From a virus: a stretch of 52,589 bases of DNA. The position numbers were made by a program, and so were the translations under genes. Each line of letters opens with the position of its first letter. Within the stretch, counting starts at the first letter, position 1. The notes below the pieces were generated by a model. That model made no database searches, was not told where the DNA came from, and saw only the letters and a list, made by a program, of their open reading frames with translations. This document shows positions 1 through 52,589 of the stretch, one piece after another. The stretch lies in the IMG/VR virus record IMGVR_UViG_3300005617_000012, positions 1 to 52,589 of that record; one strand, 5' to 3'.

Positions 1-366
1 GGGGAAGCAGTCATGTCGTGGCGCGGGGAAGCAGTCATGTCGAGGCGCGGGAAAGCAGTCATGTCGAGGCGCGGGAAAGCAGTCATGTCGAGGCGTGGGG
101 AAGCAGTCATGTCGTGGCGTGGGAAAGCAGTCATGTCGTGGCGCGGGGAAGCAGTCATGTCGTGGCGCGGGGAAGCAGTCATGTCGAGGCGCGGGAAAGC
201 AGTCATGTCGAGGCGTGGGAAAGCAGTCATGTCGAGGCGTGGGGAAGCAGTCATGTCGTGGCGCGGGAAAGCAGTCATGTCGAGGCGTGGGAAAGCAGTC
301 ATGTCGAGGCGTGGGAAAGCAGTCATGTCGAGGCGTGGGGAAGCAGTCATGTCGTGGCGTGGGGAT
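1..366. repeat. 24-bp tandem repeat array, left contig end
   Basis: Fifteen copies of a 24-bp unit (ggggaagcagtcatgtcgtg plus gcgc) run head to tail from base 1; the core gtcatgtcg recurs every 24 bases from position 10 to 346. Copies differ only at three positions (A/T, C/T and G/A). The unit length is a multiple of three and the array is coding: in the frame of the downstream gene it reads SSHV(V/E)A(R/W)(G/E). The same array occurs at the right contig end, so the contig was broken inside it. True copy number is unknown because short-read assembly collapses such arrays. Confidence 0.97.
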
Positions 367-875
367 CGGTAACTGTTGCCGTCCAATCCGATTATTCAAT
401 CATAACTCTTTTCGCATTCGCTATTGCCATTGCTTCCTTCGTTAAGAACATCACCAAAAAAAGCAAAACCTGCTCTGTTGTAAAAATCCCGCCCGCCGAA
501 TGGACGGTTAAAGGGTGGCTCGAAAGACAAGGGATCGAAGCGAAGAATAAACTCGTCACTATCTTCAAGCGCGTTTCAATCGATTTCAAGACGCAAGAAG
601 GAACTCCCAATGAAACTTTATGGTCAGTTGGGCTGATTGTCGAGCACAAGGATTGGAATCCCACAAATCAAGAATGCGGCCCTGGCAAGTTCCACGCATG
701 CGGACGGCCTTACTTCTGCGACGAGTTTCGCGATAAGAAAGGTGATCGCTACATTGCGATCCAAGTAGCGGTCAAAGACCTTCACGCTTGGGAGAATCCT
801 GGTTATCCCAATAAAATCGCATTCCGTTCCTGTAAAGTTCTTCACGAGTGCAACCGTTTCGGGGAGAAACTGTGA
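3..875 (+). CDS. Octapeptide-repeat protein, C-terminal part (gene split by contig ends)
   Basis: This reading frame is open from the left contig edge. It begins with about 15 copies of the octapeptide SSHV(V/E)A(R/W)(G/E), then a hydrophobic stretch (ITLFAFAIAIASFV) followed by a basic segment, then a roughly 140-residue C-terminal domain with the motif GKFHACGRPYFCDEF. That domain resembles the DUF7666 group of phage proteins; I am only moderately sure. No ATG, GTG or TTG lies between the repeats and the conserved domain, so the start must be in or before the repeats; the natural start is at 52302. Eight-residue repeats of this kind probably fold as a beta-solenoid (inference). The stop overlaps the GTG of the macro-domain gene by 4 nt. 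Joined across the ends with one missing base the protein would be about 387 residues, or longer if repeats were collapsed. Function unknown. Confidence 0.8.
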   Translation, partial: GSSHVVARGSSHVEARESSHVEARESSHVEAWGSSHVVAWESSHVVARGSSHVVARGSSHVEARESSHVEAWESSHVEAWGSSHVVARESSHVEAWESSHVEAWESSHVEAWGSSHVVAWGSVTVAVQSDYSIITLFAFAIAIASFVKNITKKSKTCSVVKIPPAEWTVKGWLERQGIEAKNKLVTIFKRVSIDFKTQEGTPNETLWSVGLIVEHKDWNPTNQECGPGKFHACGRPYFCDEFRDKKGDRYIAIQVAVKDLHAWENPGYPNKIAFRSCKVLHECNRFGEKL

Positions 876-1303
876 AAATCATCACCGGCAGCCTCCTAGA
901 TCAAAAAGGCATTCTTTGCCATCAGGTCAATCTCAGGGGCATAATGGGCGCGGGCCTCGCGTTGCAGATTCGTCAGAAGTGGCCATCGGCGCATGATGAC
1001 TATGTGCGGTATTGTCGCGAGGGCGCGAAGCTGGGCGACGTGCTATTTTCGATTGTGAATGATGACCAAATCGTTGCGCATTGCTTCGGACAATCGGAAA
1101 TATCGCGCGATCATTGTGTGACGGCATACGAATTCTATCCTGAGATTCTGAAAACGGTTGAGGACTATTCAGCCGGGAGCGACTCGCCGGTCTTCATTCC
1201 GCACGGGATCGGCTGCGGGATTGCGTCTGGAAATTGGGGAGTAATGCTTCCTTTGTTGGAAAAACACTGTGCCTCGGCTACTCTAGTAAACTATGAATAT
1301 TAA
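872..1303 (+). CDS. Macro-domain (ADP-ribose-binding) protein
   Basis: This 143-residue protein is a stand-alone macro domain, a fold that binds ADP-ribose and often hydrolyses ADP-ribose derivatives such as ADP-ribosyl esters or ADP-ribose 1''-phosphate. Visible motifs are ILCHQVN near residue 14, the ligand loop GIMGAGLA at about 23-30, and IPHGIGCGIASGNWG at about 109-123, the pattern of the TARG1/ALC1-like branch. The chosen start is GTG at 872: it overlaps the TGA of the repeat-protein gene in a GTGA junction and has a GGGGAG ribosome site 5 nt upstream. The end overlaps the next gene. In phages such enzymes could reverse defensive ADP-ribosylation or recycle NAD breakdown products; which applies here is inference. 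Confidence 0.88.
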   Translation: MKIITGSLLDQKGILCHQVNLRGIMGAGLALQIRQKWPSAHDDYVRYCREGAKLGDVLFSIVNDDQIVAHCFGQSEISRDHCVTAYEFYPEILKTVEDYSAGSDSPVFIPHGIGCGIASGNWGVMLPLLEKHCASATLVNYEY

Positions 1304-1802
1304 TCAATATGGGCGTGACCCCGTTACTCGTTTCTGGAACAAGGTGGACAAATCTGAAGCTAGTGGCTGCTGGCTTTGGAAAGGAGCCAAGAACTTAAAG
1401 GGGTATGGCCATCTCAGTGTTTCAAAAAAGAGATGGAAGGCTCACCGCTACTCTTGGGTGCTTTCCTTCGGAGATATTCCAGAGGGAAGCGGCCACCACG
1501 GCACTTGCGTCTGTCATCGTTGCGACAATCCTTCGTGCGTAAACCCCTCTCACCTTTTCCTTGGAACGGTAGAAGAGAACAACAAAGATATGGTCGAGAA
1601 AGGACGCAAGGCCATCCAATTTGGAGAAGAGGCTTCACGCGCAAAGTTAAATGTCCCCCAGATTAGACTAGCGATGAGGTGCCACAAGCTAGGAGTAAGA
1701 ACAGTTTTTCTAACAAAAGTTTGGAAAATGGATCGAGGTACTTTCTACAAAATAGCACAGGGCAAATCTTGGAAGTATGTTTCGCTTGAGGAATCCAAAT
1801 GA
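1293..1802 (+). CDS. HNH homing-type endonuclease
   Basis: The 169-residue protein has the layout of small phage HNH_3-type nucleases: an N-terminal FWNKVDK segment, CWLWKG, a histidine-rich middle, and the zinc-binding and catalytic core CHRCDNPSCVNPSHL near residues 75-90 followed by FLGT. The C-terminal 60 residues look like a helical DNA-binding module. Such enzymes nick or cut DNA and often spread as free-standing homing genes. The ATG overlaps the end of the macro gene by 11 nt and its TGA overlaps the next start in an ATGA junction, so it sits inside the rightward operon. Confidence 0.88.
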   Translation: MNINQYGRDPVTRFWNKVDKSEASGCWLWKGAKNLKGYGHLSVSKKRWKAHRYSWVLSFGDIPEGSGHHGTCVCHRCDNPSCVNPSHLFLGTVEENNKDMVEKGRKAIQFGEEASRAKLNVPQIRLAMRCHKLGVRTVFLTKVWKMDRGTFYKIAQGKSWKYVSLEESK

Positions 1803-2074
1803 AACGACCCATGATCCTCTGCCCAAAATGTACGGGGCACGGACAAATTCCGTTATCGGATGAGCTTATTGATGTTTTAGAAATCCTCAACAAGCATCCA
1901 GAAATTACGGCTATGGACGTTCACAAGTTGGCCAAGGACGGCAAATGGATTATTCCCTCTGCCATCAACAACCGGCTCGTTGATCTGGAAAAGCTTCAGC
2001 TAGTGACGAGGGAGAAGCGCGGCAAGTCATTTTTCTGGAAAGCCAAACGCTGGTCTAAGAAGGAGGGGGTATGA
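1799..2074 (+). CDS. Small zinc-motif / winged-helix-like protein
   Basis: The 91-residue product starts with CPKCTGHGQIP, a DnaJ-like CxxCxGxG half-motif that may bind zinc. The rest (DVLEILNKHPEITAMDVHKL, then NNRLVDLEKLQLVTREKRG) has the pattern of a winged helix-turn-helix: helices followed by a basic wing. It may be a small regulator of this operon, but that is inference. The start overlaps the HNH stop by 4 nt. A possible 8-codon reading frame starts at 2071 just after it. Confidence 0.6.
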   Translation: MKRPMILCPKCTGHGQIPLSDELIDVLEILNKHPEITAMDVHKLAKDGKWIIPSAINNRLVDLEKLQLVTREKRGKSFFWKAKRWSKKEGV

Positions 2075-2093
2075 AGATAGGGGAGGAGGGGAG

Positions 2094-2471
2094 ATGAAGC
2101 CCTATAAAGGACAAATCCCGTTCAATCCAAAGACCGGAGCATTGCTGGCCTATGTGCCCTACTCCTCTATGGATGTTGAGTGGCGAGACAATTACAAATT
2201 TGATGCAATAATCAAAATTACAGGACAAGGACGAGGAAGGAGTAGCGCGGTATTCTTTGCCCGTGAATTCGATTATGTTCCATCCAGTTCGTATGAAGGG
2301 CCACGCTATCAATTGTTCTTGTCAGAAATGGAAAAGGTCATTCAGCATTGCGTAATCTCGCGGGGACTAGTTTACGCCGACTCCTACCCCTTTTCCCTAC
2401 CAGTGACTTGGACGTTCTGCAAAAAGGGATCGAACTACAGTCTACAACTTATGACAAAGGAAACCAAATGA
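2094..2471 (+). CDS. Hypothetical protein
   Basis: This 125-residue protein is not recognised. It has mixed beta-rich composition and no clear motif or membrane segment. A very strong purine-rich ribosome site (GGAGGAGGGGAG) sits immediately before the ATG, the clearest in the operon, and the TGA overlaps the next gene's ATG. Codon use looks coding throughout. Confidence 0.7.
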   Translation: MKPYKGQIPFNPKTGALLAYVPYSSMDVEWRDNYKFDAIIKITGQGRGRSSAVFFAREFDYVPSSSYEGPRYQLFLSEMEKVIQHCVISRGLVYADSYPFSLPVTWTFCKKGSNYSLQLMTKETK

Positions 2472-2725
2472 CCTTCCCAAAACACAAGGCGTCTCTACAT
2501 CTGACGCATAATCAGCACAAGGCCTATTATCAGACGGTCGAACAGTACATGGAAGATAATGACGCTGATTGTTGGGTGAGCGATGAACAAAAACAAAAAG
2601 CCATCGCAACAAACGAGATTTGGGAACTGCAATGGTATCCAGATACACCTATCGGTTTCTGCTTATTGATGGCTTGCGATCTTGACGTTCTTTTGAGGGC
2701 CGCTAGTGATGAGGAAACCAAATGA
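2468..2725 (+). CDS. Hypothetical protein
   Basis: The reading frame is open further upstream, but the ATG at 2468 makes an ATGA overlap with the preceding stop and matches the pattern of the operon, giving 85 residues. The protein starts with a polar, histidine-rich segment (KHKASLHLTHNQHKAYYQTV) and has an acidic middle; no family is recognised. Its stop overlaps the next start by 4 nt. Confidence 0.65.
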   Translation: MTFPKHKASLHLTHNQHKAYYQTVEQYMEDNDADCWVSDEQKQKAIATNEIWELQWYPDTPIGFCLLMACDLDVLLRAASDEETK

Positions 2726-2982
2726 GCGAGAAGAAGACATTTCCAAGCGCAACCCACGATGAAAAGTGGTTTGGACTAGAGAGGTGCGTACGCGAAAAGA
2801 TTATGGAAGTCTACGATCAAAGAGAGGAAGTCCTAAAAGCCTTTGTGGCCAAATATGGTTTTGAGCCTGATAGACTTGTCCAAATCCATCAAACCTTTCC
2901 TAATGGCCGGATTGAATGGTCGGCACGTCGTCGGTCAGATGAAGAGATGCAGAATCTTTCGAGGATGAGTTCAGGGCTTTAG
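2722..2982 (+). CDS. Hypothetical protein, end of early operon
   Basis: This 86-residue protein is charged and mostly helical (EKIMEVYDQREEVLKAFVAK) with no recognised motif. It is coupled to the preceding gene by an ATGA overlap and is the last secure gene of the rightward operon. Confidence 0.65.
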   Translation: MSEKKTFPSATHDEKWFGLERCVREKIMEVYDQREEVLKAFVAKYGFEPDRLVQIHQTFPNGRIEWSARRRSDEEMQNLSRMSSGL

Positions 2983-3019
2983 GCCTAGAACACGGGCAAT
3001 ATCCGTAACCCGATACTAC

Positions 3020-3124
3020 ATGCCGGATTCCGACATAATCCCAGCAACGGCCAAAGGGAACAGTGGGATGCCAAGAACAGACTGGAATCTTGGAGACCAA
3101 AAGCATCAGGGAAAAATAAGATGA
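3020..3124 (+). CDS. Possible 34-residue peptide
   Basis: A short reading frame from ATG 3020 gives 34 residues (polar, with RTDWNLGDQKHQG). It lies in the otherwise empty stretch between the two convergent operons and overlaps the end of the leftward gene at 3106 by 19 nt. There is no ribosome site, so it may be chance. Confidence 0.2.
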   Translation: MPDSDIIPATAKGNSGMPRTDWNLGDQKHQGKIR

Positions 3125-3438
3125 TAGGCCTTCATCAATCCATCAAAGCCAATGACGCCAGCCAATGCCCAAATAGCCTTAGGTAATACCAGCACCGATT
3201 TGCGAAAATCTTCCACGATAACCAAGCGGGCTTCCAATTTGCTCACCCAATCTTTCAGACCTGAAAAACCTTCATGGACTGCGCCCTCCAAGCGATAAAC
3301 GGCCTTTAGCTGCTCATCATTCTGGTACATGATCATCGCTTGAGGATCAGTCGATTTCTGCGCGATCTCAGGCGTTACGGTAGAATCCAATCCAAGCGGG
3401 CCGGACTTTCTCAGCAGGTCTTTTTTAGGGTCACTCAT
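3106..3438 (-). CDS. Coiled-coil protein with C-terminal membrane helix
   Basis: The 110-residue product has a polar N-terminus, a helical middle (residues about 45-78, AVHEGFSGLKDWVSKLEARL) and a hydrophobic segment near the C-terminus (VLPKAIWALAGVIGF). That topology resembles XhlA-type holin-associated proteins, but no diagnostic motif is present. Its ATG shares one base with the stop of the small membrane peptide upstream (TAATG), so the two are translationally coupled. It is the last gene of the leftward structural block, a place where lysis genes sometimes sit. Confidence 0.6.
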   Translation of the reverse strand: MSDPKKDLLRKSGPLGLDSTVTPEIAQKSTDPQAMIMYQNDEQLKAVYRLEGAVHEGFSGLKDWVSKLEARLVIVEDFRKSVLVLPKAIWALAGVIGFDGLMKAYHLIFP

Positions 3439-3533
3439 TATCGTCCTTGGGCCATGGCAAACATTAGGATACAGGCGAGAAAGATAAAGCCCAGTTCAAA
3501 CGGAGTAAGGCCCATGAAGGTTCGGCGATTCAT
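3438..3533 (-). CDS. 31-residue membrane peptide
   Basis: A 31-residue reading frame starts with a basic MNRRTF and continues into one hydrophobic helix (FELGFIFLACILMFAMA). It starts two bases after the stop of the upstream gene and ends in a TAATG overlap with the downstream gene, so it fits the operon exactly. A small holin-like or lysis-accessory peptide is possible; function is not shown by the sequence. Confidence 0.6.
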   Translation of the reverse strand: MNRRTFMGLTPFELGFIFLACILMFAMAQGR

Positions 3534-3535
3534 GC

Positions 3536-3766
3536 TTACGCCTGAGTCTGTTTTTTCAGATACGCGGCCATCGCAGCGGCAACCTGTTCAGTCGTCCAAA
3601 TGCCAGCCTTGTCGTACTCATCGCCAGACCAGAGAACGACCGAGGGATAATAGGGCGATTCCTTAATCCGGACAGTAACCGTCTTTGCCGAGGGATCGTC
3701 CGTGGCAATACAGGTATAAGCGTCGGGGATAGTATAGCGAATTTCTGTCGTTTTAATGATGGTCAT
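3536..3766 (-). CDS. Hypothetical protein
   Basis: This 76-residue protein has a beta-rich first half (KTVTVRIKESPYYPSVVLW) and a helical end (TEQVAAAMAAYLKKQ). The ribosome site AAAAGGA precedes the ATG by 6 nt. It follows the fibre genes directly, so a minor virion or fibre-assembly role is possible, but no family is recognised. Confidence 0.65.
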   Translation of the reverse strand: MTIIKTTEIRYTIPDAYTCIATDDPSAKTVTVRIKESPYYPSVVLWSGDEYDKAGIWTTEQVAAAMAAYLKKQTQA

Positions 3767-3776
3767 ATTTTTCCTT

Positions 3777-5066
3777 TTACCAAATAACTTCCTGGCTGCC
3801 GCTGGCTAAAATAGATGCGCTGCCCGTACCGCTAATGGATGAGCGAATCCGTACCCATTTACCGGCAGGTATCATCCAACTCAAAGGAACGGTGCTGCCT
3901 TGAATACTTTGCAAGACAACCGCTAGCGAAAGGCTTTGAGTATTACTAACGCTCATTAGCGTAGTCCAGTCGCTTGGAGTTGTTGAGTTCGTGTTAGCGG
4001 TTTCCAGATAAACCAAGACAGACGCAGGGCCGCTAATGCTCGCTGTGGTTGATAAACTAACCGGATATGTCACCGAACAAGGGCGTGTGGAACTAACTTG
4101 GAATCCCGTAGAAGATGTGGTGGTGACAATAGACCTAACTACTCCATCATTAATCGTTGGAGAAGGTATATCTGCGCTGACTAATGATCTAAAAACGGGG
4201 ATTGCAGACGATCCTGTAGTTGGCCCACAAAAAATAGTGTTAGCTGTTTGCGTGGCCAAGGTGCCTGTAAGCGTGCCCGCAGTAGTCACAGGTGAACCGG
4301 TAACGGTAAAGATGGAAGGAAGGCTCAAGGCCGCGCTTGTAACGGTTCCGGAACCAAGGCCAGTAACGGAAAAGTTCAAATTAGGATAGGTTCCTGTAAT
4401 GGACACATTTGAACCTTGAGTAGGTGAGAATTGGGCCGGGATCGTTGGCTTACCACTTAAGTCAGAATACGCACCACTAGTGGCCACCGTTGCCAAAGAA
4501 GGCTTGCCCGAAAGATCGGTATAAGCCCCAGACGTAGCTACAGTAGCGAGAGAGGGTGCTCCTGTAAGCTTGGAATAAGCCAAAGCAGTAATCCATGTCG
4601 GGTTGGCATAAGTACCAGAAGTTAGGACAATAGGATCAGAAATGCCATATCCTGCCAAAGTAGTTGGTGTAGACGTGATACGACTCCATGCCACCGTTCC
4701 GGTAGATGTCTGGGCATCTGTAATTCCATAGCCAACCAAGGTTGATGGCGTTTCGGTAATGCTTGACCAAGCCAGCGAGGTAACCGGAGATGAGACAGAA
4801 ATGGTTCCATCGCCCGAAATTGTTACATTAGCACCCTGTTTTACGCCTCCTAAAGCTGCGCCCGTGGCTACTGGCAAAATATAACCAGTCTGGGCTTTGA
4901 TGTCGCCAATGGTAATGGGCTGCGAATGCACGCTTGGTGCAGGATCCCATAAGGTGAGGCGGTAACTATCGTCAATAGCCAAAAGTTTTGCGCCTAGAAT
5001 CAGAAATCCCAAGAGACCTAATGCTCCCAAGACAAGTAAGAAAGTTTTATATTGCTTGAAGATCAT
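3777..5066 (-). CDS. Tail-fibre-like protein with N-terminal membrane helix
   Basis: The 429-residue protein begins with a hydrophobic segment (FLLVLGALGLLGFLILGA). The rest is Gly/Ser/Thr-rich and low in charge, typical of fibre shafts. It contains the pattern LPVATGAALGGVKQGANVTI, shared with the neighbouring fibre protein, and repeated units of the type TPSTLVGYGITDAQ and ATVATSGAYTDLSGKPSL that occur in many phage fibres. The start at 5066 gives an ATGA overlap with the upstream fibre gene; an ATG six codons earlier (5084) is possible. A membrane helix is unusual for a tail fibre: it may be a membrane-tethered relative, or the segment may be a hydrophobic attachment tip. Confidence 0.75.
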   Translation of the reverse strand: MIFKQYKTFLLVLGALGLLGFLILGAKLLAIDDSYRLTLWDPAPSVHSQPITIGDIKAQTGYILPVATGAALGGVKQGANVTISGDGTISVSSPVTSLAWSSITETPSTLVGYGITDAQTSTGTVAWSRITSTPTTLAGYGISDPIVLTSGTYANPTWITALAYSKLTGAPSLATVATSGAYTDLSGKPSLATVATSGAYSDLSGKPTIPAQFSPTQGSNVSITGTYPNLNFSVTGLGSGTVTSAALSLPSIFTVTGSPVTTAGTLTGTLATQTANTIFCGPTTGSSAIPVFRSLVSADIPSPTINDGVVRSIVTTTSSTGFQVSSTRPCSVTYPVSLSTTASISGPASVLVYLETANTNSTTPSDWTTLMSVSNTQSLSLAVVLQSIQGSTVPLSWMIPAGKWVRIRSSISGTGSASILASGSQEVIW

Positions 5067-5794
5067 TGGTAATAGGGAATCCACGAGGGAACGCCGCTAA
5101 CTATAGTTGGAACCCAACCCACGGGCGTTACGGGATTAGACGGCACCGTGGAATCGTCTTTCGCGATTACCAAAGGATTTCCTAAATTGGTCAAGACTCC
5201 AGATGAGTTCATAATTAAGCTGCCGTTGGGAGCGGTTGAGCTCAGTCGAACTGGCCCCGAGTTATTAACATTTCCGATGACAAAATCGCCTGTTGCATTC
5301 TCGTTTGAAAAAAACCAAAAGGCAGTTGTTGTAGCAAACATGATAAAGGAAGCTCCTCCAAGATCAGTTTGCTCATGAATTTCAAGCTGATTATTTACAT
5401 TTGCAGTATAGATGCTTAAGGCTGTATTAGTTGGAAGTTGCCATGCGGTTAGGACTGAGGCGTCGGGGGGGGGGCTGACCGACACGGCAGGATTAGCAGG
5501 ATCGGTAATATCTACCGCAATTGCAGTTCCAGCAACCACACTATCTACCGTTCCGGTTCCTGGAGGCGCAACCGAAAGCACTCCGCTTGCATCAATGGTC
5601 ACATTGTCGCCCTGCTTGACGCCGCCAAGAACGGTGGTCGTCGCCACCGGCAAGACATAACCCCCGCCTCCACCGCCGCCAGAACTAGGAGTGATTACCA
5701 ATTGACCGCCATTCGTAAGCGTAAGCGTGGCAACAGGGACAAATGTCCCGTTCACCATCGCATAAAGAATATTGGGAAATTGGTTAGTGACCAT
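5063..5794 (-). CDS. Tail-fibre / receptor-binding-like protein
   Basis: The 243-residue protein has a poly-glycine linker after residue 38, then LPVATTTVLGGVKQGDNVTI, the same shaft-entry motif as in the next gene. A beta-rich C-terminal part (WQLPTNTALSIYTANVNNQ) probably forms a head domain. It is likely a structural fibre or receptor-binding subunit. The AT-rich leader TAAATTTTATGG at its start matches the leaders of the small gene at 30627 and, less exactly, the capsid gene, suggesting common late translation control. Confidence 0.75.
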   Translation of the reverse strand: MVTNQFPNILYAMVNGTFVPVATLTLTNGGQLVITPSSGGGGGGGYVLPVATTTVLGGVKQGDNVTIDASGVLSVAPPGTGTVDSVVAGTAIAVDITDPANPAVSVSPPPDASVLTAWQLPTNTALSIYTANVNNQLEIHEQTDLGGASFIMFATTTAFWFFSNENATGDFVIGNVNNSGPVRLSSTAPNGSLIMNSSGVLTNLGNPLVIAKDDSTVPSNPVTPVGWVPTIVSGVPSWIPYYQ

Positions 5795-5799
5795 AAAAT

Positions 5800-6978
5800 T
5801 TAGACCTCACCCGCCCGTAGACGTTCCATGAAGGACTTGGGTTTTTCAGGAGGAGGAGAGCCGGGAGGGCGACCGCCTCCAATAGTAGGAGTTCCTGCAT
5901 CCTCATCAGCAAGTTTGCTCTCGAGTTCGACCACGCGAGCTTTTAGAGTCTTGACCTGATTTGCGAGAGGCTTGCTCAGGAAAGCTGAGGTGATGAGTGC
6001 GGCCCGGTCTGTATGAGACATTCGCTCCAAATCCTGCTCATTCAATTTACCGGCAGATTCAAAAATCTGTGACTTAAGGGCCGTTCCCTCTTCACCGTCA
6101 AAGAGTCCAATCTCAGAAGCTTCCTTTTCGATGGCAGGAAGAGTTTGTTTCGTGAAAGCTTCTTTGCGATCTGAAACCAGCTTTTCTACATAGGCCTTGA
6201 TTTGACCTTCCCGTGTTTCGTTCAGAACTTTCTTGGAGGCCTCGAAATCAGATGCGACCTTGGCCCGATCTTGCTCAATGGCTTGAAGCTCCAAAATCTC
6301 AGAGGCAGCTTGAGCGCGATCAATAACGCCCACTGATTCCAAAAGCGTGTTCAGTTCTCCCCGAGTAGCGCGACCTCCATCAATCGCCTTGAAAAGAGCC
6401 GCTTCGGGAATTTCGTAAGTCTTGGCAATCTCACCAAGGGACTGTTTGATTGCGGCTGGACGCTCGACAAATTTTTGCTTGTAAACGGGATCATTGAAAA
6501 CATCGACTTCGCGCAATTTGCTGAGATATTCGTCGCGCTGTTTCTTGGTCGTTTCAAATTCGGTTTCCAGTTCAGGAGTAAGCGGCTTGATTGTCTTGAT
6601 TCGTTCCTCAACTAATTTCTCCGCTTCACTCTTAGCCAGCTTACCGGCTAACTCGCGAAACCGTTGCTGGGAACCCTTGGACAATCCTTTTTCAAATACC
6701 TCAATCTCAGATAGCTCTGGGGTAGTGGGAGTCACGGGTGTCTTGGAAGTGACTGGATCATTAACGGCAGGCGTGGACTTCTCTACTGCTGGCGCAACAG
6801 GAGCCTTGGCCGCTGGTTTAGCAGGAGGAGCCTCAGGCGCGGGCGGTTGACTCAACTGCTGACGCAAAGAATCGATTCCCATTTTAGGAGCAGAAGGTGC
6901 GGCAGGAGGAGCTTCGAGCGTTGCCGTGCCACCGCCATCACCGCCGTCTGCATTCATCAGCTTGAGAAGTTTGTACAT
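5800..6978 (-). CDS. Scaffold-like protein
   Basis: The 392-residue protein has an Ala/Pro-rich N-terminal third, a long charged helical middle with coiled-coil character (residues about 110-330), and a Gly/Pro-rich linker before a basic tail (KPKSFMERLRAGEV). This is the usual composition of podovirus scaffolding proteins, which guide capsid assembly and leave the head. It lies two genes downstream of the portal gene. The start is set at 6978, four bases after the upstream stop; the frame extends 24 codons further up inside the previous gene. Scaffold function is inferred from composition and position only. Confidence 0.65.
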   Translation of the reverse strand: MYKLLKLMNADGGDGGGTATLEAPPAAPSAPKMGIDSLRQQLSQPPAPEAPPAKPAAKAPVAPAVEKSTPAVNDPVTSKTPVTPTTPELSEIEVFEKGLSKGSQQRFRELAGKLAKSEAEKLVEERIKTIKPLTPELETEFETTKKQRDEYLSKLREVDVFNDPVYKQKFVERPAAIKQSLGEIAKTYEIPEAALFKAIDGGRATRGELNTLLESVGVIDRAQAASEILELQAIEQDRAKVASDFEASKKVLNETREGQIKAYVEKLVSDRKEAFTKQTLPAIEKEASEIGLFDGEEGTALKSQIFESAGKLNEQDLERMSHTDRAALITSAFLSKPLANQVKTLKARVVELESKLADEDAGTPTIGGGRPPGSPPPEKPKSFMERLRAGEV

Positions 6979-6982
6979 AGAG

Positions 6983-7339
6983 TTACTTTTTTGATTTAGG
7001 TTTCTGTTGCTTCTTACCTTGAGCTTCCTCGTGTTCCCGTTCCGCGTCAATCCTTAATTGGTCAAAGGGATCGATGCCCCTATAATTGGCCTCAACCGGC
7101 CCGATGACATCGCGAGGAACTTTAGCCAAGGCACGTAAAGCATCCTTGTACCGCACGATAGCCGTGCGTCTCGCGTGCGCCATGGAATAGGCCAGGGCAT
7201 CGTGCTGATTGACTGACAAGGCAATCTGATCCTCTTCGGAATCAAGAGCCAAAAAAGCAAGCTCCAGCACTTCGTCCAAAGCCGTGGAAAGTTTCGTCCG
7301 GAGAACGTCGTTACGGTTGAAAAGTTCAGGCGTGATCAT
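6983..7339 (-). CDS. Hypothetical protein between portal and scaffold
   Basis: The 118-residue product is helical and charged, with a Lys/Gln-rich tail (EAQGKKQQKPKSKK). It overlaps the portal stop in an ATGA junction, and its position points to a virion or head-assembly role. No family is recognised. Confidence 0.7.
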   Translation of the reverse strand: MITPELFNRNDVLRTKLSTALDEVLELAFLALDSEEDQIALSVNQHDALAYSMAHARRTAIVRYKDALRALAKVPRDVIGPVEANYRGIDPFDQLRIDAEREHEEAQGKKQQKPKSKK

Positions 7340-9711
7340 TGAGCGGGCGCGGATTCGGGTTGAGCCTCAGGAGGGGCATTTAGCTGCTTAATATTCATGG
7401 CATTTTGAATTGCCGCATCGTGTAAACCGATGGCAGCAGAAATGTCATTCAGGTTCAAATCCTGTGTGGCCTTGGTAATTTTGATGGCCAACTGAATACC
7501 GTCCACGCTTTCCTTGTGCTTTTGCTTCTGTCCTGCCAAGGCCAGCTTAGCGGCCTCTAGTTGAAGCTTGGCGGCCTCGGTAGTCTGTTGCTGTGATGCT
7601 TGAATGGCCTGACGCTGCGCAGCCGTCGCGGCTGTCTTAAGCTGGAATTGAAGCTTGATCGCAATGGCGTCCAATTTCTTAAGCGCATTGACCACGACGC
7701 CAACAATCTGCTTTTGTGTGGGATCGCCCGCAATGGTTTGAAGATGGGAAGAACAATGCGGTAGGCCAACGGAGAGAAGTTGATAGACCGACTGCAAGGC
7801 TCCCATGTCCGCCGACTTTCCTTGCGCCCCCTCGGCCTGAGTAAGTGACTGAGTCGCCCCAATGAGCATTGGCATATGGATGCCCAAGTGAGTAACGGCA
7901 TCTTCACCCGGCATGACATCAAATGGATTTCCGGCCTTCATGCCCGCATTCTCCAATTCTGCCGTCTTGGCGGTATTAGTCAACTGACGGCCCGGAACGG
8001 CAGGGAAATAACGCTTGGCTGTCTTGGAACCAAAGATGCCCGTAAACGCATCCTTGATCATCAACTCGCGGGCCTGAGGATTTTGCTGCAAGGGCAGAAG
8101 GGAAAGGAGTTCATTTGAAGTTGCCTTACGTGAAGACGCGCTACCTTGTCCCAAAGCGCGAACGGATGTGACGGATTGCAAATAAGGTTCGTGCATTGCG
8201 CCGGGAGGCACTCCGCGATCAGCTACCCGCTTTTGGAATCGCCGCGCTTCCTGACACCATTCTGATTTACCGCTAGGGGTACATTCGTCTGGCAAATTCG
8301 GATTGGACAAACGCCGGAACATTTCAGCTAAGAGCACGTCGCAATTATTAAAGAAATGATTCATTAACGAACTGGAAAGACGCGCCAGCGTCTCCAAGTC
8401 ATTTTGATTCTGCGTAGCCGTAGGAGCCTCTCCTGCTTGCGTATGCTGCATCTGGGCTTGATACTCACCCGATGTTTGCTGATAGGTTTGCATCAGCATG
8501 TTGTGAGTAATCATGCCACCCTGAGAAAGGTTGGGGAAAGTAGCTGTCTGCAAGTCCACGCCAGCGGGAAGAACTGTTACCGGCCCCAGATTCAACGTAT
8601 TGAGCTTATCGCGGGCCGCTTCCGTGGATGGCTTAATCACCAAGGACGCGCCAATGAAAGTCATGTCAAGTATGCGCCCGTCTAGCTTGTCGAGAATCTT
8701 AAGTACATTGTAAAGCTGCGCGGCATAACCCCGAATGGAATGCCAGAGGCTTTCTTGCTCAGTCAGAAAAAAGGGATGGATGAGTTGGCTGAAATGCTTG
8801 GCGACTTTCATGCCTGTAAATAGAACGTCATCCGTATCAAATTCCGTCAGGGTTCGGCGGGAAAGCGTACCATCATATTCCTTGGCGATAAGATCATAGC
8901 AATCGATTCCGGGCGAAACAAAGGACATATAAATATCGTTGCCCTTAATGCGGTTATTCCACGTCTCCCAAAGCTTGACGGAATAGGACATATTTTGATT
9001 ATTCTCTGCCGCTCGAATAATGGCCGTCCTGACGGCCTTAACATTCCAGCCAAGTTTGGCAGCGCGTACCGGGTCTTCAATCATCCGGTAAAGCTGATGG
9101 AGTCGCCAGTTGCGCCGAATGCAAATTACGTCCAAATTTTCAAGATTGGTATCCGCATCCTTGTCCACAAGAACCTGGCCCGTCTCGGCGGGCTGCGGAC
9201 GCCAGTTCATATCGTTCTCGTGATAGAGCAAGCCTGACCCGTAGAATACGCGATTGAAGTTGCTCTTATTCATCACGGAATAAAACCCGCGCCACCGTTT
9301 GAGCGTGTTATTAAATTCGTCTGTCAGAACTTGAGAAAAGTTGTGACCATCCGTGCCGTTTCCGAACTCCGTTACTACCGTGGCAAATTCCGATGCCTCA
9401 AATTGAGCGTCCAAATAAGAATCGACGTTGGTATCCGTGAGGGCCTTCAATCGCTTAAAGTTGACATTGGTCATGTCGGCAAGCCCGCGCCTCTTTAGCT
9501 CGGCAGGATCGTAAGGAGGATGGCCGTCGTAATTCTGCTTAAGTACCGCTCTTTGCCGGGCCCGCCCGATGTCAGCGGCTATTAACTGACGTTTGATCGC
9601 GTGAGCGGCGGCGGGAGTTTCGATGACCGACCGGGGAGGCTTCCCATCAGGAGCAATCGTTTGTAGCCTTTGTGCCGGGTCGTTATCGCCGGTAACAGAC
9701 GTTCCTGTCAC
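7336..9711 (-). CDS. Portal protein
   Basis: The 791-residue protein is the likely portal (head-tail connector) that forms the DNA channel vertex. It has a portal-like arrangement: an N-terminal helical clip/wing region, a central region (about residues 130-480) with the aromatic-rich segment VMNKSNFNRVFYGSGLLYHE, a glutamine-rich stem-like stretch, and a long Ala/Gln/Lys helical C-terminus (residues about 680-770) like the barrel of podovirus portals. The translated start is GTG at 9711, in a GTGA overlap with the upstream 117-codon gene. Length is compatible with podovirus portals of 550-800 residues. The assignment rests on shape, size and neighbours. Confidence 0.78.
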   Translation of the reverse strand: MTGTSVTGDNDPAQRLQTIAPDGKPPRSVIETPAAAHAIKRQLIAADIGRARQRAVLKQNYDGHPPYDPAELKRRGLADMTNVNFKRLKALTDTNVDSYLDAQFEASEFATVVTEFGNGTDGHNFSQVLTDEFNNTLKRWRGFYSVMNKSNFNRVFYGSGLLYHENDMNWRPQPAETGQVLVDKDADTNLENLDVICIRRNWRLHQLYRMIEDPVRAAKLGWNVKAVRTAIIRAAENNQNMSYSVKLWETWNNRIKGNDIYMSFVSPGIDCYDLIAKEYDGTLSRRTLTEFDTDDVLFTGMKVAKHFSQLIHPFFLTEQESLWHSIRGYAAQLYNVLKILDKLDGRILDMTFIGASLVIKPSTEAARDKLNTLNLGPVTVLPAGVDLQTATFPNLSQGGMITHNMLMQTYQQTSGEYQAQMQHTQAGEAPTATQNQNDLETLARLSSSLMNHFFNNCDVLLAEMFRRLSNPNLPDECTPSGKSEWCQEARRFQKRVADRGVPPGAMHEPYLQSVTSVRALGQGSASSRKATSNELLSLLPLQQNPQARELMIKDAFTGIFGSKTAKRYFPAVPGRQLTNTAKTAELENAGMKAGNPFDVMPGEDAVTHLGIHMPMLIGATQSLTQAEGAQGKSADMGALQSVYQLLSVGLPHCSSHLQTIAGDPTQKQIVGVVVNALKKLDAIAIKLQFQLKTAATAAQRQAIQASQQQTTEAAKLQLEAAKLALAGQKQKHKESVDGIQLAIKITKATQDLNLNDISAAIGLHDAAIQNAMNIKQLNAPPEAQPESAPAQ

Positions 9712-10061
9712 AAGGGCACCATATGGTTGAGGGTATCTTTACGACCTTTGCAAGAGGGGCATTCGCCAAGCTTGGTTCCTGCATAACGATCAATCAATTC
9801 GGCGGCAGGTTGAAGAAATTTATGGAGGACATCGCCAAGGCCAGTCGTCAATTCGGAACAAGGGGAAGCCAATCCCTGCTCACACATGAAATTTTGGATC
9901 AATGCCCCTATCTCGTGATCGCGAAAAGGAATCCCGGCCCGGATGTAGGCTTCCTGAACCTGCATGGCAATGTGCTCATACGTGCCTGTAAACCCTTTTC
10001 CTAAGCGGGCATCATGGTAGCCCCAAGACTTGACCGCAGAAAGATCATTGATCTTCTTCAT
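9708..10061 (-). CDS. Hypothetical protein with Cys pair, coupled to portal
   Basis: The 117-residue protein ends with ECPSCKGRK, half of a zinc-ribbon-like motif, and is otherwise helical. It overlaps the glycosyltransferase stop (ATGA) and the portal start (GTGA), so the three genes are translated as one unit. Function unknown. Confidence 0.7.
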   Translation of the reverse strand: MKKINDLSAVKSWGYHDARLGKGFTGTYEHIAMQVQEAYIRAGIPFRDHEIGALIQNFMCEQGLASPCSELTTGLGDVLHKFLQPAAELIDRYAGTKLGECPSCKGRKDTLNHMVPL

Positions 10062-11692
10062 TTAAGCAAAGTATCCAGCTTGGCAGAGACGATTTGTTCA
10101 ACCATTTCCCGTAGCTTAGGATGGTTAAGGATGTCTTCAAGCTTAATCTCTACGGACTTTATGGGGTTTCCGTTGGAAAGAATGGAGAAATCCAGTTTGC
10201 CGTCCAGACAGTAAATGCCTGTTTTGCTTTTGAAAAGACAGTCTTTAAACTTTGGCCCGGTCTCCTGGATGCGAGGATGCTTAAGGGCCTCTGCAATGGC
10301 GAAGCACGCACTTTGATTGCCAATGAACCATTTGCTACCAGCGATCAAAGAAGCCGCTTCCATGAAGTCCTGCGTCTCTACGTAGGACATCGGCCAAATA
10401 GCGTTCATTTCCTGATGTTCTTCCAAGAGGCCAATAAAGGCAGCATCCAATTTCATGGCCGCTAGTTTCGGCCACGGGAATTTATCGCCCCGATAGCGAG
10501 GCGTCCGATTAACAATGACTTCATAAAGGCGTTTCGCGGGAACGGTCAGCCATGGTTCCTCGATATCCCCAAGTCCACGAGGCTCCCCTATCCAGTCAGC
10601 TTGATCATCCAGCAAATTGGTATGCTGCTTGTGGATATTTCGGAAGGGACGGAAATCGAAATCCACCCAAATATTGTCGTGCGGTTCAATGGCGTGAATG
10701 TAAGGCTGAGCCTCAACTAAACTTTTGATGGAATCAATCCGCGCTTTCGACATCGGCTCCCGGGCATAGCCATGAGAACTTAAGCGCAGAATCCCGCCGC
10801 CCTTTTCCTTGATAGAACGCATGGCGTAAATCAAATCGCCGACATCGCCAGCATGCGCAAAAGTCAAAGCTTCCTCTTGCTCGAAACCGTACTTCTTTTG
10901 GAGATGAAGACGTAGAGAAGAGTCTTTGATTCCGTGGAAAACGACTGCCTTGGACATATCTTCCAAGGGGCGACGTTTGATCTCCAAATCGAAATGCTTG
11001 GGACAAACGACGCTATTATGATTAGGCGTCGGGTATCCCTTTCCATCAAAATGTTGATCTCCCCTGAATCCTCTCGCCTGATTACAATTGAAAATCAAGT
11101 CTGTAAAGTAGGTGCTTTCATTCGTCTCCGTTCGCATCAGCACATCCCACGGCCTACCGGGTTGCTCTTCCTCCATTTTCTTAAATAGCTTTACCCGCGA
11201 ATAAGCATCCTGAGGATAGATGCCTGTTCCAATCATGTGCACGCCATTGGCCGATTTGCCCTCAATGTTCGGCGCAGATGCTCCGTAAAACGGACGCTGT
11301 TGCTTTTCATAATCCTCGCAAATACGATCCCACCACTCCGGAACTAATGGCAGGTTATCCGGCTCGAAATAGTAAAAGGCATCTACATCTTTGCGTGTTT
11401 CCTCAACGAATTTGGCCAGATTGATGAACTGGAAGTTGCACGCCTTGGGCCATGGATTTTCATTGGGCATTAACTGCGGAGTCAGGATTTGTTTCGTGCC
11501 TTTAATCTCGTCAAACAAGCCGACGAAATTATTGCCTATGCCCGTCATGTCTACGGTAGGCGTTCCGCAGAACAAAAGCTTTTCCCCTATTCGTTTTCCT
11601 CCCGAAAGTTTTCCCATCCATTTCCCCAATCTCTCTACCTGGCCTTTATCTCCACTAAAAAACGGTATGACCAACAGGATGCTTTTTGACAT
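10058..11692 (-). CDS. Two-domain glycosyltransferase (GT-A-like plus GT9-like)
   Basis: The 544-residue protein looks like a fusion. Residues 1-275 resemble a GT-A sugar transferase, with FYYFEPDNLPL as the DxD-like metal site near residue 110 and a closing VVFHGIKD segment; the protein encoded at 12154 has the same plan (IYESDC, IYHGVKGD). From about residue 280 a second domain starts with FAHAGDVGDLIYAMRSIKEK, the N-terminal glycine loop of GT-B/GT9 heptosyltransferase-like enzymes, and has a matching late motif (SKWFIGNQSACFAIAEAL) near residue 480. The donor and acceptor cannot be read. It is coupled by ATGA to the gene before the portal, and faces the sugar gene island at 11758. Confidence 0.75.
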   Translation of the reverse strand: MSKSILLVIPFFSGDKGQVERLGKWMGKLSGGKRIGEKLLFCGTPTVDMTGIGNNFVGLFDEIKGTKQILTPQLMPNENPWPKACNFQFINLAKFVEETRKDVDAFYYFEPDNLPLVPEWWDRICEDYEKQQRPFYGASAPNIEGKSANGVHMIGTGIYPQDAYSRVKLFKKMEEEQPGRPWDVLMRTETNESTYFTDLIFNCNQARGFRGDQHFDGKGYPTPNHNSVVCPKHFDLEIKRRPLEDMSKAVVFHGIKDSSLRLHLQKKYGFEQEEALTFAHAGDVGDLIYAMRSIKEKGGGILRLSSHGYAREPMSKARIDSIKSLVEAQPYIHAIEPHDNIWVDFDFRPFRNIHKQHTNLLDDQADWIGEPRGLGDIEEPWLTVPAKRLYEVIVNRTPRYRGDKFPWPKLAAMKLDAAFIGLLEEHQEMNAIWPMSYVETQDFMEAASLIAGSKWFIGNQSACFAIAEALKHPRIQETGPKFKDCLFKSKTGIYCLDGKLDFSILSNGNPIKSVEIKLEDILNHPKLREMVEQIVSAKLDTLLK

Positions 11693-11757
11693 GGTTGAAA
11701 CAATGCACCAATCGGTTTAGCTTGCCAACAAAAAGACATTCGCGCATAAAGCCTTTC

Positions 11758-12144
11758 ATGCAAACCGAACTCACCCTCAACAAGGCTTACCTCTTTGGTC
11801 AAGCCGTCCACGGTCTCAACCAAATTCCGCTCCGTCTTTCTGCGGGAGTCATTAAAAAGCTCGCGATTAACATGAATCGCATCAATGATTCTTTCCCTGA
11901 TGTGCCCGCCGCCGAGGGTGAAATCTTTGCCCGTCACGGCCAGCCCAAAGAAACCGATGAAGGCTACAAGGCCTTCCTAACGGAGAAAATATCTTACCAC
12001 AAGACGACCACGATTAAGGCCGATCTTGAAACGATCAAGTACGAGGAACTCAACATTGGCGAGAGCGACCGCCAGAACCATATTCCTCCGGAAGCTGTCG
12101 CCGCTTTGTCGATTATGATCGAAGGATTTGGCGAGGCTCAGTAA
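11758..12144 (+). CDS. Hypothetical protein, first gene of rightward island
   Basis: The frame is open from 11686, but the ATG at 11758 gives a natural 128-residue protein with a helical start (NKAYLFGQAVHGLNQIPL). No family is recognised. It lies 65 bases from the divergent glycosyltransferase gene, so a two-way promoter should lie between them, although no convincing boxes are visible. A phage-conserved hypothetical with a virion-assembly role is as likely as a sugar-related one. Confidence 0.6.
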   Translation: MQTELTLNKAYLFGQAVHGLNQIPLRLSAGVIKKLAINMNRINDSFPDVPAAEGEIFARHGQPKETDEGYKAFLTEKISYHKTTTIKADLETIKYEELNIGESDRQNHIPPEAVAALSIMIEGFGEAQ

Positions 12145-12153
12145 GCTATTGCC

Positions 12154-12888
12154 ATGGGAACGCTCTTGCTCTCTGCGTTATATTGGGGTGGCGATCTCAT
12201 CGAAATGGAGCGTGCCGTAGACTTGGCATCCGATCTCTTGGATAAAAAAACCGACAAGGCTCATCTTCTATTTGTGGGACGCCATGACGCCGAGCCTCCT
12301 TCCATTGAGCTAATTGAGCATACCAAGGAAAAGTTCGCCAGTGTCGAGCATTGGCGTTGTACGCGCTCAGGCACGGGCTATCCTTCAGGATGCAACGATC
12401 TGGCCTATGGCCTGTTTCAGTACATTGGAGAGCAACGTCGATTCAATAATCGCTATCGTGATGTTGATGCCGTTCTCATTTACGAATCTGATTGCGTGAT
12501 TACCCGCAAGGGATGGATTGAAGAATTATTGAGTGAGTGGGAGCGGGAGAAGGCCAAAAAAAGAACCATTGTTGGCTCGATTCAACCTAAGGGACGCTGG
12601 GGCAAGGATGTCGATTACCACGTCAATGCCGTTGCCATGTATCACCCCGATATCCTGCATGTGCTTCCTGGGCTCGCGGGAGGCCCTCCCGATGTCGGAT
12701 GGGACTACCATCACCGCCATGCGATGCTTACTCAGGTTGGAGATACCAAACTGATTAAATTAGACTTCCAAAAAAAGCACATCACGCCCGAGGAACTTTT
12801 CGATCAAAACAAAGAGGTGCTTATCTACCACGGAGTCAAAGGAGATTCGGCTATTCGTGCTGTTAGGGAAAGGTATCAGCTCAAATGA
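12154..12888 (+). CDS. GT-A-like glycosyltransferase
   Basis: The 244-residue protein has features of a family-2-like GT-A fold: LLFVGRHDAEPP near residue 30, the DxD-like VLIYESDC near residue 110, WIEELLSEW, and a C-terminal IYHGVKGDSAIRAV. The N-terminal half of the 544-residue enzyme at 10058 shares these features, so the two are probably related. It would transfer a sugar from a nucleotide donor to a phage or host glycan. Its stop overlaps the next start by 4 nt. Confidence 0.7.
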   Translation: MGTLLLSALYWGGDLIEMERAVDLASDLLDKKTDKAHLLFVGRHDAEPPSIELIEHTKEKFASVEHWRCTRSGTGYPSGCNDLAYGLFQYIGEQRRFNNRYRDVDAVLIYESDCVITRKGWIEELLSEWEREKAKKRTIVGSIQPKGRWGKDVDYHVNAVAMYHPDILHVLPGLAGGPPDVGWDYHHRHAMLTQVGDTKLIKLDFQKKHITPEELFDQNKEVLIYHGVKGDSAIRAVRERYQLK

Positions 12889-13613
12889 ATGATCGCACCT
12901 TAGTGTCGGTTCACGGTTACGCCGGGGATAGGCATCAGGTCGAGATGCTGAATATCTGCTATCAGCATCATGGATGCCCCGTTGTTATCGTATCCCCTAC
13001 CGATTCCAAGATTGAAGGCATCCCCAATGCTTCATCTGTTTTTGCCGGTCTACGCGGTTATATCGGCCAAATCACGTGGGATCGTCAGGTAGAACAAATG
13101 GAGCGATTGCTTGAATTTGACGCGGACTGGTTTCTGATGAATGACGCGGACTCTTTCTGCTTTACCCCCGAGTTACCTAAGTACCTCTTTTCCGACGACA
13201 ACGTAATTTACAGCAATCAAGTTAATGACTTTCGTATTCCCGGAGGAACATGGACAGACAAAAATGGATCGATTACTTGGAGCAAAGATTACCATAAAGG
13301 ATTCCCCTTAATCGCAATGCAGCCTCCCTACTTCTGCCATCGCAACGCGCTCGCTAAAATGGTGACGGCGGGAAGGGGATTGATAGCCGATCCTGTGACT
13401 CCTTTTATTGACTGGGCGTTTGTGGAATATGCCGTGCGCGGCTGCGTAAAACATCTTCCTTTTCTCACTGGCGTCTCCTGCGAAACCGAAACCGAAATGG
13501 GATTGCGGCTTGTAGCTAGCAAGGTACGCGAAGGCGCAACCTTCATACATGCTGTTAAGAGACCGGAAGCATTCCGCGTCCTCTGCGAAGCTTATTGGAG
13601 CACGCTGAAATGA
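12885..13613 (+). CDS. Probable glycosyltransferase
   Basis: The 242-residue protein opens with a Rossmann-like strand and loop (TLVSVHGYAGDRHQV), has CPVVIVSPTDS, and the DxD-like motif FLMNDADSFC near residue 85, followed by PELPKYLF. This is consistent with a small GT-A glycosyltransferase. It is coupled by ATGA overlaps to the glycosyltransferase before and the fucose-synthase-like gene after it, so all three should act on one glycan. Confidence 0.65.
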   Translation: MNDRTLVSVHGYAGDRHQVEMLNICYQHHGCPVVIVSPTDSKIEGIPNASSVFAGLRGYIGQITWDRQVEQMERLLEFDADWFLMNDADSFCFTPELPKYLFSDDNVIYSNQVNDFRIPGGTWTDKNGSITWSKDYHKGFPLIAMQPPYFCHRNALAKMVTAGRGLIADPVTPFIDWAFVEYAVRGCVKHLPFLTGVSCETETEMGLRLVASKVREGATFIHAVKRPEAFRVLCEAYWSTLK

Positions 13614-14527
13614 AAAAGATTCTCATCACCGGTCATCGGGGCTTGCTTGGAAACGCGTGCGTTCGGCATTTCAAATCTAGGTATCAGGTGGTTACTTCCG
13701 AAAGAACCGACCTGACGCAAGCCTGCGCGGTCTACCGCATGATTAACGTCGCTCGCCCTGACATCATCATACATTGCGCGGCCAAGGTTGGTGGCGTGAA
13801 AGCCAATCGGGATTATCCGGTAGAGTTCATGCTGCAAAATTTGCGCATGCAAAGCAACGTCATGGAATCAGCTCATGATTGCGGCGTGCAGACTTTAGTT
13901 CACGTTGCTACCTCTTGCATGTTTCCTAAGGATGCAGCTATGCCAGTTGAGGAAACCAGCTTGTTTACCGGTAAATTCGAGGATTCAGTCGAGGCCTATG
14001 CGCTGGCCAAGATTTGCGGTTGGCGATTAGCCAAAGCTTTTTACGAGCAATACGGGCGACGTTACCTGACGGTTGCTCCTTCCAATATCTATGGGCCAGG
14101 AGATTCTTATTCCGACCAAGCCCATGTCATTCCCTCCCTAATTCGTCGCTTCAATCAAGCCTCGCATGATCGCAAACCCCTAGAGGTCTGGGGCGACGGA
14201 ACCGCTATCCGGGAATTCATTTATTCTGACGATGTTGCATCGGCTATTGAGGCTGTCATTGAAAAATGGGATTCTCCGGAAGTGATCAATATCGGCACAG
14301 GAAAAGGAACCTCCATCGCCGAGCTTGTCTCGCTTATCTCGCTGACCTCTCCCTATCGAGATTATCCGGAAATCATTTGGAATACGGATCAACCGACAGG
14401 CATCCCCCGCAAGACTTTCTCCATACGTAAGATTACCTCTCTCGGCTGGAACCCTTCTACGGATTTGGAACAGGGGCTACGCGCCACATGGAAAGACTTT
14501 TTGACCAATAAACCACGAGGACTTTAA
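13610..14527 (+). CDS. fcl: GDP-L-fucose synthase-like epimerase/reductase
   Basis: The 305-residue protein is an extended short-chain dehydrogenase. It has the NADP-binding motif GHRGLLG at residues 8-14, the family signature AAKVGGVKANRDYP at 57-70, a Ser/Cys near residues 102-103 and the catalytic Y130-A-L-A-K134. This pattern is that of GDP-L-fucose synthase (GMER), which converts GDP-4-keto-6-deoxymannose to GDP-L-fucose by epimerisation and NADPH reduction. The length fits the family. The start at 13610 makes an ATGA overlap; the frame also extends five codons upstream. The partner dehydratase (gmd) is absent, so the substrate must come from the host. A related 4-reductase activity cannot be excluded. 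Confidence 0.85.
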   Translation: MKKILITGHRGLLGNACVRHFKSRYQVVTSERTDLTQACAVYRMINVARPDIIIHCAAKVGGVKANRDYPVEFMLQNLRMQSNVMESAHDCGVQTLVHVATSCMFPKDAAMPVEETSLFTGKFEDSVEAYALAKICGWRLAKAFYEQYGRRYLTVAPSNIYGPGDSYSDQAHVIPSLIRRFNQASHDRKPLEVWGDGTAIREFIYSDDVASAIEAVIEKWDSPEVINIGTGKGTSIAELVSLISLTSPYRDYPEIIWNTDQPTGIPRKTFSIRKITSLGWNPSTDLEQGLRATWKDFLTNKPRGL

Positions 14528-14529
14528 CG

Positions 14530-14718
14530 ATGTACGAAACTTGCAAAACCATTTTACGCCGGAAGAAAGAACGGCGATGCACCCGATGCAATCATAAGCT
14601 GCCCAAGAAAAATAAATCGAAATGGGTATGCGATCCTTGCCGCGAAAAGTATAATGACGCACAGAGGGAACGTAGATACTCCCATTCTCGACCGGCTTCT
14701 ATTTTCGATGGATTTTAG
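14530..14718 (+). CDS. Small zinc-finger protein
   Basis: The 62-residue basic protein carries RCTRCNHKLP and WVCDPCREKYN, two CxxC pairs 19 residues apart, so it probably binds one zinc ion and perhaps nucleic acid. It follows the fucose-synthase gene after two bases and ends overlapping the convergent terminase gene by four bases. Function unknown. Confidence 0.65.
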   Translation: MYETCKTILRRKKERRCTRCNHKLPKKNKSKWVCDPCREKYNDAQRERRYSHSRPASIFDGF

Positions 14719-16445
14719 GCGAGAAGGATAGGATCGCTCGCTGTATAAGTTGCATCCAAGCTAGAAGCTTCCATAACGGCCTCTCTCCACTCTTGGTTCC
14801 ATCCAAGAGGCCCGGCAAAGTATCCCTGCTTGCGCATGTTGTCGATAATCATCACGGAAGCATCCTCTTCATCGGGGGAACGGCCCAGAATCTTTCGTGC
14901 ATCAAGCTTGCTGGCCAAAAGGCTTCTTCCATTCTTGACCGTGTAAATACGGCAACCAAAGCCCCTCGCCATCTGATTGGTGACACCGCGAACTTGATTG
15001 TTCATGACGAAAGTCCGCATCCCAAAATAAAGTTCCGTGACGCTATTCCAGTAGGCATCGCAGCATCGTTGAGCGTCAATGGATGAGACGGGTAATTCAG
15101 ATGCACCGCCGCCAAACTCCACCCCATGGACTTCCATTGACCATTGCTGCTTGATAATGGCCATGACTCCACGGCCAACGCCGGTTTGATCGCCTGAGAA
15201 GTTGCGAGGCTTCACGCCACGGCTCTTGCAGTATTGGATAGCTTGCTCTGCAATTTGGAAATCCATCGGTTGCGTCTTGCTGGCCACGGTCTTGATTTCA
15301 ATCTTGTCCTCAAAGACAATCCCCATCCTGGCCGATTCTCCTTCGGGTAGGATAAAGGTTCCCACCTTGGCAAATTTGAGTACGCAACCATCCCCGCCGA
15401 AAGCCGGATCAAGGGCAGCATACCATTCCCATCCAAAACCAAGTTCCTGAGTTTTAAGCGCATTGAACTTGATCAAAAGCGATTCGGAAACTACAGCGTT
15501 ATAAGAATCGTCAGGAGGAGGAAATCCACGCACCATTTGCCAATAATGGATGGAATCTTCCCCATGTTTGGCGATAATCTTATCAATCGATTCCTGAGAT
15601 TGATTCCATGGCGCTGAGCCAGGATCGAGCACGTTGGGAGACTTCAATCCATCGAAATGGATACAGACGCCCGTTGCGGTCTCCCATTCATCCATGTCAA
15701 CATTGACGCTCTCGGGGTTTCCGGACTTGGGCATCATCACCTTGCCCATGGTATTCATCCATGAGCAGCCATTGCCTGTGCCGACAAACTTAAACTCTTC
15801 CGTACCGGATTGAAGATTCGCGCACGAATCGATGACCTCTTCCGTCATGTCCTGCAATTCGTCAGCAAGGACTAGAACATATTTCGCGTGCCAGCCTTTG
15901 AGTTTCGTAACGGCATCGTTGGTGTATTTCTGTGAACCCGGAACGATGGCAATAGCGTGCTGACTGTCACCCTTGGTTGCCTGAATTTCAGTAGAAGAGT
16001 CCAGAAGATGTCCGGGAAGCGTATAGCCAAGCTTGTCCTCTGCGGTTTTCTGAGCCGCCATGTAAAGGGTCTTTAAATGAGCCCAGATACGCTTGCGCGA
16101 CATCAGAACGCTGGTAGAGGTCACAGCTACAGCAAAGTCACCCTTGGGCGCACTCCACATCCATACAAGCGCAAAGCGGGCAATCTCCCATGATTTACCT
16201 GCCGAAGCGGGGCCAGAGAAAATGACTTCACCCGAGCGGCAAAGCCCTTCCTGTAGCCGATGCGTCCAGTCTGAATAGGTTGTATCGGGCCAAAGTATCT
16301 TGCAGATTTCCTGATAGTGTCCCAACCGCCCTAAGCCTCCCTCTTCCTCGGGTAGGCGATGGCGAAAGCACCAAAGCTCTACCTGAAGATCGTCCCATTC
16401 CGTTGGCCAGATTCGATCATACCTATCAATTGGTTTTCGGGGCAT
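14715..16445 (-). CDS. Terminase large subunit (TerL)
   Basis: The 576-residue protein is the DNA-packaging motor. The ATPase domain shows Walker A GPASAGKS (78-85) and a Walker B/catalytic pair VLVLADELQD with D195-E196. The nuclease domain has acidic sites ALDPAFGG (D346), FSGDQTG (D419) and a late PDEEDAS around residue 535, the RNase-H-like metal cluster of headful or cohesive-end nucleases. The start MPRKP at 16445 overlaps the preceding gene by 20 nt; the frame is open 20 codons further. Its small-subunit candidate lies 17 kb away, not next to it. Confidence 0.95.
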   Translation of the reverse strand: MPRKPIDRYDRIWPTEWDDLQVELWCFRHRLPEEEGGLGRLGHYQEICKILWPDTTYSDWTHRLQEGLCRSGEVIFSGPASAGKSWEIARFALVWMWSAPKGDFAVAVTSTSVLMSRKRIWAHLKTLYMAAQKTAEDKLGYTLPGHLLDSSTEIQATKGDSQHAIAIVPGSQKYTNDAVTKLKGWHAKYVLVLADELQDMTEEVIDSCANLQSGTEEFKFVGTGNGCSWMNTMGKVMMPKSGNPESVNVDMDEWETATGVCIHFDGLKSPNVLDPGSAPWNQSQESIDKIIAKHGEDSIHYWQMVRGFPPPDDSYNAVVSESLLIKFNALKTQELGFGWEWYAALDPAFGGDGCVLKFAKVGTFILPEGESARMGIVFEDKIEIKTVASKTQPMDFQIAEQAIQYCKSRGVKPRNFSGDQTGVGRGVMAIIKQQWSMEVHGVEFGGGASELPVSSIDAQRCCDAYWNSVTELYFGMRTFVMNNQVRGVTNQMARGFGCRIYTVKNGRSLLASKLDARKILGRSPDEEDASVMIIDNMRKQGYFAGPLGWNQEWREAVMEASSLDATYTASDPILLA

Positions 16446-19400
16446 TGGCTCGCATTTGTTGGAATCTCTGAATAAGCAGCTTTCGACGGGCAACCGCAGC
16501 ATCAAAGACTTGTTTATCGTGATCGTTCAGAGACTCATAAAACTTCATGTCATCGGCGCGGCTATCAGTAAAGGGGCGATTGATCGATTCCACAAGGCCC
16601 TTGCTCACCTTGGCAGAATTACCCTTGGCATCCACGAGCATCGCTTCATACAGCTTATTGGCCTGATCGTAGTCTGCGTCTTCCAAGGCGTACTTAAGGG
16701 GTGTATATGCGCTTGTAGGATAAACTCCCCGATCAACTTTGTAACCGGGTTGTGTTTCCTCCCACTTTTTAGCCAAGGGAAAGATTTGTTGAGCGGGAGC
16801 AAAGCGAGCGACTTTGATACCCAAAGCTCCCATGAATTGCTCTAAGGGTGAGACAGGAGAATTGACTCCCGTTGCCGAAAGCCCTCGAGTCACAGATTGC
16901 AAGGGAATGGGGACTGTCTGCGCCAGCATGTCACGGAAGATGTCTGCGCTTTCTACCTTCTCCCCGCGATAGTTCACCCCGCTTGCTCCCTCAAGAAAGA
17001 TGCGTCCCACGGGATTAAGACGGCCCGTTGCGAAGGTTCGCGTATTAGAAAGCATCTCCTGAAAGTCAGAAATATAGGATCGCATCATATAGGAGCGATC
17101 TTTGTTCACGATGCGGAAAGCGTTCTCGGGTTCCCAATGCGGATCGTTTTTAGGATCAAGCGCAGCATTGGCAATGCGTGCCAAAACGTACATCGCACCG
17201 CCTAGAATGGCAAACGACCGGAATTGCTCACGATTAGCTTTGCTGCCCGTGAAGCCTGAGATAGCAGAGATTGCATGCCGTCCGCGAGCCTCAAAGAAGT
17301 CCGGTGCAAGGGCCATCATCCCAAACAAATGTTGGAAGGTAGGATTGCGATGGATGTCCGCATAGTTCAAGTGGCCGTAGGCGTTATTCGTGTCATAAGC
17401 CGAACGATACTTCACATCGTCAACGGTCAATTTTCCGTCCTGAATTTCCTTGGCAAACCTCGCCATGTTACGGGCAAGAATGTTTTCGTAAGTCTTGGCC
17501 TTAAGTCGGGGAATGAAGTTTTTGAATGTCCATTCCGTGGAGTCTTTCGCCAAGGAGGCAAGATACTTGCCTCCCGCATCTTTTAGACCGGGCAGCTTTT
17601 CCAAAGCCTCCACAAGCAGGGAATTGTTTGCGCTGAATCCTTCCATGAAATTACGCATGCTCGTTTCCGTTCCGTAGAACTGAACTCCATGCGCGGCCAT
17701 GTCGTAATACTGAGGATCATTCAAATCGGGGGGATGGGCGAACATATCCTTGAGCGGATTGACGCCATAGCCCACCGCGCCCGTTGCTTCCTGCTGGATA
17801 TGGAAGACGGGGAAGCCGCCAAGTAGCGTTCCCTTAATCCATTTCCGGGCATCATCCAAAACGGTTTCTGTAGCCTTGCGAGCGATATTCGCAACGGTAT
17901 TCGTGTCACGCTTTTTCATCCAATTCTTGAACGCCGATTGCTCAAAGATATGCTTAAATTGCGTATGGGCATCCGGGTGGATTTGCATGTCCCCCTTGGC
18001 GTAGATCGTTTTTCCGTCAATAACACCATTGTAATACCAGTTCGTAAAGGCGGGTAAATCCAAGCTGTCGTAGTCCTGATGCTCGCCCCATTTGAAAGGT
18101 TTCAGGATCAACCGTGCTTTGCCCTTGGGATTCTCGACATCAATCCATTTGCCTTGCTGATTAGGCGAGACGATGGGCCTTCCGTCTGGCATCTGGCCCT
18201 TGCTCAAATTGTCTACGAACTTCCGGGCATTGAGGATGCCTAAGGCTTCATTCATGTAGTGACCAAGAATGACACTGGAATCGGTCGTTTCCGGTTCGAG
18301 TCCCATGCGCCAACCATCAAAGAAAGTTGCCACAGAACGGTTGCCAGCGTACTTAAACGATTGCTTGAGTGGACGGCTGGTAAAATTGCGAATCGTGTCC
18401 CCTGTCGAATCCTGCTTCCAAAGATGGGTGATGTAATTCTGAACCTCGCCAACGGGGATACCGTACTTAATCAAGGCATCTCGTGTGAGGGCAAAGTTCT
18501 TGCTAATTCGATTGGCCCATGAAATCTCATGCGGAGTCAGGGTTTTAGCCGCCTCAAGTTGTCGGATATATTCTTCGTTCGCATCGTTCTTCGGCGCGGC
18601 CTCCACTTGCTTTTGCCAAGTGTCCAAAGTTTTGATGTCGCCACCCGCTTCAACGTAATGGGAGATGCCGCTGCGCCGGGTAGCGTTTGGGATATCCTTC
18701 TGGAATGTCTTGACTGCCTTTTCAATGGTCTGAGTCTTGACCTGCTCATCGGCATTAAGGGTGTTAACCGACCGCTGCAAGTCACCGTATTTGCGCATAC
18801 CAAAAAGCTGATCTTTGAGTTTACTACCTGTTTCTTTGAGAGCATCTTTGACGCTTGGTTTGCTGGCAAACAACGGTTGCCCATTCTCCTGCACGCTCTT
18901 TCGCATGGCATCATTGATGGGGAGTTTCCAGATTTTTGTTTTGTTGCGAACATCGGTTTTAACGGATTCGCCGGTCTCAATGTTGCGTCCCTCCCACTGA
19001 TTGACGCCTTCTTTCTGAATGGGAACTTCTGCGATCTCCGGCTTCACTCCCCACTTCTTCGCATACTTCTCCACGTACTGAGGCATGATCTTGTCGTAGA
19101 AACCTTTCATGCCTTCGCCGCCGACTTTAAGATCAGTCCCAGTATAGTTGCCAACTCGATCAGGTTGGTCAAAAATCTTTTGAGCCAAGTCCTTTCCAAC
19201 ATAATCAGGCAGTTTGTCCTTGGGAACCGAGCGCTCCAAAGACTCCATTGTTGAATGAGGCGTTTTTTGAACAGCAAGCTCGTATGTGCCGTCAGGATTT
19301 TTCAACGCCTGAACTAGGTGTACCTGCTTGCTCAAATCAAACCTGTTGCCCTGAGTCTCGCCAGTAGTCCAACCGATCCAATCTTTGCCCGAGGCAACGG

Positions 19401-22400
19401 CATCGTTTAGTGCCTTGCGGAAAAGGAACTCGTGCCACGTCTTGCGGAACGGGGCATCTGGAACACCGGGGTCAGCATAATCGGGTATGGGTTCTCCGGT
19501 TGTTTCTAATTTACGATCTCCTTTATATCCAAGCTCTCGCCCTCTTTGATGACGATCCGATTGCAACTCCTCAATCAATGTCCCTGGATTGCCTTCGCTG
19601 TCCACTCGATCATTCAAACGCATATGCGCCAAGTAATTCGGGACTTCGGGGAAGTGGGAGGAGACATAATTTTCCACGGCCATCTGTCCCTTTGACTTGG
19701 CCATCTTCTGCGCAGCATTGCGAGCTTCTTCCAATGTATCAAATGTCTTGGGCTCGCCAATATCCACCGCATCTGGAGTGAGAGTCTGCAATTCAGTTTC
19801 TCCACCCTTACCATCGTGAAAAAGCACAACAACATTTCCAGAGGGAAGCTTTGCTTGCTCCATGCTATCTTGAACCTTCTCCCATTTAAGTGGGCCAACG
19901 GGAGATTCTTTTTTCTCGGGCAACGAAAACACCTGTTCGCGATAATTCGTTCCGCCAGGGAGTTGATATTGCTCGTACTTTCCCAGATTCAAAACTGGCT
20001 TTTCAGTTTCAAATTCATCAGGATCAGCTAAGAAATTCTCTTCAATCTTCACCCTTCCCTCATCCTCCAAGAACCTCTGCAAATCTGTCTTAGTAGCCGT
20101 GGGATGCTCTTTCAGATAATCATCCACGCCTGACCATTTCAATTCATCATCTTTGACCGAATTGCCCTTGAGCAATCCACGAATCTGTTCGGCTGATGCC
20201 TTGTTCGGCATCTTCTCGTCAACGGTCTTTTCGAGTTGGGAGAAGAAACCTTCGCGAACGGGGGCGGCAAAAGTCAAATTACCGCGTTCCTTTGCAGGTT
20301 CAGCAGATTCTCCTGCATCCTTCAGGACGGCCTCAATATTCTTAAGGTACTGCCTTAATTCAGGATGCTCGCCATACGCGCCTAGATGGGCCTTCACACG
20401 CTCGTACAGGGCTTTCAGGTATCGGACAAGCGGTGCGGACTTAGCCTTATCGCTAAAGACATCCTCAGTTGTTTCGCCAAGTGCCTTGCGCTGGATAATC
20501 TGGCGAGCGTGTTCCTCGACAAAAGCTTTCTTGCGGGCAGCAATATCTTCGGGCGATGTTCCCTTGCTAGCATCTATCGAATCGTTCCCATACTTGGCAA
20601 TCGTCTTTTGGCGTTCCTCTTCTGGAATAGAATCGTGCAAAGCCTCTAAGTCGTGCTGATCGCGAATTTTGTGCTGCGCATTATGGATGACTTCCTCGCC
20701 TGATTTTTGCTGTACCAAACGACGTATAAATTCATCACCATTCTTGTTGGATTTGAAGCCTTCATCGGACTGTTTCAGGACATCGCCCAGAACCTCGGGG
20801 TTAACAAAAATCTCGCCCGGTTGCGAAGGATCGGCCCAAGCGGGATTCTCGTGCTCTGTCGAAAAGACTATCTTAGCTGTTTTGGGAAGAGCATTGCCAA
20901 CGGCAGACACAATGCGCTGACGCAAGGTCGATTGCTCGGGTGTATCTTCGGCAACTGGAACCGTATTATCTATGGGAGGGGCAACCTCAGCTTGGGGTTG
21001 TTCTGCAACAGCAGCAGAGCTTTCACCTTCCGGCACAGCCCCGGACTCGGCAACAGGCTGAGATTCCACGGCTTGACCTTCGGGAGTTCCGGTATCGGAA
21101 GCGGGTTGCTCAACACTGGCGGATTGTGTTTCCGGTTCTTGCGGTGCTTCATTGGTTGCCTCAGTTACGGGTTTCTCGGGGTCGGTGGAAAGTTCCTTCT
21201 CCAAATCGGAATTGAGATCGTCAACAGGGTTAGCTCCCGGTGCGGGTTTTTCTCCTGAAACGATATCCTTGGCATCTTGGATGTCTCCAATAGTGGGAGG
21301 TTCAGCAGTCGCCGCTGTTTTTTTCAACAAGTCAGCATAGTCCTGTTTGGCACGATCAACGTTGGCTTGGGCATCGGCAATGGCTTTTTCATCGCCCGCT
21401 TTTGTCGCAAGATCAAGATTGGCTTGGGCCTGAACTTGAGCGTTGCCCGCTTCTTTGATTCGAGTCGCATTACCCGCAAAAGCCTTCATCACTGTAGGCA
21501 AATGCACGATGGAAAAGAATGCCTGACCTAAAGCGGCGTCGGTTGCGCCTTGGGTAAGTTCGCGAGTGGGATCGTAAATCTCTTTGTCGGCGGCATTCTC
21601 GGCAACCTGTCCAACGGCTCCAAGTCCTCCTAGGCCAGCGGTATCGGCAGCAACATACCTCAAAGCTTCTCCAACTGTAGGGCGATAGGTTCCAGAGGCA
21701 AAGCGAGCGGCATTCTCACCAAAGGCAAGCTTACCGGCTATTTGAGAAACGCCGTCGAACGCTAAGAATTCTCCCGTTGTCACGGCAGCGGCCACGCCAG
21801 CTGATTGTAAAGCTTGAATTGGAGTAGCCCCTTCATTCAAAGCATTATGATAGGTTTCCTGACTGGCATCAGCGGCGGCAAAACCTGCCATCCCTCGAAG
21901 TCCAAACTTGCCCAAAGTTCCCGCACCGCCACCAAGCACCATGGAACCGACATTGCCGACCATCTCAGGAACGGTATTGGTCACAAAGCCGCCAACCCCC
22001 GAGGGAGTTTCTGCGGTGACATTGCGCTGCATCTGCTGAACCTTGGCCAAGCCCTTATCCAAGGCTGTAGAGCCCGGTTGCGTACCAGTAAGGCTATCCC
22101 AAACTGACGATGCCAGTACCCCGGGAACGGTAAAAAGATGGCTCAAACCTGCTGCAAGACCTTCGCCGGGGGCATGCTGTTGCTTGAGCAATACAGGCAA
22201 TTCTGGATTATAGGCCAGATTTTGATCCGTTCCCCCAACTTGCGGAACTGGTTGACCATACATTTCAGACTGCTGCCCTAGCGTGACAGGTTTGCCGTTA
22301 GGGCCAAGCGGAACCCCCATGCCAAAACTTTTCTGCGCCTGTTCCTGAACGTAGGCGTTAAATTGCTGTTGATTCTTTGCAGCCTGAACCGAAGTCTCTC

Positions 22401-22965
22401 CCTCAATCGTCGGCTTATTGTTCGCATCAAGATACCCTTGCGTATCCTTCACCCAATTGCGAAAAACGAGTTGGCCAGCTTCCGGAGATAGGTTCCGATA
22501 AGCCTCCGTTTTTTGGATGTCATCCCACTTGGGAGGGGCTGAGCTATCAATAGGAACGGATGCGGGCGCACCTTGGTTCAAAGCTGAATTAGGCTCGTAT
22601 TTCTTAAAATAATTTTGTTCATCTTCATCTGAATGAAACTTTTTATTCGTCGGGCCCTCGGTAAAAGAGTCTCCTTCTCCCCATTTACCTCCTTGATAAA
22701 CTCCTCCATTACCATCAGGGCGTCCATTCCAAATGGACTGATCTGAAAAAGTTGGGTGATTGGGTTTTTTAAATGTATCTGGAAAATGTCCTCGTTCTGG
22801 ATCGGGCTTAACTCCCGCCAAAAATGCTCCTTGTAAATCATAATCTGATCCATCGTCATTAGGCGCATACTTGGCCTTCCATGCTTGATATTCCTGAGCC
22901 TTATCTTCGGGAAGAGGCGTATTAAATGCCTCAGATTCGCCACTAGTTTGAACTGGATCGGCCAT
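16426..22965 (-). CDS. Giant polyvalent virion protein, 2179 residues
   Basis: This is a phage polyvalent protein of the type packaged in the head and ejected with DNA. Residues 1-110 carry the common start segment (YDLQGAFLAGVKPDPERGHF then DTFKKPNHPTFS). A Gly/Ala-rich hydrophobic part follows at about 320-420, then a Pro/Glu low-complexity linker at 545-670. Near 750 is a zincin-like region with EEVIHNAQH and a later VEEHARQII, a degenerate metallopeptidase pattern. Around 910-1310 are segments of the large polyvalent-protein-associated domain type (EKMPNKASAEQIRGLL, LIEELQSDRHQRG, MPQYVEKYAKKWGV). The last 800 residues are helical. Such proteins may form a genome-ejection conduit or act on the host early. 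It is the largest gene in the window and directly precedes TerL. Confidence 0.8.
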   Translation of the reverse strand: MADPVQTSGESEAFNTPLPEDKAQEYQAWKAKYAPNDDGSDYDLQGAFLAGVKPDPERGHFPDTFKKPNHPTFSDQSIWNGRPDGNGGVYQGGKWGEGDSFTEGPTNKKFHSDEDEQNYFKKYEPNSALNQGAPASVPIDSSAPPKWDDIQKTEAYRNLSPEAGQLVFRNWVKDTQGYLDANNKPTIEGETSVQAAKNQQQFNAYVQEQAQKSFGMGVPLGPNGKPVTLGQQSEMYGQPVPQVGGTDQNLAYNPELPVLLKQQHAPGEGLAAGLSHLFTVPGVLASSVWDSLTGTQPGSTALDKGLAKVQQMQRNVTAETPSGVGGFVTNTVPEMVGNVGSMVLGGGAGTLGKFGLRGMAGFAAADASQETYHNALNEGATPIQALQSAGVAAAVTTGEFLAFDGVSQIAGKLAFGENAARFASGTYRPTVGEALRYVAADTAGLGGLGAVGQVAENAADKEIYDPTRELTQGATDAALGQAFFSIVHLPTVMKAFAGNATRIKEAGNAQVQAQANLDLATKAGDEKAIADAQANVDRAKQDYADLLKKTAATAEPPTIGDIQDAKDIVSGEKPAPGANPVDDLNSDLEKELSTDPEKPVTEATNEAPQEPETQSASVEQPASDTGTPEGQAVESQPVAESGAVPEGESSAAVAEQPQAEVAPPIDNTVPVAEDTPEQSTLRQRIVSAVGNALPKTAKIVFSTEHENPAWADPSQPGEIFVNPEVLGDVLKQSDEGFKSNKNGDEFIRRLVQQKSGEEVIHNAQHKIRDQHDLEALHDSIPEEERQKTIAKYGNDSIDASKGTSPEDIAARKKAFVEEHARQIIQRKALGETTEDVFSDKAKSAPLVRYLKALYERVKAHLGAYGEHPELRQYLKNIEAVLKDAGESAEPAKERGNLTFAAPVREGFFSQLEKTVDEKMPNKASAEQIRGLLKGNSVKDDELKWSGVDDYLKEHPTATKTDLQRFLEDEGRVKIEENFLADPDEFETEKPVLNLGKYEQYQLPGGTNYREQVFSLPEKKESPVGPLKWEKVQDSMEQAKLPSGNVVVLFHDGKGGETELQTLTPDAVDIGEPKTFDTLEEARNAAQKMAKSKGQMAVENYVSSHFPEVPNYLAHMRLNDRVDSEGNPGTLIEELQSDRHQRGRELGYKGDRKLETTGEPIPDYADPGVPDAPFRKTWHEFLFRKALNDAVASGKDWIGWTTGETQGNRFDLSKQVHLVQALKNPDGTYELAVQKTPHSTMESLERSVPKDKLPDYVGKDLAQKIFDQPDRVGNYTGTDLKVGGEGMKGFYDKIMPQYVEKYAKKWGVKPEIAEVPIQKEGVNQWEGRNIETGESVKTDVRNKTKIWKLPINDAMRKSVQENGQPLFASKPSVKDALKETGSKLKDQLFGMRKYGDLQRSVNTLNADEQVKTQTIEKAVKTFQKDIPNATRRSGISHYVEAGGDIKTLDTWQKQVEAAPKNDANEEYIRQLEAAKTLTPHEISWANRISKNFALTRDALIKYGIPVGEVQNYITHLWKQDSTGDTIRNFTSRPLKQSFKYAGNRSVATFFDGWRMGLEPETTDSSVILGHYMNEALGILNARKFVDNLSKGQMPDGRPIVSPNQQGKWIDVENPKGKARLILKPFKWGEHQDYDSLDLPAFTNWYYNGVIDGKTIYAKGDMQIHPDAHTQFKHIFEQSAFKNWMKKRDTNTVANIARKATETVLDDARKWIKGTLLGGFPVFHIQQEATGAVGYGVNPLKDMFAHPPDLNDPQYYDMAAHGVQFYGTETSMRNFMEGFSANNSLLVEALEKLPGLKDAGGKYLASLAKDSTEWTFKNFIPRLKAKTYENILARNMARFAKEIQDGKLTVDDVKYRSAYDTNNAYGHLNYADIHRNPTFQHLFGMMALAPDFFEARGRHAISAISGFTGSKANREQFRSFAILGGAMYVLARIANAALDPKNDPHWEPENAFRIVNKDRSYMMRSYISDFQEMLSNTRTFATGRLNPVGRIFLEGASGVNYRGEKVESADIFRDMLAQTVPIPLQSVTRGLSATGVNSPVSPLEQFMGALGIKVARFAPAQQIFPLAKKWEETQPGYKVDRGVYPTSAYTPLKYALEDADYDQANKLYEAMLVDAKGNSAKVSKGLVESINRPFTDSRADDMKFYESLNDHDKQVFDAAVARRKLLIQRFQQMRANAPKTN

Positions 22966-22974
22966 GACGGAAGC

Positions 22975-23946
22975 CTACTGACTTGGCGCAGTAGGAGCAA
23001 GAAGGCTGTTAATGTAGTTCGTGGCCTTGGCCTGTGGAGTGATCGGAATAGAAACGTTGCCAACCGATAGAGTGCCGTTGCCTCCATTCGACACAGCAGC
23101 ATTATAATCCTGCAAAGCGCGGGCCTCCAAAGCTGCGCCCTCTTCCTGCTTAATCTGGCCAGAAACAACCTTAGCGCGAATATTATTGCGAGCATCATTT
23201 AGGATGCGGGCGGCATTTGTGTTCACGTTATTCTGAGTGCTCGTATCGGCACGGATACCAGCAATCTTTTCCATGGATTGAGCCCGGGTAGATTCGGCAA
23301 GAACACTCGGGCTTGCCTCAGCGGCAGCTTTAGCCAACTCAGTTTTTCTCGCCAAAATAGCGGCATTGGTTGCCTGATAGTCAGGTTGTCCGTTGGGATC
23401 GCGAACCGGTTGCAAGCCCAAAGAATTGGCCTCGAGCAAGGTCGTCGTGTTTTGATTCTGTTGAGCAAGAAAGCGTTGACCTCCAATCGTTGCTAGTCCA
23501 TCACCTTGAATCTTGTGGAATTGCTCCACACCTTGGGGAGTCTGAAAGCCCGTTGGCGTCAAAGCGGATATTCCCTGAAAATCTCCCGCTGCCGCTAACT
23601 TGCTGACTTGATCCTGGACATCCAAGAGTTTGGCCTGATCGTCAGTTTGATTGGTATTGGCACGAGTCGCCATCAAAAGCTGTTGCTGGCCCAAAGCTAG
23701 TTGATTAGAGCGCATATCGGCTTGCGAGTTCCATGCCGCTTGCTGGAACTGCTGAGCCTGATCCGCTAAATCAATGCGCTTACTTTCCAGACCTAGTGCC
23801 ATTCGCGCTGTAGCCGTCCTCTGCGCCTCTTGCGCAATCTGATCGCGGCGGTAGGCATCCTGTTGGCCTAAGGCTTGTCCTGCCTGAAATGGACGCACCA
23901 AATCAAGTTCGCCGGGGCCTGCCTGTAGCCATTCCGGAGCAGCCAT
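22975..23946 (-). CDS. Probable internal virion protein
   Basis: The 323-residue protein is rich in Gln and Ala and almost entirely helical, with long coiled-coil-like stretches (residues 35-110 and 200-270). It sits between a glycine-rich hydrophobic protein and the giant polyvalent protein, the same order as internal core/ejection proteins of podoviruses. Its ATG overlaps the upstream stop by one base (TAATG). The role is inferred. Confidence 0.6.
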   Translation of the reverse strand: MAAPEWLQAGPGELDLVRPFQAGQALGQQDAYRRDQIAQEAQRTATARMALGLESKRIDLADQAQQFQQAAWNSQADMRSNQLALGQQQLLMATRANTNQTDDQAKLLDVQDQVSKLAAAGDFQGISALTPTGFQTPQGVEQFHKIQGDGLATIGGQRFLAQQNQNTTTLLEANSLGLQPVRDPNGQPDYQATNAAILARKTELAKAAAEASPSVLAESTRAQSMEKIAGIRADTSTQNNVNTNAARILNDARNNIRAKVVSGQIKQEEGAALEARALQDYNAAVSNGGNGTLSVGNVSIPITPQAKATNYINSLLAPTAPSQ

Positions 23947-24749
23947 TAGATCATCCCCATTAATGCGCCGAGCCCCGCGCCGCCACCGCCGCCCGAACCG
24001 CCGGAATAACTACCGCCAACAGGGCCAGACGCACCGTTTGATTGCGTGGAAAAAGCTTGGCCCAAGGAAGGATCGCCCAGATAACTGCCAGCAAGAGAGG
24101 CCACCATGCTAAGGCCCGTGCGGAAGGCGTTGCCGAGTGGGCTGTTATTCCGGTTGTAGTTATCCGCTGTCGATTTTGCGATGGCGTTCTGACCTTGGAT
24201 GCCAGCGTTAAACTCTCCTGCCTGTAAAAATTGGCCGGGATTCAAGAGGAAATCCGTGGGATTAAAGCGTTGCTGATTACGACCTGAGATTGCCTCGGCT
24301 TCCTGACTTGCTCCAGTGGAAAGTTGATTGCCAAATCCCACAAGTTGCAAGGCATTATTGCCCATGTATTGGTTTACCCCAGACATTCCATTGGAAGAAA
24401 ATGCGCCAACTCCACGGCCCACTGCGCTTTCCGCACCTTGCCGCGCTCCATCATTCAAATACTGTTGAGCCCATGCAGGGAGAGCGGAACTATCGCCGTT
24501 CAAAAGGCCGTTGCCCAAAGTTTGACGAGCATTAAGCCCCGTCAATGCGCCAGAATCAACACGATTAATTCCAGCGATATCATTCGAGAGATTATTATTT
24601 GAGACGCTCGTGGACATCGTGTTTGCGATGTTCGTAGCCTTGCCGAAATCCTGGCCAAGGAATTGTTTGGAAATATCGCTCGTGTTGAGCGTGGGCAGTA
24701 CGGGGGCTGTTTGCGAACCGCCGCCAAATATGCTCGCCATTAAATCCAT
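23946..24749 (-). CDS. Glycine-rich internal virion protein candidate
   Basis: The 267-residue protein is low-charge, rich in Gly, Asn, Ser and Gln, with short hydrophobic patches (TGLSMVASLAGSYLG) and a C-terminal Gly tract ending in LGALMGMI. This resembles podovirus ejection proteins that insert into the host envelope. An alternative ATG lies three codons inside. It is followed directly by the coiled internal protein gene. Confidence 0.55.
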   Translation of the reverse strand: MDLMASIFGGGSQTAPVLPTLNTSDISKQFLGQDFGKATNIANTMSTSVSNNNLSNDIAGINRVDSGALTGLNARQTLGNGLLNGDSSALPAWAQQYLNDGARQGAESAVGRGVGAFSSNGMSGVNQYMGNNALQLVGFGNQLSTGASQEAEAISGRNQQRFNPTDFLLNPGQFLQAGEFNAGIQGQNAIAKSTADNYNRNNSPLGNAFRTGLSMVASLAGSYLGDPSLGQAFSTQSNGASGPVGGSYSGGSGGGGGAGLGALMGMI

Positions 24750-24752
24750 AGA

Positions 24753-25787
24753 CTAGATATAGTTGCTCGGGCCGATTTGACAAGCATCGTTTGCATTGAA
24801 CCGGGGCGTCTGGATCGTGCCGCCGCCCGACCACTTCTCGAGCTGAGCATTCATCACCTGCAATGCTTTCGCCATCAATTCTGCTGCCTGTTGATCGTTG
24901 TTATTTTCTCCAGCGTAAATGGATTTGGCTGCCCATTTGATTCCAGAAATTGAAGTCAGGCACAAATAATCGCGAGGCTTGATCGCGGGAATGTACCGTT
25001 GAGAAGCAATCACCTCGACGCTAGCGCAACGAGGAACTGCTGCCGTATTGCACCATCCTGGAATCAGGGTGCGCCGGTAACTTGGATTTGTTTCCCCGGG
25101 CTCATATACAGCAAGAAGCCTTTCAAGATTTGTCACCGTATCGAGTTCCGCAATCCGAACGGTTCCATTGGTTACGGGCTTCTGCACGCCAACCCATGAA
25201 GTAACGGCGTTGATCGTGGTTTGCGGCGTCGTGGAATTGATGGCCACAAATTCACCGTCTACCCATCCCTCTGCGCTGTCATTCGTGCGGACGTAGTTAC
25301 CTTGGCCATCGTAAAATTGCAGGAGGATTCGCGCATTGGCCGCTTCCTGAGCCGTTCCGTAGACCTTCAATTTCTTGGGATTGCCAAGCCCGCAAACATC
25401 GGCAAAAGAAATGGCTTCGCGCTCATCAATGCCATTGCCACGAGAATAGGGAGCGTAACCGTTGCCCCAACCTCCTGAGACGCTTCCCCAATTACCGCCA
25501 TCGCACCAACCGCCATAATCAAGGAACTGATACCACTGATTGTTGAGCGTGGCCGGAACGCCATTGACGCGCATGGCTTCGATAGTTTCAATTTCGCGGG
25601 GCCATGTGATAAATCCTTGGTTGGCGCAGATACGATATTTGATCGTCGTCCCAACCCAACGCCCCATGTTAAGAAGCTCTTCCTGCGCGGCATTAATGTA
25701 GTAGACCACCTTAGGCCCACTCTGATTCAAATTCAAAGTCTGAGCCACCGGCCCGGTCACATCTGCTAAAGTAAGTCGTGCGCTCAT
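24753..25787 (-). CDS. Head-to-tail adaptor / tail tubular A-like protein
   Basis: The 344-residue protein starts with LTLADVTGPVAQ and has VYYINAAQEELLNMGRWVGT near residue 30. That pattern (Asn-Ala followed by Leu and Gly-x-Trp-x-Gly-Thr) is seen in adaptor proteins of podovirus tails. The C-terminal part has a helical stretch (AAELMAKALQVMNAQLEKWS). It would join the portal to the tail nozzle. The gene overlaps the collar gene by 4 nt. Assignment is by pattern and position. Confidence 0.55.
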   Translation of the reverse strand: MSARLTLADVTGPVAQTLNLNQSGPKVVYYINAAQEELLNMGRWVGTTIKYRICANQGFITWPREIETIEAMRVNGVPATLNNQWYQFLDYGGWCDGGNWGSVSGGWGNGYAPYSRGNGIDEREAISFADVCGLGNPKKLKVYGTAQEAANARILLQFYDGQGNYVRTNDSAEGWVDGEFVAINSTTPQTTINAVTSWVGVQKPVTNGTVRIAELDTVTNLERLLAVYEPGETNPSYRRTLIPGWCNTAAVPRCASVEVIASQRYIPAIKPRDYLCLTSISGIKWAAKSIYAGENNNDQQAAELMAKALQVMNAQLEKWSGGGTIQTPRFNANDACQIGPSNYI

Positions 25788-26455
25788 GGCCAGTAAATAA
25801 TTTTGTAAAGGGCCATGTACGGGGAAAGCGTGTTATGCGCTTGGCCGCTTCCGGTTGATCCCGTGCTTAACGTGTTAGTCACATTACCGGGGCCGCCGCT
25901 TTGCCGCGCAGCAGGAGCCCCTACCAGAGTAGTGGTATTGATATCGTGCGTATGAGCGGGCAACTCTCCAATCGTAAGCTGATGCGTTTCCTCACCGCCT
26001 GTCTGCCCCTGGGTAAAGACCGTGCCTGTAACCGGGCTCGTGCCCGTTCCAAGTGTCATCCGTCCTTGCAGATTAGGCGTCGTCAATGGGCCATTATAAA
26101 CGCCCGTAATGGCCGCACCGTTGCACAGATACCACGGGGCCAAGATAGAACCAATGGAACCAAAGAAATCCACCACCGTTCCCGGAAGGGTTGGAAAGAA
26201 AGTAGGACTGACCGCCGTCCACGATCCATTGGCAAAGGTGTACAAACCCAAAATCTGATTATTGCCGTCCACCTTCACCCAAAGCTGATCGCGCTCATCC
26301 GGCCCGGGCGCAGTGGTTTGCATCAGAAACCCGGAAAAGCCACCCGGAAAAGATGCCTGAGTCTTGGCCGTATAATCATTATAGCGGGCTTGCTCGCTTG
26401 CATAACAGGGAGCGGGGCCGAGCGATCCGGGAGTTAGGGTTATTTGGATTGACAT
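25784..26455 (-). CDS. Phage tail collar domain protein
   Basis: The 223-residue protein has a clear collar domain: GTVVDFFGSI, APWYLCNGAA, TPNLQGRMTLGTG, the metal-binding ELPAHTHDI and the closing SPYMALYKIIYW. These motifs define the microcystin-dependent-protein/T4 gp12-like collar fold found at fibre or spike tips. It is probably part of a receptor-binding device. The upstream 55-base gap is AT-rich, with no ribosome site. Confidence 0.88.
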   Translation of the reverse strand: MSIQITLTPGSLGPAPCYASEQARYNDYTAKTQASFPGGFSGFLMQTTAPGPDERDQLWVKVDGNNQILGLYTFANGSWTAVSPTFFPTLPGTVVDFFGSIGSILAPWYLCNGAAITGVYNGPLTTPNLQGRMTLGTGTSPVTGTVFTQGQTGGEETHQLTIGELPAHTHDINTTTLVGAPAARQSGGPGNVTNTLSTGSTGSGQAHNTLSPYMALYKIIYWP

Positions 26456-26510
26456 CTGAATTACAAGTTAAATTTTTAAGCTGAAAAGTCGAGTCGTAAT
26501 AAGCATTCTT

Positions 26511-27503
26511 TTATAGCGTCAAGTTCACTGCAACTGTTCCTGATGTGGAAACCACCGTAAAGGCGTTGTCGGCATTCCATCCCATGAAAATAAATCCGCC
26601 GATGCCGTAGCTTTTATTTCCAAGATTAATGGTGCTCGAAAAAGTTCCTGCGAATGGCGAGTTAGTCATATCTGACCAATTGGCAGAGCCGCCGCCATTG
26701 GGCGAAGAGGCTCCGATATGCCAGCCCGCATGAGGAGCCGAGACATTCCCGGAATTGGTAATTACATGACCACAGGTACATGCCGCGCCAAAGGTGGCGC
26801 GAATACCATCGTTCAATGGGGGATCATCCCACGTTCCCGCTCCAAGATTGGTATTCATGTTCAGGCTCGTAAAGGCATTGTATGTCGTCGCGCCAGTCAA
26901 ATCCGGCGCAAAAGGTGTTCCTCCATCGATGGAGATAATGAAAGAACTCAGGCCATTTTTGAATCCTCCTGACCCTGGATGCGTAAACGAAACAGAGATT
27001 GCTGCTGCGACGATAATGGTCAAAGTTCCATCCCCAGTCCCACAGGTATTGGTGGCCGAAATGGGAATTGAGTAGGTCGTTAAAGTGGCTGGAACATTTC
27101 CAGAAATAATGCCCGTGGTCGTGTTCAGGGACAACCAGGCAGGTAATCCGGTTGCGCCGTAAGAAGTGGGCGTGTTGGTTGCCTGAATCTGGTAATTGAC
27201 CGATCCGCTAGGCGCAACCTTTAACGTCTCACTCGCCACCACAGGCACGAGACTAGAACATTTTCCAACCTGCAAGGCGGCAAGATAATTGGTAGCCTGT
27301 GCATCTGCATCAGCTTGCGATATCAAACTAGAAAACTTTCCTGATGGACAATAAAGAATCGGCCCGTCAAAGCAAGGAGGACATGACAATTGCTGCGGAG
27401 CATTTAGCCATATCATGGGGCACGGAAAAAATGGCGTTTCTGCCACTCCAAAGACGGGAGGTAAACATCCCGTTACCACGACCGGCCCATATCCGCCGCT
27501 CAT
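26511..27503 (-). CDS. Tail-associated protein with DUF5977-like and Ig-like domains
   Basis: The 330-residue protein has a Cys/Pro-rich N-terminus (residues 13-55), a short segment FSSLISQADADAQATNYLAA that resembles the DUF5977 motif, then a putative Ig domain with LPAWLSLNTTTGIISGNVPA (residues about 120-140), and a beta-rich C-terminal half ending in VSTSGTVAVNLTL. Such modules are common in adhesive surface proteins of phages. It overlaps the nozzle-like gene in an ATGA junction. Confidence 0.7.
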   Translation of the reverse strand: MSGGYGPVVVTGCLPPVFGVAETPFFPCPMIWLNAPQQLSCPPCFDGPILYCPSGKFSSLISQADADAQATNYLAALQVGKCSSLVPVVASETLKVAPSGSVNYQIQATNTPTSYGATGLPAWLSLNTTTGIISGNVPATLTTYSIPISATNTCGTGDGTLTIIVAAAISVSFTHPGSGGFKNGLSSFIISIDGGTPFAPDLTGATTYNAFTSLNMNTNLGAGTWDDPPLNDGIRATFGAACTCGHVITNSGNVSAPHAGWHIGASSPNGGGSANWSDMTNSPFAGTFSSTINLGNKSYGIGGFIFMGWNADNAFTVVSTSGTVAVNLTL

Positions 27504-29308
27504 GGCTTCCTCCCTGTCGTGCGTTCCGGTTGCAGATAGGCAAAGGTGCGCAGTCCCTTAATCCGGCAGCGTCCCTGCCATTGGATGCGAAAGCGAAAGT
27601 CATAGCCACAGGTCAAGGGATAATCAGTTTCGGGACTGTCATTTTCCGATGGTTCCGTTGGCGATGCCGCGAAAGTTTCCTCCGGTTGCTGCAATCTCAC
27701 GCGGGAGCGGTATTGAGGAGGGGAAGTCACTGGTACTTGGCAAAAGGTAAAAGCATCTCGCGGAATCATCTCTCCACAAGGTTTGCCGTCAGATTCATTA
27801 AAGGTCTGCCAATTGATCCAGAAAGGATATTGATCGGGGGAAAACTTCACGTCGAAATCCACGCTGCCTTGCAATTGATCAATCCAAAGATCGGCTCCAA
27901 TCAGTTGCTTGAGCGCGGTCAGGTTTTGAAAATTGTACGAGCCGGTTTCAATCCATGAAAGAATGGGGCACGATCCATTATCGAAGGAAGAACTATAATC
28001 CTGGCTCAGGGAAGGCAAGAGTTCCCAAAGTTGATTGCCGTTCTCTTCATCCCAAACCGTCATGAAGCATCGTTCCGTTGGCCCAAAATAAGTCTTGGTA
28101 ATTTGCGTGATGTTGATGCCTGACCAAATGCCATCGTAAGACGGTTGTGGGTCTTGAGAATAAAGTGAGCCTGAATAGCGATTGAGCGTCGAGAGAAGAT
28201 CAAAGTCCAAGACCGTTAGTCCCTGAAAATACCAACCCGTGGTATTCTGTCTTTTCTGGGGAGAGCAGGTCATTAGGAGTCGATTATCAAACCAAACGCC
28301 GCTGACGTATTTGAGTAAGTCCCGCGTATCGAAATTGAGGATGTTACTGACCTCGCGACTTTGAGGGGTATTGCCCCATGTCGAAAATTGACGACGCGCC
28401 ACGACAAAGGAACGAATGCCGTCTTGCGCCCGATACCACGTATCATTGTTCACGTTGACTGTGGACTCCTGGCCGGTAGCCGCGCCGCCGATAAGGCCAT
28501 CCTGCTGGAAATTCGGGGTTGTCGTCCAGTCATTGCGGGAAACAGTGATGTTGACCGTGGAAATCAATCCGCTGGCAGTATGCAATTGGAGCGGGCCTTG
28601 GCCAATACTCGTATCGATGTTGGCTCCAAAGATGAGAGCCGTAATCGGCCCTGCCGTAGTAGGAACGGCAAAGGCATCCTTCTTAAGTTTGACCTCAGTG
28701 AAAGAAATCGCGCTATTCGGTTTGGCCGCGTTGAGAATGTCTCCCGCTTCCACTTCCTGGCCTCGCACCAAGAAAAGGCGTCCATACCCGCACGCCATCG
28801 CTGTTCCTGTGGGCACTTCGCCGCCTTCGATATTCGACCGGCGCAGAACCGCGCCGTCATAAATGTAGGGAGCATCAATCCCGTCCTGAATCACCAAGAA
28901 CGAATCGGATTGGCAGAACCAAGCCTTGGGCAGAAGGGCATCATTAGGATCGCCGGGAAGGGTCAAATCCACCACAGATACAATCCCCATTGAATTAGTA
29001 GACAATTGGTAGATATGGCCTGAGATGGAGACAAAGAGTTGAGGATTCGTAAAGCCTAGTGGTACATACCATCCAGCTCCCTGAAAGACACCATTGATAT
29101 AGGCATTTTGGGTATCTTCGTCCTGAAAAGACAGATTGAATCGACGCCAGCCCGGGCGATTATTCAGATAGCCTGTCCGCATGGTGGCGTTCATGGCGAA
29201 GGCTACCTCTGAACGAGGAAGCAGATTGGTAGCCGAACCCCCATTCATGCCGCCTTCCAGCGATGTGAAACCATCAAAGACCCGGCCTTGGTCAAGACCG
29301 TTTTTCAT
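27500..29308 (-). CDS. Nozzle / tail tubular B-like protein
   Basis: The 602-residue protein has many short beta-strands with aromatic ends, a pattern that fits the beta-propeller nozzle of podovirus tails. Recognisable segments are FTSLEGGMNGG at the N-terminus, GYLNNRPGWRRF near residue 50, and repeated segments such as YVPLGFTNPQLFVSISGHIY. The start at 29308 makes an ATGA overlap with the fibre gene; an ATG-like start seven codons earlier exists. The nozzle role is inferred from size, composition and position next to the adaptor-like gene. Confidence 0.6.
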   Translation of the reverse strand: MKNGLDQGRVFDGFTSLEGGMNGGSATNLLPRSEVAFAMNATMRTGYLNNRPGWRRFNLSFQDEDTQNAYINGVFQGAGWYVPLGFTNPQLFVSISGHIYQLSTNSMGIVSVVDLTLPGDPNDALLPKAWFCQSDSFLVIQDGIDAPYIYDGAVLRRSNIEGGEVPTGTAMACGYGRLFLVRGQEVEAGDILNAAKPNSAISFTEVKLKKDAFAVPTTAGPITALIFGANIDTSIGQGPLQLHTASGLISTVNITVSRNDWTTTPNFQQDGLIGGAATGQESTVNVNNDTWYRAQDGIRSFVVARRQFSTWGNTPQSREVSNILNFDTRDLLKYVSGVWFDNRLLMTCSPQKRQNTTGWYFQGLTVLDFDLLSTLNRYSGSLYSQDPQPSYDGIWSGINITQITKTYFGPTERCFMTVWDEENGNQLWELLPSLSQDYSSSFDNGSCPILSWIETGSYNFQNLTALKQLIGADLWIDQLQGSVDFDVKFSPDQYPFWINWQTFNESDGKPCGEMIPRDAFTFCQVPVTSPPQYRSRVRLQQPEETFAASPTEPSENDSPETDYPLTCGYDFRFRIQWQGRCRIKGLRTFAYLQPERTTGRKP

Positions 29309-30375
29309 GCGCTCCCGGTGATAAACCAAATCTTGTCCGTAGCGTCATAATACAAAGATAAATAGCCGTAATTGGTATTGATGACCTTGGAGGCCGAGCC
29401 TTCAATGGAATCTCCTGCCCCGGCAAAAACGGTGATGTTGTTGGTTCCTGCAAGTCCCGACTCATCCTTGATCACGATACGCCGTCCATCGGCAGGGGCT
29501 ACGGCCAGCGTTTCGGAAAAGGCACTCCCCAAACTTACGCCGATAATCGAATCCAACGCTTGCATGGTATCCGGAGAAACCGTGGCGCGTCTGCGCGTCG
29601 TCGTCAGTTGAATCGCTGGATTAGCCCAGTTCATGCCCGTGGCCGCCGCCGAATTTGCTGTCAAAATCTGGCCATCGCTGCCAATGCCCATACGCACGTC
29701 ATTCGAGGCGTTGCGGACGATGATATCGCCCTTGGTCGTTGTCAGCGTGACTGAGGAGTAGGGAATGGTTGGCAAGTCGGCCAAGAGCAATGCCCGGAAA
29801 GTAGGGGCTCCGGAAGCTCCATTAGGCGAAATCCAAACCCTGTTTTGCAATTGAGAAGCAAGCGTGAAGGACAATGTTCCGCTCAGGGTAACAGGTGAAC
29901 CTGACACGGTAAAAATTGCCGGGGCCGATAGGCCTACGCTCGTTACTCCCCCACCTGCCGAGCCCGCCGGGCCTACTAATCCACCGGGAGTAACAGGCTG
30001 AACGGAAGCAATGACGGTTCCCGGGGCAGCATTTCCCGTGTACCCAAGGTTATTGAGAATGACATCGGTCGCATCCTGAATCGAGGACACCAAAAAATAA
30101 CCCGCCGATTGCACATAGACCACCTGACCGGCTGCCATCCATGCCGTGGACAAGACCGCAACCGCAACCGTGGCCGATACGGCTGGCATTGTGAAAGCCG
30201 CATTTGTCAAAGTATAGGCATTTGCGCCCGTTCCCGGTGCGCCATTCGCGCCGGGCTCTCCCTGCGGGCCAGGAACTACGCCTTGCGGACAAGGAATCGT
30301 GGAGGGCTCGCCAAACGCCGTTCCAGCGCAGGGCAGACAGCTCCCAACCCCGTTCGGTTGAGGGAGGATATCCAC
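29305..30375 (-). CDS. Tail fibre with collagen-like segment
   Basis: The 356-residue protein has a Cys-containing N-terminus, a short collagen-like Gly-Pro segment (PGPQGEPGANGAPG) at about residues 36-50, and a Ser/Thr/Ala-rich beta region with APAIFTVSGSPVTLSGTL, a motif that also occurs in the fibre gene at 3777 (LPSIFTVTGSPVTTAGTL). The shared motif indicates related fibre modules at two distant loci. The C-terminal part looks like a compact beta head. Confidence 0.78.
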   Translation of the reverse strand: MDILPQPNGVGSCLPCAGTAFGEPSTIPCPQGVVPGPQGEPGANGAPGTGANAYTLTNAAFTMPAVSATVAVAVLSTAWMAAGQVVYVQSAGYFLVSSIQDATDVILNNLGYTGNAAPGTVIASVQPVTPGGLVGPAGSAGGGVTSVGLSAPAIFTVSGSPVTLSGTLSFTLASQLQNRVWISPNGASGAPTFRALLLADLPTIPYSSVTLTTTKGDIIVRNASNDVRMGIGSDGQILTANSAAATGMNWANPAIQLTTTRRRATVSPDTMQALDSIIGVSLGSAFSETLAVAPADGRRIVIKDESGLAGTNNITVFAGAGDSIEGSASKVINTNYGYLSLYYDATDKIWFITGSA

Positions 30376-30627
30376 TTAACCGCCTCCCATTAACCGTTGC
30401 TGCAAACTCATCGGGGGCGCGGAATCTGTCGTATCATCATCAGCCGCTTCATTGGTATCCGTGTCCGTCTTGGGCGCGCCCTCGAGCGGCTCGTTATCAA
30501 TGGCCACAAGCTGACATTTGCTACCCGACTTAATCAAAAAAGTCGCCATGGCCTGAAAGGTTTCTCCTGTCTCTACTCCATCGGGAACCATGACACCAGC
30601 CGGCAATTTAAAAGTGGGACTTGCCAT
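30376..30627 (-). CDS. Small virion-associated protein candidate
   Basis: The 83-residue protein has a beta-rich N-terminal half (FQAMATFLIKSGSKCQLVAI) and an Asp/Thr-rich acidic tail ending MSLQQRLMGGG. It lies between the capsid-gene terminator and the fibre gene, has an AAAGGA ribosome site, and carries the TAAATTTTATGG leader seen in other virion genes. A head decoration or small structural role is plausible. Confidence 0.6.
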   Translation of the reverse strand: MASPTFKLPAGVMVPDGVETGETFQAMATFLIKSGSKCQLVAIDNEPLEGAPKTDTDTNEAADDDTTDSAPPMSLQQRLMGGG

Positions 30628-30647
30628 AAAATTTATCCTTTCACCAG

Positions 30648-30677
30648 AAAACCCCGCTGATTTTTAGGCCAGCGGGG
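30648..30677 (-). terminator. Rho-independent terminator after the capsid gene
   Basis: On the leftward strand an 8-bp perfect stem (CCCCGCTG / CAGCGGGG, 30652-30659 with 30670-30677) with a 10-nt loop is followed directly by TTTTCT. It lies 20 bases after the capsid stop. It would limit transcription into the tail genes and give the capsid message a higher dose. Confidence 0.85.
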
Positions 30678-30696
30678 TATCTTGAGTTATTACTGC

Positions 30697-32142
30697 TTAC
30701 GTACCCGAGCAGCTGCCGTAGGTAGTAACCACGTTGCAGCAATCGGTGTTGTAAGTCACTGCGCAGCCGAGGTGGACAATGACAACACCATAGCGTTGCT
30801 GTGCCGCCCACGAGCCCACGAGGATTTCCGAGTAGAACCAACCAGCGTTCTGCAGCGGAGCCCGCGAGGTGTCGAACTTGATAAACCGCAAATCCCCCAT
30901 ATATCCATAGGGATTGAAGTCAATGTTACCACCCGGGTCTGCCGCCGTATCCGGATAGGACACATTGTAGACCTCATCGGTATAGAACATCGACACCCGG
31001 TAAGGGGCGCGGAAATACGCCGGATTGGCAATATCTTCCGTACCGCTATCCGCGAGGATGGTGATGGTCGCCGGGATGATGTTGTAGTTCGCATCCAACG
31101 CCAGCGCATAAGGATCGACCTGGTAAGCGACGTTGCGGAACACCTGCATCGATCCGAGACCTTCGAGCAAACGCATGTCTTTGCCCTTACCCATGTCCGC
31201 ATATTGGAACGTGGAGAAGTTGCTGACATCCCTCATCATGTCCTCTGCCGTGACCGGATCAGTGACAAACTCATAGTTTTGCGCGCCGTTGATCATGGAG
31301 ATGCCATTGACGCCCTCGGCATTGAGCCAGCGAGCAATCTGATTGGCCAAGTCCTGATTCATCTTTGACGTAGGCTTGATCGCCGGATTGAGCCCGAGAT
31401 ATTCGGGGCAATCGGTGATCGTACCCGTAACCCCCGTGGTTGGGTCAGTCGGGGTCGGATTGGCTCCGGACAGGTACAAGGCATACGCCATCGCGCCCTG
31501 CATCTTGGTCGGATCGCCCACCGTATGAGTGACCACACGGTTAAACAGATCGTTACCCGGGGTGGCATAGACCTTGGTCGTGCACAACCGGACGTATTCA
31601 TTCCGCTGGAACGAAGCAATCTGCTGCCCGATCTGCATGCCGTAACCCTCAAATTCAAGTTCCAGGTCGCCGAACGGATCGAGAGACTCGTTAAAGTCCT
31701 TCGCGCTGAACGAGCGGCTCTGAGAACCCCAATTGAACGTCGTGATACCGCGAGTCAGATAACCGCGATTCAAGTTCACAATCGGAACGCACAGCGAGTT
31801 ATTCGCCGGAGTGCCAATCGGTTGACCTGAGACAATGTTATCCGCTGCACTGCCAGAACCGTTGGAAGGCGTGAACACCTTCGCCGGAACCAATTCACCG
31901 CCGCGCTGACGCGAGGCTACCCGGCGCAGAGGGCTAGGCCCAAGGTGCATCGGATAAGGCGTCCGTTTGATACGCGAATACCACCAATTTTGGCGGAACG
32001 GTTGAAACTTGAGAATGTCCTGCACAAACGTGCCCGGGGGCTGCTTGGCCAGAACATCGATGAAATAATTACCACTACAAGGAATCCCGGGATTATACGG
32101 GGGTGCATCAGGAAAACCTGACGGATTAAAGGGGGCTGCCAT
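30697..32142 (-). CDS. Major capsid protein
   Basis: The 481-residue protein is the best candidate for the major capsid protein. It has the length, low-repeat mixed alpha/beta composition and the isolated transcription unit typical of that gene: a structured leader, a strong ribosome site and a terminator just after the stop. Segments such as ADMGKGKDMRLLEGLGSMQVF and the terminal aromatic FYSEILVGSWAAQQRYGVV fit an HK97-type fold. The C-terminus is Cys-rich (CCNVVTTYGSCS), unusual for this class and possibly involved in cross-links. The start MAAPF at 32142 has GGAG 10 nt upstream; the frame is open nine codons further. Confidence 0.8.
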   Translation of the reverse strand: MAAPFNPSGFPDAPPYNPGIPCSGNYFIDVLAKQPPGTFVQDILKFQPFRQNWWYSRIKRTPYPMHLGPSPLRRVASRQRGGELVPAKVFTPSNGSGSAADNIVSGQPIGTPANNSLCVPIVNLNRGYLTRGITTFNWGSQSRSFSAKDFNESLDPFGDLELEFEGYGMQIGQQIASFQRNEYVRLCTTKVYATPGNDLFNRVVTHTVGDPTKMQGAMAYALYLSGANPTPTDPTTGVTGTITDCPEYLGLNPAIKPTSKMNQDLANQIARWLNAEGVNGISMINGAQNYEFVTDPVTAEDMMRDVSNFSTFQYADMGKGKDMRLLEGLGSMQVFRNVAYQVDPYALALDANYNIIPATITILADSGTEDIANPAYFRAPYRVSMFYTDEVYNVSYPDTAADPGGNIDFNPYGYMGDLRFIKFDTSRAPLQNAGWFYSEILVGSWAAQQRYGVVIVHLGCAVTYNTDCCNVVTTYGSCSGT

Positions 32143-32151
32143 AAAATTAAA

Positions 32152-32156
32152 TCTCC
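32152..32156 (-). promoter_or_regulatory. Ribosome binding site of capsid gene
   Basis: GGAGA on the leftward strand lies 9-10 nt before the ATG at 32142, separated by an AT-only spacer (TTTAATTTT). It fixes the start as MAAPF. Confidence 0.7.
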
Positions 32157-32248
32157 AATAAACAAACATTGACCAAGTGTAGTTCCCAAACTCAAAGAGC
32201 TAAGGCACCTAGTTTTATTTGCCATCGGGGATTTGGCTTTTACACCCT

Positions 32249-32294
32249 CAGTTCAAACCGGTTTCGACCGGCTGCGCTGTTGAACTATGAACTG
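32249..32294. other. Inverted repeats in the capsid gene leader
   Basis: A 7-bp outer pair (cagttca 32249-32255 / tgaactg 32288-32294) encloses a 5-bp inner hairpin (ccggt 32258-32262 / accgg 32267-32271, loop ttcg). A competing pair gttcaa/ttgaac (32251-32256 / 32280-32285) could form instead. It lies about 110-150 bases upstream of the capsid ATG in a stretch without genes. It may be a leader RNA structure or operator site; it is too short for a tRNA. Confidence 0.5.
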
Positions 32295-32333
32295 ACTGAT
32301 ACCCTACTGAATCGGTAGAGTCAAACTTTATTT

Positions 32334-32642
32334 TTAACGAAGGAAGGTTCTGCCAAGCGGATGTTCTGCCCATTCGGCCAACAAGCGATTATGCGTTTCA
32401 ATCCATTCGCCTACGTCCTTGCACCGCGCCTGTATGTCTATCCATGGCTCGCCCCGGTCAAAGTATTTCCACTTGTCCCCCTCAAACACAAAACACTCCT
32501 GCCATTTGCGGCAGTTGTCCGGGTATATTGCGCCAGTCGGTTTGTGGTAAGGAAGTCTCGCCTCAGCATATAGAGCCCTGCGCTCTTCCTCGTGCCGATT
32601 CAGTTCCTCTAGCTCTGCGGTGAAATCGCGGGAGGGGGTCAT
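32334..32642 (-). CDS. Hypothetical protein
   Basis: The 102-residue protein is charged and helical at both ends (ELNRHEEERRALYAEAR; HNRLLAEWAEHPLG) with an aromatic middle (FEGDKWKYFDRGEPW). No family is recognised. It overlaps the preceding gene by 4 nt. Confidence 0.65.
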   Translation of the reverse strand: MTPSRDFTAELEELNRHEEERRALYAEARLPYHKPTGAIYPDNCRKWQECFVFEGDKWKYFDRGEPWIDIQARCKDVGEWIETHNRLLAEWAEHPLGRTFLR

Positions 32643-32818
32643 GCTTCCTCTATGACAGAAAGCACTTCGGTAAAGTAGGCCACGAACTGTAGCCCATCCT
32701 TACCAACTTCATTCGCAAATGTTACCTGACTTCCCTCCGGATAAAAATCGTCAGCCTCTACAGTAACGGTCTCAGCATTTCTTAGCTTCACCACGAATTT
32801 GCGAGCGGGTTTATTCAT
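32639..32818 (-). CDS. Hypothetical protein, 59 residues
   Basis: The start MNKPARK at 32818 is chosen because the open frame further upstream runs into the endonuclease gene. The product is small and beta-rich (FVVKLRNAETVTVEADDF). It overlaps the next gene by 4 nt. Confidence 0.55.
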   Translation of the reverse strand: MNKPARKFVVKLRNAETVTVEADDFYPEGSQVTFANEVGKDGLQFVAYFTEVLSVIEEA

Positions 32819-32849
32819 GCCTGAACTGTGGACTTTATCTGTGAAACAA

Positions 32850-33431
32850 TCAAGGGTAAACACCTTGTTTCTCAAGAAGAAATTGCCGGTAACATTCGCT
32901 GGCCTCTTCCTTGGTCTTAAACTTGGCGAGATAAAGCCTCTTTCCTCCTTTGGCAGTTGTGGCATACCAATGCCCTTGATGAAACTTAGCTCCCATGCCT
33001 TCTTTGTATTCCACCCTGACGGAATGTCTTTTCTTTTTCAGTTTGACCGCCTCTTCGGGCGTCCATCCTTGGCGTAACCTACGGTGAATCGTACCAGATG
33101 AAATACCATGCCTCTTAGACCAATCATTCATAATCATTCTCTCGCCATCAATTTCAATCCAAATGTTGTTGCGCATATTCCGGCTTTGCTGATGTTGATT
33201 AGTCCATCGACAATTCTCAGGACAATATCCAAGATTATTGTCTATCCTATCTAGCGACTGACCTTCGGAGGGAAGTCCCATATCTTCGAGAAAATTAGCG
33301 TAATCATTCCATCTCTGACATACCGTTATCCCCCTGCCACCATACGCAGCCCAACGAGGATTTTTAGGATTACTGCACCGAGCTTTCATCCCAGCCCAGC
33401 GGATATAATTTCTCTTTTCTATTGAGTTCAT
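32850..33431 (-). CDS. HNH endonuclease with AP2-like DNA-binding domain
   Basis: The 193-residue protein has the pattern of a mobile phage nuclease: WAGMKARCSNPKN, YGGRGITVCQRW, then SLDRIDNNLGYCPENCRW near residues 59-76, a helix-turn-helix-like WSKRHGISSGTIHRRLRQG, and an AP2-like C-terminus (GHWYATTAKGGKRLYLAKF then EEASECYRQF). The domain order is nuclease, HTH, AP2. It lies between TerS and the small genes before the capsid gene and has no overlap with either neighbour, as expected for an inserted homing gene. Confidence 0.88.
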   Translation of the reverse strand: MNSIEKRNYIRWAGMKARCSNPKNPRWAAYGGRGITVCQRWNDYANFLEDMGLPSEGQSLDRIDNNLGYCPENCRWTNQHQQSRNMRNNIWIEIDGERMIMNDWSKRHGISSGTIHRRLRQGWTPEEAVKLKKKRHSVRVEYKEGMGAKFHQGHWYATTAKGGKRLYLAKFKTKEEASECYRQFLLEKQGVYP

Positions 33432-33734
33432 ATGTTTACTGTATAGAAAATGCAGACTATATCAACCTAATAATGATATGGTTTTACGAGACAGTGCATA
33501 TAGAACAGACGGCCCTCTATCCGGGATCAGGGGTCTACCGTCCGGGGAGGGTCTAGCCCTCAGGAAAGCATTCTTTTTATTTTATTGGGCTTGGCGCGTG
33601 CTGGACTATCTCTGAAGTGATGGCACGCTCGCGAACAACCCAATCATATCGACGCGATCTTCATAACCCGTTGTCAATCGACAATCGTTAGGCACAATAT
33701 TGGGTATGTAAAACCTGACACTGTTGAATATCAA
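33432..33734. other. Gene-free stretch with adjacent direct repeats
   Basis: This 303-base stretch between TerS and the AP2/HNH gene has no reading frame worth calling. It holds two adjacent imperfect direct repeats, tccgggatcaggggtctacc (33520-33539) and tccggggagggtctagcc (33541-33558), a palindrome-like gagggtctagccctc within the second, and a T-rich run (ctttttattttatt). Its place beside the small terminase makes it a candidate packaging or TerS-binding site, but nothing proves that. Confidence 0.4.
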
Positions 33735-34295
33735 CTACTTATCTAAAATCTCTGGCGTATTGTCACTTGTATTAGATTTTTCAACGGTCACAACCTTCGC
33801 ATCAAACACCTTCTTAACCGGCTCCGCGCTGCCCAAATGAAACGAGAAATGAGTGTTGGCCTTGGACTCATCACCTAGGCCCAGGTTGCGGCGTTGGATG
33901 TCGTCTAAGGTCTTGAGCGCAGTGGCTACTTCGGGGGCTGAGTGCTGTTTCTTGAGATCAAGAGTGGAGAAACGGTCAATCAACGTGCTCACAGCATCAT
34001 GAATCTGTGCTTGATGAGCAGAAACGTGAACATTGACAGCCGTTTGAGTAGCAACTTGCGATGCGTTGTGCGGCATCAGGTTTTCATCGGCGATCTTATC
34101 TGCTATTTGATCGATGACCACTCTCTTCTCAGCAGCCCATTTGTATCTTGAAGACCAAAGTCGGATCGTGCCTTCTTTGACGCCAGTCTCGCGGCTAATG
34201 CGCCGGACTGTAACCCCGGCGATGAACATGCCTTTGGCGTGTGCGCGGGTCTTAGGATCAATATGCTCGATAACTGCGCCCATGTTTGGACTCAA
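33735..34295 (-). CDS. Small terminase-like DNA-binding protein
   Basis: The 186-residue protein has an N-terminal helix-turn-helix (MFIAGVTVRRISRETGVKEG then TIRLWSSRYKW, residues about 23-53), the pattern found in small terminase subunits that recognise packaging sites. A helical middle (IHDAVSTLIDRFSTLDLKK) could form the oligomerisation core. TerL is 17 kb away, so the name rests on the HTH and size. A transcription regulator is an alternative. Confidence 0.6.
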   Translation of the reverse strand: MSPNMGAVIEHIDPKTRAHAKGMFIAGVTVRRISRETGVKEGTIRLWSSRYKWAAEKRVVIDQIADKIADENLMPHNASQVATQTAVNVHVSAHQAQIHDAVSTLIDRFSTLDLKKQHSAPEVATALKTLDDIQRRNLGLGDESKANTHFSFHLGSAEPVKKVFDAKVVTVEKSNTSDNTPEILDK

Positions 34296-34512
34296 GCACT
34301 TAGGAGAGAATTAGTCAATAGCATTGCGCTTGAATCGTGTAGGCTCCGAGCTTCCTCCCTATCGGTCGGAGGGTAAAGGGCATGACAAGCTAAATCAAGC
34401 AAATCGAGTATACTTAAAAGGTATGCTCGAATCTGGTTGAAAAAGCTTGACGATTGCTTACCCTTGAAGCCGAAGCGGAACGAGAGTGAGCGGAGGCAGA
34501 TGAGCGAAGCGA
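34296..34512. other. Gene-free stretch with two inverted repeats
   Basis: No gene is seen. A nearly perfect 10-bp inverted repeat, tcgagtatac (34404-34413) and gtatgctcga (34421-34430), with a 7-base loop and one G-U pair, and a 6-bp pair ctccga/tcggag upstream of it, are the only structures. They lie upstream of TerS and downstream of the small gene at 34513. A terminator without a clear T-run or an operator are both possible. Confidence 0.45.
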
Positions 34513-34629
34513 TTACAGCTTGAACTTGCCGACAACTTCGCGCTCAGTTAGTTGGAACCAAGCTTTTGGGTTGGCCTTGAGCAAGCCGAATTGAAGCCAG
34601 TCGTTAGAAGGAAGTGGGATTTGTTTCAT
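34513..34629 (-). CDS. 38-residue hypothetical peptide
   Basis: ATG 34629 opens a 38-residue frame with coherent composition (LPSNDWLQFGLLKANPKAWF). It is the last gene of a chain of small leftward genes. A TTGACC / CATTAT pair with 17-base spacing lies just upstream on the same strand, but it would give a leaderless message; this is weak. Confidence 0.45.
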   Translation of the reverse strand: MKQIPLPSNDWLQFGLLKANPKAWFQLTEREVVGKFKL

Positions 34630-34695
34630 GGAACTAATAATGGCTAAAACACTCGTTTAGGTCAATTCTCCTCTGAAATATGTCTCCACAATGCC

Positions 34696-34848
34696 CTACA
34701 GCGCACGATCTTGAATGGAGCTAGGTACGACTACCTTGGCAAAATTGATTTTGTTGATGGAAAGAAAACCGATCCATTCTGGGATAGTGCGACCAGGATA
34801 ATGGAAGAGTTCGCGGCCATCGGGGAGTTTGAGGGTTCGGTATTTCAC
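34696..34848 (-). CDS. 50-residue hypothetical protein
   Basis: A GTG start at 34848 overlaps the upstream stop (GTGA) and gives 50 residues of normal composition (LPDGRELFHYPGRTIPEWIG). The rightward frame on the opposite strand is a shadow of it. Function unknown. Confidence 0.6.
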   Translation of the reverse strand: MKYRTLKLPDGRELFHYPGRTIPEWIGFLSINKINFAKVVVPSSIQDRAL

Positions 34849-35042
34849 TGCGCCATCATCCTCTCCTTATGCCTCGCCCTAGTCTCCTCATACTCGACCA
34901 AATAAGCCAAACACTCCTCTTTCTGGTAGATGGGATGAAACGGGTTGTTCTTAATTGGCCTCCCACAAAGATGATCTAACGCATCGTGATAAGCGAGCGT
35001 GCGGGCTGCTGATTGCAGGGCTTGGATGCGGAAGCGGTTCAT
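34845..35042 (-). CDS. 65-residue hypothetical protein
   Basis: The basic helical protein (AARTLAYHDALDHLCG; EYEETRARHKERMMAQ) overlaps the genes on both sides by 4 nt. No family is recognised. Confidence 0.6.
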   Translation of the reverse strand: MNRFRIQALQSAARTLAYHDALDHLCGRPIKNNPFHPIYQKEECLAYLVEYEETRARHKERMMAQ

Positions 35043-35185
35043 GGATTTAGTGTTTGAACGACTAAGGTTATTGATGCCCCGACATAAACTCCTAACAGAA
35101 AAGCTAAGAATAAACCGGTCAGCAATTCTTTCGTGGTTAGGTTGTAATGAACGGTCTCCTCCCTAATCGCCTCGTGGATTTTCAT
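35039..35185 (-). CDS. 48-residue membrane protein
   Basis: ATG 35185 and a TGA overlapping the next ATG define 48 residues: a charged, cytosolic-looking N-terminus (KIHEAIREETVHYNL) and one hydrophobic helix (LLTGLFLAFLLGVYVGASI). It is coupled to a second small membrane protein upstream. Function unknown. Confidence 0.65.
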   Translation of the reverse strand: MKIHEAIREETVHYNLTTKELLTGLFLAFLLGVYVGASITLVVQTLNP

Positions 35186-35322
35186 TTGTCGCTCCAATAA
35201 TTGTTCCAGTGGTTAAGCGCGTAGCAGAGCGGGGCGTTCGCAAATACTATCACCAAAATAAACGCCACTATGGCTAGCAGCAATAAAGCCGCGAGACCTA
35301 TCTCTTTAACTTGATTCTTCAT
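35182..35322 (-). CDS. 46-residue membrane protein
   Basis: The frame between two ATGA overlaps encodes 46 residues: a short basic start (MKNQVKEIG), one long hydrophobic helix (AALLLLAIVAFILVIVFA) and a polar, aromatic tail. It and the downstream 48-residue protein form a pair of tiny membrane proteins in an operon otherwise made of soluble proteins. Confidence 0.65.
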   Translation of the reverse strand: MKNQVKEIGLAALLLLAIVAFILVIVFANAPLCYALNHWNNYWSDK

Positions 35323-35612
35323 AAATCCTCGCAGGGCTTGGGTTGGTTAGTCGGTGGCAATTCGTCTAAGACTTCCTGCAATAAATCAGGCTCCTCGGAT
35401 AGTATTTCTGCCAGCTTCTCGCGTAACATTTGATGAAATTCAAGTGTCAGATAAGGATAATCGTGTTCACCCTCAAAGTGACATTTGACTCCGTTTTCAA
35501 ACTCAATTGATGACGGCTTGAAAGCGGGGCCATATTCCGTTCCGATATAGCCTTTCAGGGATACTATTTTAGAGCCCACAAGCTCCGTTAATTCGACATC
35601 GTAATTTTTCAT
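35319..35612 (-). CDS. Hypothetical acidic protein
   Basis: The 97-residue protein has a beta-rich first half (ELVGSKIVSLKGYIGTEYG) and an acidic helical second half (LREKLAEILSEEPDLLQEVL). It starts immediately after the methyltransferase stop. No family is recognised. Confidence 0.65.
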   Translation of the reverse strand: MKNYDVELTELVGSKIVSLKGYIGTEYGPAFKPSSIEFENGVKCHFEGEHDYPYLTLEFHQMLREKLAEILSEEPDLLQEVLDELPPTNQPKPCEDL

Positions 35613-36164
35613 CTACCTCTCCGTTTCTAGTGTTTGGTTGGTTGAATCATCGAAAAGCGTTGCTGGCCGAGTTTGTGCAACGCAAATGGTATCGTTGTGG
35701 GCACCTCTATGGGCTACCATGAGAATCTCTTCTGTATTCCAGAATCGCCCCATGCCGGTTGAGTTCCAGCCAAAGCACAGGGCCTTGGCATGGGGCTTAA
35801 GCACATCGAAAGCAGCTTTCCTCACTTCTCTATAGAGAACAGACGATTGCGTGTCTTTCATGCCAACGGTGATGCCAGCGTCGCTATAGCACTCCTGAAT
35901 CTGCCGGGGCGAGTAAGGAGGGTCAAAAATGAATGTGTCGGCTTGCACCCCTTGCAGCTTCATCAAAGCCAGAAAGGCCAAGGCATCCAGATGGTACAAA
36001 GCTGCGGTTTTTGGATTCAAATCGTTTGTGTGGGTCGCCAGACGCGAATTTCGGGCAAATGGATCAATGCTGATGCCTTTCAAGTGTCGCATGACAAAGG
36101 CCCTGATAGGCGCAACAGTGAAAGTATTGGCCGATGGCATGGCAAACTCTCTGGAAAATTTCAT
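35613..36164 (-). CDS. DNA methyltransferase-like protein
   Basis: The 183-residue protein shows two SAM-dependent methyltransferase motifs: SIDPFARNS (the DPF form of the SAM-binding motif) near residue 30 and FDPPYSPRQIQE (catalytic DPPY) near residue 80. This is the order of adenine-N6 or cytosine-N4 DNA methylases, but the protein is short and lacks an obvious target-recognition domain. It could protect phage DNA from restriction. The start MKFSREF at 36164 is preceded by GGGAGAGGGAG; the frame remains open 29 codons further, into the helicase gene. Confidence 0.75.
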   Translation of the reverse strand: MKFSREFAMPSANTFTVAPIRAFVMRHLKGISIDPFARNSRLATHTNDLNPKTAALYHLDALAFLALMKLQGVQADTFIFDPPYSPRQIQECYSDAGITVGMKDTQSSVLYREVRKAAFDVLKPHAKALCFGWNSTGMGRFWNTEEILMVAHRGAHNDTICVAQTRPATLFDDSTNQTLETER

Positions 36165-36216
36165 ACTCCCTCTCCCCCACCAAAGCGGGCTTGGTTTTCG
36201 TGGTGGTTGGTCATAA

Positions 36217-37536
36217 TTATCCCTCAATAAATCGTGCATGCGCTCCGTCAAGTAGCCAGTTCAATTGTTTTTCAGCCCCTCGGCGATTCGTGATATCGCA
36301 CACAAGTTGGCGCATGCCATTAACGCGACTCTCTGGTTTCGGTTCACTCAAAAGCATGATTACGTCCGCATCCTGGGCAATGGCTCCAGTGCCGCGCAAA
36401 TGGGCCAAGGAAGGGCGATTCCCTTCGCGTCCCTCTACCTGCTTGGTATTGATCTGGGAAAGAAGGATTACTACCATGCCTGTTTCCAGCGCAGTACATT
36501 TTACGGTTCGCATCATCTCCTCAAGATCGGCGGCGCGATTGTCCGAATAGCCTTGGCGATCGGTTTGCATGAGTTGAAAGTAATCGAGCACAATGAACTT
36601 GTGGCCTTTGCGAGATTGTTCTCTCGCCAGAGCCCGGAACTCGCGAGCTTTAAGCGATGGTCTTTCAAAGATCGCGTAAGGCCAATTCTGCGCCCGCGCC
36701 GTGGATTGGAAGAGGTTCGCCAATTCGGATTCTGAGAATCGCCTGTCCTCGAAGTGATCGCGGGGAATGCCTGTGGCATTGGACATGATGAGCACTTGCA
36801 AATCACTTAGTCCCATCTCCAAAGAGCAAGCCGTGCCCGGTATCTGTTGCTGCCACCATCGCGCCGTAATGTTAAAAGCCAGAGAAGATTTTCCGTGCTT
36901 TTGGACAGCCGCAATGACAATGACGTGCCCTCCCCGCATTTTGACCGCGGCATCCAAGTGCCCGTAACCGGTGGTCAGGATGTCTCCAGTAGCATCACTT
37001 TCAGGCTTGGCCATGGAAGCGTAAAAGTCCTCCCAGGGCTTAGGCCCAGAGAACACCTCGACTTTTGAACCGATGGCAATCTCATCTAGTCGCTTGATTA
37101 ATGCTGAGGCTTGCCTGTCCTTCTCGTCACCATCGTCATGGGATTGCGCCAATAGAGCCAAGCGAAATCCGATGGATTGATACTCCCGCGCCTTGGCCTT
37201 TTCTTTCACAATTTGGATGTAGCCGGAAAGCGAGGAAGGAAGCATGAAAGCCCCCATGGTATCCGCAAGCTCCCACATTGTTTGCAACTCATCGCCTAAT
37301 TGCCCATCCTTGGCCTCTGCTTTGACCGTCAGGAGGTCAATGGGCTTGTTTTGACTCCACATAGCGGAAAGCAAAATAAAGAGGCTCCTAGACGATTTTA
37401 CGAAGAAATCGGACTCCTGAAGCGAATCTACCACAATCTGGCAACATTCAACCGGAGCGATGAGCATGGCAGAGACGATGGCCTTCTCGGCGTCCAAGTC
37501 GTAAATTGGTAGCTCGATTAAGGCTTCGTCGGGCAT
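36217..37536 (-). CDS. Replicative DNA helicase, DnaB family
   Basis: The 439-residue protein has both DnaB parts. The N-terminal helical domain starts with LPIYDLDAEKAIVSAML. The RecA-like ATPase has a P-loop HVIVIAAVQKHGKSSLAF (Lys216), Walker B FIVLDYFQLMQ (Asp318), VVILLSQINTK, and LRGTGAIAQDADVIMLL for the arginine/sensor part. It unwinds DNA at the phage fork. The P-loop has KHGKSS rather than the usual PSMGKT. It overlaps the replication-loader-like gene by 19 nt. Confidence 0.92.
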   Translation of the reverse strand: MPDEALIELPIYDLDAEKAIVSAMLIAPVECCQIVVDSLQESDFFVKSSRSLFILLSAMWSQNKPIDLLTVKAEAKDGQLGDELQTMWELADTMGAFMLPSSLSGYIQIVKEKAKAREYQSIGFRLALLAQSHDDGDEKDRQASALIKRLDEIAIGSKVEVFSGPKPWEDFYASMAKPESDATGDILTTGYGHLDAAVKMRGGHVIVIAAVQKHGKSSLAFNITARWWQQQIPGTACSLEMGLSDLQVLIMSNATGIPRDHFEDRRFSESELANLFQSTARAQNWPYAIFERPSLKAREFRALAREQSRKGHKFIVLDYFQLMQTDRQGYSDNRAADLEEMMRTVKCTALETGMVVILLSQINTKQVEGREGNRPSLAHLRGTGAIAQDADVIMLLSEPKPESRVNGMRQLVCDITNRRGAEKQLNWLLDGAHARFIEG

Positions 37537-38291
37537 GGGAAAATCTCGTGTAGAGGGGCTACAGCTACGGGTTTTGGAGCGTCGGGGATTTTGGGCGTTG
37601 AGGGCTTGGGGGAGAGCCAGCTTCTAGCTCTGTCGAGGTCGGTAGTCCAATTGTTGAGCAGGGTAACAAGAGCAGTTCTGCGCCATGAAAGCTGCCCCTC
37701 AGTTGCGGTAGGGAGTCGATAGTAGGTTTCAATCAAGTCCAGTTCCTCAGCTAAGTCTGGACGCTTGAGGGATTTTAGGGCCTTTAGCTCTTTGTCGTTC
37801 CATGGCGTCGATTCCCGCCGATTGAACAACTTTTCGAGGCGCAATTGAAAATCAGTTTTCGTTTCAGAGACTTTAGCTTTACCCGTATCTGTTTCCTTAT
37901 CCTTATCCTTATCCTGTGGGCCATTACATGCCCCTTCTACAAGGGGCTTTGAAGGAGCTTTAAAGGGGCTTATGCCATTAGCTTCTAGAGATTTCATAAC
38001 TCCCTTATGGCAGGGATTTTGTGGATTTAATTCTCCGTATTGGTACGGAATAAATTTTGTAATGTGCCACCGCCCGTTTTCCAGTACAATTATCCGGCCT
38101 TTGAAGATTTCTTCGATTTCTTCCCATAAAATGGGCTCTCCTATCTGAAAACTGGCAAGTTCTAGATCGGCGTTCCATACCCCCGCGAGATCACAATTAT
38201 CCAAAAGATAAACCCAAAAAGCCTTGAATTTACATGGCAGCTTTCGGAACCATGAATCGCCCCATTTCGTTGTCTCGGTGAAGCGTTTCAT
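37518..38291 (-). CDS. Replication initiation / helicase-loader-like protein
   Basis: The 257-residue protein has an N-terminal region typical of phage replication organisers: WGDSWFRKLPCKFKAFWVYL then a winged-helix-like stretch with ENGRWHITKFIPYQYGEL. A charged linker (DKDKDKETDTGKAK) joins a helical C-terminal domain with SLKRPDLAEELDLIETYYRL. Its position just upstream of DnaB supports helicase loading, but no ATPase motif is present, so an origin-binding or primosomal role is more likely than a DnaC-type loader. Confidence 0.65.
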   Translation of the reverse strand: MKRFTETTKWGDSWFRKLPCKFKAFWVYLLDNCDLAGVWNADLELASFQIGEPILWEEIEEIFKGRIIVLENGRWHITKFIPYQYGELNPQNPCHKGVMKSLEANGISPFKAPSKPLVEGACNGPQDKDKDKETDTGKAKVSETKTDFQLRLEKLFNRRESTPWNDKELKALKSLKRPDLAEELDLIETYYRLPTATEGQLSWRRTALVTLLNNWTTDLDRARSWLSPKPSTPKIPDAPKPVAVAPLHEIFPCPTKP

Positions 38292-38902
38292 TGTTGATTC
38301 TGTGCCTTTACATTTCGTCGAATACCGTAAATGTATTTTATTATTTTAGTGTCTGAACCGGAATAGGTTCGAGTAGTGGCAATTTCTATCCATTCAAGTA
38401 TTGTGTCCAAGCCGTGTTCGTCGGCTAAGTTAACCAAGGTCGATAGAATCACCTTATTCATGGAATCGCGATTAACGCATTCGCAAAAATAGTTGCAGAC
38501 CATTTGTCTACGCTCTTTTCTGATATTCGCCAATTCAATGGCGTTTTCTGCGGCAATTTGTTGCTCTCTAAGTTCTTGCGCGATTCTAAGTCTATCTGAA
38601 TCGCTTGGAGCAAAACTGCTAATAATCTTGTCGCTTTTACCTTGGTTGCATTCCTCGCATGAACAACCCAAGTTAGCATCATCATTCGTGCCCCCGGCGG
38701 CAACAGGAATAATATGGTCTACCACGAGCTTTACTTGATCGCTTTGTCTTCCGCAATACCTGCAAGTAAAAGCATCTCTGGCAAATATACGAAATCGTGT
38801 TCCTTTGCTTATGCCTTCACGACGAGGTTTCGATTCGTTTAAAATCGGATTTTGTTGAGCAAATTGACTAATGGAGCCCAAGGATTTTTTCTTTCTACTC
38901 AT
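38288..38902 (-). CDS. HNH endonuclease
   Basis: The 204-residue protein has a canonical HNH core: CRYCGRQ, VVDHIIPVAAGGTND, then CSCEECNQGKSD (residues about 45-90), with the metal-binding His and the Asn/His pair in place. The C-terminal 90 residues are helical and end with IKYIYGIRRNVKAQ. It is tightly coupled to the replication gene after it and the 39-residue peptide before it, so it looks like a resident operon member rather than a recent insertion. Confidence 0.88.
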   Translation of the reverse strand: MSRKKKSLGSISQFAQQNPILNESKPRREGISKGTRFRIFARDAFTCRYCGRQSDQVKLVVDHIIPVAAGGTNDDANLGCSCEECNQGKSDKIISSFAPSDSDRLRIAQELREQQIAAENAIELANIRKERRQMVCNYFCECVNRDSMNKVILSTLVNLADEHGLDTILEWIEIATTRTYSGSDTKIIKYIYGIRRNVKAQNQQ

Positions 38903-39018
38903 TTTGCTATCTCCATTCTAGCCTGCCTACCCGCGTGTAGTGGGCCGGACAGAGCCGAACCCGAAAGGGCCAGGATGTCATAGCGACGCGAATAGACAGG
39001 ATGGAATTGAGTTTTCAT
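38899..39018 (-). CDS. 39-residue hypothetical peptide
   Basis: The frame from ATG 39018 ends in an ATGA overlap with the HNH start and encodes a basic peptide (SRRYDILALSGSALSG then GRQARMEIAK). Composition is coding-like. A 10-bp inverted repeat, gtagtgggcc (38937-38946) and ggcccactac (39022-39031), spans most of it. Confidence 0.5.
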   Translation of the reverse strand: MKTQFHPVYSRRYDILALSGSALSGPLHAGRQARMEIAK

Positions 39019-39074
39019 TGTGGCCCACTACGGCTTGTTTACTTTTCTTTTTCTACCCAAAACCCCCTCGCGGA

Positions 39075-39434
39075 TCAAGTTAAATTGGTCTCTTCCTTCG
39101 GCGCGTGGTTCAAGTACATCCAATGCGTGAAAGCTTCGACGCTTTGCGCTCTTTCGCCGCGACAGCTCCAGAATGGAAACGCCCCATGTTGGTTGAGATA
39201 TCCAGTAGCCGTGATATTGATGCCCATCTCGTAATCTTCCCATTTGTCCATGTTGATCAAGACGCACGGTCTTAGTTTTTCTGGAAGCTCGCTGACCCTA
39301 ATCCACCTCGGCATGACAGCATCAGCGACGGCTTGAATTCGAGCCACGCAGGCAGCATCATAATCGCGCGCTTTTGAGAACTCAGCGAAATATGCTTGCT
39401 GAGATAATTCAACCAATTTCTCAATTATCTTCAT
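39075..39434 (-). CDS. DUF551-like protein
   Basis: The 119-residue protein has a helical N-terminal half and then WIRVSELPEKLRPCVLI and AFTHWMYLNHAPK, the opening and closing motifs of the DUF551 family found in many phages. Function is unknown in that family. It overlaps the gene upstream by 4 nt. Confidence 0.75.
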   Translation of the reverse strand: MKIIEKLVELSQQAYFAEFSKARDYDAACVARIQAVADAVMPRWIRVSELPEKLRPCVLINMDKWEDYEMGINITATGYLNQHGAFPFWSCRGERAQSVEAFTHWMYLNHAPKEETNLT

Positions 39435-39847
39435 ACCCCGTCCTCCGGCTTGAAGAAGGAGTTGATTTGCTTGCGATCAGGCGACCATTCGCAACGCGCG
39501 GCCCAAGTTGAGGAGGGTTCTAGCGTAAATGATCCCCCGTTGCCAAAGATAATACCATTGCCTCGAATTTCAGATACCAAGTGCCATGCCTGAAATCCAA
39601 TCTCTCTTACCCAAAACACCGGCGGCAGATCATCAACGCGCATCAGCCGAAGCTTGGGTTGGGGCTTTATGCGGTAATTGAAGAACTCGAAATTAGGATG
39701 TTCGCAAGACAGAAGGTCTTTTAAATCAGCCCACCCCGCCTCCTTGTCTGGATTATTAGCTCTACTATTGGCCTGAATAATTCCGCGAGCATCAATCATT
39801 GCGCTTACTGCTTCCAGCGTTTGCTTTTTAATTTCTTCATTTGTCAT
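39431..39847 (-). CDS. Hypothetical protein
   Basis: The 138-residue protein has a helical N-terminus (EEIKKQTLEAVSAMI) and a beta-rich aromatic remainder (FFNYRIKPQPKLRLM). Its second half (WVREIGFQAWHLVSEIRGNG) recalls small phage proteins that display a value-fitting fold, but no family is recognised. Confidence 0.6.
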   Translation of the reverse strand: MTNEEIKKQTLEAVSAMIDARGIIQANSRANNPDKEAGWADLKDLLSCEHPNFEFFNYRIKPQPKLRLMRVDDLPPVFWVREIGFQAWHLVSEIRGNGIIFGNGGSFTLEPSSTWAARCEWSPDRKQINSFFKPEDGV

Positions 39848-39864
39848 AAATATCCTCTATTTGG

Positions 39865-40131
39865 TTAGTTTCTCTCTACTTTGTCGGCAATGAGATTGAG
39901 CATTTCGGAAGTCGGCAAAACCCCATTCCATTCGTCGTTTGTATTGATGCCCAAAATCTCTTCGCCATTGACTGCCGCATATTTTGAATGATCGTCTTCA
40001 GCGGCCACACGAAAACTTAGATAGCCCCATCGAAATCTAATGTAGAAGTCTCTCCCATCCTCTAATACTCCTTCCCATTGTGAAGGGCATGCTTGGCAAG
40101 TTTGGATAAGCGTTTTGATCTTTGGTTTCAT
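39865..40131 (-). CDS. Hypothetical protein
   Basis: The 88-residue protein has an early CQACPSQWEG pair of cysteines and a beta-rich middle with YIRFRWGYLSFRVA. The role is unknown. Confidence 0.6.
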   Translation of the reverse strand: MKPKIKTLIQTCQACPSQWEGVLEDGRDFYIRFRWGYLSFRVAAEDDHSKYAAVNGEEILGINTNDEWNGVLPTSEMLNLIADKVERN

Positions 40132-40175
40132 AGTTTCTCTATTATGATTTGGTTAAGTAAAGTTATGAAAGAAAT

Positions 40176-40574
40176 TCATGCTATTTTTTCTTTAGTTATG
40201 AGCTTCGTTATTTCGATTTCTGTTTTGACTTCCTTGCGGGTTTTGACTCTGACGCTTTCGCATTCAAAGATCGCATCTCTTTTCGAGTCCCCGCGTATGA
40301 GACCAGCCGCACTAAGCCCGTCTCTAAGAGCTTTCGGCGCGGATCGTTCATTATCGTCGTCGAGTTCTGTTCCGCATCGGTACATAATAAAGCGGACTCG
40401 ATGCTGCGGGCCAAATGCGCCCATGCCTGATGTTTCCGCTTCATGTTGACATACCACGGGCGATTGCCGTTTGGACTCGGCGGAACCCACCCCGGAATTG
40501 TTAGAGTTATTTTTTCCATAAAGCTGTTGGGTGACCTGCTTTCGATACTTCTCGGGTAAGTCTTGGATATTCAT
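40176..40574 (-). CDS. RusA-like resolvase, C-terminal frame
   Basis: This 132-residue frame starts MNIQDLPEKY at 40574, five bases from the upstream stop. Its second half carries a RusA-type core: RVRFIMYRCG, ELDDDNERSAPKALRDGL and SAAGLIRGDSK, in which the Asp cluster would bind metal and the DG(L) helix follows. RusA enzymes resolve Holliday junctions. The usual RusA N-terminal strand (ITLTIPGW...PSPN) is missing here but is encoded on the same DNA in the frame at 40208-40519, one base apart. The gene is therefore probably frameshifted, by a real mutation, a sequencing indel or recoding. Confidence 0.6.
   Translation of the reverse strand: MNIQDLPEKYRKQVTQQLYGKNNSNNSGVGSAESKRQSPVVCQHEAETSGMGAFGPQHRVRFIMYRCGTELDDDNERSAPKALRDGLSAAGLIRGDSKRDAIFECESVRVKTRKEVKTEIEITKLITKEKIA
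40208..40519 (-). pseudogene. RusA-like N-terminal segment in shifted frame
   Basis: The frame from ATG 40519 encodes ITLTIPGWVPPSPNGN and NMKRKHQAWAHLARSI, the typical first strand and helix of RusA-like proteins, then loses similarity around position 40400. A -1 shift between about 40415 and 40380 would join it to RVRFIMYRC in the other frame and restore a complete RusA-like protein of about 115 residues. No canonical slippery heptamer is visible there. Confidence 0.5.
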
Positions 40575-40578
40575 GGGA

Positions 40579-40800
40579 TTACCAGCCATCCACGAGTGAA
40601 TAGAGGTAGTATCCCACAAAACCATTAGGGCCTTTCATTGGCTTTCTATTCACTAACCCATGTCTCCATAGTTTCGCTAAACGCCGACGCATTTTTAGGC
40701 TGAAGCAAGAGGACGGGAGCCTGTCGCGCTTCTTGAGTGCATCAAAAATCCTCTGCGTGAGCTTCTCTTTTTCTGTGGCTAGATCGTTGTTCATATTCAT
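40579..40800 (-). CDS. Small winged-helix-like protein
   Basis: The 73-residue basic protein (TQRIFDALKKRDRLPSSC then MRRRLAKLWRHGLVNRKPM) looks like a winged helix-turn-helix in which the recognition helix precedes a GFVGYYLYSL wing. It may bind DNA. It overlaps the upstream gene by 4 nt. Confidence 0.55.
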   Translation of the reverse strand: MNMNNDLATEKEKLTQRIFDALKKRDRLPSSCFSLKMRRRLAKLWRHGLVNRKPMKGPNGFVGYYLYSLVDGW

Positions 40801-41126
40801 TTCCCCTCCTCCGTGGCCTTGGCTATGGCTATATCAATCAGGGCAAGATCGGTTTCCGCTGCGCTTCCCTTGGGCAATTGATCGACCCTTGCTTCTACAT
40901 AGCCTCTGGAAAGCCTCAACGCCGCGAGCAAGTCGGCATCAACGTCAGAAGGCTGTGGATCGGGGAAGGAGTCGGCCAGGAGTTGAGCGATTCTTTTAGA
41001 AACTGCGCCTTCTAAATAACCGTGAACTCGCCCTTCTGGCGTGTCGTGCCAACGGGCTTCGTAAACAACAACGTCTGCGGCAATCTTCTCCGCAACGTCC
41101 AAGTGTAGTTTTGAGGGGATGGGCAT
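40797..41126 (-). CDS. Hypothetical protein
   Basis: The 109-residue protein is acidic and helical (VAEKIAADVVVYEARW; LLAALRLSRGYVEARVDQL). No motif is recognised. It follows the membrane peptide after two bases. Confidence 0.6.
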   Translation of the reverse strand: MPIPSKLHLDVAEKIAADVVVYEARWHDTPEGRVHGYLEGAVSKRIAQLLADSFPDPQPSDVDADLLAALRLSRGYVEARVDQLPKGSAAETDLALIDIAIAKATEEGK

Positions 41127-41128
41127 GG

Positions 41129-41212
41129 TTATTTAAGTAAATAGGTTAGGCAAAGAATCCCTGCGATAATAAGCAATGTGACGCAAAGAGTTTCGAATTG
41201 TTCGTCGCTCAT
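41129..41212 (-). CDS. 27-residue membrane peptide
   Basis: The frame begins with an ATGA overlap and encodes a short acidic start (MSDEQFETL) and one hydrophobic helix (CVTLLIIAGILCLTYLL). It ends two bases before the next gene. It is one of several tiny membrane peptides in this operon. Confidence 0.55.
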   Translation of the reverse strand: MSDEQFETLCVTLLIIAGILCLTYLLK

Positions 41213-41877
41213 CCCTTCTCTCCCGTAGAATCGTTGTGGGAGGCGAGGGCTTCTTCTGCGGCTTTCCTGCCTTCATAGCCTTCTAAATCGTCTGATTTAT
41301 GAGAAGGAATACCAATTTCGTTTAGCGTCCATTCGAGGGCTTTAGCCAACCTCTTCGCATCCTTCTCCGCTTTTATGGCGCGTTTTTCAGCAAGTCCAGA
41401 TTCTCCCTGCAACTTGGCGATCTCGTCTTCGCGATCCTGAATAACAACGCGATTGGCAACAATGATCGCCTCGGCCTTCTCCGCCCGCTCGTTTGCTTGG
41501 GCGAGTTGCTTGCGAAGGTCAAGTATTTGGCGAGCTTGTTTTAAGACAATCATCTCGTTTAACTCAGCCAATTTTTTCTCCCTCTCCACGGCGGCTGAGA
41601 TTACGGCTTGGGAGGCGTGCTCTGCGATATCTTTCTCGTAAGGACTTAATTTCTCCCAAGAATTGTAAGGCACATGGGGAAGCAACTCCTTAGCCTTCTC
41701 AAAAGCGGAATCACACCAAAGTTGCCCCAAACTCTTCTCCCCTTCTGATGGTGGGGGAGTCTTGATGCCAAATGAACTCCCGACACCGAAGATGTCCGCA
41801 TGGCAATTCGGACATTGAATCTTGACGCTAGGCGCGGGGGTGGCGTTATTTTCTTCTGGAATTTGATCACTGTTCAT
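41209..41877 (-). CDS. Coiled-coil protein with zinc-motif start
   Basis: The 222-residue protein has an early CPNCHADIFG that could pair two cysteines, then a helical domain and a long coiled coil (residues about 95-180, KKLAELNEMIVLKQARQ and later AEKRAIKAEKDAKRL). It ends with a helical acidic tail. Such Ea8.5/EaA-like accessory proteins occur in phage early regions, but no family is certain. Start MNSDQ at 41877 overlaps the HNH stop (ATGA). Confidence 0.6.
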   Translation of the reverse strand: MNSDQIPEENNATPAPSVKIQCPNCHADIFGVGSSFGIKTPPPSEGEKSLGQLWCDSAFEKAKELLPHVPYNSWEKLSPYEKDIAEHASQAVISAAVEREKKLAELNEMIVLKQARQILDLRKQLAQANERAEKAEAIIVANRVVIQDREDEIAKLQGESGLAEKRAIKAEKDAKRLAKALEWTLNEIGIPSHKSDDLEGYEGRKAAEEALASHNDSTGEKG

Positions 41878-42365
41878 ATGTGAGTCCATGTTTCTTCGCG
41901 TATAATCTGACTGATATTAGACCGACAAGATTTGTAAATTTTGCTAATCTTAGTGTGCGTAAACCCGGTCTTTGCAAGATTTCTGATTTCGATTACTGAC
42001 TGCTTTGTAAGTTTAGTGGGAAATCTCCCCTTTTTGGCGCAGTCCATGCGATTATCCAAATCTGTACCCAAAGACAAATGAGCGGGGTTACAGCAAGGAG
42101 GATTATCGCACGAATGCATGACCTTTTTGTCTCCGGGATCAGCATCTCCATTCGCGAATTGCCATGCCAATCGAGAGCAAATAAGTCCCTTACCCTTATA
42201 TTTAATCTGGCCGTATCCACCATCTTGACAATAATCCAGCCAAGGCCAGCACTCGTTGGCGTCTCCCTTCTGAACGCGAGAATGAAACGCAATTTTGAAT
42301 TGCTCCCAAGTTTCACGCTTGGTTCCTCCGCGAGAGCGAACTACGAAATTCGTACACTTACTCAT
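41874..42365 (-). CDS. HNH homing-type endonuclease
   Basis: The 163-residue protein has CWPWLDYC, then GQIKYKGKG and the core MHSCDNPPCCNPAHLSLGT (residues about 83-101), the HNH_3 pattern. The C-terminal part has a helix-turn-helix-like FTHTKISKIYKSCRSNISQI. It resembles the enzyme at 1293 in layout but not closely in sequence, so the two were probably acquired separately. Confidence 0.88.
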   Translation of the reverse strand: MSKCTNFVVRSRGGTKRETWEQFKIAFHSRVQKGDANECWPWLDYCQDGGYGQIKYKGKGLICSRLAWQFANGDADPGDKKVMHSCDNPPCCNPAHLSLGTDLDNRMDCAKKGRFPTKLTKQSVIEIRNLAKTGFTHTKISKIYKSCRSNISQIIREETWTHI

Positions 42366-42386
42366 GGTGGTTTTGTTTTTGAATTA

Positions 42387-42728
42387 CTATTGCGGTGGTA
42401 TTTCCAGATGAGGCCAATCCTCTGGGCGTGGATTTAAAACAGGGCATTCTTGAACCGGAATCCAAGGCCCAAATTGGTGCTCGTTTGGTAGATATTTCCA
42501 CCCAACAAGCGTTTCCCAAATAGCGGGTCTATCTCCTTCAAGCCATGTTCCATCGCGAAAAGTAATGATGTGGTAATTATCCCATCCAAAGCCATCTGAG
42601 CAGTTGCATCGTGTTTTTATGAATAGTTGAGTGCCCGTTGTTGGCATTGATTTTGGATTTCTCCAAAAAGGAATGGAAAAAATAAAAGTTGCCCAACAAT
42701 CTTGAAAATATCGTTTAAGTTTACTCAT
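42387..42728 (-). CDS. Hypothetical protein
   Basis: The 113-residue protein is rich in Trp and Pro (WLEGDRPAIWETLVGWKYLP; NPRPEDWPHLEIPPQ) with a CNCSDG pair of cysteines. No family is recognised. Confidence 0.6.
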   Translation of the reverse strand: MSKLKRYFQDCWATFIFSIPFWRNPKSMPTTGTQLFIKTRCNCSDGFGWDNYHIITFRDGTWLEGDRPAIWETLVGWKYLPNEHQFGPWIPVQECPVLNPRPEDWPHLEIPPQ

Positions 42729-42767
42729 GGTGGTTGTTATTGGGTTGATCCAGATTCGATTGCGGGG

Positions 42768-43175
42768 TCATTTGGTGGCCTTTCCGATGGGAATGATGAG
42801 GACGGGGATGACCCTGCGTCGTTCAGGGTCTTTAGGCATCGTGTTATGATCATTCCATCTGCCCGCTTCAAACAAGGCGCGTTCGCGTGTGGAACAAACA
42901 TCCTGAAGCGAAAAGATGCCGCCGAAGCCTACGCACACCCAAGCCCTAACCCCCTTCACCTTCACCCCGGCTTTCTTGCGTTTTGGGGTGGGGAGGGGGC
43001 GATAGGCTTGCCACGATTTGCGCTCCTCGTTTACCGCCATCTGTCTGGGATTGTGGTAGTATTGCCACTTCGAACCGTCGCGATAAACATCTCCCGTATT
43101 TCTAGTTTCTCCCACTTCCAAAGCCCTGCACATCACGAGCTTCCCGTTGATCTTGATTTTCTTTGTGGGGTTCAT
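42768..43175 (-). CDS. Hypothetical protein
   Basis: The 135-residue protein starts with a basic beta segment (KKIKINGKLVMCRALEV) and has WQYYHNPRQMAV and a basic PTPKRKKAGVKVKGVRAWV. Rightward frames over this DNA are shadows. No function is recognised. Confidence 0.6.
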   Translation of the reverse strand: MNPTKKIKINGKLVMCRALEVGETRNTGDVYRDGSKWQYYHNPRQMAVNEERKSWQAYRPLPTPKRKKAGVKVKGVRAWVCVGFGGIFSLQDVCSTRERALFEAGRWNDHNTMPKDPERRRVIPVLIIPIGKATK

Positions 43176-43184
43176 GGTTGTGCC

Positions 43185-43475
43185 TCAAAATGGAATGTCG
43201 TCACTTGCGTCTACAGGAGGTTGTTCCTCGGGCTTGCGCACGGGAACTTCGCGCCGAATGGTCGTAACCGGCTTGGTCGCTCCCTGCTCCTGCTTAAGCT
43301 CGAAAGCCATGGACATACGAAACTTCTTTCCCGGCGTGTCGTTGTTCCAGATGGATACCCAATACTCTTTTCCATCAATTAGAGCCTGTCCCTTAAAATC
43401 AGGGTGAGTATCCTTCATCTTTCGGTCATTTTCGAAGACTGATCCGCTATTTGGTTTCATTACAAATTCGCCCAT
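43185..43475 (-). CDS. Single-strand DNA-binding-like protein with DDIPF tail
   Basis: The 96-residue protein has HPDFKGQALIDGKEYWVSIW, the core of DUF736-like OB-fold proteins, then a Pro-rich linker and the C-terminal DASDDIPF. An acidic tail ending in DDIPF is typical of single-strand-DNA-binding proteins, which use it to recruit partners. It is next to the Sak4-like ATPase, and the pair makes a recombination/annealing module. AAAGGA lies 8 nt before the ATG. Confidence 0.72.
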   Translation of the reverse strand: MGEFVMKPNSGSVFENDRKMKDTHPDFKGQALIDGKEYWVSIWNNDTPGKKFRMSMAFELKQEQGATKPVTTIRREVPVRKPEEQPPVDASDDIPF

Positions 43476-43476
43476 A

Positions 43477-44463
43477 CTATTGTCCTTTCACTCGGATTGA
43501 AGCTTCCTGAAATTTTTCGCGAAGCGTTGAAACATCTGCCGCCGTCATTTGCTTCTTAATCTCCGTGGTAATGGATTTGCTGACCGCATCAACCTCGGCA
43601 GTTGTCTTAGCCAACTCAAACCGGGCCGAAAACTCACGCAAATGCCCCTCGCTGGCCACGATCTTCTGTTGCTCCTCAATGGTTAACTTTTCCGAATCGA
43701 CAGCGGCAGCATCATCCTCCGTTTGAACCTGGGCCTGTTTACCGCCAAGTAGTCCAAGCAATGGCTTGATGAGTGTATCGAAAGTGGGGTTTTCGAAAGT
43801 GCGATAAGAGAGAATGCCTGTGCGATCCTTTTCCGCAAAGGCTGTTACGGTAGTACGTCCGGTCTTGGTATCCTTCTCGGGACGCATCTGAAGGAGAATA
43901 TGCGGCTCGTAGGGAGTCTCGCCCTCTGCCTTCATTTTCTTTCCCGTTGCCTCCATCTCGCCGGTATCATCGTTCTTGTCGAAACTGTTACCTTCCCGAC
44001 CAAGGATGAAGACGTGTAGGGGCGACGATAGCAGGAAGGCCATTAAATCTTTGTACGGCTTTTTGATTTGAGCCCAAGCATGGAAAGGAATCTGGCCAGC
44101 CTTATTCGTGCGTCCAGCATAGGCGGCGCGAGCCGCTTCCCACAGGTGGGTTATAGAATCGATGGCCACGCCACAATATTCGTTGGGGTCGAGCGAATAG
44201 ATCGCGTCCGTGGTTTCCGTGATGCTGCGTGTGTATAGGGCGTCAAAATCGAATGCTTTGGGATGTACTGCGCGTTCTGGTACGTCCTTGGTGTAGAAGT
44301 CGGTTCCCCGCTCTGTGTCCACGAAGGCAACCCGCTTCTTAGTAATCTGCGCCAATCCCTCCAGACACAGGAGAGTTGTCAGAGTCTTCCCACTTCCGGG
44401 AGGGCCGTAAAGACCGATCTTAAGTGCCGCTTGTTCTGCTTTTGCTTTTTTAAATCCTGCCAT
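43477..44463 (-). CDS. Sak4-type RecA-like ATPase (recombinase)
   Basis: The 328-residue protein has a P-loop LYGPPGSGKTLTT (residues 18-30), the AFVDTERGTDFY region and a Walker B CGVAIDSITHLWEA (Asp102). This arrangement is that of Sak4-like annealing/recombination ATPases of phages (AAA_24-like). The C-terminal third is a charged extension with no recognised fold. It would load or anneal single strands during recombination-dependent replication, with the SSB-like protein just downstream. Confidence 0.85.
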   Translation of the reverse strand: MAGFKKAKAEQAALKIGLYGPPGSGKTLTTLLCLEGLAQITKKRVAFVDTERGTDFYTKDVPERAVHPKAFDFDALYTRSITETTDAIYSLDPNEYCGVAIDSITHLWEAARAAYAGRTNKAGQIPFHAWAQIKKPYKDLMAFLLSSPLHVFILGREGNSFDKNDDTGEMEATGKKMKAEGETPYEPHILLQMRPEKDTKTGRTTVTAFAEKDRTGILSYRTFENPTFDTLIKPLLGLLGGKQAQVQTEDDAAAVDSEKLTIEEQQKIVASEGHLREFSARFELAKTTAEVDAVSKSITTEIKKQMTAADVSTLREKFQEASIRVKGQ

Positions 44464-44486
44464 ATGTTTCTTTCTTTTTTGTTGTT

Positions 44487-44687
44487 CTACTTCAAATGCT
44501 TAATCGGATGCCCCGCAAGCGACACCTCGAAAGGATCGCTTTCTCCGTGGGGAGCACGAATGCACAGTTGCGCGTGAGCCCGGTAATCAGGCAGATCAAC
44601 TGGCGGATGCGTCACGATCTTGGGCAAATAAGTAAGCCAAACAAGGTACGTCGCCAGAGCGAAGAGGAGGGTTAGGGAAAGTTTCAT
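44487..44687 (-). CDS. 66-residue membrane or exported protein
   Basis: The frame from ATG 44687, in an ATGA overlap, begins with a signal-like hydrophobic helix (LSLTLLFALATYLVWLTYL) and a polar remainder (YRAHAQLCIRAPHGESD). A longer upstream frame overlaps the next gene and is not used. No family is recognised. Confidence 0.6.
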   Translation of the reverse strand: MKLSLTLLFALATYLVWLTYLPKIVTHPPVDLPDYRAHAQLCIRAPHGESDPFEVSLAGHPIKHLK

Positions 44688-45019
44688 TCCCGCCCCTCGG
44701 TTGCGATGAAGTGGTCTATGCGGGCGATGGCCAAGGCGGGCAGTTCTGGCGTTCCATCGAGTGCTTGGAATTGCTTGGGCCAGTTGTGCGTCCAAAATAA
44801 CAGAGACCGCTGTTTCCAATTAATGTCCAAAAGATCGGCAGCGCCTACAACTCCATTATCATGAATGGTCTTGATTTTCGTTCCGTTAAGGGCCAATGCC
44901 CAACCGCCAATGCAAAAAGCCGTTCCGCAAGAAGTCTCGGTGGTGGCTGTTCCCATTGCGAACCTCTCTGGAGCCTTATCAATCTGCCTCTGAATCCTGC
45001 GAAGTAAGGGTATGTTCAT
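44684..45019 (-). CDS. Conserved phage hypothetical protein
   Basis: The 111-residue protein carries ETSCGTAFCIGGWALAL near residue 30, a Cys-Gly-x-Gly-Trp-Ala motif common in small phage proteins of unknown function, and an N-terminus IPLLRRIQRQIDKAPERF. It overlaps the next gene by 4 nt. Confidence 0.65.
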   Translation of the reverse strand: MNIPLLRRIQRQIDKAPERFAMGTATTETSCGTAFCIGGWALALNGTKIKTIHDNGVVGAADLLDINWKQRSLLFWTHNWPKQFQALDGTPELPALAIARIDHFIATEGRE

Positions 45020-45045
45020 AAAAATCTCAATTCGGGGTGATGGGG

Positions 45046-45204
45046 TTATTTGTCGTGAGCTTCGGCGTCCGTGGTTTTGACCAGCTTAATTACTGCCTGA
45101 TCAGGCGTGTCTCCAAACTCAGCTTCGCTTTCTTGAAGATTCACGAAATCCCCGTAGTGAGCGCACCATGCATTACCGTCTTTTTCGATTTGAATTGTTA
45201 TCAT
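45046..45204 (-). CDS. 52-residue hypothetical protein
   Basis: The frame from ATG 45204 encodes a HicB-like small fold: IQIEKDGNAWCAHYGDFVN followed by an acidic helix (DTPDQAVIKLVK). The match to HicB is loose, and no HicA partner is seen. Coding composition is good. Confidence 0.55.
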   Translation of the reverse strand: MITIQIEKDGNAWCAHYGDFVNLQESEAEFGDTPDQAVIKLVKTTDAEAHDK

Positions 45205-45230
45205 TAAATCCTACTGGTTTTGGGTTGGGG

Positions 45231-45476
45231 TTAGTCGTTTGTGGCGTCTTCGCAAGATATGGGATCGCCTACCTTGAACTTTCCTGCGTCCACAATAATG
45301 CAAAAATAGTTGTCATTGAGCCTACCCGATACGGTTTCAGACCGTTTTTCTGCGGTATGAAATGAGCCATGCGAAAGAGGCATATTCTGGCCATCTATTT
45401 GATAAACGGTTGATTTTGGATCGCCGCATTTGCAGATTAGAACATCGTACCGCTTTTCTTTAATATCTGTTTTCAT
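45231..45476 (-). CDS. Hypothetical protein
   Basis: The 81-residue protein has a CKCGD pair of cysteines in a beta-rich setting (YDVLICKCGDPKSTVYQ). No family is recognised. Confidence 0.6.
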   Translation of the reverse strand: MKTDIKEKRYDVLICKCGDPKSTVYQIDGQNMPLSHGSFHTAEKRSETVSGRLNDNYFCIIVDAGKFKVGDPISCEDATND

Positions 45477-45527
45477 GGTTACAATTCTGTAGGAAACATT
45501 AGCTATATCTGTGATTGTGCCTAACGA

Positions 45528-46142
45528 TCAAATGTGGCAATCAACCATCGTTATCCAGTCATGGCGATCAAGGGTCTCAATAAGTTTGTCAACACGCATT
45601 TGCCATTCGTTTTCGTCGGCGTTATTTGTGGACATTCCCCACCAGCCCATGGCTCCTTTTTCGTACCATTTTCCATCCATAACAAAGCCCCAACAAGAGA
45701 AAGCTGGAGCATCAGGTTTTGCGCCAGCCCAATCCGCAATGCGCTGTTGTTTCATCGCGGGCAAATCAAATTGACCTACAGGGAGGGAATCAAACTTTCC
45801 AGAACTATGGAGCTTGCGCAGTCTGCCTTCATAGCGACCTCCAATAGTCCAATAATCCCACTTTCGGTTCGGGTTTGTAAATCGGCCTAAGCGCCCTGAC
45901 TTGTCGGGAATTGGCTTAAGTCCATTCCAATCATTCGCAAACTCGACCAGCGTCTTACCATCCGAATATTTTTTGTATTCAGGGTTAGCGTAGTCACGTT
46001 CTGCCTCTTCCGTCTTATCAACCCAAACGCAAAAATCATCAAGGCCGGTGTACTCACGTTCGTGCCACGGTAAAAGTATCTTCTGCAAATCTTCTTCGGA
46101 AGGCTTCGCTTTGGTAACTACTGCCATTAAAAAGTGACTCAT
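45528..46142 (-). CDS. Conserved phage hypothetical protein
   Basis: The 204-residue protein starts MSHFLMAVVTKAKPSEEDL and has FTNPNRKWDYWTIGGRYEG, the core of a family of unknown phage proteins with a DYWxIGGRW-like signature. The C-terminal part has CWGFVMDGKWYEKGAMGWWG. Function unknown. Confidence 0.7.
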   Translation of the reverse strand: MSHFLMAVVTKAKPSEEDLQKILLPWHEREYTGLDDFCVWVDKTEEAERDYANPEYKKYSDGKTLVEFANDWNGLKPIPDKSGRLGRFTNPNRKWDYWTIGGRYEGRLRKLHSSGKFDSLPVGQFDLPAMKQQRIADWAGAKPDAPAFSCWGFVMDGKWYEKGAMGWWGMSTNNADENEWQMRVDKLIETLDRHDWITMVDCHI

Positions 46143-46151
46143 AATAATTTC

Positions 46152-46445
46152 TCAGTTAACTTCGTGATCATCTGCCAGCAAGTGGAGATGGTTGGTTTCT
46201 AAATCTACTTCCCCCGGCAGGTCTGCTTTTTCAGGGATAGCCGTGGCGTTCCCTTCCTGCGACATACGGGGAGGGCATACTGTCCCCGAATCATCTTCCC
46301 TCTTTTCGTCAGTGATTGTCGGGGCGGGGGAAAGGGATTTCGTGTGCTTGCGGATCATCGCATCAAAGGCTTCGCATAGGCCTTTAAAATTGGCCTCCTT
46401 AGCTTGATGTCTGGCCCACACAAGGGCGTCGAGTTCTGAGGTCAT
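46152..46445 (-). CDS. Hypothetical protein
   Basis: The 97-residue protein has a helical first part (LVWARHQAKEANFKGLCEAF) and a disordered-looking acidic remainder. It overlaps the upstream gene by 4 nt. Confidence 0.55.
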   Translation of the reverse strand: MTSELDALVWARHQAKEANFKGLCEAFDAMIRKHTKSLSPAPTITDEKREDDSGTVCPPRMSQEGNATAIPEKADLPGEVDLETNHLHLLADDHEVN

Positions 46446-46627
46446 TCTATTTTCCTGTAGTTAGGTTTCTTCAAAGCCTGATCCAAAAGCAACATTCCCC
46501 TCTTAAAAGAATGGAGAAGGCCGTACTTCGTGCGTTCTTGGAGCGTGAAGTTTACCAAATCTTGGTTTGTCCATTCGGCATCGCGTAGGATTGGCAAATT
46601 GTCGAGTTTGGAGAGTGGGTTGTTCAT
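46442..46627 (-). CDS. 61-residue hypothetical protein
   Basis: A small helical protein (TNQDLVNFTLQERTKYGLL) linked by 4-nt overlaps to both neighbours. No family is recognised. Confidence 0.55.
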   Translation of the reverse strand: MNNPLSKLDNLPILRDAEWTNQDLVNFTLQERTKYGLLHSFKRGMLLLDQALKKPNYRKIE

Positions 46628-46863
46628 TTGGTTTTCTCCCGTTCGGCTAGCATGGCGTCGGCAAGTCTATAGGCGTCCTCCGCGACGTTCCACAGTTTAT
46701 AGTCATTAACTTCCATTGTGATGTAGGCATGGGCTAAGGACACAAGAGCTTTCGCTGCAAAATAATCGCGCAAGAGCATGCCGCGTTCACCCTCAAGCGT
46801 GCCAGCAAATCCCATCACCGTCTGTTCGGTGGCACGAGGGAATGCCGAGCCTCCGTCAGTCAC
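46624..46863 (-). CDS. Conserved phage hypothetical protein (GGSAFPR type)
   Basis: The 79-residue protein starts TDGGSAFPR and has GMLLRDYFAAKAL and RLADAMLAEREK, the three segments of a common small phage family of unknown function. Translation starts at GTG 46863, in a GTGA overlap. Confidence 0.7.
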   Translation of the reverse strand: MTDGGSAFPRATEQTVMGFAGTLEGERGMLLRDYFAAKALVSLAHAYITMEVNDYKLWNVAEDAYRLADAMLAEREKTK

Positions 46864-47051
46864 AAAACCCTCCGTTCTCTCATCGCCAGCGAAACCGCGT
46901 CACTCGTCGCGAATCGCGCGGGCATTAGGAGCTTTGGAAATTGAGAAGAGCGGATCATGGACTGACCATGAGTTGGGAGGACAACTGGCCTGACTGCCCT
47001 GCGCTCAGGCTTTTTCATGGCCAGGATGGCGATTTGGGTTAGGGTTTTCAT
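46860..47051 (-). CDS. Hypothetical protein
   Basis: From ATG 47051 the protein has 63 residues, basic and helical (LTQIAILAMKKPERRAVRPV). A start five codons earlier at 47066 is possible and overlaps the upstream gene. Codon use is less convincing than for its neighbours. Confidence 0.45.
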   Translation of the reverse strand: MKTLTQIAILAMKKPERRAVRPVVLPTHGQSMIRSSQFPKLLMPARFATSDAVSLAMRERRVL

Positions 47052-47056
47052 TTTGG

Positions 47057-47227
47057 TTAATCCCATTGTCCTTCGCGAACAACGTTGATCGAAATCAAAT
47101 CGAGGCCATCTTCTTTCGATAGACCGTTTAACGCATCGATCAATGCGCCCGCACGAGAAGTTGATGTATAGTCGGATTCAATCCGGCGTCCCTCAGTAAG
47201 AACAATTCTGATTTGATATTTCTTCAT
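47057..47227 (-). CDS. 56-residue hypothetical protein
   Basis: The start MKKYQIRIVL at 47227 is chosen because further upstream the frame overlaps the preceding gene. The protein has beta strands and a Ser/Ala-rich helix (TSRAGALIDALNG). No family is recognised. Confidence 0.55.
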   Translation of the reverse strand: MKKYQIRIVLTEGRRIESDYTSTSRAGALIDALNGLSKEDGLDLISINVVREGQWD

Positions 47228-47241
47228 AAATTTGGTTCCGG

Positions 47242-47433
47242 CTATTTCTTCGCTCGACTGGGTTTGGCGCAAGTCGCATCAAGAGCTTTTTGCACTTGGG
47301 CGATGTTGTCTACGACTTTTTCCATAAATTTGCGCCCGTTGTTTTCATGTTTGTTCAAAATGTGTGTCCTGAGTTTCAGGGCGCGAGCGTCACTTAGTTC
47401 GACGCAAAAGCGGGTTAGGGATGGATTGCTCAT
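47242..47433 (-). CDS. 63-residue hypothetical protein
   Basis: A basic helical protein (FCVELSDARALKLRTHIL; KVVDNIAQVQKALDATC) with a Lys-rich tail. It overlaps the upstream gene by 4 nt. Confidence 0.55.
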   Translation of the reverse strand: MSNPSLTRFCVELSDARALKLRTHILNKHENNGRKFMEKVVDNIAQVQKALDATCAKPSRAKK

Positions 47434-47648
47434 TTCACCCTTCCGATCCTATAACCATTTTTTTCAGCTAAACAACGGAATTTTTTTGAAAGTTTTTTGC
47501 CGTAGTAGCTGCACATAACGCTAAGGGAATTGTGCTTTCCATTAGGAACAAAAAAACTCTGGCCAATCTCAAGCTCATTGAGGGGATATTTTGTAAGGCA
47601 GCTGTCCCTCTGTGATACGATTGGCTTATTTTCGATCTCAAATTTCAT
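47430..47648 (-). CDS. DUF7303-like protein, first gene of leftward early operon
   Basis: The 72-residue product from ATG 47648 has YPLNELEIGQSFFVPNGKHN then YYGKKLSKKFRCLAEKNGYR, the pattern of a phage-conserved small family (resembling DUF7303) seen near DNA-metabolism genes. Two in-frame codons upstream (GTG 47654) would add two residues. It starts at the divergent operator region. Confidence 0.6.
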   Translation of the reverse strand: MKFEIENKPIVSQRDSCLTKYPLNELEIGQSFFVPNGKHNSLSVMCSYYGKKLSKKFRCLAEKNGYRIGRVK

Positions 47649-47676
47649 GCGCACACCTTAATACGCACATGCGCAC
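47646..47676. promoter_or_regulatory. Candidate operator: two direct CATGCGCAC repeats
   Basis: CATGCGCAC occurs at 47646-47654 and again at 47668-47676, a 22-base spacing close to two helical turns, and the first copy contains the start codon of the leftward gene. On the leftward strand a TTGACG box lies just upstream of the second copy. The repeats lie between divergent transcripts and are the likeliest place for a repressor or activator of the leftward operon. Confidence 0.45.
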
Positions 47677-47798
47677 TCGTCAAACAAAATCGACAATTAT
47701 TTTTGAACTATTTCCAATTCACCTCTGGAAAACGCTGAAAAGATTTTTCTACTTACGCGCTAAAACGGGTTTCTGTAACGCCTTTCGTCTTGGTTATC

Positions 47799-47975
47799 AT
47801 GAGAACGTACATTATCAAAAAGAACGGAATCGAAATGGAATCATTTGATGACAAGAAAAAAGCCTTGCAACGCCTCTGGGGGCTTAAAAACGCCTTTCCC
47901 ATGGGCAACCCAAAAACTTGCGAGCCTTGGGACTTCACTCTATGGAGTCGGATGGAAACTCGAATCTGGCAATAA
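47799..47975 (+). CDS. Possible rightward gene, 58 residues
   Basis: The frame from ATG 47799 encodes RTYIIKKNGIEMESFDDKKK and then KNAFPMGNPKTCEP. It is the only rightward frame between two leftward blocks: divergent from 47648 and convergent with 47987. Composition is coding-like, but there is no ribosome site. It could encode a small regulator of the adjacent operator. Confidence 0.45.
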   Translation: MRTYIIKKNGIEMESFDDKKKALQRLWGLKNAFPMGNPKTCEPWDFTLWSRMETRIWQ

Positions 47976-47986
47976 AGGCAAATGTC

Positions 47987-48154
47987 CTAACGTTCGATCC
48001 GTAGGACTTCGTTTAAGTCACCCCAAATCGCGGGAGGTTTGGCGTCAATATCGTAATTGTTCCAAGGATAATTCGATGCGCAGCACCAGAGTTGCGCCCA
48101 CCGCTGGCATTGGCTGCGGTATTCCTCAGAGGAGACTAGCTCTAGGATGGTCAT
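47987..48154 (-). CDS. 55-residue hypothetical protein
   Basis: The frame from ATG 48154 overlaps the GH75 stop (ATGA) and encodes a Trp/Cys-rich protein (YRSQCQRWAQLWCCASNYP; PPAIWGDLNEVLRIE). It is the last gene of the lysis-like region. Function unknown. Confidence 0.6.
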   Translation of the reverse strand: MTILELVSSEEYRSQCQRWAQLWCCASNYPWNNYDIDAKPPAIWGDLNEVLRIER

Positions 48155-48660
48155 CGATGAGCTTGGAGTTGATACTGCTTACCATCGACAATGGCCGGTA
48201 CGCCGGGAAAGATCGAATAGCGAATCACCCGCCGCTCCTCTCCTCCTGTCGTCGGGCTAGAAGCAACTCCAATGGCCCGCGCCGTCGCAATACTGGCCTC
48301 TCCCAATTTGTTGACGGGGCCAACATCCCCCACTACCGCAAACGTACTCTGGCCATTCTGCGCGTTCATAACCTGGGCCTGACAGCCGAGGACAATGCCG
48401 CGAACAGATCGAATAATCTGAGGCGGGAGAACGATGTATTTGTCCACGTCCGCATTCAACGCTTTACCGTCTAAATGGAGCGTGGTGTCATTCTGATAGC
48501 AGGGATCGCCATGACTAGGCCCTGAACCGTCACCATCGATCATAAGCCCTGCCAGATAGGTTAGCCGCTCATCGTCGCCAATGATGACATCGATTCCGTT
48601 GATCGTGAGAAGGATTCGAGTTTGCATCTTGTGTGCAGTTTTTTGGGAAAAAGTGGTCAC
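48151..48660 (-). CDS. GH75 (chitosanase-like) glycoside hydrolase domain protein
   Basis: The 169-residue protein matches the GH75 pattern: GLMIDGDGSGPSH with a conserved Asp pair, then LDGKALNADVDKYIVLPP, and STFAVVGDVGPVNKLGEASI followed by a GGEERRVIRYSIFPG end. GH75 enzymes cleave chitosan; related domains in phages are thought to act on cell-wall glycans. No standard endolysin is recognised elsewhere, so this may be the lysis enzyme. There is no secretion signal. Translation probably starts at GTG 48660 (AGGA seven bases upstream); ATG 48627 is an alternative. Confidence 0.72.
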   Translation of the reverse strand: MTTFSQKTAHKMQTRILLTINGIDVIIGDDERLTYLAGLMIDGDGSGPSHGDPCYQNDTTLHLDGKALNADVDKYIVLPPQIIRSVRGIVLGCQAQVMNAQNGQSTFAVVGDVGPVNKLGEASIATARAIGVASSPTTGGEERRVIRYSIFPGVPAIVDGKQYQLQAHR

Positions 48661-49043
48661 TAAAATATCCTGTTAATCAGCGTAGAGGGTCGTATCCCCG
48701 AATCCCGCCAGTCCCGCATATCCCTGTAAAGCACCTGATGCTGTGCGTTCTGCCACCATTGACCGTTGATTAGCGACAAGCCTTCATCTTTGACCAAGGG
48801 AGGCGTCAGAGGCCGCGCTACGGTTCCATGGCTGTAAATCTCAATGAGCGCGTTGTATTCGGCACGCTGACCTTCGCTCAATTCGAAGCCCTTGGACTTG
48901 CTGACGGCGATGTAGGTGGCGTGAGTCAGAGTGTTGCCGGTGTAGGCTATTGGAGCGGACTGCTTCACTTCTGGGGCTACCGTGGTGCAATGTGTGAGCA
49001 TCAGGCACAGGATCAAGCCGGGAATGATCGGGTAGGGTTTCAT
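48660..49043 (-). CDS. Lipoprotein-like protein
   Basis: The 127-residue protein has a hydrophobic N-terminus (PIIPGLILCLMLTHCTT) that looks like a lipoprotein signal with Cys19, although His before the Cys is unusual for a lipobox. The remainder is polar with INGQWWQNAQHQVLYRDM. It directly precedes the GH75 gene. It may be an outer-membrane spanin-like component, but this is inference. Confidence 0.6.
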   Translation of the reverse strand: MKPYPIIPGLILCLMLTHCTTVAPEVKQSAPIAYTGNTLTHATYIAVSKSKGFELSEGQRAEYNALIEIYSHGTVARPLTPPLVKDEGLSLINGQWWQNAQHQVLYRDMRDWRDSGIRPSTLINRIF

Positions 49044-49048
49044 GATAA

Positions 49049-49249
49049 TTATCTCGGTTGTGGCTTAGCCATGAGACATCCGGTCACTTCATCTTTGAGT
49101 AAGATTCCCCATCCGTTGCAGCGCGTGCACATTTCCGCAACTACCCTGTCGCCGCCTTGAGATGGAAGCCTACGCTCGACGTAGTCTCTTACTGATTCAC
49201 CGTTACAATCAGGACATGAAATTTGTCCCTTTATTACATCAAAACTCAT
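49049..49249 (-). CDS. Small zinc-binding protein
   Basis: The 66-residue protein from ATG 49249 (ATGA overlap) has ISCPDCNGES and EMCTRCNGWG, two DnaJ-type CxxCxG repeats that would hold one zinc ion. It is a free-standing zinc-finger protein of unknown role. Confidence 0.65.
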   Translation of the reverse strand: MSFDVIKGQISCPDCNGESVRDYVERRLPSQGGDRVVAEMCTRCNGWGILLKDEVTGCLMAKPQPR

Positions 49250-49491
49250 GGCTTGGAATAGTAAAAATTCCAGACAGCATTCGCCGCCGCATCCCAAGCG
49301 AGTTGAATATCAAGCTTCACTTCCGGCCATTTCGGAAGAGCCTTGCCATCGAAAGATTTCCATTGCCGACTATCGCAGTAGGCATCGTAAGCTATTTTTC
49401 CTGATATTTTCATTTGTTTTGCATCTTTAGGTTCTGCGGTTTCCGCTGAAAATCTAGGCTGTTTCATCCATTGAGGAACTTCCTCTTTCAT
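49246..49491 (-). CDS. Conserved phage hypothetical protein
   Basis: The 81-residue protein has AYDAYCDSRQWKSFDGKALP and EVKLDIQLAWDAAANAV, a pattern common in small phage genes of unknown function. It is linked by overlap to the zinc-binding gene downstream. Confidence 0.65.
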   Translation of the reverse strand: MKEEVPQWMKQPRFSAETAEPKDAKQMKISGKIAYDAYCDSRQWKSFDGKALPKWPEVKLDIQLAWDAAANAVWNFYYSKP

Positions 49492-49492
49492 T

Positions 49493-49678
49493 TTATGGTT
49501 GCGCCCCCTTCAAATCATCCTCAACCGCTTTCTGATTCTTGGCATCATCAGCCGCAATTCTCTGCGCCTCGACATTCTCCTGTTGCTGTGGCGTGTTATT
49601 CAAATCACTACGGCTCTTGAACAGGTTGATGATCGGGCCAGCTACGCCAGAGAGGAAGGTTAGGAAGGAGGCCCACAT
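49493..49678 (-). CDS. 61-residue membrane protein, spanin-like layout
   Basis: From ATG 49678, which shares a base with the upstream stop, the protein has one N-terminal hydrophobic helix (MWASFLTFLSGVAGPIINLF) followed by a polar, Gln/Asp/Lys-rich helical tail. An inner-membrane spanin or holin accessory would have this layout. A longer frame upstream overlaps the previous gene. Confidence 0.55.
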   Translation of the reverse strand: MWASFLTFLSGVAGPIINLFKSRSDLNNTPQQQENVEAQRIAADDAKNQKAVEDDLKGAQP

Positions 49679-49833
49679 TAGAAACCTACTTTCCAGAAGA
49701 ACCACAAAAGACATTTAACCACAAAGATTAATCCTGAGATAAGTCCAAAACAAAAGAAAGAACCTGCATCTAATTCATCATGTGCCTTAGTTCCGATGAA
49801 AATCAGGATAAAAGCTAGGAATAACCAGATCAT
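49678..49833 (-). CDS. 51-residue two-helix membrane protein
   Basis: The frame from ATG 49833 (ATGA overlap) encodes two hydrophobic helices, WLFLAFILIFIG and FFCFGLISGLIFVVKCLLWFF, separated by KAHDELDAGS. Two short helices and a charged loop are compatible with a class II-like holin. It is coupled to the 61-residue membrane protein after it. Confidence 0.6.
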   Translation of the reverse strand: MIWLFLAFILIFIGTKAHDELDAGSFFCFGLISGLIFVVKCLLWFFWKVGF

Positions 49834-50114
49834 GATTTTGCGATTAGATCGAAGGTTTTTACAGCTTCTTTTGCAAGTTGGCGCATCTCATCCCACGTTA
49901 AACTCGAAGGATCGTCACAATCTCGAATATTTACCAGAGTAGACCTCAAAATCATTGCGTTATCAAAAGCCCTGTGAATTTCATCAATGGCATTTTTAGC
50001 TTTTGTAACCTCCAATAATCCAGACTCAGTTAATTGCTCGCCACATTTAATGCAACATTTCAAAAAAGAAATGGTGTTTTGAACAGTTTTGATATTATCT
50101 TGAATAGAGTCCAC
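49830..50114 (-). CDS. Hypothetical helical protein
   Basis: The 94-residue protein is helical with CCIKCGEQ near residue 20. Translation starts at GTG 50114, one base inside the upstream TAG (TAGTG). No family is recognised. Confidence 0.6.
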   Translation of the reverse strand: MDSIQDNIKTVQNTISFLKCCIKCGEQLTESGLLEVTKAKNAIDEIHRAFDNAMILRSTLVNIRDCDDPSSLTWDEMRQLAKEAVKTFDLIAKS

Positions 50115-50602
50115 TATCGCACCTCACGCAGGTCATATGCGCTCGCGACCTTAACCGATCCGTGCGGTGGCCTGAGATCGCGATTAGGCTTCATCTTCAT
50201 CCAAGTAACCGGAGGATTAACAATCGCATCCAAGTGACCCGGCGCTAGGATCGCATTCACTGCGTCCACCCGCCCTTGTACGCTCTTCAATTGAGCCTTA
50301 AGGGCATCCAGAGCCTTCTGCTGCTCTGAGTTCGCTGGAGCCAATCCTGCCGCTTCTAGGAGTGAATCCAAGGTGTCCACGATGTCAGATGCTTTCGTGT
50401 TGGCGTGTTGCGCCTGAACCGCGACAGATTCCAAGTAGCCCTTGGGATTACTCAGGAAAGCCAGAGATGTGGCGTAGACATCCTGCTTGACGCCTTGGAA
50501 GAACGCACAACCGGGTAGGGCTGCTGTGGCGATGGCTGCGATGGAGAGGAGGCCAAGAAGCCAGCCCCACGGGGTTAAGCTGAGATGATTTTTTGTGTTC
50601 AT
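50114..50602 (-). CDS. Lipoprotein with helical body
   Basis: The 162-residue protein has a signal helix (PWGWLLGLLSIAAIATA) ending in the lipobox LPGC (Cys32), then a long helical Ala/Gln/Leu-rich body (residues 60-120) that could be a coiled coil, and a basic tail. Its membrane-anchored coiled coil resembles phage spanin or lipoprotein partners of holins. It overlaps the upstream gene. Confidence 0.65.
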   Translation of the reverse strand: MNTKNHLSLTPWGWLLGLLSIAAIATAALPGCAFFQGVKQDVYATSLAFLSNPKGYLESVAVQAQHANTKASDIVDTLDSLLEAAGLAPANSEQQKALDALKAQLKSVQGRVDAVNAILAPGHLDAIVNPPVTWMKMKPNRDLRPPHGSVKVASAYDLREVR

Positions 50603-50871
50603 TTAGCCTCCGTGAAATCAACGTAGAACTTTTGGCCGTTGATGAATTTACCAAATAAGGCGGGATTGGTAATCGTGATTGAGATGGAACCGGAAGGAGT
50701 CCATCGGGCAAACGAGTTGTCTTCGCTTTCGCCATCGGGATTAAAGGGTGCGTCGGTAACGGCACGAAGACTCAGGGTCTCCATTGTTGCGTCTCCAGTT
50801 TGTCCATCAACGACAAACTTTGCTCGCATGATGGGCGTTTTGATTTCAGGGGTAGTTTCGTTTTCGCTCAT
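50599..50871 (-). CDS. Conserved phage hypothetical protein
   Basis: The 90-residue beta-rich protein has METLSLRAVTDAPFNPDGES and FGKFINGQKFYVDFTEAK, a recognisable pattern in small phage proteins of unknown role. It overlaps the lipoprotein gene start by 4 nt. Confidence 0.65.
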   Translation of the reverse strand: MSENETTPEIKTPIMRAKFVVDGQTGDATMETLSLRAVTDAPFNPDGESEDNSFARWTPSGSISITITNPALFGKFINGQKFYVDFTEAK

Positions 50872-50901
50872 GGTTTTCTTTGGTTGTGGTTTGTAACTAG
50901 G

Positions 50902-50916
50902 GCCGAACTTTTCGGC
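50902..50916. terminator. Short GC stem-loop
   Basis: GCCGAA (50902-50907) pairs with TTCGGC (50911-50916) around a 3-base loop, 34 bases after the stop of the leftward gene at 50950. No T-run follows, so it would be a weak or factor-assisted terminator, if any. Confidence 0.35.
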
Positions 50917-50949
50917 GAAGATAGGATGGTTTAAATCATATTCCAGACA

Positions 50950-51222
50950 TCACTGTTCGATTCTATCGTTGAGGTTTACTTCTTTGACTGCTGTGCGGAT
51001 GGGAAGTTCGAAGGCGGATTCCACGGTTTGGCCAGTGGCGGTGATGTGACCCTTGGAAAGTTTCTCCAAGTAAGACCATGCGAACATCAGGGCGAAGATA
51101 ATCGCGTCACCAACGTAAGCCGTCTCTTCTGGCGTCAGTGTGAATGCGCTGCCTAGGAGGTGATGGGCATTGAGGTACGTCAAGATCATGGTACCTAGGA
51201 TTCGGGCGAAGGTTTGGGTCAT
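50950..51222 (-). CDS. Membrane protein, holin-like candidate
   Basis: The 90-residue protein has a hydrophobic N-terminal segment (FARILGTMILTYLNA), a second one at about residues 33-52 (VGDAIIFALMFAWSYLEK) and a polar C-terminus. The layout fits small phage holins. It heads the leftward lysis-like operon below a structured leader. Confidence 0.55.
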   Translation of the reverse strand: MTQTFARILGTMILTYLNAHHLLGSAFTLTPEETAYVGDAIIFALMFAWSYLEKLSKGHITATGQTVESAFELPIRTAVKEVNLNDRIEQ

Positions 51223-51556
51223 GGCGGGAAAGTGAATCAGACAACGGCAGAGAATAGAGGTTCATTAGTAGCCTTTCGGCCTCCTCCTTTTTAGGGGAGC
51301 AACTACCCGCTACCGCAGTCTGATTTATCCTTATCCCCCTTTTCCCCTTTCGTGGCAAGATATTTCTTGACGGGTGGAATGGGGTTGGTAGGTTGGCGTT
51401 GTTAGGTGGCAGTTTAAAAGCTGCTTGTGAAGCATTGACTTAACTTAGTCGGAACTAATTTCTATTTCTTCCCGCTCAGTTGGCAGAACCCGCGAGGGCT
51501 GCACCTTCCTTCCAAAAGGCTTTTACAACTGAGCGGGGTTCGTTTTCTCGCATCAT
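51223..51556. other. Gene-free region with two structured segments
   Basis: No gene fits this 334-base stretch well. It holds an 8-bp outer pair aatcagac/gtctgatt (51235-51242 with 51318-51325) around several smaller hairpins, and a second structure at 51471-51537. A TTGACT box at about 51436 is the only promoter-like sequence seen and has no good partner. Confidence 0.5.
51471..51537. ncRNA. Candidate structured RNA (three-way junction)
   Basis: A perfect 12-bp outer stem (cccgctcagttg 51471-51482 with caactgagcggg 51526-51537) encloses two further hairpins: gcag-aa-ccc-GCGA-ggg-ctgc (51483-51502, with a GNRA tetraloop) and cctt-ccaa-aagg. On the rightward strand it is followed by gttcgttttctc. 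It is absent from all coding frames. An RNA gene, leader or terminator with a complex loop is possible; orientation is uncertain, and it matches no RNA class I can name. Confidence 0.45.
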
Positions 51557-51742
51557 CTAACCGCCAAGGAGCATGCGGTAGATTGGTTCTATGCGCGATG
51601 CTGTGTTGATAAAGACCGGGCCGACGACACAAGACAACCCGGATAATAACTTAGGGAAAGTTCCCTGATGTGCGTTAACTGGCTGCAAGCCGGGTGATTG
51701 GTAGGTAAAACCCTTTTCATCCTTGGTTAGCGTAAAAAGCAA
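51557..51742 (-). CDS. Possible protein with TTG start
   Basis: The frame lacks an ATG; TTG at 51742 has an AAAGGAG ribosome site 8 nt upstream and gives 61 residues of protein-like composition (LFTLTKDEKGFTYQSPG; INTASRIEPIYRMLLGG). It may be a real leftward gene or the remnant of a longer one. It stands at the head of the leftward lysis-like region. Confidence 0.4.
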   Translation of the reverse strand: MLFTLTKDEKGFTYQSPGLQPVNAHQGTFPKLLSGLSCVVGPVFINTASRIEPIYRMLLGG

Positions 51743-51774
51743 ACGACGGGCTCCTTTATACTGATAGTTTGCCT

Positions 51775-51796
51775 CATCTCCTCACGGGAGGGGATG
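51775..51796. other. 9-bp stem-loop upstream of the rightward operon
   Basis: catctcctc (51775-51783) pairs with gaggggatg (51788-51796) with one G-U pair and the 4-base loop acgg. It lies 32 bases before the start at 51829 and after TATACT (51758-51763), a possible -10 box. It could be a leader hairpin in the early message. Confidence 0.4.
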
Positions 51797-51828
51797 TGTG
51801 CACCAACGCCACCATTACCTGATAGATT

Positions 51829-52224
51829 ATGAATCCAATCGCTGAAAAAAACAGATACCTCAAGCAAGAAAATAAGAAATACGAATCCGGCATTTTTGTT
51901 TCGATCCACTCTTCAAAATGGCCCGAAAATAAAACACCTCGACCAATCCTTGCCGTTTATCGTTCCAGAGATTTTCTAGTGACCGTTTACGGCGGGGAAA
52001 CAATAAGACTTTCAATCTGCCGCACTTGGTTGGATCAAAGCGGGCGGTGGCAAGACGGAATATCCTGGGACGAAATTCAGGAAATTAAAAACAAGTGCGG
52101 ATTCCATGACAAAGACGCCGTTGAGATTTATCCAAAAGAAGAGGATGTCGTTAATGTGGCCAATATGCGTCACCTCTGGATATTGGAAGAAAACTCGCTT
52201 CCCTTTATTTGGAGGAAACATTAA
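51829..52224 (+). CDS. DUF7694-like protein, start of rightward early operon
   Basis: The 131-residue protein has a basic N-terminus, a beta-rich middle (GIFVSIHSSKW; FLVTVYGGETIRLSICRTW) and ISWDEIQEIKNKCGFHDKDA followed by MRHLWILEE. The order of a short strand segment, the WDEIQ helix and the final HLW pattern resembles the DUF7694 phage family. It is the first gene in the rightward set that crosses the contig junction. No ribosome site is visible. Confidence 0.65.
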   Translation: MNPIAEKNRYLKQENKKYESGIFVSIHSSKWPENKTPRPILAVYRSRDFLVTVYGGETIRLSICRTWLDQSGRWQDGISWDEIQEIKNKCGFHDKDAVEIYPKEEDVVNVANMRHLWILEENSLPFIWRKH

Positions 52225-52229
52225 CCCAT

Positions 52230-52255
52230 CTCCCCGCCTTGTTGGGGGTGGGGAG
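52230..52255. terminator. Stem-loop after the DUF7694-like gene
   Basis: ctccccgcc (52230-52238) pairs with ggtggggag (52247-52255) with an 8-base loop, five bases after the stop at 52224. It is followed by aaaatagg, not a T-run, so it may attenuate rather than terminate transcription into the repeat-protein gene. Confidence 0.45.
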
Positions 52256-52301
52256 AAAATAGGGCTTGCATTCATTCACTTGTTCACGTAAAGATGTGTA
52301 A

Positions 52302-52589
52302 ATGAAATCAATTACTGTTCGCAATCAGAAAGAGTGGAACGCACTACCTAAAGCATTTTCCGAAATAACGATTATTCGGATTGAGTCCGATGCCAATGTT
52401 TGGCTTTCGATTTCGGGTAAACCGGAATCGTCTTGCGTCGTGGCGCGGGGAAGCAGTCATGTCGTGGCGCGGGGAAGCAGTCATGTCGAGGCGTGGGGAA
52501 GCAGTCATGTCGTGGCGCGGGGAAGCAGTCATGTCGTGGCGCGGGGAAGCAGTCATGTCGTGGCGCGGGGAAGCAGTCATGTCGAGGCG
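52302..52589 (+). CDS. Octapeptide-repeat protein, N-terminal part (open at contig end)
   Basis: ATG 52302 opens a frame that has no stop before the contig end. It encodes a 45-residue cap domain (VRNQKEWNALPKAFSEITII; SDANVWLSISGKPESS) and then six octapeptides of the form SSHV(V/E)A(R/W)G. The frame matches exactly the frame that continues at base 3 into the C-terminal part ending at 875; one base is missing at the junction. It is therefore the first part of the same gene. No other protein would be encoded on this strand here. The cap and repeat arrangement is typical of beta-solenoid proteins that begin with a folded cap (inference). Confidence 0.85.
   Translation, partial: MKSITVRNQKEWNALPKAFSEITIIRIESDANVWLSISGKPESSCVVARGSSHVVARGSSHVEAWGSSHVVARGSSHVVARGSSHVVARGSSHVEA
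52437..52589. repeat. 24-bp tandem repeat array, right contig end
   Basis: Six copies of the same 24-bp unit as at the left end; gtcatgtcg occurs every 24 bases from 52456 to 52576. The contig stops after gaggcg. Joining this end to base 1 leaves the repeat one base short (a C or T), consistent with an assembly cut rather than a natural end. Confidence 0.97.

What the first reader, a model, noticed from the sequence alone, without database searches (positions are those of the whole stretch)
1..366. Octapeptide array varies only at three amino-acid-changing bases
Across 21 visible units every difference falls on three binary sites, GTG/GAG (V/E), CGG/TGG (R/W) and GGA/GAA (G/E). There is no synonymous change. 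Seven of the eight possible combinations occur (VRG, ERE, EWG, VWE, EWE, VRE, VWG; no ERG), in a mosaic order. This is more like selected or shuffled variation on a rigid solenoid than random drift, and it could change the surface of a binding protein.
Basis: partly seen in the sequence, partly recalled or inferred. Interest (0 to 1): 0.8.

Follow-up and report, generated by a model that had tools for sequence, protein, structure and literature searches.

The report
Diversified octapeptide array on RIIB-like protein
A phage gene carries a run of near-identical eight-residue repeats that differ only at three amino-acid positions, and dozens of unrelated phages keep the same three positions variable while everything else in the repeat is homogenised; this suggests a tunable recognition surface fused to a relative of the classic T4 anti-exclusion protein RIIB.

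Summary
The window is a complete 52,589-bp IMG/VR record, and both contig ends lie inside one array gene: 15 units at 1-365 and 5 full plus 1 partial unit at 52452-52589. All differences fall on GTG/GAG, CGG/TGG and GGA/GAA.

In this array alone, three nonsynonymous sites out of three prove little (P about 0.39). Comparison settles it. In 41 homologous arrays (422 units) I counted 171 nonsynonymous against 17 synonymous variants, and 155 of the 171 sit at the same three codons (5, 7, 8). Unit backbones are homogenised within arrays (codon difference 0.00-0.03) but differ between phages (0.60-0.88). Two pairs of phages with near-identical flanks differ in array order, and all 16 of their mismatches in the aligned arrays lie at those codons.

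The repeat is predicted to form a beta-solenoid. The C-terminal domain belongs with DUF7666 and the C-terminal domain of phage RIIB (profile E 2e-8). A macro-like gene overlaps it by 4 bp.

Best reading: an intracellular counter-defence or host-interaction protein whose recognition surface is diversified by unit shuffling plus selection. Selection is well supported; the counter-defence role is inferred. Tweety gp54 and BPP-1 bbp36 VR2 are published precedents.

The parts
52302..52427 (+). N-terminal cap of the array protein (MKSITVRNQKEWNALPKAFSEITIIRIESDANVWLSISGKPE)
   Evidence: the same cap in L026, L014, Che8 gp59 and ThetaBob gp59; PHROG_15773 E 9e-20
52428..52451 (+). degenerate first unit SSCVVARG
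52452..52589 (+). tail part of the octapeptide array: 5 full units and 18 bases of a sixth; the contig stops just before the C/T (R/W) site
1..365 (+). head part of the array: end of one unit (1-5) and 15 full units (6-365), consensus AGC AGT CAT GTC G[T/A]G GCG [C/T]GG G[G/A]A
366..515 (+). C-terminal cap of the solenoid (short regular strands) leading into the globular domain; boundary approximate
   Evidence: AlphaFold2 model of window 375-872, pLDDT 95
516..872 (+). C-terminal globular domain of the DUF7666/RIIB type; boundary approximate
   Evidence: Pfam DUF7666 E 6.8e-5, below cutoff; hhalign to DUF7666 members E 3e-11 and to RIIB E 2e-8; BFVD fold matches to RIIB
872..1303 (+). probable macro-domain gene overlapping the array gene by 4 bp (GTGA); longest ORF starts at 848
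   Evidence: DarG macro model E 3.1e-9, partial and far below cutoff; PHROG_335 E 1e-19; Pfam Macro E 0.027, below cutoff
1293..1802 (+). HNH endonuclease gene next in the cluster
   Evidence: Pfam HNH_3 E 4e-9
51829..52224 (+). small upstream gene on the same strand, DUF7694
   Evidence: Pfam E 5e-19

Best explanation
The array is a beta-solenoid of octapeptides linking a conserved N-cap to a C-terminal DUF7666/RIIB-type domain. Shown by sequence comparison: units are homogenised within each phage by duplication and recombination (concerted evolution), yet three codons (p5 V/E, p7 R/W, p8 G/acid) stay dimorphic in nearly every array and are reshuffled between close relatives. This means strong selection for amino-acid diversity at just these positions. 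Inferred: the protein acts inside the host during infection as a counter-defence or host-interaction factor of the RIIB kind. The solenoid is its recognition or length-tuning surface, and unit gain, loss and exchange retune it against changing host or prophage defence proteins. The coupled macro-type gene suggests an ADP-ribose-related step in some phages.
For: Variant spectrum: 171 N vs 17 S against 26% expected synonymous, p about 1e-8; 155 of 171 N at codons 5, 7, 8. In 33 of 42 arrays all three sites are dimorphic. Within-array codon difference 0.00-0.03 at codons 1, 2, 4, 6 against 0.60-0.88 between arrays, but 0.48-0.51 within arrays at codons 5, 7, 8. Val at p5 uses GTR in 40 of 41 arrays (a GTR Val mutates directly to Glu) while the invariant Val at p4 uses it in 10 of 45, p 7e-14. 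R/W is reached from CGG or AGG, and G/acid as GGA/GAA, GGG/GAG, GGC/GAC or GGT/GAT, so the pattern is not one mutational hotspot. L019/L022: 8 mismatches in about 200 bp of array, all at these codons, 2 in about 3500 bp of flank; L038/L047: 8 in the array, 0 in about 3500 bp. Solenoid model. RIIB: hhalign prob 95, E 2e-8; BFVD RIIB hits E about 1e-6 to 3e-7, TM 0.55-0.59. Diverse RII proteins suppress RexAB (PMC11879866). Tweety gp54 repeat number tunes counter-defence (PMC9262239). Macro-like genes with a 4-bp overlap in the window, L018, L030, L036 and BPP-1 bbp36/37.
Against: No function has been tested for any member. The window lacks a detectable rIIA, and the RIIB relationship covers only the C-terminal domain. 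Tweety gp54 is not homologous by sequence. Arrays share ancestry, so variant counts are not fully independent. Most loci are short-read assemblies, where unit order may be scrambled. L004 alone carries 7 of the 17 synonymous variants. Macro-like genes are found at only a minority of loci.
Confidence: 0.5

Rival explanations
1. Neutral coding minisatellite: replication slippage and unequal crossing-over spread a few chance variants, with no selection on the amino acids.
For: 24-bp in-register array with mosaic order, as in any minisatellite. In the window alone only three sites vary and P(0 synonymous of 3) is about 0.39.
Against: The same three codons vary in about 40 arrays with different backbone codons, and synonymous variants are three-fold depleted.
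Confidence: 0.07
2. Virion surface or receptor-binding protein diversified for host range.
For: Beta-solenoids are common in tail spikes; charged/aromatic switches would change a surface.
Against: The gene sits among small non-structural genes, far from the TerL-like gene and the large minus-strand genes. It carries a DUF7666/RIIB-type domain. [quoted passage not shown]
Confidence: 0.1
3. ADP-ribosyltransferase-like effector: the C-terminal domain is an active ART, the solenoid picks the target, and the overlapping macro gene reverses or limits the modification (DarTG-like logic).
For: Foldseek PDB neighbours are mostly ART folds (CNFy D4 region, Arr, Tpt1/KptA) at prob up to 0.84, TM about 0.35. 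Macro-like genes directly downstream at several loci.
Against: All PDB matches have E > 0.03. No ART catalytic triad was identified. Most loci lack a macro-like neighbour. RIIB is not known as an ART.
Confidence: 0.15
4. Length spacer: only the number of units matters (distance between the two end domains), and the substitutions merely keep the solenoid soluble.
For: Tweety escape mutants change repeat number (PMC9262239). Unit number varies between close relatives (8 vs at least 20 in L019/L022).
Against: Does not explain why V/E, R/W and G/acid stay dimorphic at three fixed codons or why R is held in W-adjacent codons.
Confidence: 0.15
5. Assembly artefact: a short-read assembler mixed units of different molecules.
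For: The contig ends in the array; 26 of 49 related viral contigs also break in this gene.
Against: The same pattern occurs in isolated phages (Che8, ThetaBob, Squirty, Frankie) and in Bordetella phage isolates. Unit order in the window may still be wrong.
Confidence: 0.03

Closest known systems
Bordetella phage BPP-1/BIP-1/BMP-1 bbp36 with VR2
   Same: DUF7666 domain (E 1.7e-10) plus a 24-bp/octapeptide array that differs in number and order among near-identical isolates; followed by a 4-bp-overlapping small gene (bbp37, A1S_2505) whose relative follows the array gene in L018
   Different: Domain order is reversed (DUF7666 first), the units are GTATAG+YR/ES/NY, and the array sequences are not alignable as homologues
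Mycobacteriophage Che8 gp59 / ThetaBob gp59 / Squirty gp51 / Frankie gp59 (PHROG_15773)
   Same: Same architecture: N-cap, octapeptide array, DUF7666; direct homologues
   Different: p3 also varies (H/R) and p7 has more residues; unannotated function
Mycobacteriophage Tweety gp54
   Same: Unique ends around a tetra/octapeptide array with invariant third codon positions and amino-acid-changing variation; array length tunes counter-defence (PMC2884959, PMC9262239)
   Different: No detectable homology of the C-terminal domain; AAxx units. In Che8 its homologue (gene 57) lies two genes upstream of gp59
T4 RIIB and other phage RIIB proteins
   Same: C-terminal domain: hhalign prob 95, E 2e-8, and BFVD fold matches
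   Different: RIIB has an N-terminal HTH and pairs with RIIA; no array
Fungal NLR WD40 repeats with high internal conservation (het-d/het-e)
   Same: Concerted evolution with a few codons per repeat under diversifying selection on an interaction surface; not recoverable from Illumina assemblies (PMC12222747)
   Different: Unrelated proteins and fold; an analogy for how it works only

Membership tests
PHROG_15773 / mycobacteriophage Che8 gp59-type array proteins | Profile match covering cap, array and C-terminal domain | tested here: met
   E 7.4e-50 (head) and 9e-20 (tail); tblastn to Che8, ThetaBob, Squirty
DUF7666 (PF24703) | Score above the curated Pfam cut-off | tested here: inconclusive
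   23.7 bits vs cut-off 27 for the window, while homologues Che8 gp59 and ThetaBob gp59 score 46.8 and 46.7; profile comparison E 3e-11
Phage RIIB | Conserved C-terminal domain | tested here: met
   hhalign prob 95.3, E 2e-8; BFVD RIIB hits
Phage RIIB | N-terminal helix-turn-helix region | tested here: not met
   The array protein has an N-cap and octapeptides instead; weak HTH matches are found in T4 RIIB
Phage RIIB | Adjacent rIIA partner gene | tested here: inconclusive
   No match to T4 RIIA in the window, but no positive control and distant RIIA could be missed
Tweety gp54 | Sequence homology outside the repeats | tested here: not met
   hhalign prob 0.1
Diversity-generating retroelement target | Reverse transcriptase in the genome | tested here: not met
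   No RVT_1 match in the record (control genomes rang)
Diversity-generating retroelement target | Adenine-directed substitutions | tested here: not met
   Window sites are T/A, C/T, G/A; in relatives also A/T (AGG/TGG)
T4 gp5-type triple-stranded beta-helix (octapeptide) | Pfam Gp5_trimer_C above cut-off | tested here: not met
   12 bits vs cut-off 30.9; oligomeric state not testable here

The most novel reading that the evidence does not exclude
A widespread phage counter-defence family in which an RIIB-type domain is aimed by a combinatorial solenoid. Each octapeptide carries three two-state positions, and unit shuffling produces a repertoire of recognition surfaces that tracks diversifying host or prophage immune proteins, a viral counterpart of fungal NLR repeats.
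Probability: 0.33. Interest if true: 0.86.

Novelty: new variant of a known kind. Interest (0 to 1): 0.66.

Why it matters
RIIB has been studied for some seven decades, yet the specificity of its interaction with RexAB is described as unclear (PMC11879866). Tweety gp54 and BPP-1 VR2 have been separate curiosities. This family links a RIIB-type domain to a repeat array in which homogenisation has erased everything except three selected codons per unit, and it supplies about 40 natural arrays, isolated M. smegmatis phages and near-identical natural pairs in which the tuning idea can be tested directly. It also shows that short-read viral contigs often break in this gene, so its diversity is under-recorded.

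Tried and rejected
(1) The window array alone as proof of selection: rejected, P about 0.39. (2) Unit order in the window as non-random: adjacent-identity test p 0.21. (3) Lag correlations of the three sites over pooled arrays: a weak V-R / E-W association within units (z 3.1) and scattered lag effects, not interpretable because block duplications create them. (4) Homology with Tweety gp54: none. (5) Diversity-generating retroelement: no reverse transcriptase, wrong substitutions. (6) Solved structures: no sequence relative of the C-terminal domain; matches of the array to beta-lactamase inhibitory protein II have no significant single stretch in the two alignments printed and were taken as compositional. 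Pfam prion-octapeptide and Gp5_trimer_C hits are below cut-off. (7) PDB fold search of the whole protein: nothing with E < 0.1. (8) NCBIfam: no family for the array protein. (9) Literature search for DUF7666: no paper. (10) PMC9503650 on viral NAD/ADP-ribose systems does not mention RIIB.

Full report
WHAT IS THERE. The window is a whole IMG/VR record of 52,589 bp, classed linear. Both ends lie in the same gene. The head holds 15 complete 24-bp units (6-365) after 5 bases of another. The tail holds a degenerate unit (52428-52451), five complete units (52452-52571) and 18 bases of a sixth. The frame that is open from ATG 52302 through the array to the stop at 873-875 reads SSHV[V/E]A[R/W][G/E]. 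The tail stops just before the C/T site and the head starts just after it, so the contig most likely ends at a fork in the assembly graph; a circular or permuted genome would lack one base plus a multiple of 24. The real array may be longer than 21 units and its order may be imperfect. In 26 of 49 related viral contigs the contig edge also falls in this gene.

CHANCE. In the window alone, finding no silent change among three sites has P about 0.39, and the order does not differ from shuffled order. The claim of selection therefore cannot rest on this array.

RELATIVES. Searches with the C-terminal part gave 49 viral loci (L003-L007, L013-L056) and six genomic ones (L057-L062). Cultured phages Che8 (gp59), ThetaBob (gp59), Squirty (gp51) and Frankie (gp59) were found by tblastn and read. 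Where the gene is complete, members share an N-cap of the type M..I.V.TQ.E.D, an array and the C-terminal domain; PHROG_15773 (unknown function) matches at E 7e-50. The octapeptide is [NS][SA]xV[V/E]A[R/W][G/E/D] in most arrays, with some loci carrying other unit types.

SELECTION. In 41 arrays with at least five usable units (422 units) I counted each within-array single-base variant once: 171 nonsynonymous, 17 synonymous (7 from L004 alone), where 26% synonymous is expected from the codons (binomial p about 1e-8, approximate because arrays share ancestry). Of the nonsynonymous variants 46, 59 and 50 are at codons 5, 7 and 8, and 16 elsewhere. All three sites are dimorphic in 33 of 42 arrays. 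Two random units of the same array differ at codons 1, 2, 4 and 6 with probability 0.00-0.03, units of different arrays with probability 0.60-0.88. At codons 5, 7 and 8 the within-array value is 0.48-0.51. Homogenisation is thus almost complete except at three codons. Codon choice agrees: Val at p5 is GTG or GTA in 40 of 41 arrays, while the invariant Val at p4 ends in a purine in only 10 of 45 (p 7e-14). Arg at p7 is CGG or AGG, both one step from Trp. The p8 pair is GGA/GAA, GGG/GAG, GGC/GAC or GGT/GAT in most arrays. The same amino-acid switches are reached through different bases, which excludes a single mutational hotspot. This generalises what Pham et al. noted for the repeats of Tweety gp54 (PMC2884959).

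TURNOVER. L019 and L022 come from different samples. Over the 3704 aligned bases they differ at 10: eight in about 200 bp of array, all V/E, R/W or G/D, and two in the flank. L019 has 8 units, L022 at least 20. L038 and L047 come from the same sample identifier: eight mismatches, all at the three codons, and none in about 3.5 kb of flank. In L038/L047 the Asp/Gly switch is GAT/GGC, two bases at once, which points to exchange of whole units rather than fresh mutation. BPP-1, BIP-1, BMP-1 and vB_BbrP_003 likewise have closely similar flanks and differ in VR2.

STRUCTURE. AlphaFold2 on full-length L014 with 20 relatives: mean pLDDT 88, pTM 0.66. Each octapeptide forms one four-residue strand (p3-p6) and one four-residue turn (p7, p8, p1, p2). 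Since p4 (V) and p6 (A) are conserved, they should face the core; p5 then faces out and p7 and p8 lie at the corner. The window's own C-terminal part (375-872) with 47 relatives: pLDDT 95.

THE C-TERMINAL DOMAIN. Pfam DUF7666 hits the window below cut-off (23.7 vs 27 bits) but Che8 gp59, ThetaBob gp59 and bbp36 above it. Profile comparison with those members gives E 3e-11. Foldseek against viral models returns RIIB proteins of many phages with probability 1.0, the best named ones at E 3e-7 to 1e-6 and TM 0.56-0.59. An alignment of 12 RIIB proteins (T4, Aeromonas, Vibrio, Erwinia, Streptomyces phages and others) matches the window family at hhalign prob 95.3, E 2e-8. Against solved structures the best matches are weak and mostly of the ADP-ribosyltransferase fold (CNFy, Arr, KptA/Tpt1; E above 0.03, TM about 0.35), so an ART-like fold is only a lead. 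Placing the CNFy region among ART folds rests on my own knowledge.

NEIGHBOURS. The next gene in the window (GTG at 872, overlapping the stop by 4 bp) is probably a macro-domain protein: partial match to the DarG model E 3e-9, far below its cut-off; PHROG_335 E 1e-19; Pfam Macro only 0.027. L030 (PHROG_335 E 2e-10, over its first third) and L036 (no family match; macro-like by my reading of the sequence only) have such a gene with the same 4-bp overlap. In L018 the overlapping gene is of the A1S_2505 family (E 1.5e-36), 40% identical to bbp37, which follows bbp36 in BPP-1 with the same overlap. Calling A1S_2505 macro-like is my reading. L019/L022 have a macro gene 322 bp downstream. Most loci have none. 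Upstream is DUF7694, downstream HNH. The surrounding plus-strand genes are small; a TerL-like gene, a DnaB helicase and a Sak4-like annealing protein lie on the other strand.

HOW IT MOST LIKELY WORKS. Shown: solenoid-type repeat (predicted), homogenised units, three codons kept variable, rapid reshuffling, RIIB-type domain. Known from papers: diverse RII systems suppress RexAB (PMC11879866; also PMC8594841); Tweety gp54 escape mutants change repeat number and thereby tune counter-defence against Phrann and MichelleMyBell prophage systems (PMC9262239, PMC8549241); VR2 variation in bbp36 does not appear to follow host tropism and bbp36 is not essential (PMC2884959). Inferred: the array protein is a counter-defence or host-interaction protein whose solenoid recognises, or spaces domains against, variable host proteins. 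Recombination between units, possibly helped by a Sak4-like annealing protein, supplies variants, and selection removes arrays that are uniform at p5, p7 and p8. Concerted evolution with a few selected codons per repeat is the logic of fungal het-d/het-e WD40 repeats (PMC12222747).

LIMITS. I know of no experiment on this family. Array counts share ancestry. Most loci are metagenome assemblies, probably from short reads. RIIB membership fails on the N-terminal HTH, no RIIA partner was seen, and Tweety gp54 is an analogue, not a detectable homologue.

Noticed in passing
L032:333-866 and 870-1676: Two adjacent array genes: an SATVRASG-type array with the window-type C-terminal domain, followed by a DUF7666 + TGGYSATM array gene homologous to Bordetella phage bbp36. 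This links the two architectures in one locus.
   Followed up: partly
L009 (Che8) genes 57-59: The Che8 homologue of the tunable counter-defence gene Tweety 54 lies two genes upstream of the octapeptide/DUF7666 gene 59, so two unrelated repeat proteins share a locus.
   Followed up: partly
L035, L046, L059, L060, L051, L053, L030: The same C-terminal domain is attached to other repeat types (units such as SSSPRIEAWE, NSSPSIVSWG, SATINSVYD, a longer unit of about 21 residues, alternating AELRE/SVLWG): the domain swaps solenoids.
   Followed up: no
L063 (BPP-1) 13703-14134; L018 954-1379: bbp37 and the gene after the L018 array are A1S_2505-family proteins that look macro-like, overlapping the array gene by 4 bp in both.
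   Followed up: partly
window 12154-14527: A plus-strand gene group beside the TerL-like gene that includes an NAD-dependent epimerase (13595-14527); possible surface-glycan or DNA modification cargo.
   Followed up: no
window 1293-1802, 38288-38902, 41874-42365: Three HNH endonuclease genes (two HNH_3, one HNH_5/HNH), probably homing or small mobile genes.
   Followed up: no
BFVD matches: The RIIB/DUF7666 fold also appears in giant-virus 'ankyrin repeat' proteins, suggesting a broader class of this domain joined to repeat solenoids.
   Followed up: no

Follow-up and report, generated by a model that had tools for sequence, protein, structure and literature searches.

An octapeptide-repeat phage gene with three variable residues per unit, a putative rIIB-type domain and an overlapping macro-domain gene

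Introduction

The viral record IMGVR_UViG_3300005617_000012, analyzed here over its full 52,589 nucleotides (the window), begins inside a tandem array, in a gene that overlaps a small macro-domain gene. What does such an array encode, how does it vary, and does the macro gene belong to the same system? An earlier note on this DNA had proposed that the array protein and its neighbor are made together and could counteract ADP-ribosylating or NAD-depleting immunity.

Results

A repeat gene divided between the two contig ends

TRF detected a 24-bp tandem array at positions 1..363 (plus strand, 15.1 copies, 94% matches) and a second piece at 52437..52589 (plus strand, period 24, 6.4 copies, 96% matches). 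From the contig edge, frame 3 stays open as far as position 875 and encodes 15 octapeptides and, after them, a unique part (3..875, plus strand, 290 aa visible; PHROG 15773, E 7e-50), which bears out the variable octapeptide protein of the earlier note. The note had placed the two-gene feature at 3-1303; the protein is real, but only its C-terminal part is found there, since the gene starts at 52302. The 5' part (52302..52589, plus strand) is an ATG-start ORF of 96 aa, open at its 3' end, encoding an N-terminal cap (about 40 aa) and then six octapeptides that begin with a degenerate one; it runs off the right contig end. The cap is similar to the N-terminal ends of complete relatives, for example L008, L012 and L020. 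Most probably, the record represents a circular or permuted genome that was opened within the array. Joined directly, its two ends leave the reading frame off by one base, which implies the loss of one base or more and of some units.

No frame of the 24-nt unit contains a stop codon, and an open frame by itself is therefore no proof. Frame 3 is the correct one because it leads into a C-terminal domain common to 49 other virus records (retrieved by searching for that domain), and because in this frame the 15 left-hand units differ from one another by nonsynonymous changes only. Frames 1 and 2 and the minus strand, which are open through the array too, were rejected, as only frame 3 enters the conserved domain. 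Among the 49 viral contigs, 26 end within the repeat gene. Searching a phage collection with the C-terminal part of the window protein gave no match at E 0.01, while the full L020 protein retrieved 33 records.

The AlphaFold2 model of 3-875 (pLDDT 91.5) predicts a beta-solenoid, with one strand per octapeptide, and a C-terminal domain. The stop codon of the repeat gene (TGA, 873-875) overlaps the possible GTG start of the macro gene at 872 (GTGA, 872..875, plus strand), exactly the junction that had been noted; a second in-frame GTG lies at 848. The macro gene (872..1303, plus strand) encodes a stand-alone, Poa1p/DarG-like protein of 143 aa, and its end is overlapped by an HNH endonuclease gene (1293..1802, plus strand; HNH_3, E 4e-9). 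The repeat and macro genes thus belong to a longer coupled string; the HNH gene is in the same string but probably lies outside the module.

Array variation is concentrated at three codons per unit

Three-site variation is the strongest feature of the repeat gene. The 15 units of the left-hand array vary only at codons 1, 6 and 8, with 20 nonsynonymous and 0 synonymous cells. We then counted 33 octapeptide arrays (389 units), leaving out the degenerate array of L003. Each of codons 1, 6 and 8 was polymorphic in 32 of the 33 arrays, with G/E, V/E and R/W, respectively, as the main residue alternatives; polymorphism at any of the remaining five codons was limited to between 1 and 5 arrays. Variant codons, mostly at intermediate frequency, were 126 nonsynonymous versus 3 synonymous, where the possible single changes numbered 1693 versus 589. 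Homogenization is imperfect, as indicated by 11 synonymous cells in L003 and two in the right-hand piece of the window. Eleven arrays of other kinds gave counts of 74 nonsynonymous and 12 synonymous. The array of phage Redi has three units only.

When the sites were scored as two states (E or D versus the rest at site 1, E versus the rest at site 6, W versus the rest at site 8), all eight combinations were present, each in 25-77 of the 389 units, and their order along the array was weak. Autocorrelation along the arrays, calculated partly to find the units per coil, revealed no clear period (6 of 57 tests reached an absolute z of 2); the largest absolute value, 3.5, was between residue 1 and the residue 8 that follows in the next unit. 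Between arrays, shared residues were encoded by different codons in 1358 of 1905 comparisons, and the 33 arrays had 32 distinct cores; the three-site pattern thus persists despite divergence at silent sites. A DNA-level reading of the array, as iterons or binding sites, was rejected: relatives keep the protein pattern with other codons, and variation is almost only replacement.

Near-identical phages carry reshuffled arrays

Phages that are nearly identical elsewhere differ in their arrays. L011 and L013, 99.79% identical over 4704 bp, have at least 20 versus 8 units, and 8 of their 10 mismatches are located in the array. Between L034 and L042, all 8 mismatches within 4753 bp fall in the array, where linked GAT/GGC codon swaps point to unit exchange. 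The annotated "variable region 2" (VR2) of the Bordetella phages BPP-1, BMP-1 and BIP-1, for which we know of no explanation so far, is an array of the same kind. These phages have 0 mismatches in 729 + 642 flanking bases, and their arrays measure 13.75, 20.75 and 19.75 units, respectively, with a different unit make-up. Such reshuffling suggests that the array is a fast-changing recognition part.

The C-terminal domain is related to rIIB and may have an ADP-ribosyltransferase-like fold

The rIIB locus of phage T4 has been studied for some 70 years; its intracellular product acts together with RIIA and is known for rescuing T4 from Rex exclusion. The hhalign comparison of the C-terminal domain of the window family (495..872, plus strand) with ten rIIB proteins gave Prob 93.6 and E 2.2e-7 over 113 columns, versus Prob 0.2 and E 0.37 for a macro control; these E-values are single-pair and so optimistic. 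T4 rIIB alone reached only Prob 13 (E 0.002) against the family, and rIIB only Prob 9 against the Bbp36-type domain of BPP-1. Among 20 viral Foldseek matches at E 0.001 or better, six are named RIIB and four lysis inhibitor, protector or RIIA-RIIB. Judged by these profiles and names, the window domain is distantly homologous to the C-terminal domain of rIIB. T4 RIIB carries the same Lys, His and Lys, but has an HTH-like N-terminal region and no octapeptide array, where the window protein has a solenoid cap and array. Membership of the whole rIIB family does not extend to the window protein, which has no HTH-like N-terminus and whose downstream neighbors are macro, then HNH, not RIIA. PMC7824862 treats rIIB as a transcription factor.

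The model of the isolated domain (pLDDT 95.9, pTM 0.88) aligned in VIA-align with KptA/Tpt1, TreTu, Arr and CNFy D4-5 at Z 5.0-6.4, values below the 8 under which, as the tool warns, similarity may reflect a common arrangement; its lists cannot exclude other folds. Going by recognized names, we take all of the best 50 rows except the top one (2aua, of unknown function) to have the ADP-ribosyltransferase (ART) fold. Foldseek against the PDB gave no match for the domain model at E 0.001, and neither did a PDB sequence search with the domain profile. Together, the models are no more than suggestive of an ART-like fold. Three residues, K25, H67 and K107 (segment numbering), are kept in 64/64 sequences of three groups (49/49 + 10/10 + 5/5). 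ART catalytic sets are H-Y-E, R-S-E or of the Tpt1 type, and the conserved Lys-His-Lys differs from the first two triads.

The proposed likeness to DUF7666 (PF24703) is present, but the window protein scored 23.7 bits and the domain alone 26.1, both below the curated cut-off of 27. DUF7666 matched 16 of 50 members at E 0.01, the window included, and a neighbor gene in L027 exceeded the cut-off (33.5 bits). A literature search returned nothing on DUF7666.

A macro or macro-like neighbor recurs in a minority of relatives

The claim of a stand-alone macro-domain protein held: the protein matched phrog_335 (E 1.4e-19) and, in the PDB, 2fg1 (best, E 3.6e-8) and 5m31, an Appr-1-p processing domain protein (E 1.7e-4). 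Since Pfam PF01661 gave 15 bits, under its cut-off of 22, the assignment rests on phrog_335 and the solved macro-domain proteins. Like DarG and the phage macro proteins of phrog_335, it is a macro homologue with HQxN..G.MGAG and IGCG..GGDW-like loops; on the DarG model NF048014 it scored 36.6 bits, well under the cut-off of 250.

Proteins of the phrog_335 type are found in 256 of 50,697 phage records at E 0.001, and no close relatives of the window macro protein were confirmed among viral contigs. The pairing postulated by the earlier note was only partly recovered. Of 50 repeat-gene records, window included, 9 matched phrog_335 with an E-value of 0.01 or lower, and in five of these (4 lineages) the match was no more than 1 kb from the repeat gene, but for most relatives no macro neighbor was found, 41 records (some of them fragments) having no such match. 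The copy in L025 covers only the N-terminal third of the domain and is fused to DUF551. Another family, phrog_2072, aligns with macro domains and overlaps the repeat gene in L015, ctHz2215 and BPP-1. By itself, the L015 partner aligned weakly with macro domains (E 0.001); its family reached E 4.2e-6 against the macro profile, carried by four rows, the fifth being a 3-residue fragment in the wrong frame. An overlapping gene in L031 was considered as macro-like and left uncounted, with a weak hhalign result (E 0.0012, single sequence) and no family, PDB or phage match. Macro or macro-like genes of two families thus overlap the repeat gene stop-to-start in separate lineages, and such a neighbor recurs in a minority of relatives. 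Inspection of seven Mycobacterium and Gordonia phages showed a next gene annotated as DUF732 or hypothetical. Across annotated phages, the repeat gene is located among repressor, excisionase, WhiB, RecE/RecT and hypothetical genes, not among structural ones.

Discussion

Of the systems compared, Bbp36/VR2 and Bbp37 of BPP-1 share with the window a DUF7666-like domain, a homogeneous 24-bp array, fixed variable codons and an overlapping macro-like gene. A profile made of two sequences, Bbp36 and the L027 neighbor, aligned in hhalign with five phage homologues at Prob 97.7 and with the window family at 66.9. The Bbp36 domain is N-terminal, whereas that of the window protein is C-terminal; its units read GTATAG plus YR, ES or NY, and its partner belongs to phrog_2072 instead of phrog_335. 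Among the papers listed, we found no occurrence of bbp36 and no related work on phage octapeptide-repeat solenoids; the listed titles on repeat arrays included no phage case.

The variation pattern also resembles that of the fungal HNWD NLRs het-d and het-e, with their WD40 repeats of high internal conservation. As described in PMC12222747, those genes have near-identical repeats that evolve in concert, diversifying selection on a few hypervariable codons, and polymorphism in unit number; they are fungal and form beta-propellers on NOD-like receptors, and no rIIB-type or macro part is described there. The phage arrays counted here likewise consist of near-identical units with few hypervariable, replacement-only codons. 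A WD40 propeller on an NLR is absent from the window, where the model is a beta-solenoid and no such match was among the Pfam families listed.

The models suggest a solenoid joined to an ART-like domain, and the reading that we prefer, tentatively and with a probability of about 0.4, is a binding solenoid diversified by recombination, mounted on an ART-like effector and accompanied by a macro protein acting on ADP-ribose. Recombination or slippage between units would keep the array homogeneous, while diversifying selection would maintain alternative residues at positions 1, 6 and 8, which the strand pattern would place at the surface. Unit reshuffling could then alter array length and residue pattern within very short times. 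The solenoid may bind a host or rival-phage factor through a surface that changes fast, and so position the rIIB/DUF7666-type domain, possibly a catalytic one, and the co-made macro protein may bind or hydrolyze the ADP-ribose product or adduct. The setting would be phage-host or phage-phage conflict, as for T4 rIIB. The counter-defense idea of the earlier note gains from this homology, given the rescue of T4 from Rex exclusion. The literature on macro domains and counter-defense includes PMC9503650 and PMC11481870; the part of PMC9503650 available contains no mention of rIIB. A more specific version is rather speculative: this would be a widespread, undescribed phage system whose solenoid, driven by recombination and coded combinatorially by three mostly two-state residues per octapeptide, directs an rIIB-type ART-like effector to changing targets, with the macro protein as eraser or immunity factor, T4 rIIB in the same class and VR2 as the best laboratory example.

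An alternative that we regard as unlikely, though a serious one, is that the domain binds but does not catalyze, on an ART-like scaffold within a variable structural or docking protein, the macro gene being an ordinary accessory neighbor. The many records that lack a phrog_335 match (some being fragments), the absence of a recognized canonical ART triad and the setting among small hypothetical and DUF732 genes in the Mycobacterium and Gordonia phages all fit it; the invariant Lys-His-Lys, which resembles an active site, and the stop-to-start overlap by two macro or macro-like families in separate lineages speak against it. That the solenoid is instead a virion or surface adhesin, or an ice-binding-like protein whose variation changes particle sticking without NAD+ chemistry, appears improbable. 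In alignments its model does come closest to adhesin beta-helices (TibA, Z 16.2; antigen 43, Z 14.1), and the annotation of a Bbp36-type relative, from Burkholderia phage Mica, reads "ice nucleation protein", but in the annotated phages the gene does not sit among structural genes, and rIIB is intracellular.

The variation itself could be neutral, slippage and unequal exchange making and homogenizing units in which three codons are merely tolerated. Arrays differ mostly by whole units and the linked codon swaps are a shuffling of existing units, as this would predict; yet silent changes would then be expected, against the three seen beside 126 amino-acid-changing ones, the same codons vary at mostly intermediate frequency in arrays with diverged silent sites, and tolerance alone would not maintain both states in 32 of 33 arrays. 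We hold this to be improbable as well. Targeted mutagenesis, for example by a diversity-generating retroelement, is the least credible reading and very improbable. Such elements also focus protein diversification in phages, the variation here is extreme and confined to fixed sites, and one carrier, BPP-1, is the classic retroelement phage. They act by adenine mutagenesis, however, whereas the changes here are G/A, T/A, C/T, A/T, G/T or C/G depending on the array, the remaining adenines of the unit do not vary, and the linked two-base swaps fit recombination through unit exchange. A PF00078 reverse transcriptase was found in 1 of 50 records, which may be fragments, and none in the window.

Phages are known to diversify proteins by retroelements. 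In the arrays described here, change seems to come from the exchange of units, and variation stays confined to three fixed residues of each unit, in parallel with fungal self/non-self receptors. Because the arrays break assemblies, as in the contigs that end inside the gene, the class is easily missed. VR2 of BPP-1 is now tied to a gene class, and cultured carriers (Che8, Redi and Squirty of M. smegmatis, with the gene as 59, 44 and 51, respectively, and BPP-1) make it testable now. For rIIB, the link through its C-terminal domain would provide a testable hypothesis, namely ADP-ribose chemistry at K215, H257 and K295.

Variable residues fall mostly at three codons of otherwise nearly uniform arrays

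The 52,589-bp IMG/VR virus record carries the octapeptide-repeat gene in two parts. At the left end, frame 3 encodes 15 octapeptides (GSSHVVAR and variants), followed by 170 unique residues and a stop at 875. The start of the gene sits at the right end (ATG 52302), where a cap precedes six octapeptides, the first one degenerate. A tandem-repeat search found the 24-bp array at both ends (1-363 and 52437-52589) and no other repeats in the window. Because the array and the two parts of one gene occupy both ends, the contig was most likely broken inside the array, with at least one base and some units absent; the underlying genome is most likely circular or permuted and was opened there. Among related viral contigs, 26 of 49 end within the repeat gene. 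As read from the sequence, the macro-domain gene (872-1303) starts at a GTG within the stop of the repeat gene (GTGA overlap); its end is overlapped by an HNH gene, according to ORF coordinates and a profile match. Elsewhere in the window (3777-5084, minus strand), a 435-aa protein whose N terminus bears a hydrophobic segment and whose middle is repetitive (..TSGAYSDLSGKP..) matches a PHROG without assigned function and is perhaps a tail or fibre protein.

A search with the C-terminal part retrieved 5 loci and then, via an alignment, 49 viral and 6 MAG loci. This set includes some redundancy: L003 and L022 come from one viral contig, the MAG locus L052 equals L016, and L026 and L030 are identical. 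With the complete family protein of locus L020 as query, 33 phage records were found, 27 of them mycobacteriophages. Eight phages were examined: Che8 (gp59), Squirty (gp51), Redi (gp44), SkinnyPete (gp38), Frankie (gp59), ThetaBob (gp59), Gordonia phage Spooky (gp76) and ctHz2215. Complete members have the C-terminal domain in common, together with a cap, which in most of them reads MKxIIVxTQxELDALP..., and an array whose length ranges from 3 to at least 21 units. Locus L027 encodes tandem array proteins, an octapeptide protein (3-866) and then a DUF7666 protein with TMTGGYSA-type repeats (870-1673). The relative at L046 (1-777) has 22-residue repeats instead of octapeptides, with some silent variation.

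In the 15 left-hand units of the window, 21 of 24 bases are constant and three sites vary, with the two states about equally frequent at each: GGA/GAA (G/E), GTG/GAG (V/E) and CGG/TGG (R/W). The count across the family covered 33 arrays and 389 units, leaving out arrays of fewer than five units, the near-duplicates L013 and L034, other array kinds, the degenerate L003 (11 synonymous cells among 9 units) and the window's degenerate first unit. Codons 1, 6 and 8 were each polymorphic in 32 of the 33 arrays, against 3, 1, 5, 1 and 3 arrays for codons 2, 3, 4, 5 and 7, respectively. Variant codons were nonsynonymous in 126 cases and synonymous in 3, compared with 1693 and 589 possible single changes. 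All eight two-state combinations of the three sites were seen, 25-77 times each, and the order of states along arrays was weak. When shared residues were compared between arrays, the codons differed in 1358 of 1905 cases. Given the three synonymous variants inside arrays, silent sites are thus nearly fixed within arrays and diverged between them, while variation persists at the same three residues. Codons 1, 6 and 8 also vary in seven of the eight named phages, and Redi, with three units, varies at 6 and 8; codon 4 varies as well in seven of the eight, and none of the eight has more than one synonymous variant codon. Eleven additional arrays (2-36 units of 8, 9, 10 or 22 residues) contained 74 nonsynonymous variant codons and 12 synonymous ones, of which 5 came from L046.

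In a model of window 3-872 (pLDDT 91.5, pTM 0.64), each octapeptide forms one strand (residues 4-7), and structural alignment matches the solenoid to beta-helix adhesins (TibA, Z 16.2, rmsd 2.2, 165 residues). Variable residue 6 lies within the strand, and 8 and 1 lie in the turn. Since side chains alternate along a strand, the invariant V5 and A7 should face inward and residue 6 outward.

Arrays appear to change by exchange of units

Two near-identical phage loci, L011 and L013, share 99.79% identity over 4704 bp, yet carry at least 20 and 8 units, respectively, the latter counted from the apparent cap; 8 of their 10 mismatches lie inside the array, at codons 1, 6 and 8. Between L034 and L042, all 8 differing bases in 4753 fall in the array at these same codons. 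Single-base differences alone are uninformative; two of the L034/L042 exchanges replace the linked bases GAT/GGC together, which points to swapping of existing units. A retroelement is an unlikely source of the variation, since reverse transcriptase matches occurred in only one of 50 repeat-gene records.

Arrays also differ in length among Bordetella phages. The neighbour gene of locus L015 led to BPP-1 bbp37, which overlaps bbp36 (the pair at L094 277-1634; also L095 and L096), a DUF7666-like gene whose 24-bp array contains two or three types of unit. This array is the GenBank feature "variable region 2; VR2". It comprises 13.75 units in BPP-1, 20.75 in BMP-1 (one of them shortened) and 19.75 in BIP-1, with 0 mismatches over the 729 bases before and 642 after. 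Units vary solely in their two final codons, which encode YR or ES in all three phages and, in BIP-1, also NY. In a fourth isolate, vB_BbrP_003, the matches of the two genes lie 168 bp (7 x 24) nearer each other than in BPP-1.

The C-terminal domain is related to rIIB

Profile comparisons identify the window domain (495-872) as distantly homologous to the C-terminal domain of rIIB proteins, including T4 rIIB (L067 466-1404, minus strand; NC_000866). With hhalign, where each E-value refers to one single comparison, the window family aligned with ten rIIB proteins over 113 columns (Prob 93.6, E 2.2e-7); for T4 rIIB by itself the values were Prob 13 and E 0.002, and a macro control reached Prob 0.2. 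The N-terminal domain of Bbp36 is DUF7666-like: a profile of two sequences, Bbp36 and the protein of the second L027 array gene, matched five phage homologues (Prob 97.7, E 1.9e-12), the window family (Prob 66.9, E 5.3e-5) and, at Prob 9 only, the rIIB profile. Twenty viral Foldseek matches of the window model reached E 0.001 or better; 6 carry the name RIIB (E 6.8e-6 to 3.9e-4), 4 lysis inhibitor, protector or RIIA-RIIB, 1 DUF7666, and the remainder are unnamed or uncharacterised. Lys25, His67 and Lys107 of the domain segment correspond to T4 rIIB K215, H257 and K295 and are kept in 49/49 family members, 10/10 diverse rIIB proteins and 5/5 of Che8, Squirty, Redi, Spooky and ctHz2215; the two Bbp36-type sequences carry R, H and K.

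The AlphaFold2 domain model (pLDDT 95.9, pTM 0.88) aligned best with the uncharacterised protein 2aua (Z 6.7), followed by KptA/Tpt1 (6.4-5.4), TreTu/TreX toxins (6.4-5.5), Arr (6.0-5.0), CNFy domains 4-5 (5.0-4.9) and PARPs (4.8-4.2). Judging by the protein names we recognised, we take the matches that follow 2aua to be one fold class, ADP-ribosyltransferases (ART). The modelled fold is ART-like, a likeness that at Z below 8 falls short of proof. BFVD matches to the window model also include Q5UP99 (mimivirus L26) and ankyrin proteins of giant viruses, at E about 0.015-0.08; relatives of the domain may thus exist outside phages.

Macro-type neighbours recur

The apparent association of the repeat gene with a macro gene, proposed in the earlier note as a possible two-gene system, recurs yet is not general. 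The macro family phrog_335 matched in 9 of the 50 records, window included, and within 1 kb of the repeat gene in five: the window (GTGA overlap), L025 (761-1216, ATGA overlap; here just the N-terminal third of the macro domain is present, joined to a DUF551 part), L011 and L013 (0.3 kb downstream, one ORF in between) and L020 (0.6 kb upstream, other strand). The other matches lie 7 kb away in G024 and G028, records of one and the same locus, 17 kb away in G026 (containing one stop), and at the far contig end in G001 (weak, E 0.003). Reading the next genes of loci added the neighbours in L015 and L031, the latter macro-like weakly at most. The former belongs to phrog_2072, which aligned with the macro profile (Prob 86.8, E 4.2e-6) and overlaps the repeat gene in at least L015 (954-1376, ATGA), ctHz2215 (11 bp) and BPP-1 (4 bp). 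This is a common phage family (also bbp37 and N4 gp14-like proteins), and some relatives are annotated as ADP-ribosylglycohydrolase. In phage Zuri, one feature under a phrog_2072 match bears the name ssDNA thymidine ADP-ribosyltransferase family protein.

A proposed variable binding part for a putative effector

In the open-access literature searched, mostly by titles, no publication on DUF7666 was found and no description of the array, of bbp36 or of rIIB as an ART. According to a study on fungal HNWD receptors, homogeneous repeats, a few hypervariable replacement-only codons and changes in unit number mark a recognition surface (PMC12222747), and the phage arrays share these three features. 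This evolutionary mode is therefore already known from fungi. Together with the rIIB-type, ART-like domain and the macro neighbour, the HNWD-like signature makes it the most economical reading that the solenoid would act as a variable binding part directing an effector, and that the C-terminal domain would be this ADP-ribose-linked effector in phage conflicts. The counter-defence role suggested earlier is compatible with such a function.

Follow-up and report, generated by a model that had tools for sequence, protein, structure and literature searches.

The window, by which we mean the whole stretch of DNA analyzed here (52,589 bases, identical to the complete virus record IMGVR_UViG_3300005617_000012), is most likely a circular-mapping phage genome that, judged from homology between its two ends and a single protein family, was opened by the assembler inside the repeats of one gene. 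The N-terminal half of this gene lies at the right end and the C-terminal half at the left end. The gene adds a member to the hypervariable repeat genes of phages, a class already known but still unexplained. We hold the topology and the gene identity, taken together, with very high confidence. An earlier, sequence-only reading of this DNA had inferred such a topology and was correct in substance, with an ordinary cause; the interesting part is the way in which the repeat array diversifies.

As that reading had described, the frame opened by the ATG at position 52302 is uninterrupted to base 52589, and frame 3 of the left end stays open, starting at base 3, until the stop codon at 873-875. The two ends also share an identical type of 24-bp unit, in 6.4 and 15.1 copies that match the unit at 94-96%. 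Read in frame, the units encode VVARGSSH-like octapeptides, and among them, the last degenerate one excepted, only three bases vary, located in V/E, R/W and G/E codons. Frame continuity alone is weak evidence because the array is open in nearly every frame; at the left end, five of the six frames (three forward, two reverse) contain no stop. The evidence that carries the assignment to one gene is the homology of both halves to one protein, as far as sequence comparison can tell. The profile phrog_15773, representing the Che8 gp59 family, matches both halves, with much of the score contributed by repeat sequence (C-terminal domain alone, E 0.003). Order and frame of the halves are compatible with a single ORF consisting of an N-terminal head, an octapeptide array and a C-terminal domain. 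Together with the intact relatives and seven more split contigs described below, this strongly supports the claim that one gene is cut at both contig ends (Table 1).

Table 1 Features of the window and of related sequences. Chance values give the probability of an equal or longer end overlap when the contig's own units are shuffled.
Feature	Sequence	Position or length	Strand	Remarks
N-terminal half of the repeat gene	window	52302-52589	+	head of ~46 amino acids and first octapeptide units; leaves the contig at the right end; phrog_15773 profile 2-92 of 288, E 9.2e-20
C-terminal half of the same gene	window	3-875	+	15 units and C-terminal domain; stop TGA 873-875; phrog_15773 profile 43-251 of 288, E 7.4e-50
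24-bp tandem array, right part	window	52437-52589	+	6.4 units
24-bp tandem array, left part	window	1-363	+	15.1 units
C-terminal part	window	372-875	+	final strands of the solenoid, then the DUF7666-like domain (25.3 bits; cut-off 27); invariant columns among relatives
Final 47 bases	window	52543-52589	+	same sequence as bases 1-47, perhaps an overlap left by the assembler; chance 0.11 (0.08 in another simulation)
Initial 47 bases	window	1-47	+	identical to 52543-52589
First 71 bases	window	1-71	+	repeated at 145-215; longest exact repeat in the array, right at the contig end
Upstream gene	window	51829-52224	+	DUF7694, E 5.4e-19
Downstream gene	window	872-1303	+	resembles a macro domain (Pfam Macro at E 0.027 only); phrog_335 "phosphatase" at E 9.7e-20
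Terminase large subunit	window	14715-16505		phrog_2, E 1e-8
Split contig	G010	191,122 bases		exact in-frame end overlap 127 bases, chance 0.0002
Split contig	G011	81,540 bases		exact in-frame end overlap 57 bases, chance 0.0081
Split contig	G037	106,152 bases		exact in-frame end overlap 57 bases, chance 0.0225
Split contig	G055	40,118 bases		exact in-frame end overlap 107 bases, chance 0.0025; match of the C-terminal half weaker, E 1.6e-8
Split contig	G021	61,440 bases		without exact end overlap
Split contig	G024	36,665 bases		without exact end overlap
Split contig	G025	37,319 bases		without exact end overlap
bbp36 of BPP-1	L177	12777-13706		VR2-bearing; DUF7666 above the Pfam cut-off
Pentapeptide-repeat gene	G004 (L120, G004:C1)	1-330	-	PF00805, E 2.4e-32

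Matches in the phage collection numbered 26 records for the right half and 29 for the left. Inspection by eye of the 25 records with a match starting in the head (residue ≤5), many of them near-duplicates, showed that 22 also hold the C-terminal part at this place; the exceptions without it beside the head were two records of Soul22 and MW202615. Head, octapeptides and C-terminal domain were found in one frame in seven of the eight full phage ORFs that we read (ThetaBob, Squirty, MW202485, Spooky, Frankie, Che8 and SkinnyPete, all complete phage records), the eighth being that of MW202615, without the C-terminal domain.

A profile built from six C-terminal domains found 55 loci in IMG/VR and MAG sequences, 49 viral and six from genomes. 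Among these, 26 viral and three genome loci run off their contig on the 5′ side; by eye, three of the 26 viral loci are broken within the C-terminal domain and about three within or close to the head. A head of this kind starts all 26 closed ORFs (23 viral, three genome), as recognized by pattern in 24 and by eye in L161 and L174. This set includes two duplicates (L149 of L145 and L171 of L130) and one ORF that ends early within the C-terminal domain (L170). Searching with the head instead yielded 74 loci, two of which (L249 and L251) match in the array only: 29 leave the contig, and of the 45 closed ones 29 possess the C-terminal motif and 16 lack it. By eye, three of these 16 are DUF7666-like in other wording, eight have an unrelated C-terminal domain and five are short or broken. 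The other domain, present in eight of 45 closed loci with an N-terminal head (L179, L180, L187, L188, L200, L201, L207 and L208, the last two identical), is characterized by an ITGACxxG.. motif; of two examples compared with Pfam, L187 gave a sub-threshold match to DUF4261 and L200 none. In these sequences, the module of head plus array is mostly, though not in every case, joined to the C-terminal domain found in the window. Other types of units precede the C-terminal domain in L147, L160, L165, L166, L173 and L176, for instance a 10-residue SSSPxIEAR and a 22-residue SYNSHPLPEG unit.

One half runs off in 52 distinct contigs (26 + 29 - 3). In seven of the 52, the N-terminal and C-terminal halves lie at opposite ends, on one strand and head to tail; for the remaining 45, the other half was not found, which a fragment or a too divergent second half would both explain. 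All five exact end overlaps (G010, G011, G037, G055 and the window) retain the reading frame, and all of their lengths (127, 57, 57, 107 and 47 bases) end in 7. The k-mer list of one common metagenome assembler runs from 27 to 127 in steps of 10, which the five lengths would fit. For the window, a k-mer of 47 would be too simple an explanation given the internal exact repeat of 71 bases, and the overlap would have to stem from an early step of the assembly, or from chance. Overlaps of at least 47 bases arose by chance in ~8-11% of simulated cuts of the window array, hence the window's own overlap is modest evidence. The 71-base repeat sits at the contig end, where an assembly break caused by a repeated k-mer would put it, and in eight of 29 loci running off at the 5′ end the terminal bases also form the longest repeat of the gene (at least 40 bases).

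Joined, the two ends give a single rightward run of ORFs from 51829 to ~2982. The claim that the join needs exactly one base was too narrow: frame and repeat phase are kept by any gap of 1+24n bases, and also by a zero gap with the 47-base overlap collapsed. The joined array has ~19.5 units in the latter case versus 21.5 with a one-base join, hence the expected minimum of 21 units is not required either. Circular or redundant topology, which had been called proved, is strongly supported, short of proof; circularly permuted, terminally redundant and truly circular DNA all fit the data. No close relative bridging the window junction was found in searches with the macro-like neighbor, the terminase, a tail-fiber-like gene and the right-end gene; the macro-like neighbor returned no loci and the terminase three, and the related contigs G001-G004 do not bridge the junction. 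A DNA search of the phage collection with the C-terminal domain returned nothing. The DUF7694 neighbor was discarded as a marker for such relatives because it is too widespread (best 80 of 119 relatives).

Two other arrangements could place repeat-gene halves at the ends of a contig. The window might be a linear fragment between two paralogous repeat genes, with the true genome being longer; other C-terminal domains can indeed follow N-terminal heads. Against this, tblastn gave no second significant match to the head or the C-terminal domain within the window (next best E 0.63 and 0.24, respectively), and no further tandem array was found elsewhere in it. Moreover, fragments between paralogs should also give other orientations, whereas the seven split contigs, of 36-191 kb, are all head to tail, and one of them (G010) closes with an exact overlap of 127 bases. 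We consider such a fragment very unlikely. It is extremely unlikely that the array is the natural end of a linear genome with termini in the repeat. The identity of the first and last 47 bases would suit termini in a direct repeat, but intact genes in one ORF occur inside contigs and in complete, linear genomes of phages, their arrays well away from the termini, and the recurrence of the first 71 bases as the longest repeat of the array fits a graph break.

A related phage is represented by G002 (29,323 bases) and G004 (25,078 bases) from one metagenome and G003 (44,300 bases) from another. G003 bridges the other two, being 100% identical to G002 and 99.99-100% identical to G004 along its length. 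Blocks of DNA similarity between these contigs and the window are colinear over window positions 3.6-51.4 kb. The G004 contig stops inside a tandem-repeat gene at the map position of the window's repeat gene (~52.3 kb). Like the window gene, it opens with a short N-terminal head, after which a tandem repeat runs out of the contig at the orthologous position; unlike it, the repeats are pentapeptides of the PF00805 type with 15-bp units and give no tblastn match to the window. We count this parallel in favor of a break made by the assembler. Near the other end of G002 lies an IS1-type transposase gene (L102, G002:C1, 112-942, minus strand; DDE_Tnp_IS1, E 2.7e-8).

To describe how array units vary, we used 37 arrays of at least five units with 405 units in total, obtained from 44 arrays by leaving out two duplicates and five short ones and counting the window parts as two arrays. 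Base 2 of codon 1 varied in 36 arrays, base 2 of codon 6 in 34 and base 1 of codon 8 in 34, and the remaining 21 positions of the unit in 0 to 7 arrays, with the exception of base 2 of codon 8 (12 arrays). We counted 147 extra amino acids versus 13 extra synonymous codons. In a reduced set without the window halves and one of each near-identical pair (32 arrays, 348 units), the corresponding numbers were 31, 29 and 29 arrays and 131 versus 11. Because the unit pattern demanded V or I at position 5 and A at position 7 and restricted positions 1 and 3, the low amino-acid variation at positions 1, 3, 5 and 7 is partly by construction, with the synonymous counts unaffected; a motif-free array finder gave a like picture (40 of 45 arrays of at least five units).

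Changes at the three variable sites, in the following called toggles, all alter the amino acid (G/E, V/E and W/R), with little synonymous change. The fixed codons differ among arrays, with GTT, GTC, GTG or GTA for valine 5 and all four codons for alanine 7, and each array therefore seems to be homogenized independently while the toggle sites stay mixed. All eight combinations of the toggles were seen among 325 units (55, 50, 49, 44, 40, 38, 30 and 19 times). Correlations between toggles of neighboring units were weak, with no |z| above 2.7 in 30 tests, and we therefore claim no stacking code. The pattern is looser in cultured phages, in which ThetaBob varies at positions 3 and 4, Che8 at position 4, and Squirty shows GCG and GCA at 12:8 at position 3. 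This looser pattern lowered our estimate for a solenoid with selected toggles, a joint claim that we regard as probable.

Array length changes between near-identical phages, as pairwise sequence comparisons indicate. L128 and L131 are 99.94% identical over 3,489 bases of C-terminal domain and downstream DNA and contain ~8 versus at least 20 units, and L150 and L161 are 100% identical over 3,390 bases, with arrays of at least 10 versus 14 units. Frankie and SkinnyPete are 100% identical over 456 bases of the C-terminal part and 99.1% over 429 bases of upstream DNA and head, yet have 14 versus 12 units in differing order. The base changes at the toggles (T/A, C/T, A/T and G/A) fit no single mutator, which makes selection on amino acids during the recombination of units the likelier cause. 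The toggles also do not look like those in the target of a diversity-generating retroelement, where substitutions are adenine-directed against a template repeat: most of them exchange GTx with GAx, CGG or AGG with TGG, and GGx with GAx, and adenines are thus not the only bases that change. Assembly of tandem repeats is error-prone (PMC6868369), and the variation from unit to unit could in principle reflect a mixture of strains or assembly errors. This is highly improbable, however, as positions 1, 6 and 8 (and also 3 and 4) vary in the complete genomes of the cultured phages Che8, ThetaBob and Squirty and variation at positions 1, 6 and 8 extends across the 37 arrays of differing codon choice.

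AlphaFold models were obtained for the intact relative L136 (pLDDT 89.7) and for window bases 3-872 (pLDDT 93.1). Both display the pattern EEEE---- per octapeptide, a four-residue strand and a four-residue turn, with a mixed domain after the array. The protein is thus predicted to be a beta-solenoid of octapeptides followed by a DUF7666-like C-terminal domain. The solenoid part resembles beta-helical adhesins and an antifreeze protein, with a best Z of 14.9 (TibA), in a range that is not rare for repeats. For the C-terminal part, the curated cut-off of Pfam DUF7666 (PF24703) is exceeded by Che8 (46.8 bits), ThetaBob (46.7 bits) and bbp36 of Bordetella phage BPP-1 (41.7 bits), whereas the window domain is just under it. 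The fold of this domain possibly has a weak resemblance to ADP-ribosyltransferases (ART). Foldseek listed Arr 2hw2 (probability 0.82, E 0.21, TM(target) 0.40), in rows that give no aligned range. Arr 9iaf was in both lists, PARP10 in one and tRNA 2′-phosphotransferase in the other, all at E 0.2 or worse; no match to the ART fold at E ≤0.001 was present in the two lists, and rows for an N-terminal fragment of the CNFy toxin rank level with Arr. The structure 2aua aligned to model residues 175-283 (Z 6.6, rmsd 3.5, 86 residues aligned), a level that is common according to the tool. We take 2aua and tRNA 2′-phosphotransferase to be members of the ADP-ribosyltransferase superfamily. These fold lists hardly test the C-terminal domain separately from the solenoid.

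Among known genes, Che8 gp59, ThetaBob gp59 and Squirty gp51 of Mycobacterium phages and Gordonia phage Spooky gp76, all hypothetical proteins, share with the window gene the N-terminal head, a GSxxVxAx array and the C-terminal domain. Here too, arrays differ between near-identical genes. The family differs from the window gene in that matches reaching the C-terminal domain are only 25-44% identical to it, repeats included, and in that positions 3 and 4 also vary in the arrays of cultured phages. A second parallel is bbp36 of Bordetella phage BPP-1, the gene that holds VR2. Like the window gene, it fuses DUF7666 (E 1.7e-10, above cut-off) to 24-bp octapeptide units, 14 by a six-residue pattern, in which the codons of those six residues are constant and the other two vary. 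In contrast to the window gene, DUF7666 comes first and the array follows, the unit is GTATAGYR, and by eye a head of the window type is absent from the start. The comparison suggests that the VR2 gene and the window gene are built from one type of domain and one kind of array, arranged in reverse order relative to each other; the link runs through Pfam DUF7666, sub-cut-off on the window side, and comparing the profile of the window domain directly with that of bbp36 gave only a weak match (probability 8.5%, E 0.004).

In PMC2884959, VR2 of Bordetella phage BMP-1 is described as a 24-bp element in 9-20 copies, depending on the isolate, in a gene that is not essential and whose role is given as unknown. 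The same paper reports for the tetrapeptides of mycobacteriophage Tweety gp54 that repeat number and the third and fourth residues vary, with third codon positions invariant, and its authors considered this pattern consistent with selection for variation and likened it to BMP-1 VR2 (PMC2884959). Tweety gp54 and Che8 gp57 differ from the window gene by their 12-bp units opening with two alanines; Che8 gp57, the counterpart of Tweety gp54, is located two genes upstream of Che8 gp59 and gave no Pfam match at E 0.1. In the literature, we found no paper on DUF7666 or the unit peptides.

The GTG start of the downstream gene at 872 overlaps the stop codon of the repeat gene (GTGA). We scanned 95 of 114 ORFs downstream of relatives, excluding 19 duplicates or reverse-strand ORFs. 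For these 95, Pfam Macro was not among the 25 families listed of 30, at a threshold that would miss the window's own gene, and phrog_335 can match at most one ORF, being absent from a list of 25 of 99 families that includes all those with at least two members. A paired reading, with an enzyme (ART-like domain) and its antidote (downstream macro-like gene), was therefore dropped, as the macro-like neighbor does not recur. The downstream neighbors are mostly single finds; the named ones are of types such as DNA methyltransferases, resolvases and nucleotide kinases. Such neighbor types fit an early or middle, non-virion gene. A promoter scan of the window's right end found none, and terminator-like sites there were near the shuffled mean. 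The window's terminase gave no tblastn match among 50,697 phage records, which places the phage in a poorly sampled group.

Taken together, the window would be the complete or nearly complete genome, with a circular map, of an uncultivated tailed phage. The assembler would have stalled in the 24-bp array within one gene and opened the circle there, leaving the N-terminal half at the right and the C-terminal half at the left. The gene, of the Che8 gp59 (phrog_15773) family, would encode a short N-terminal cap, an octapeptide beta-solenoid in which each unit forms one strand and one turn, and a DUF7666-like C-terminal domain. Its array would gain, lose and reshuffle units, most simply via recombination between them, which would homogenize most codons while three sites stay mixed by single-base changes (G/E, V/E and W/R). 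From the strand register, these toggle sites probably face outward. We hold this explanation as a whole with high confidence.

On function we can be only tentative. The solenoid may be a binding face, renewed rapidly, whose role is to present the C-terminal domain, with its possible ART-like fold, or to aim it at a variable target of the host or a rival phage in the cell; this binding and ART-like function is conceivable, with the odds against it. More doubtful still is a broader reading, in which the gene would be a non-retroelement diversity generator driven by unit recombination and selection. Three mostly two-state sites in near-free combination would then give a solvent-facing solenoid with "3 bits per unit" that aims the ART-like domain at changing targets, and since this array also breaks assemblies, the system would go unnoticed at the ends of many viral contigs.

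A complete phage genome with a circular map can be mistaken for a fragment if assembly breaks within a coding tandem array. Looking for the two halves of a single gene at the contig ends would recover such genomes, for which there are seven more candidates here. Despite their many different codon choices, the arrays share the three sites at which most of the variation occurs, with few synonymous changes, and the purpose of VR2-type phage repeats, an old question, becomes testable in cultured mycobacteriophages.
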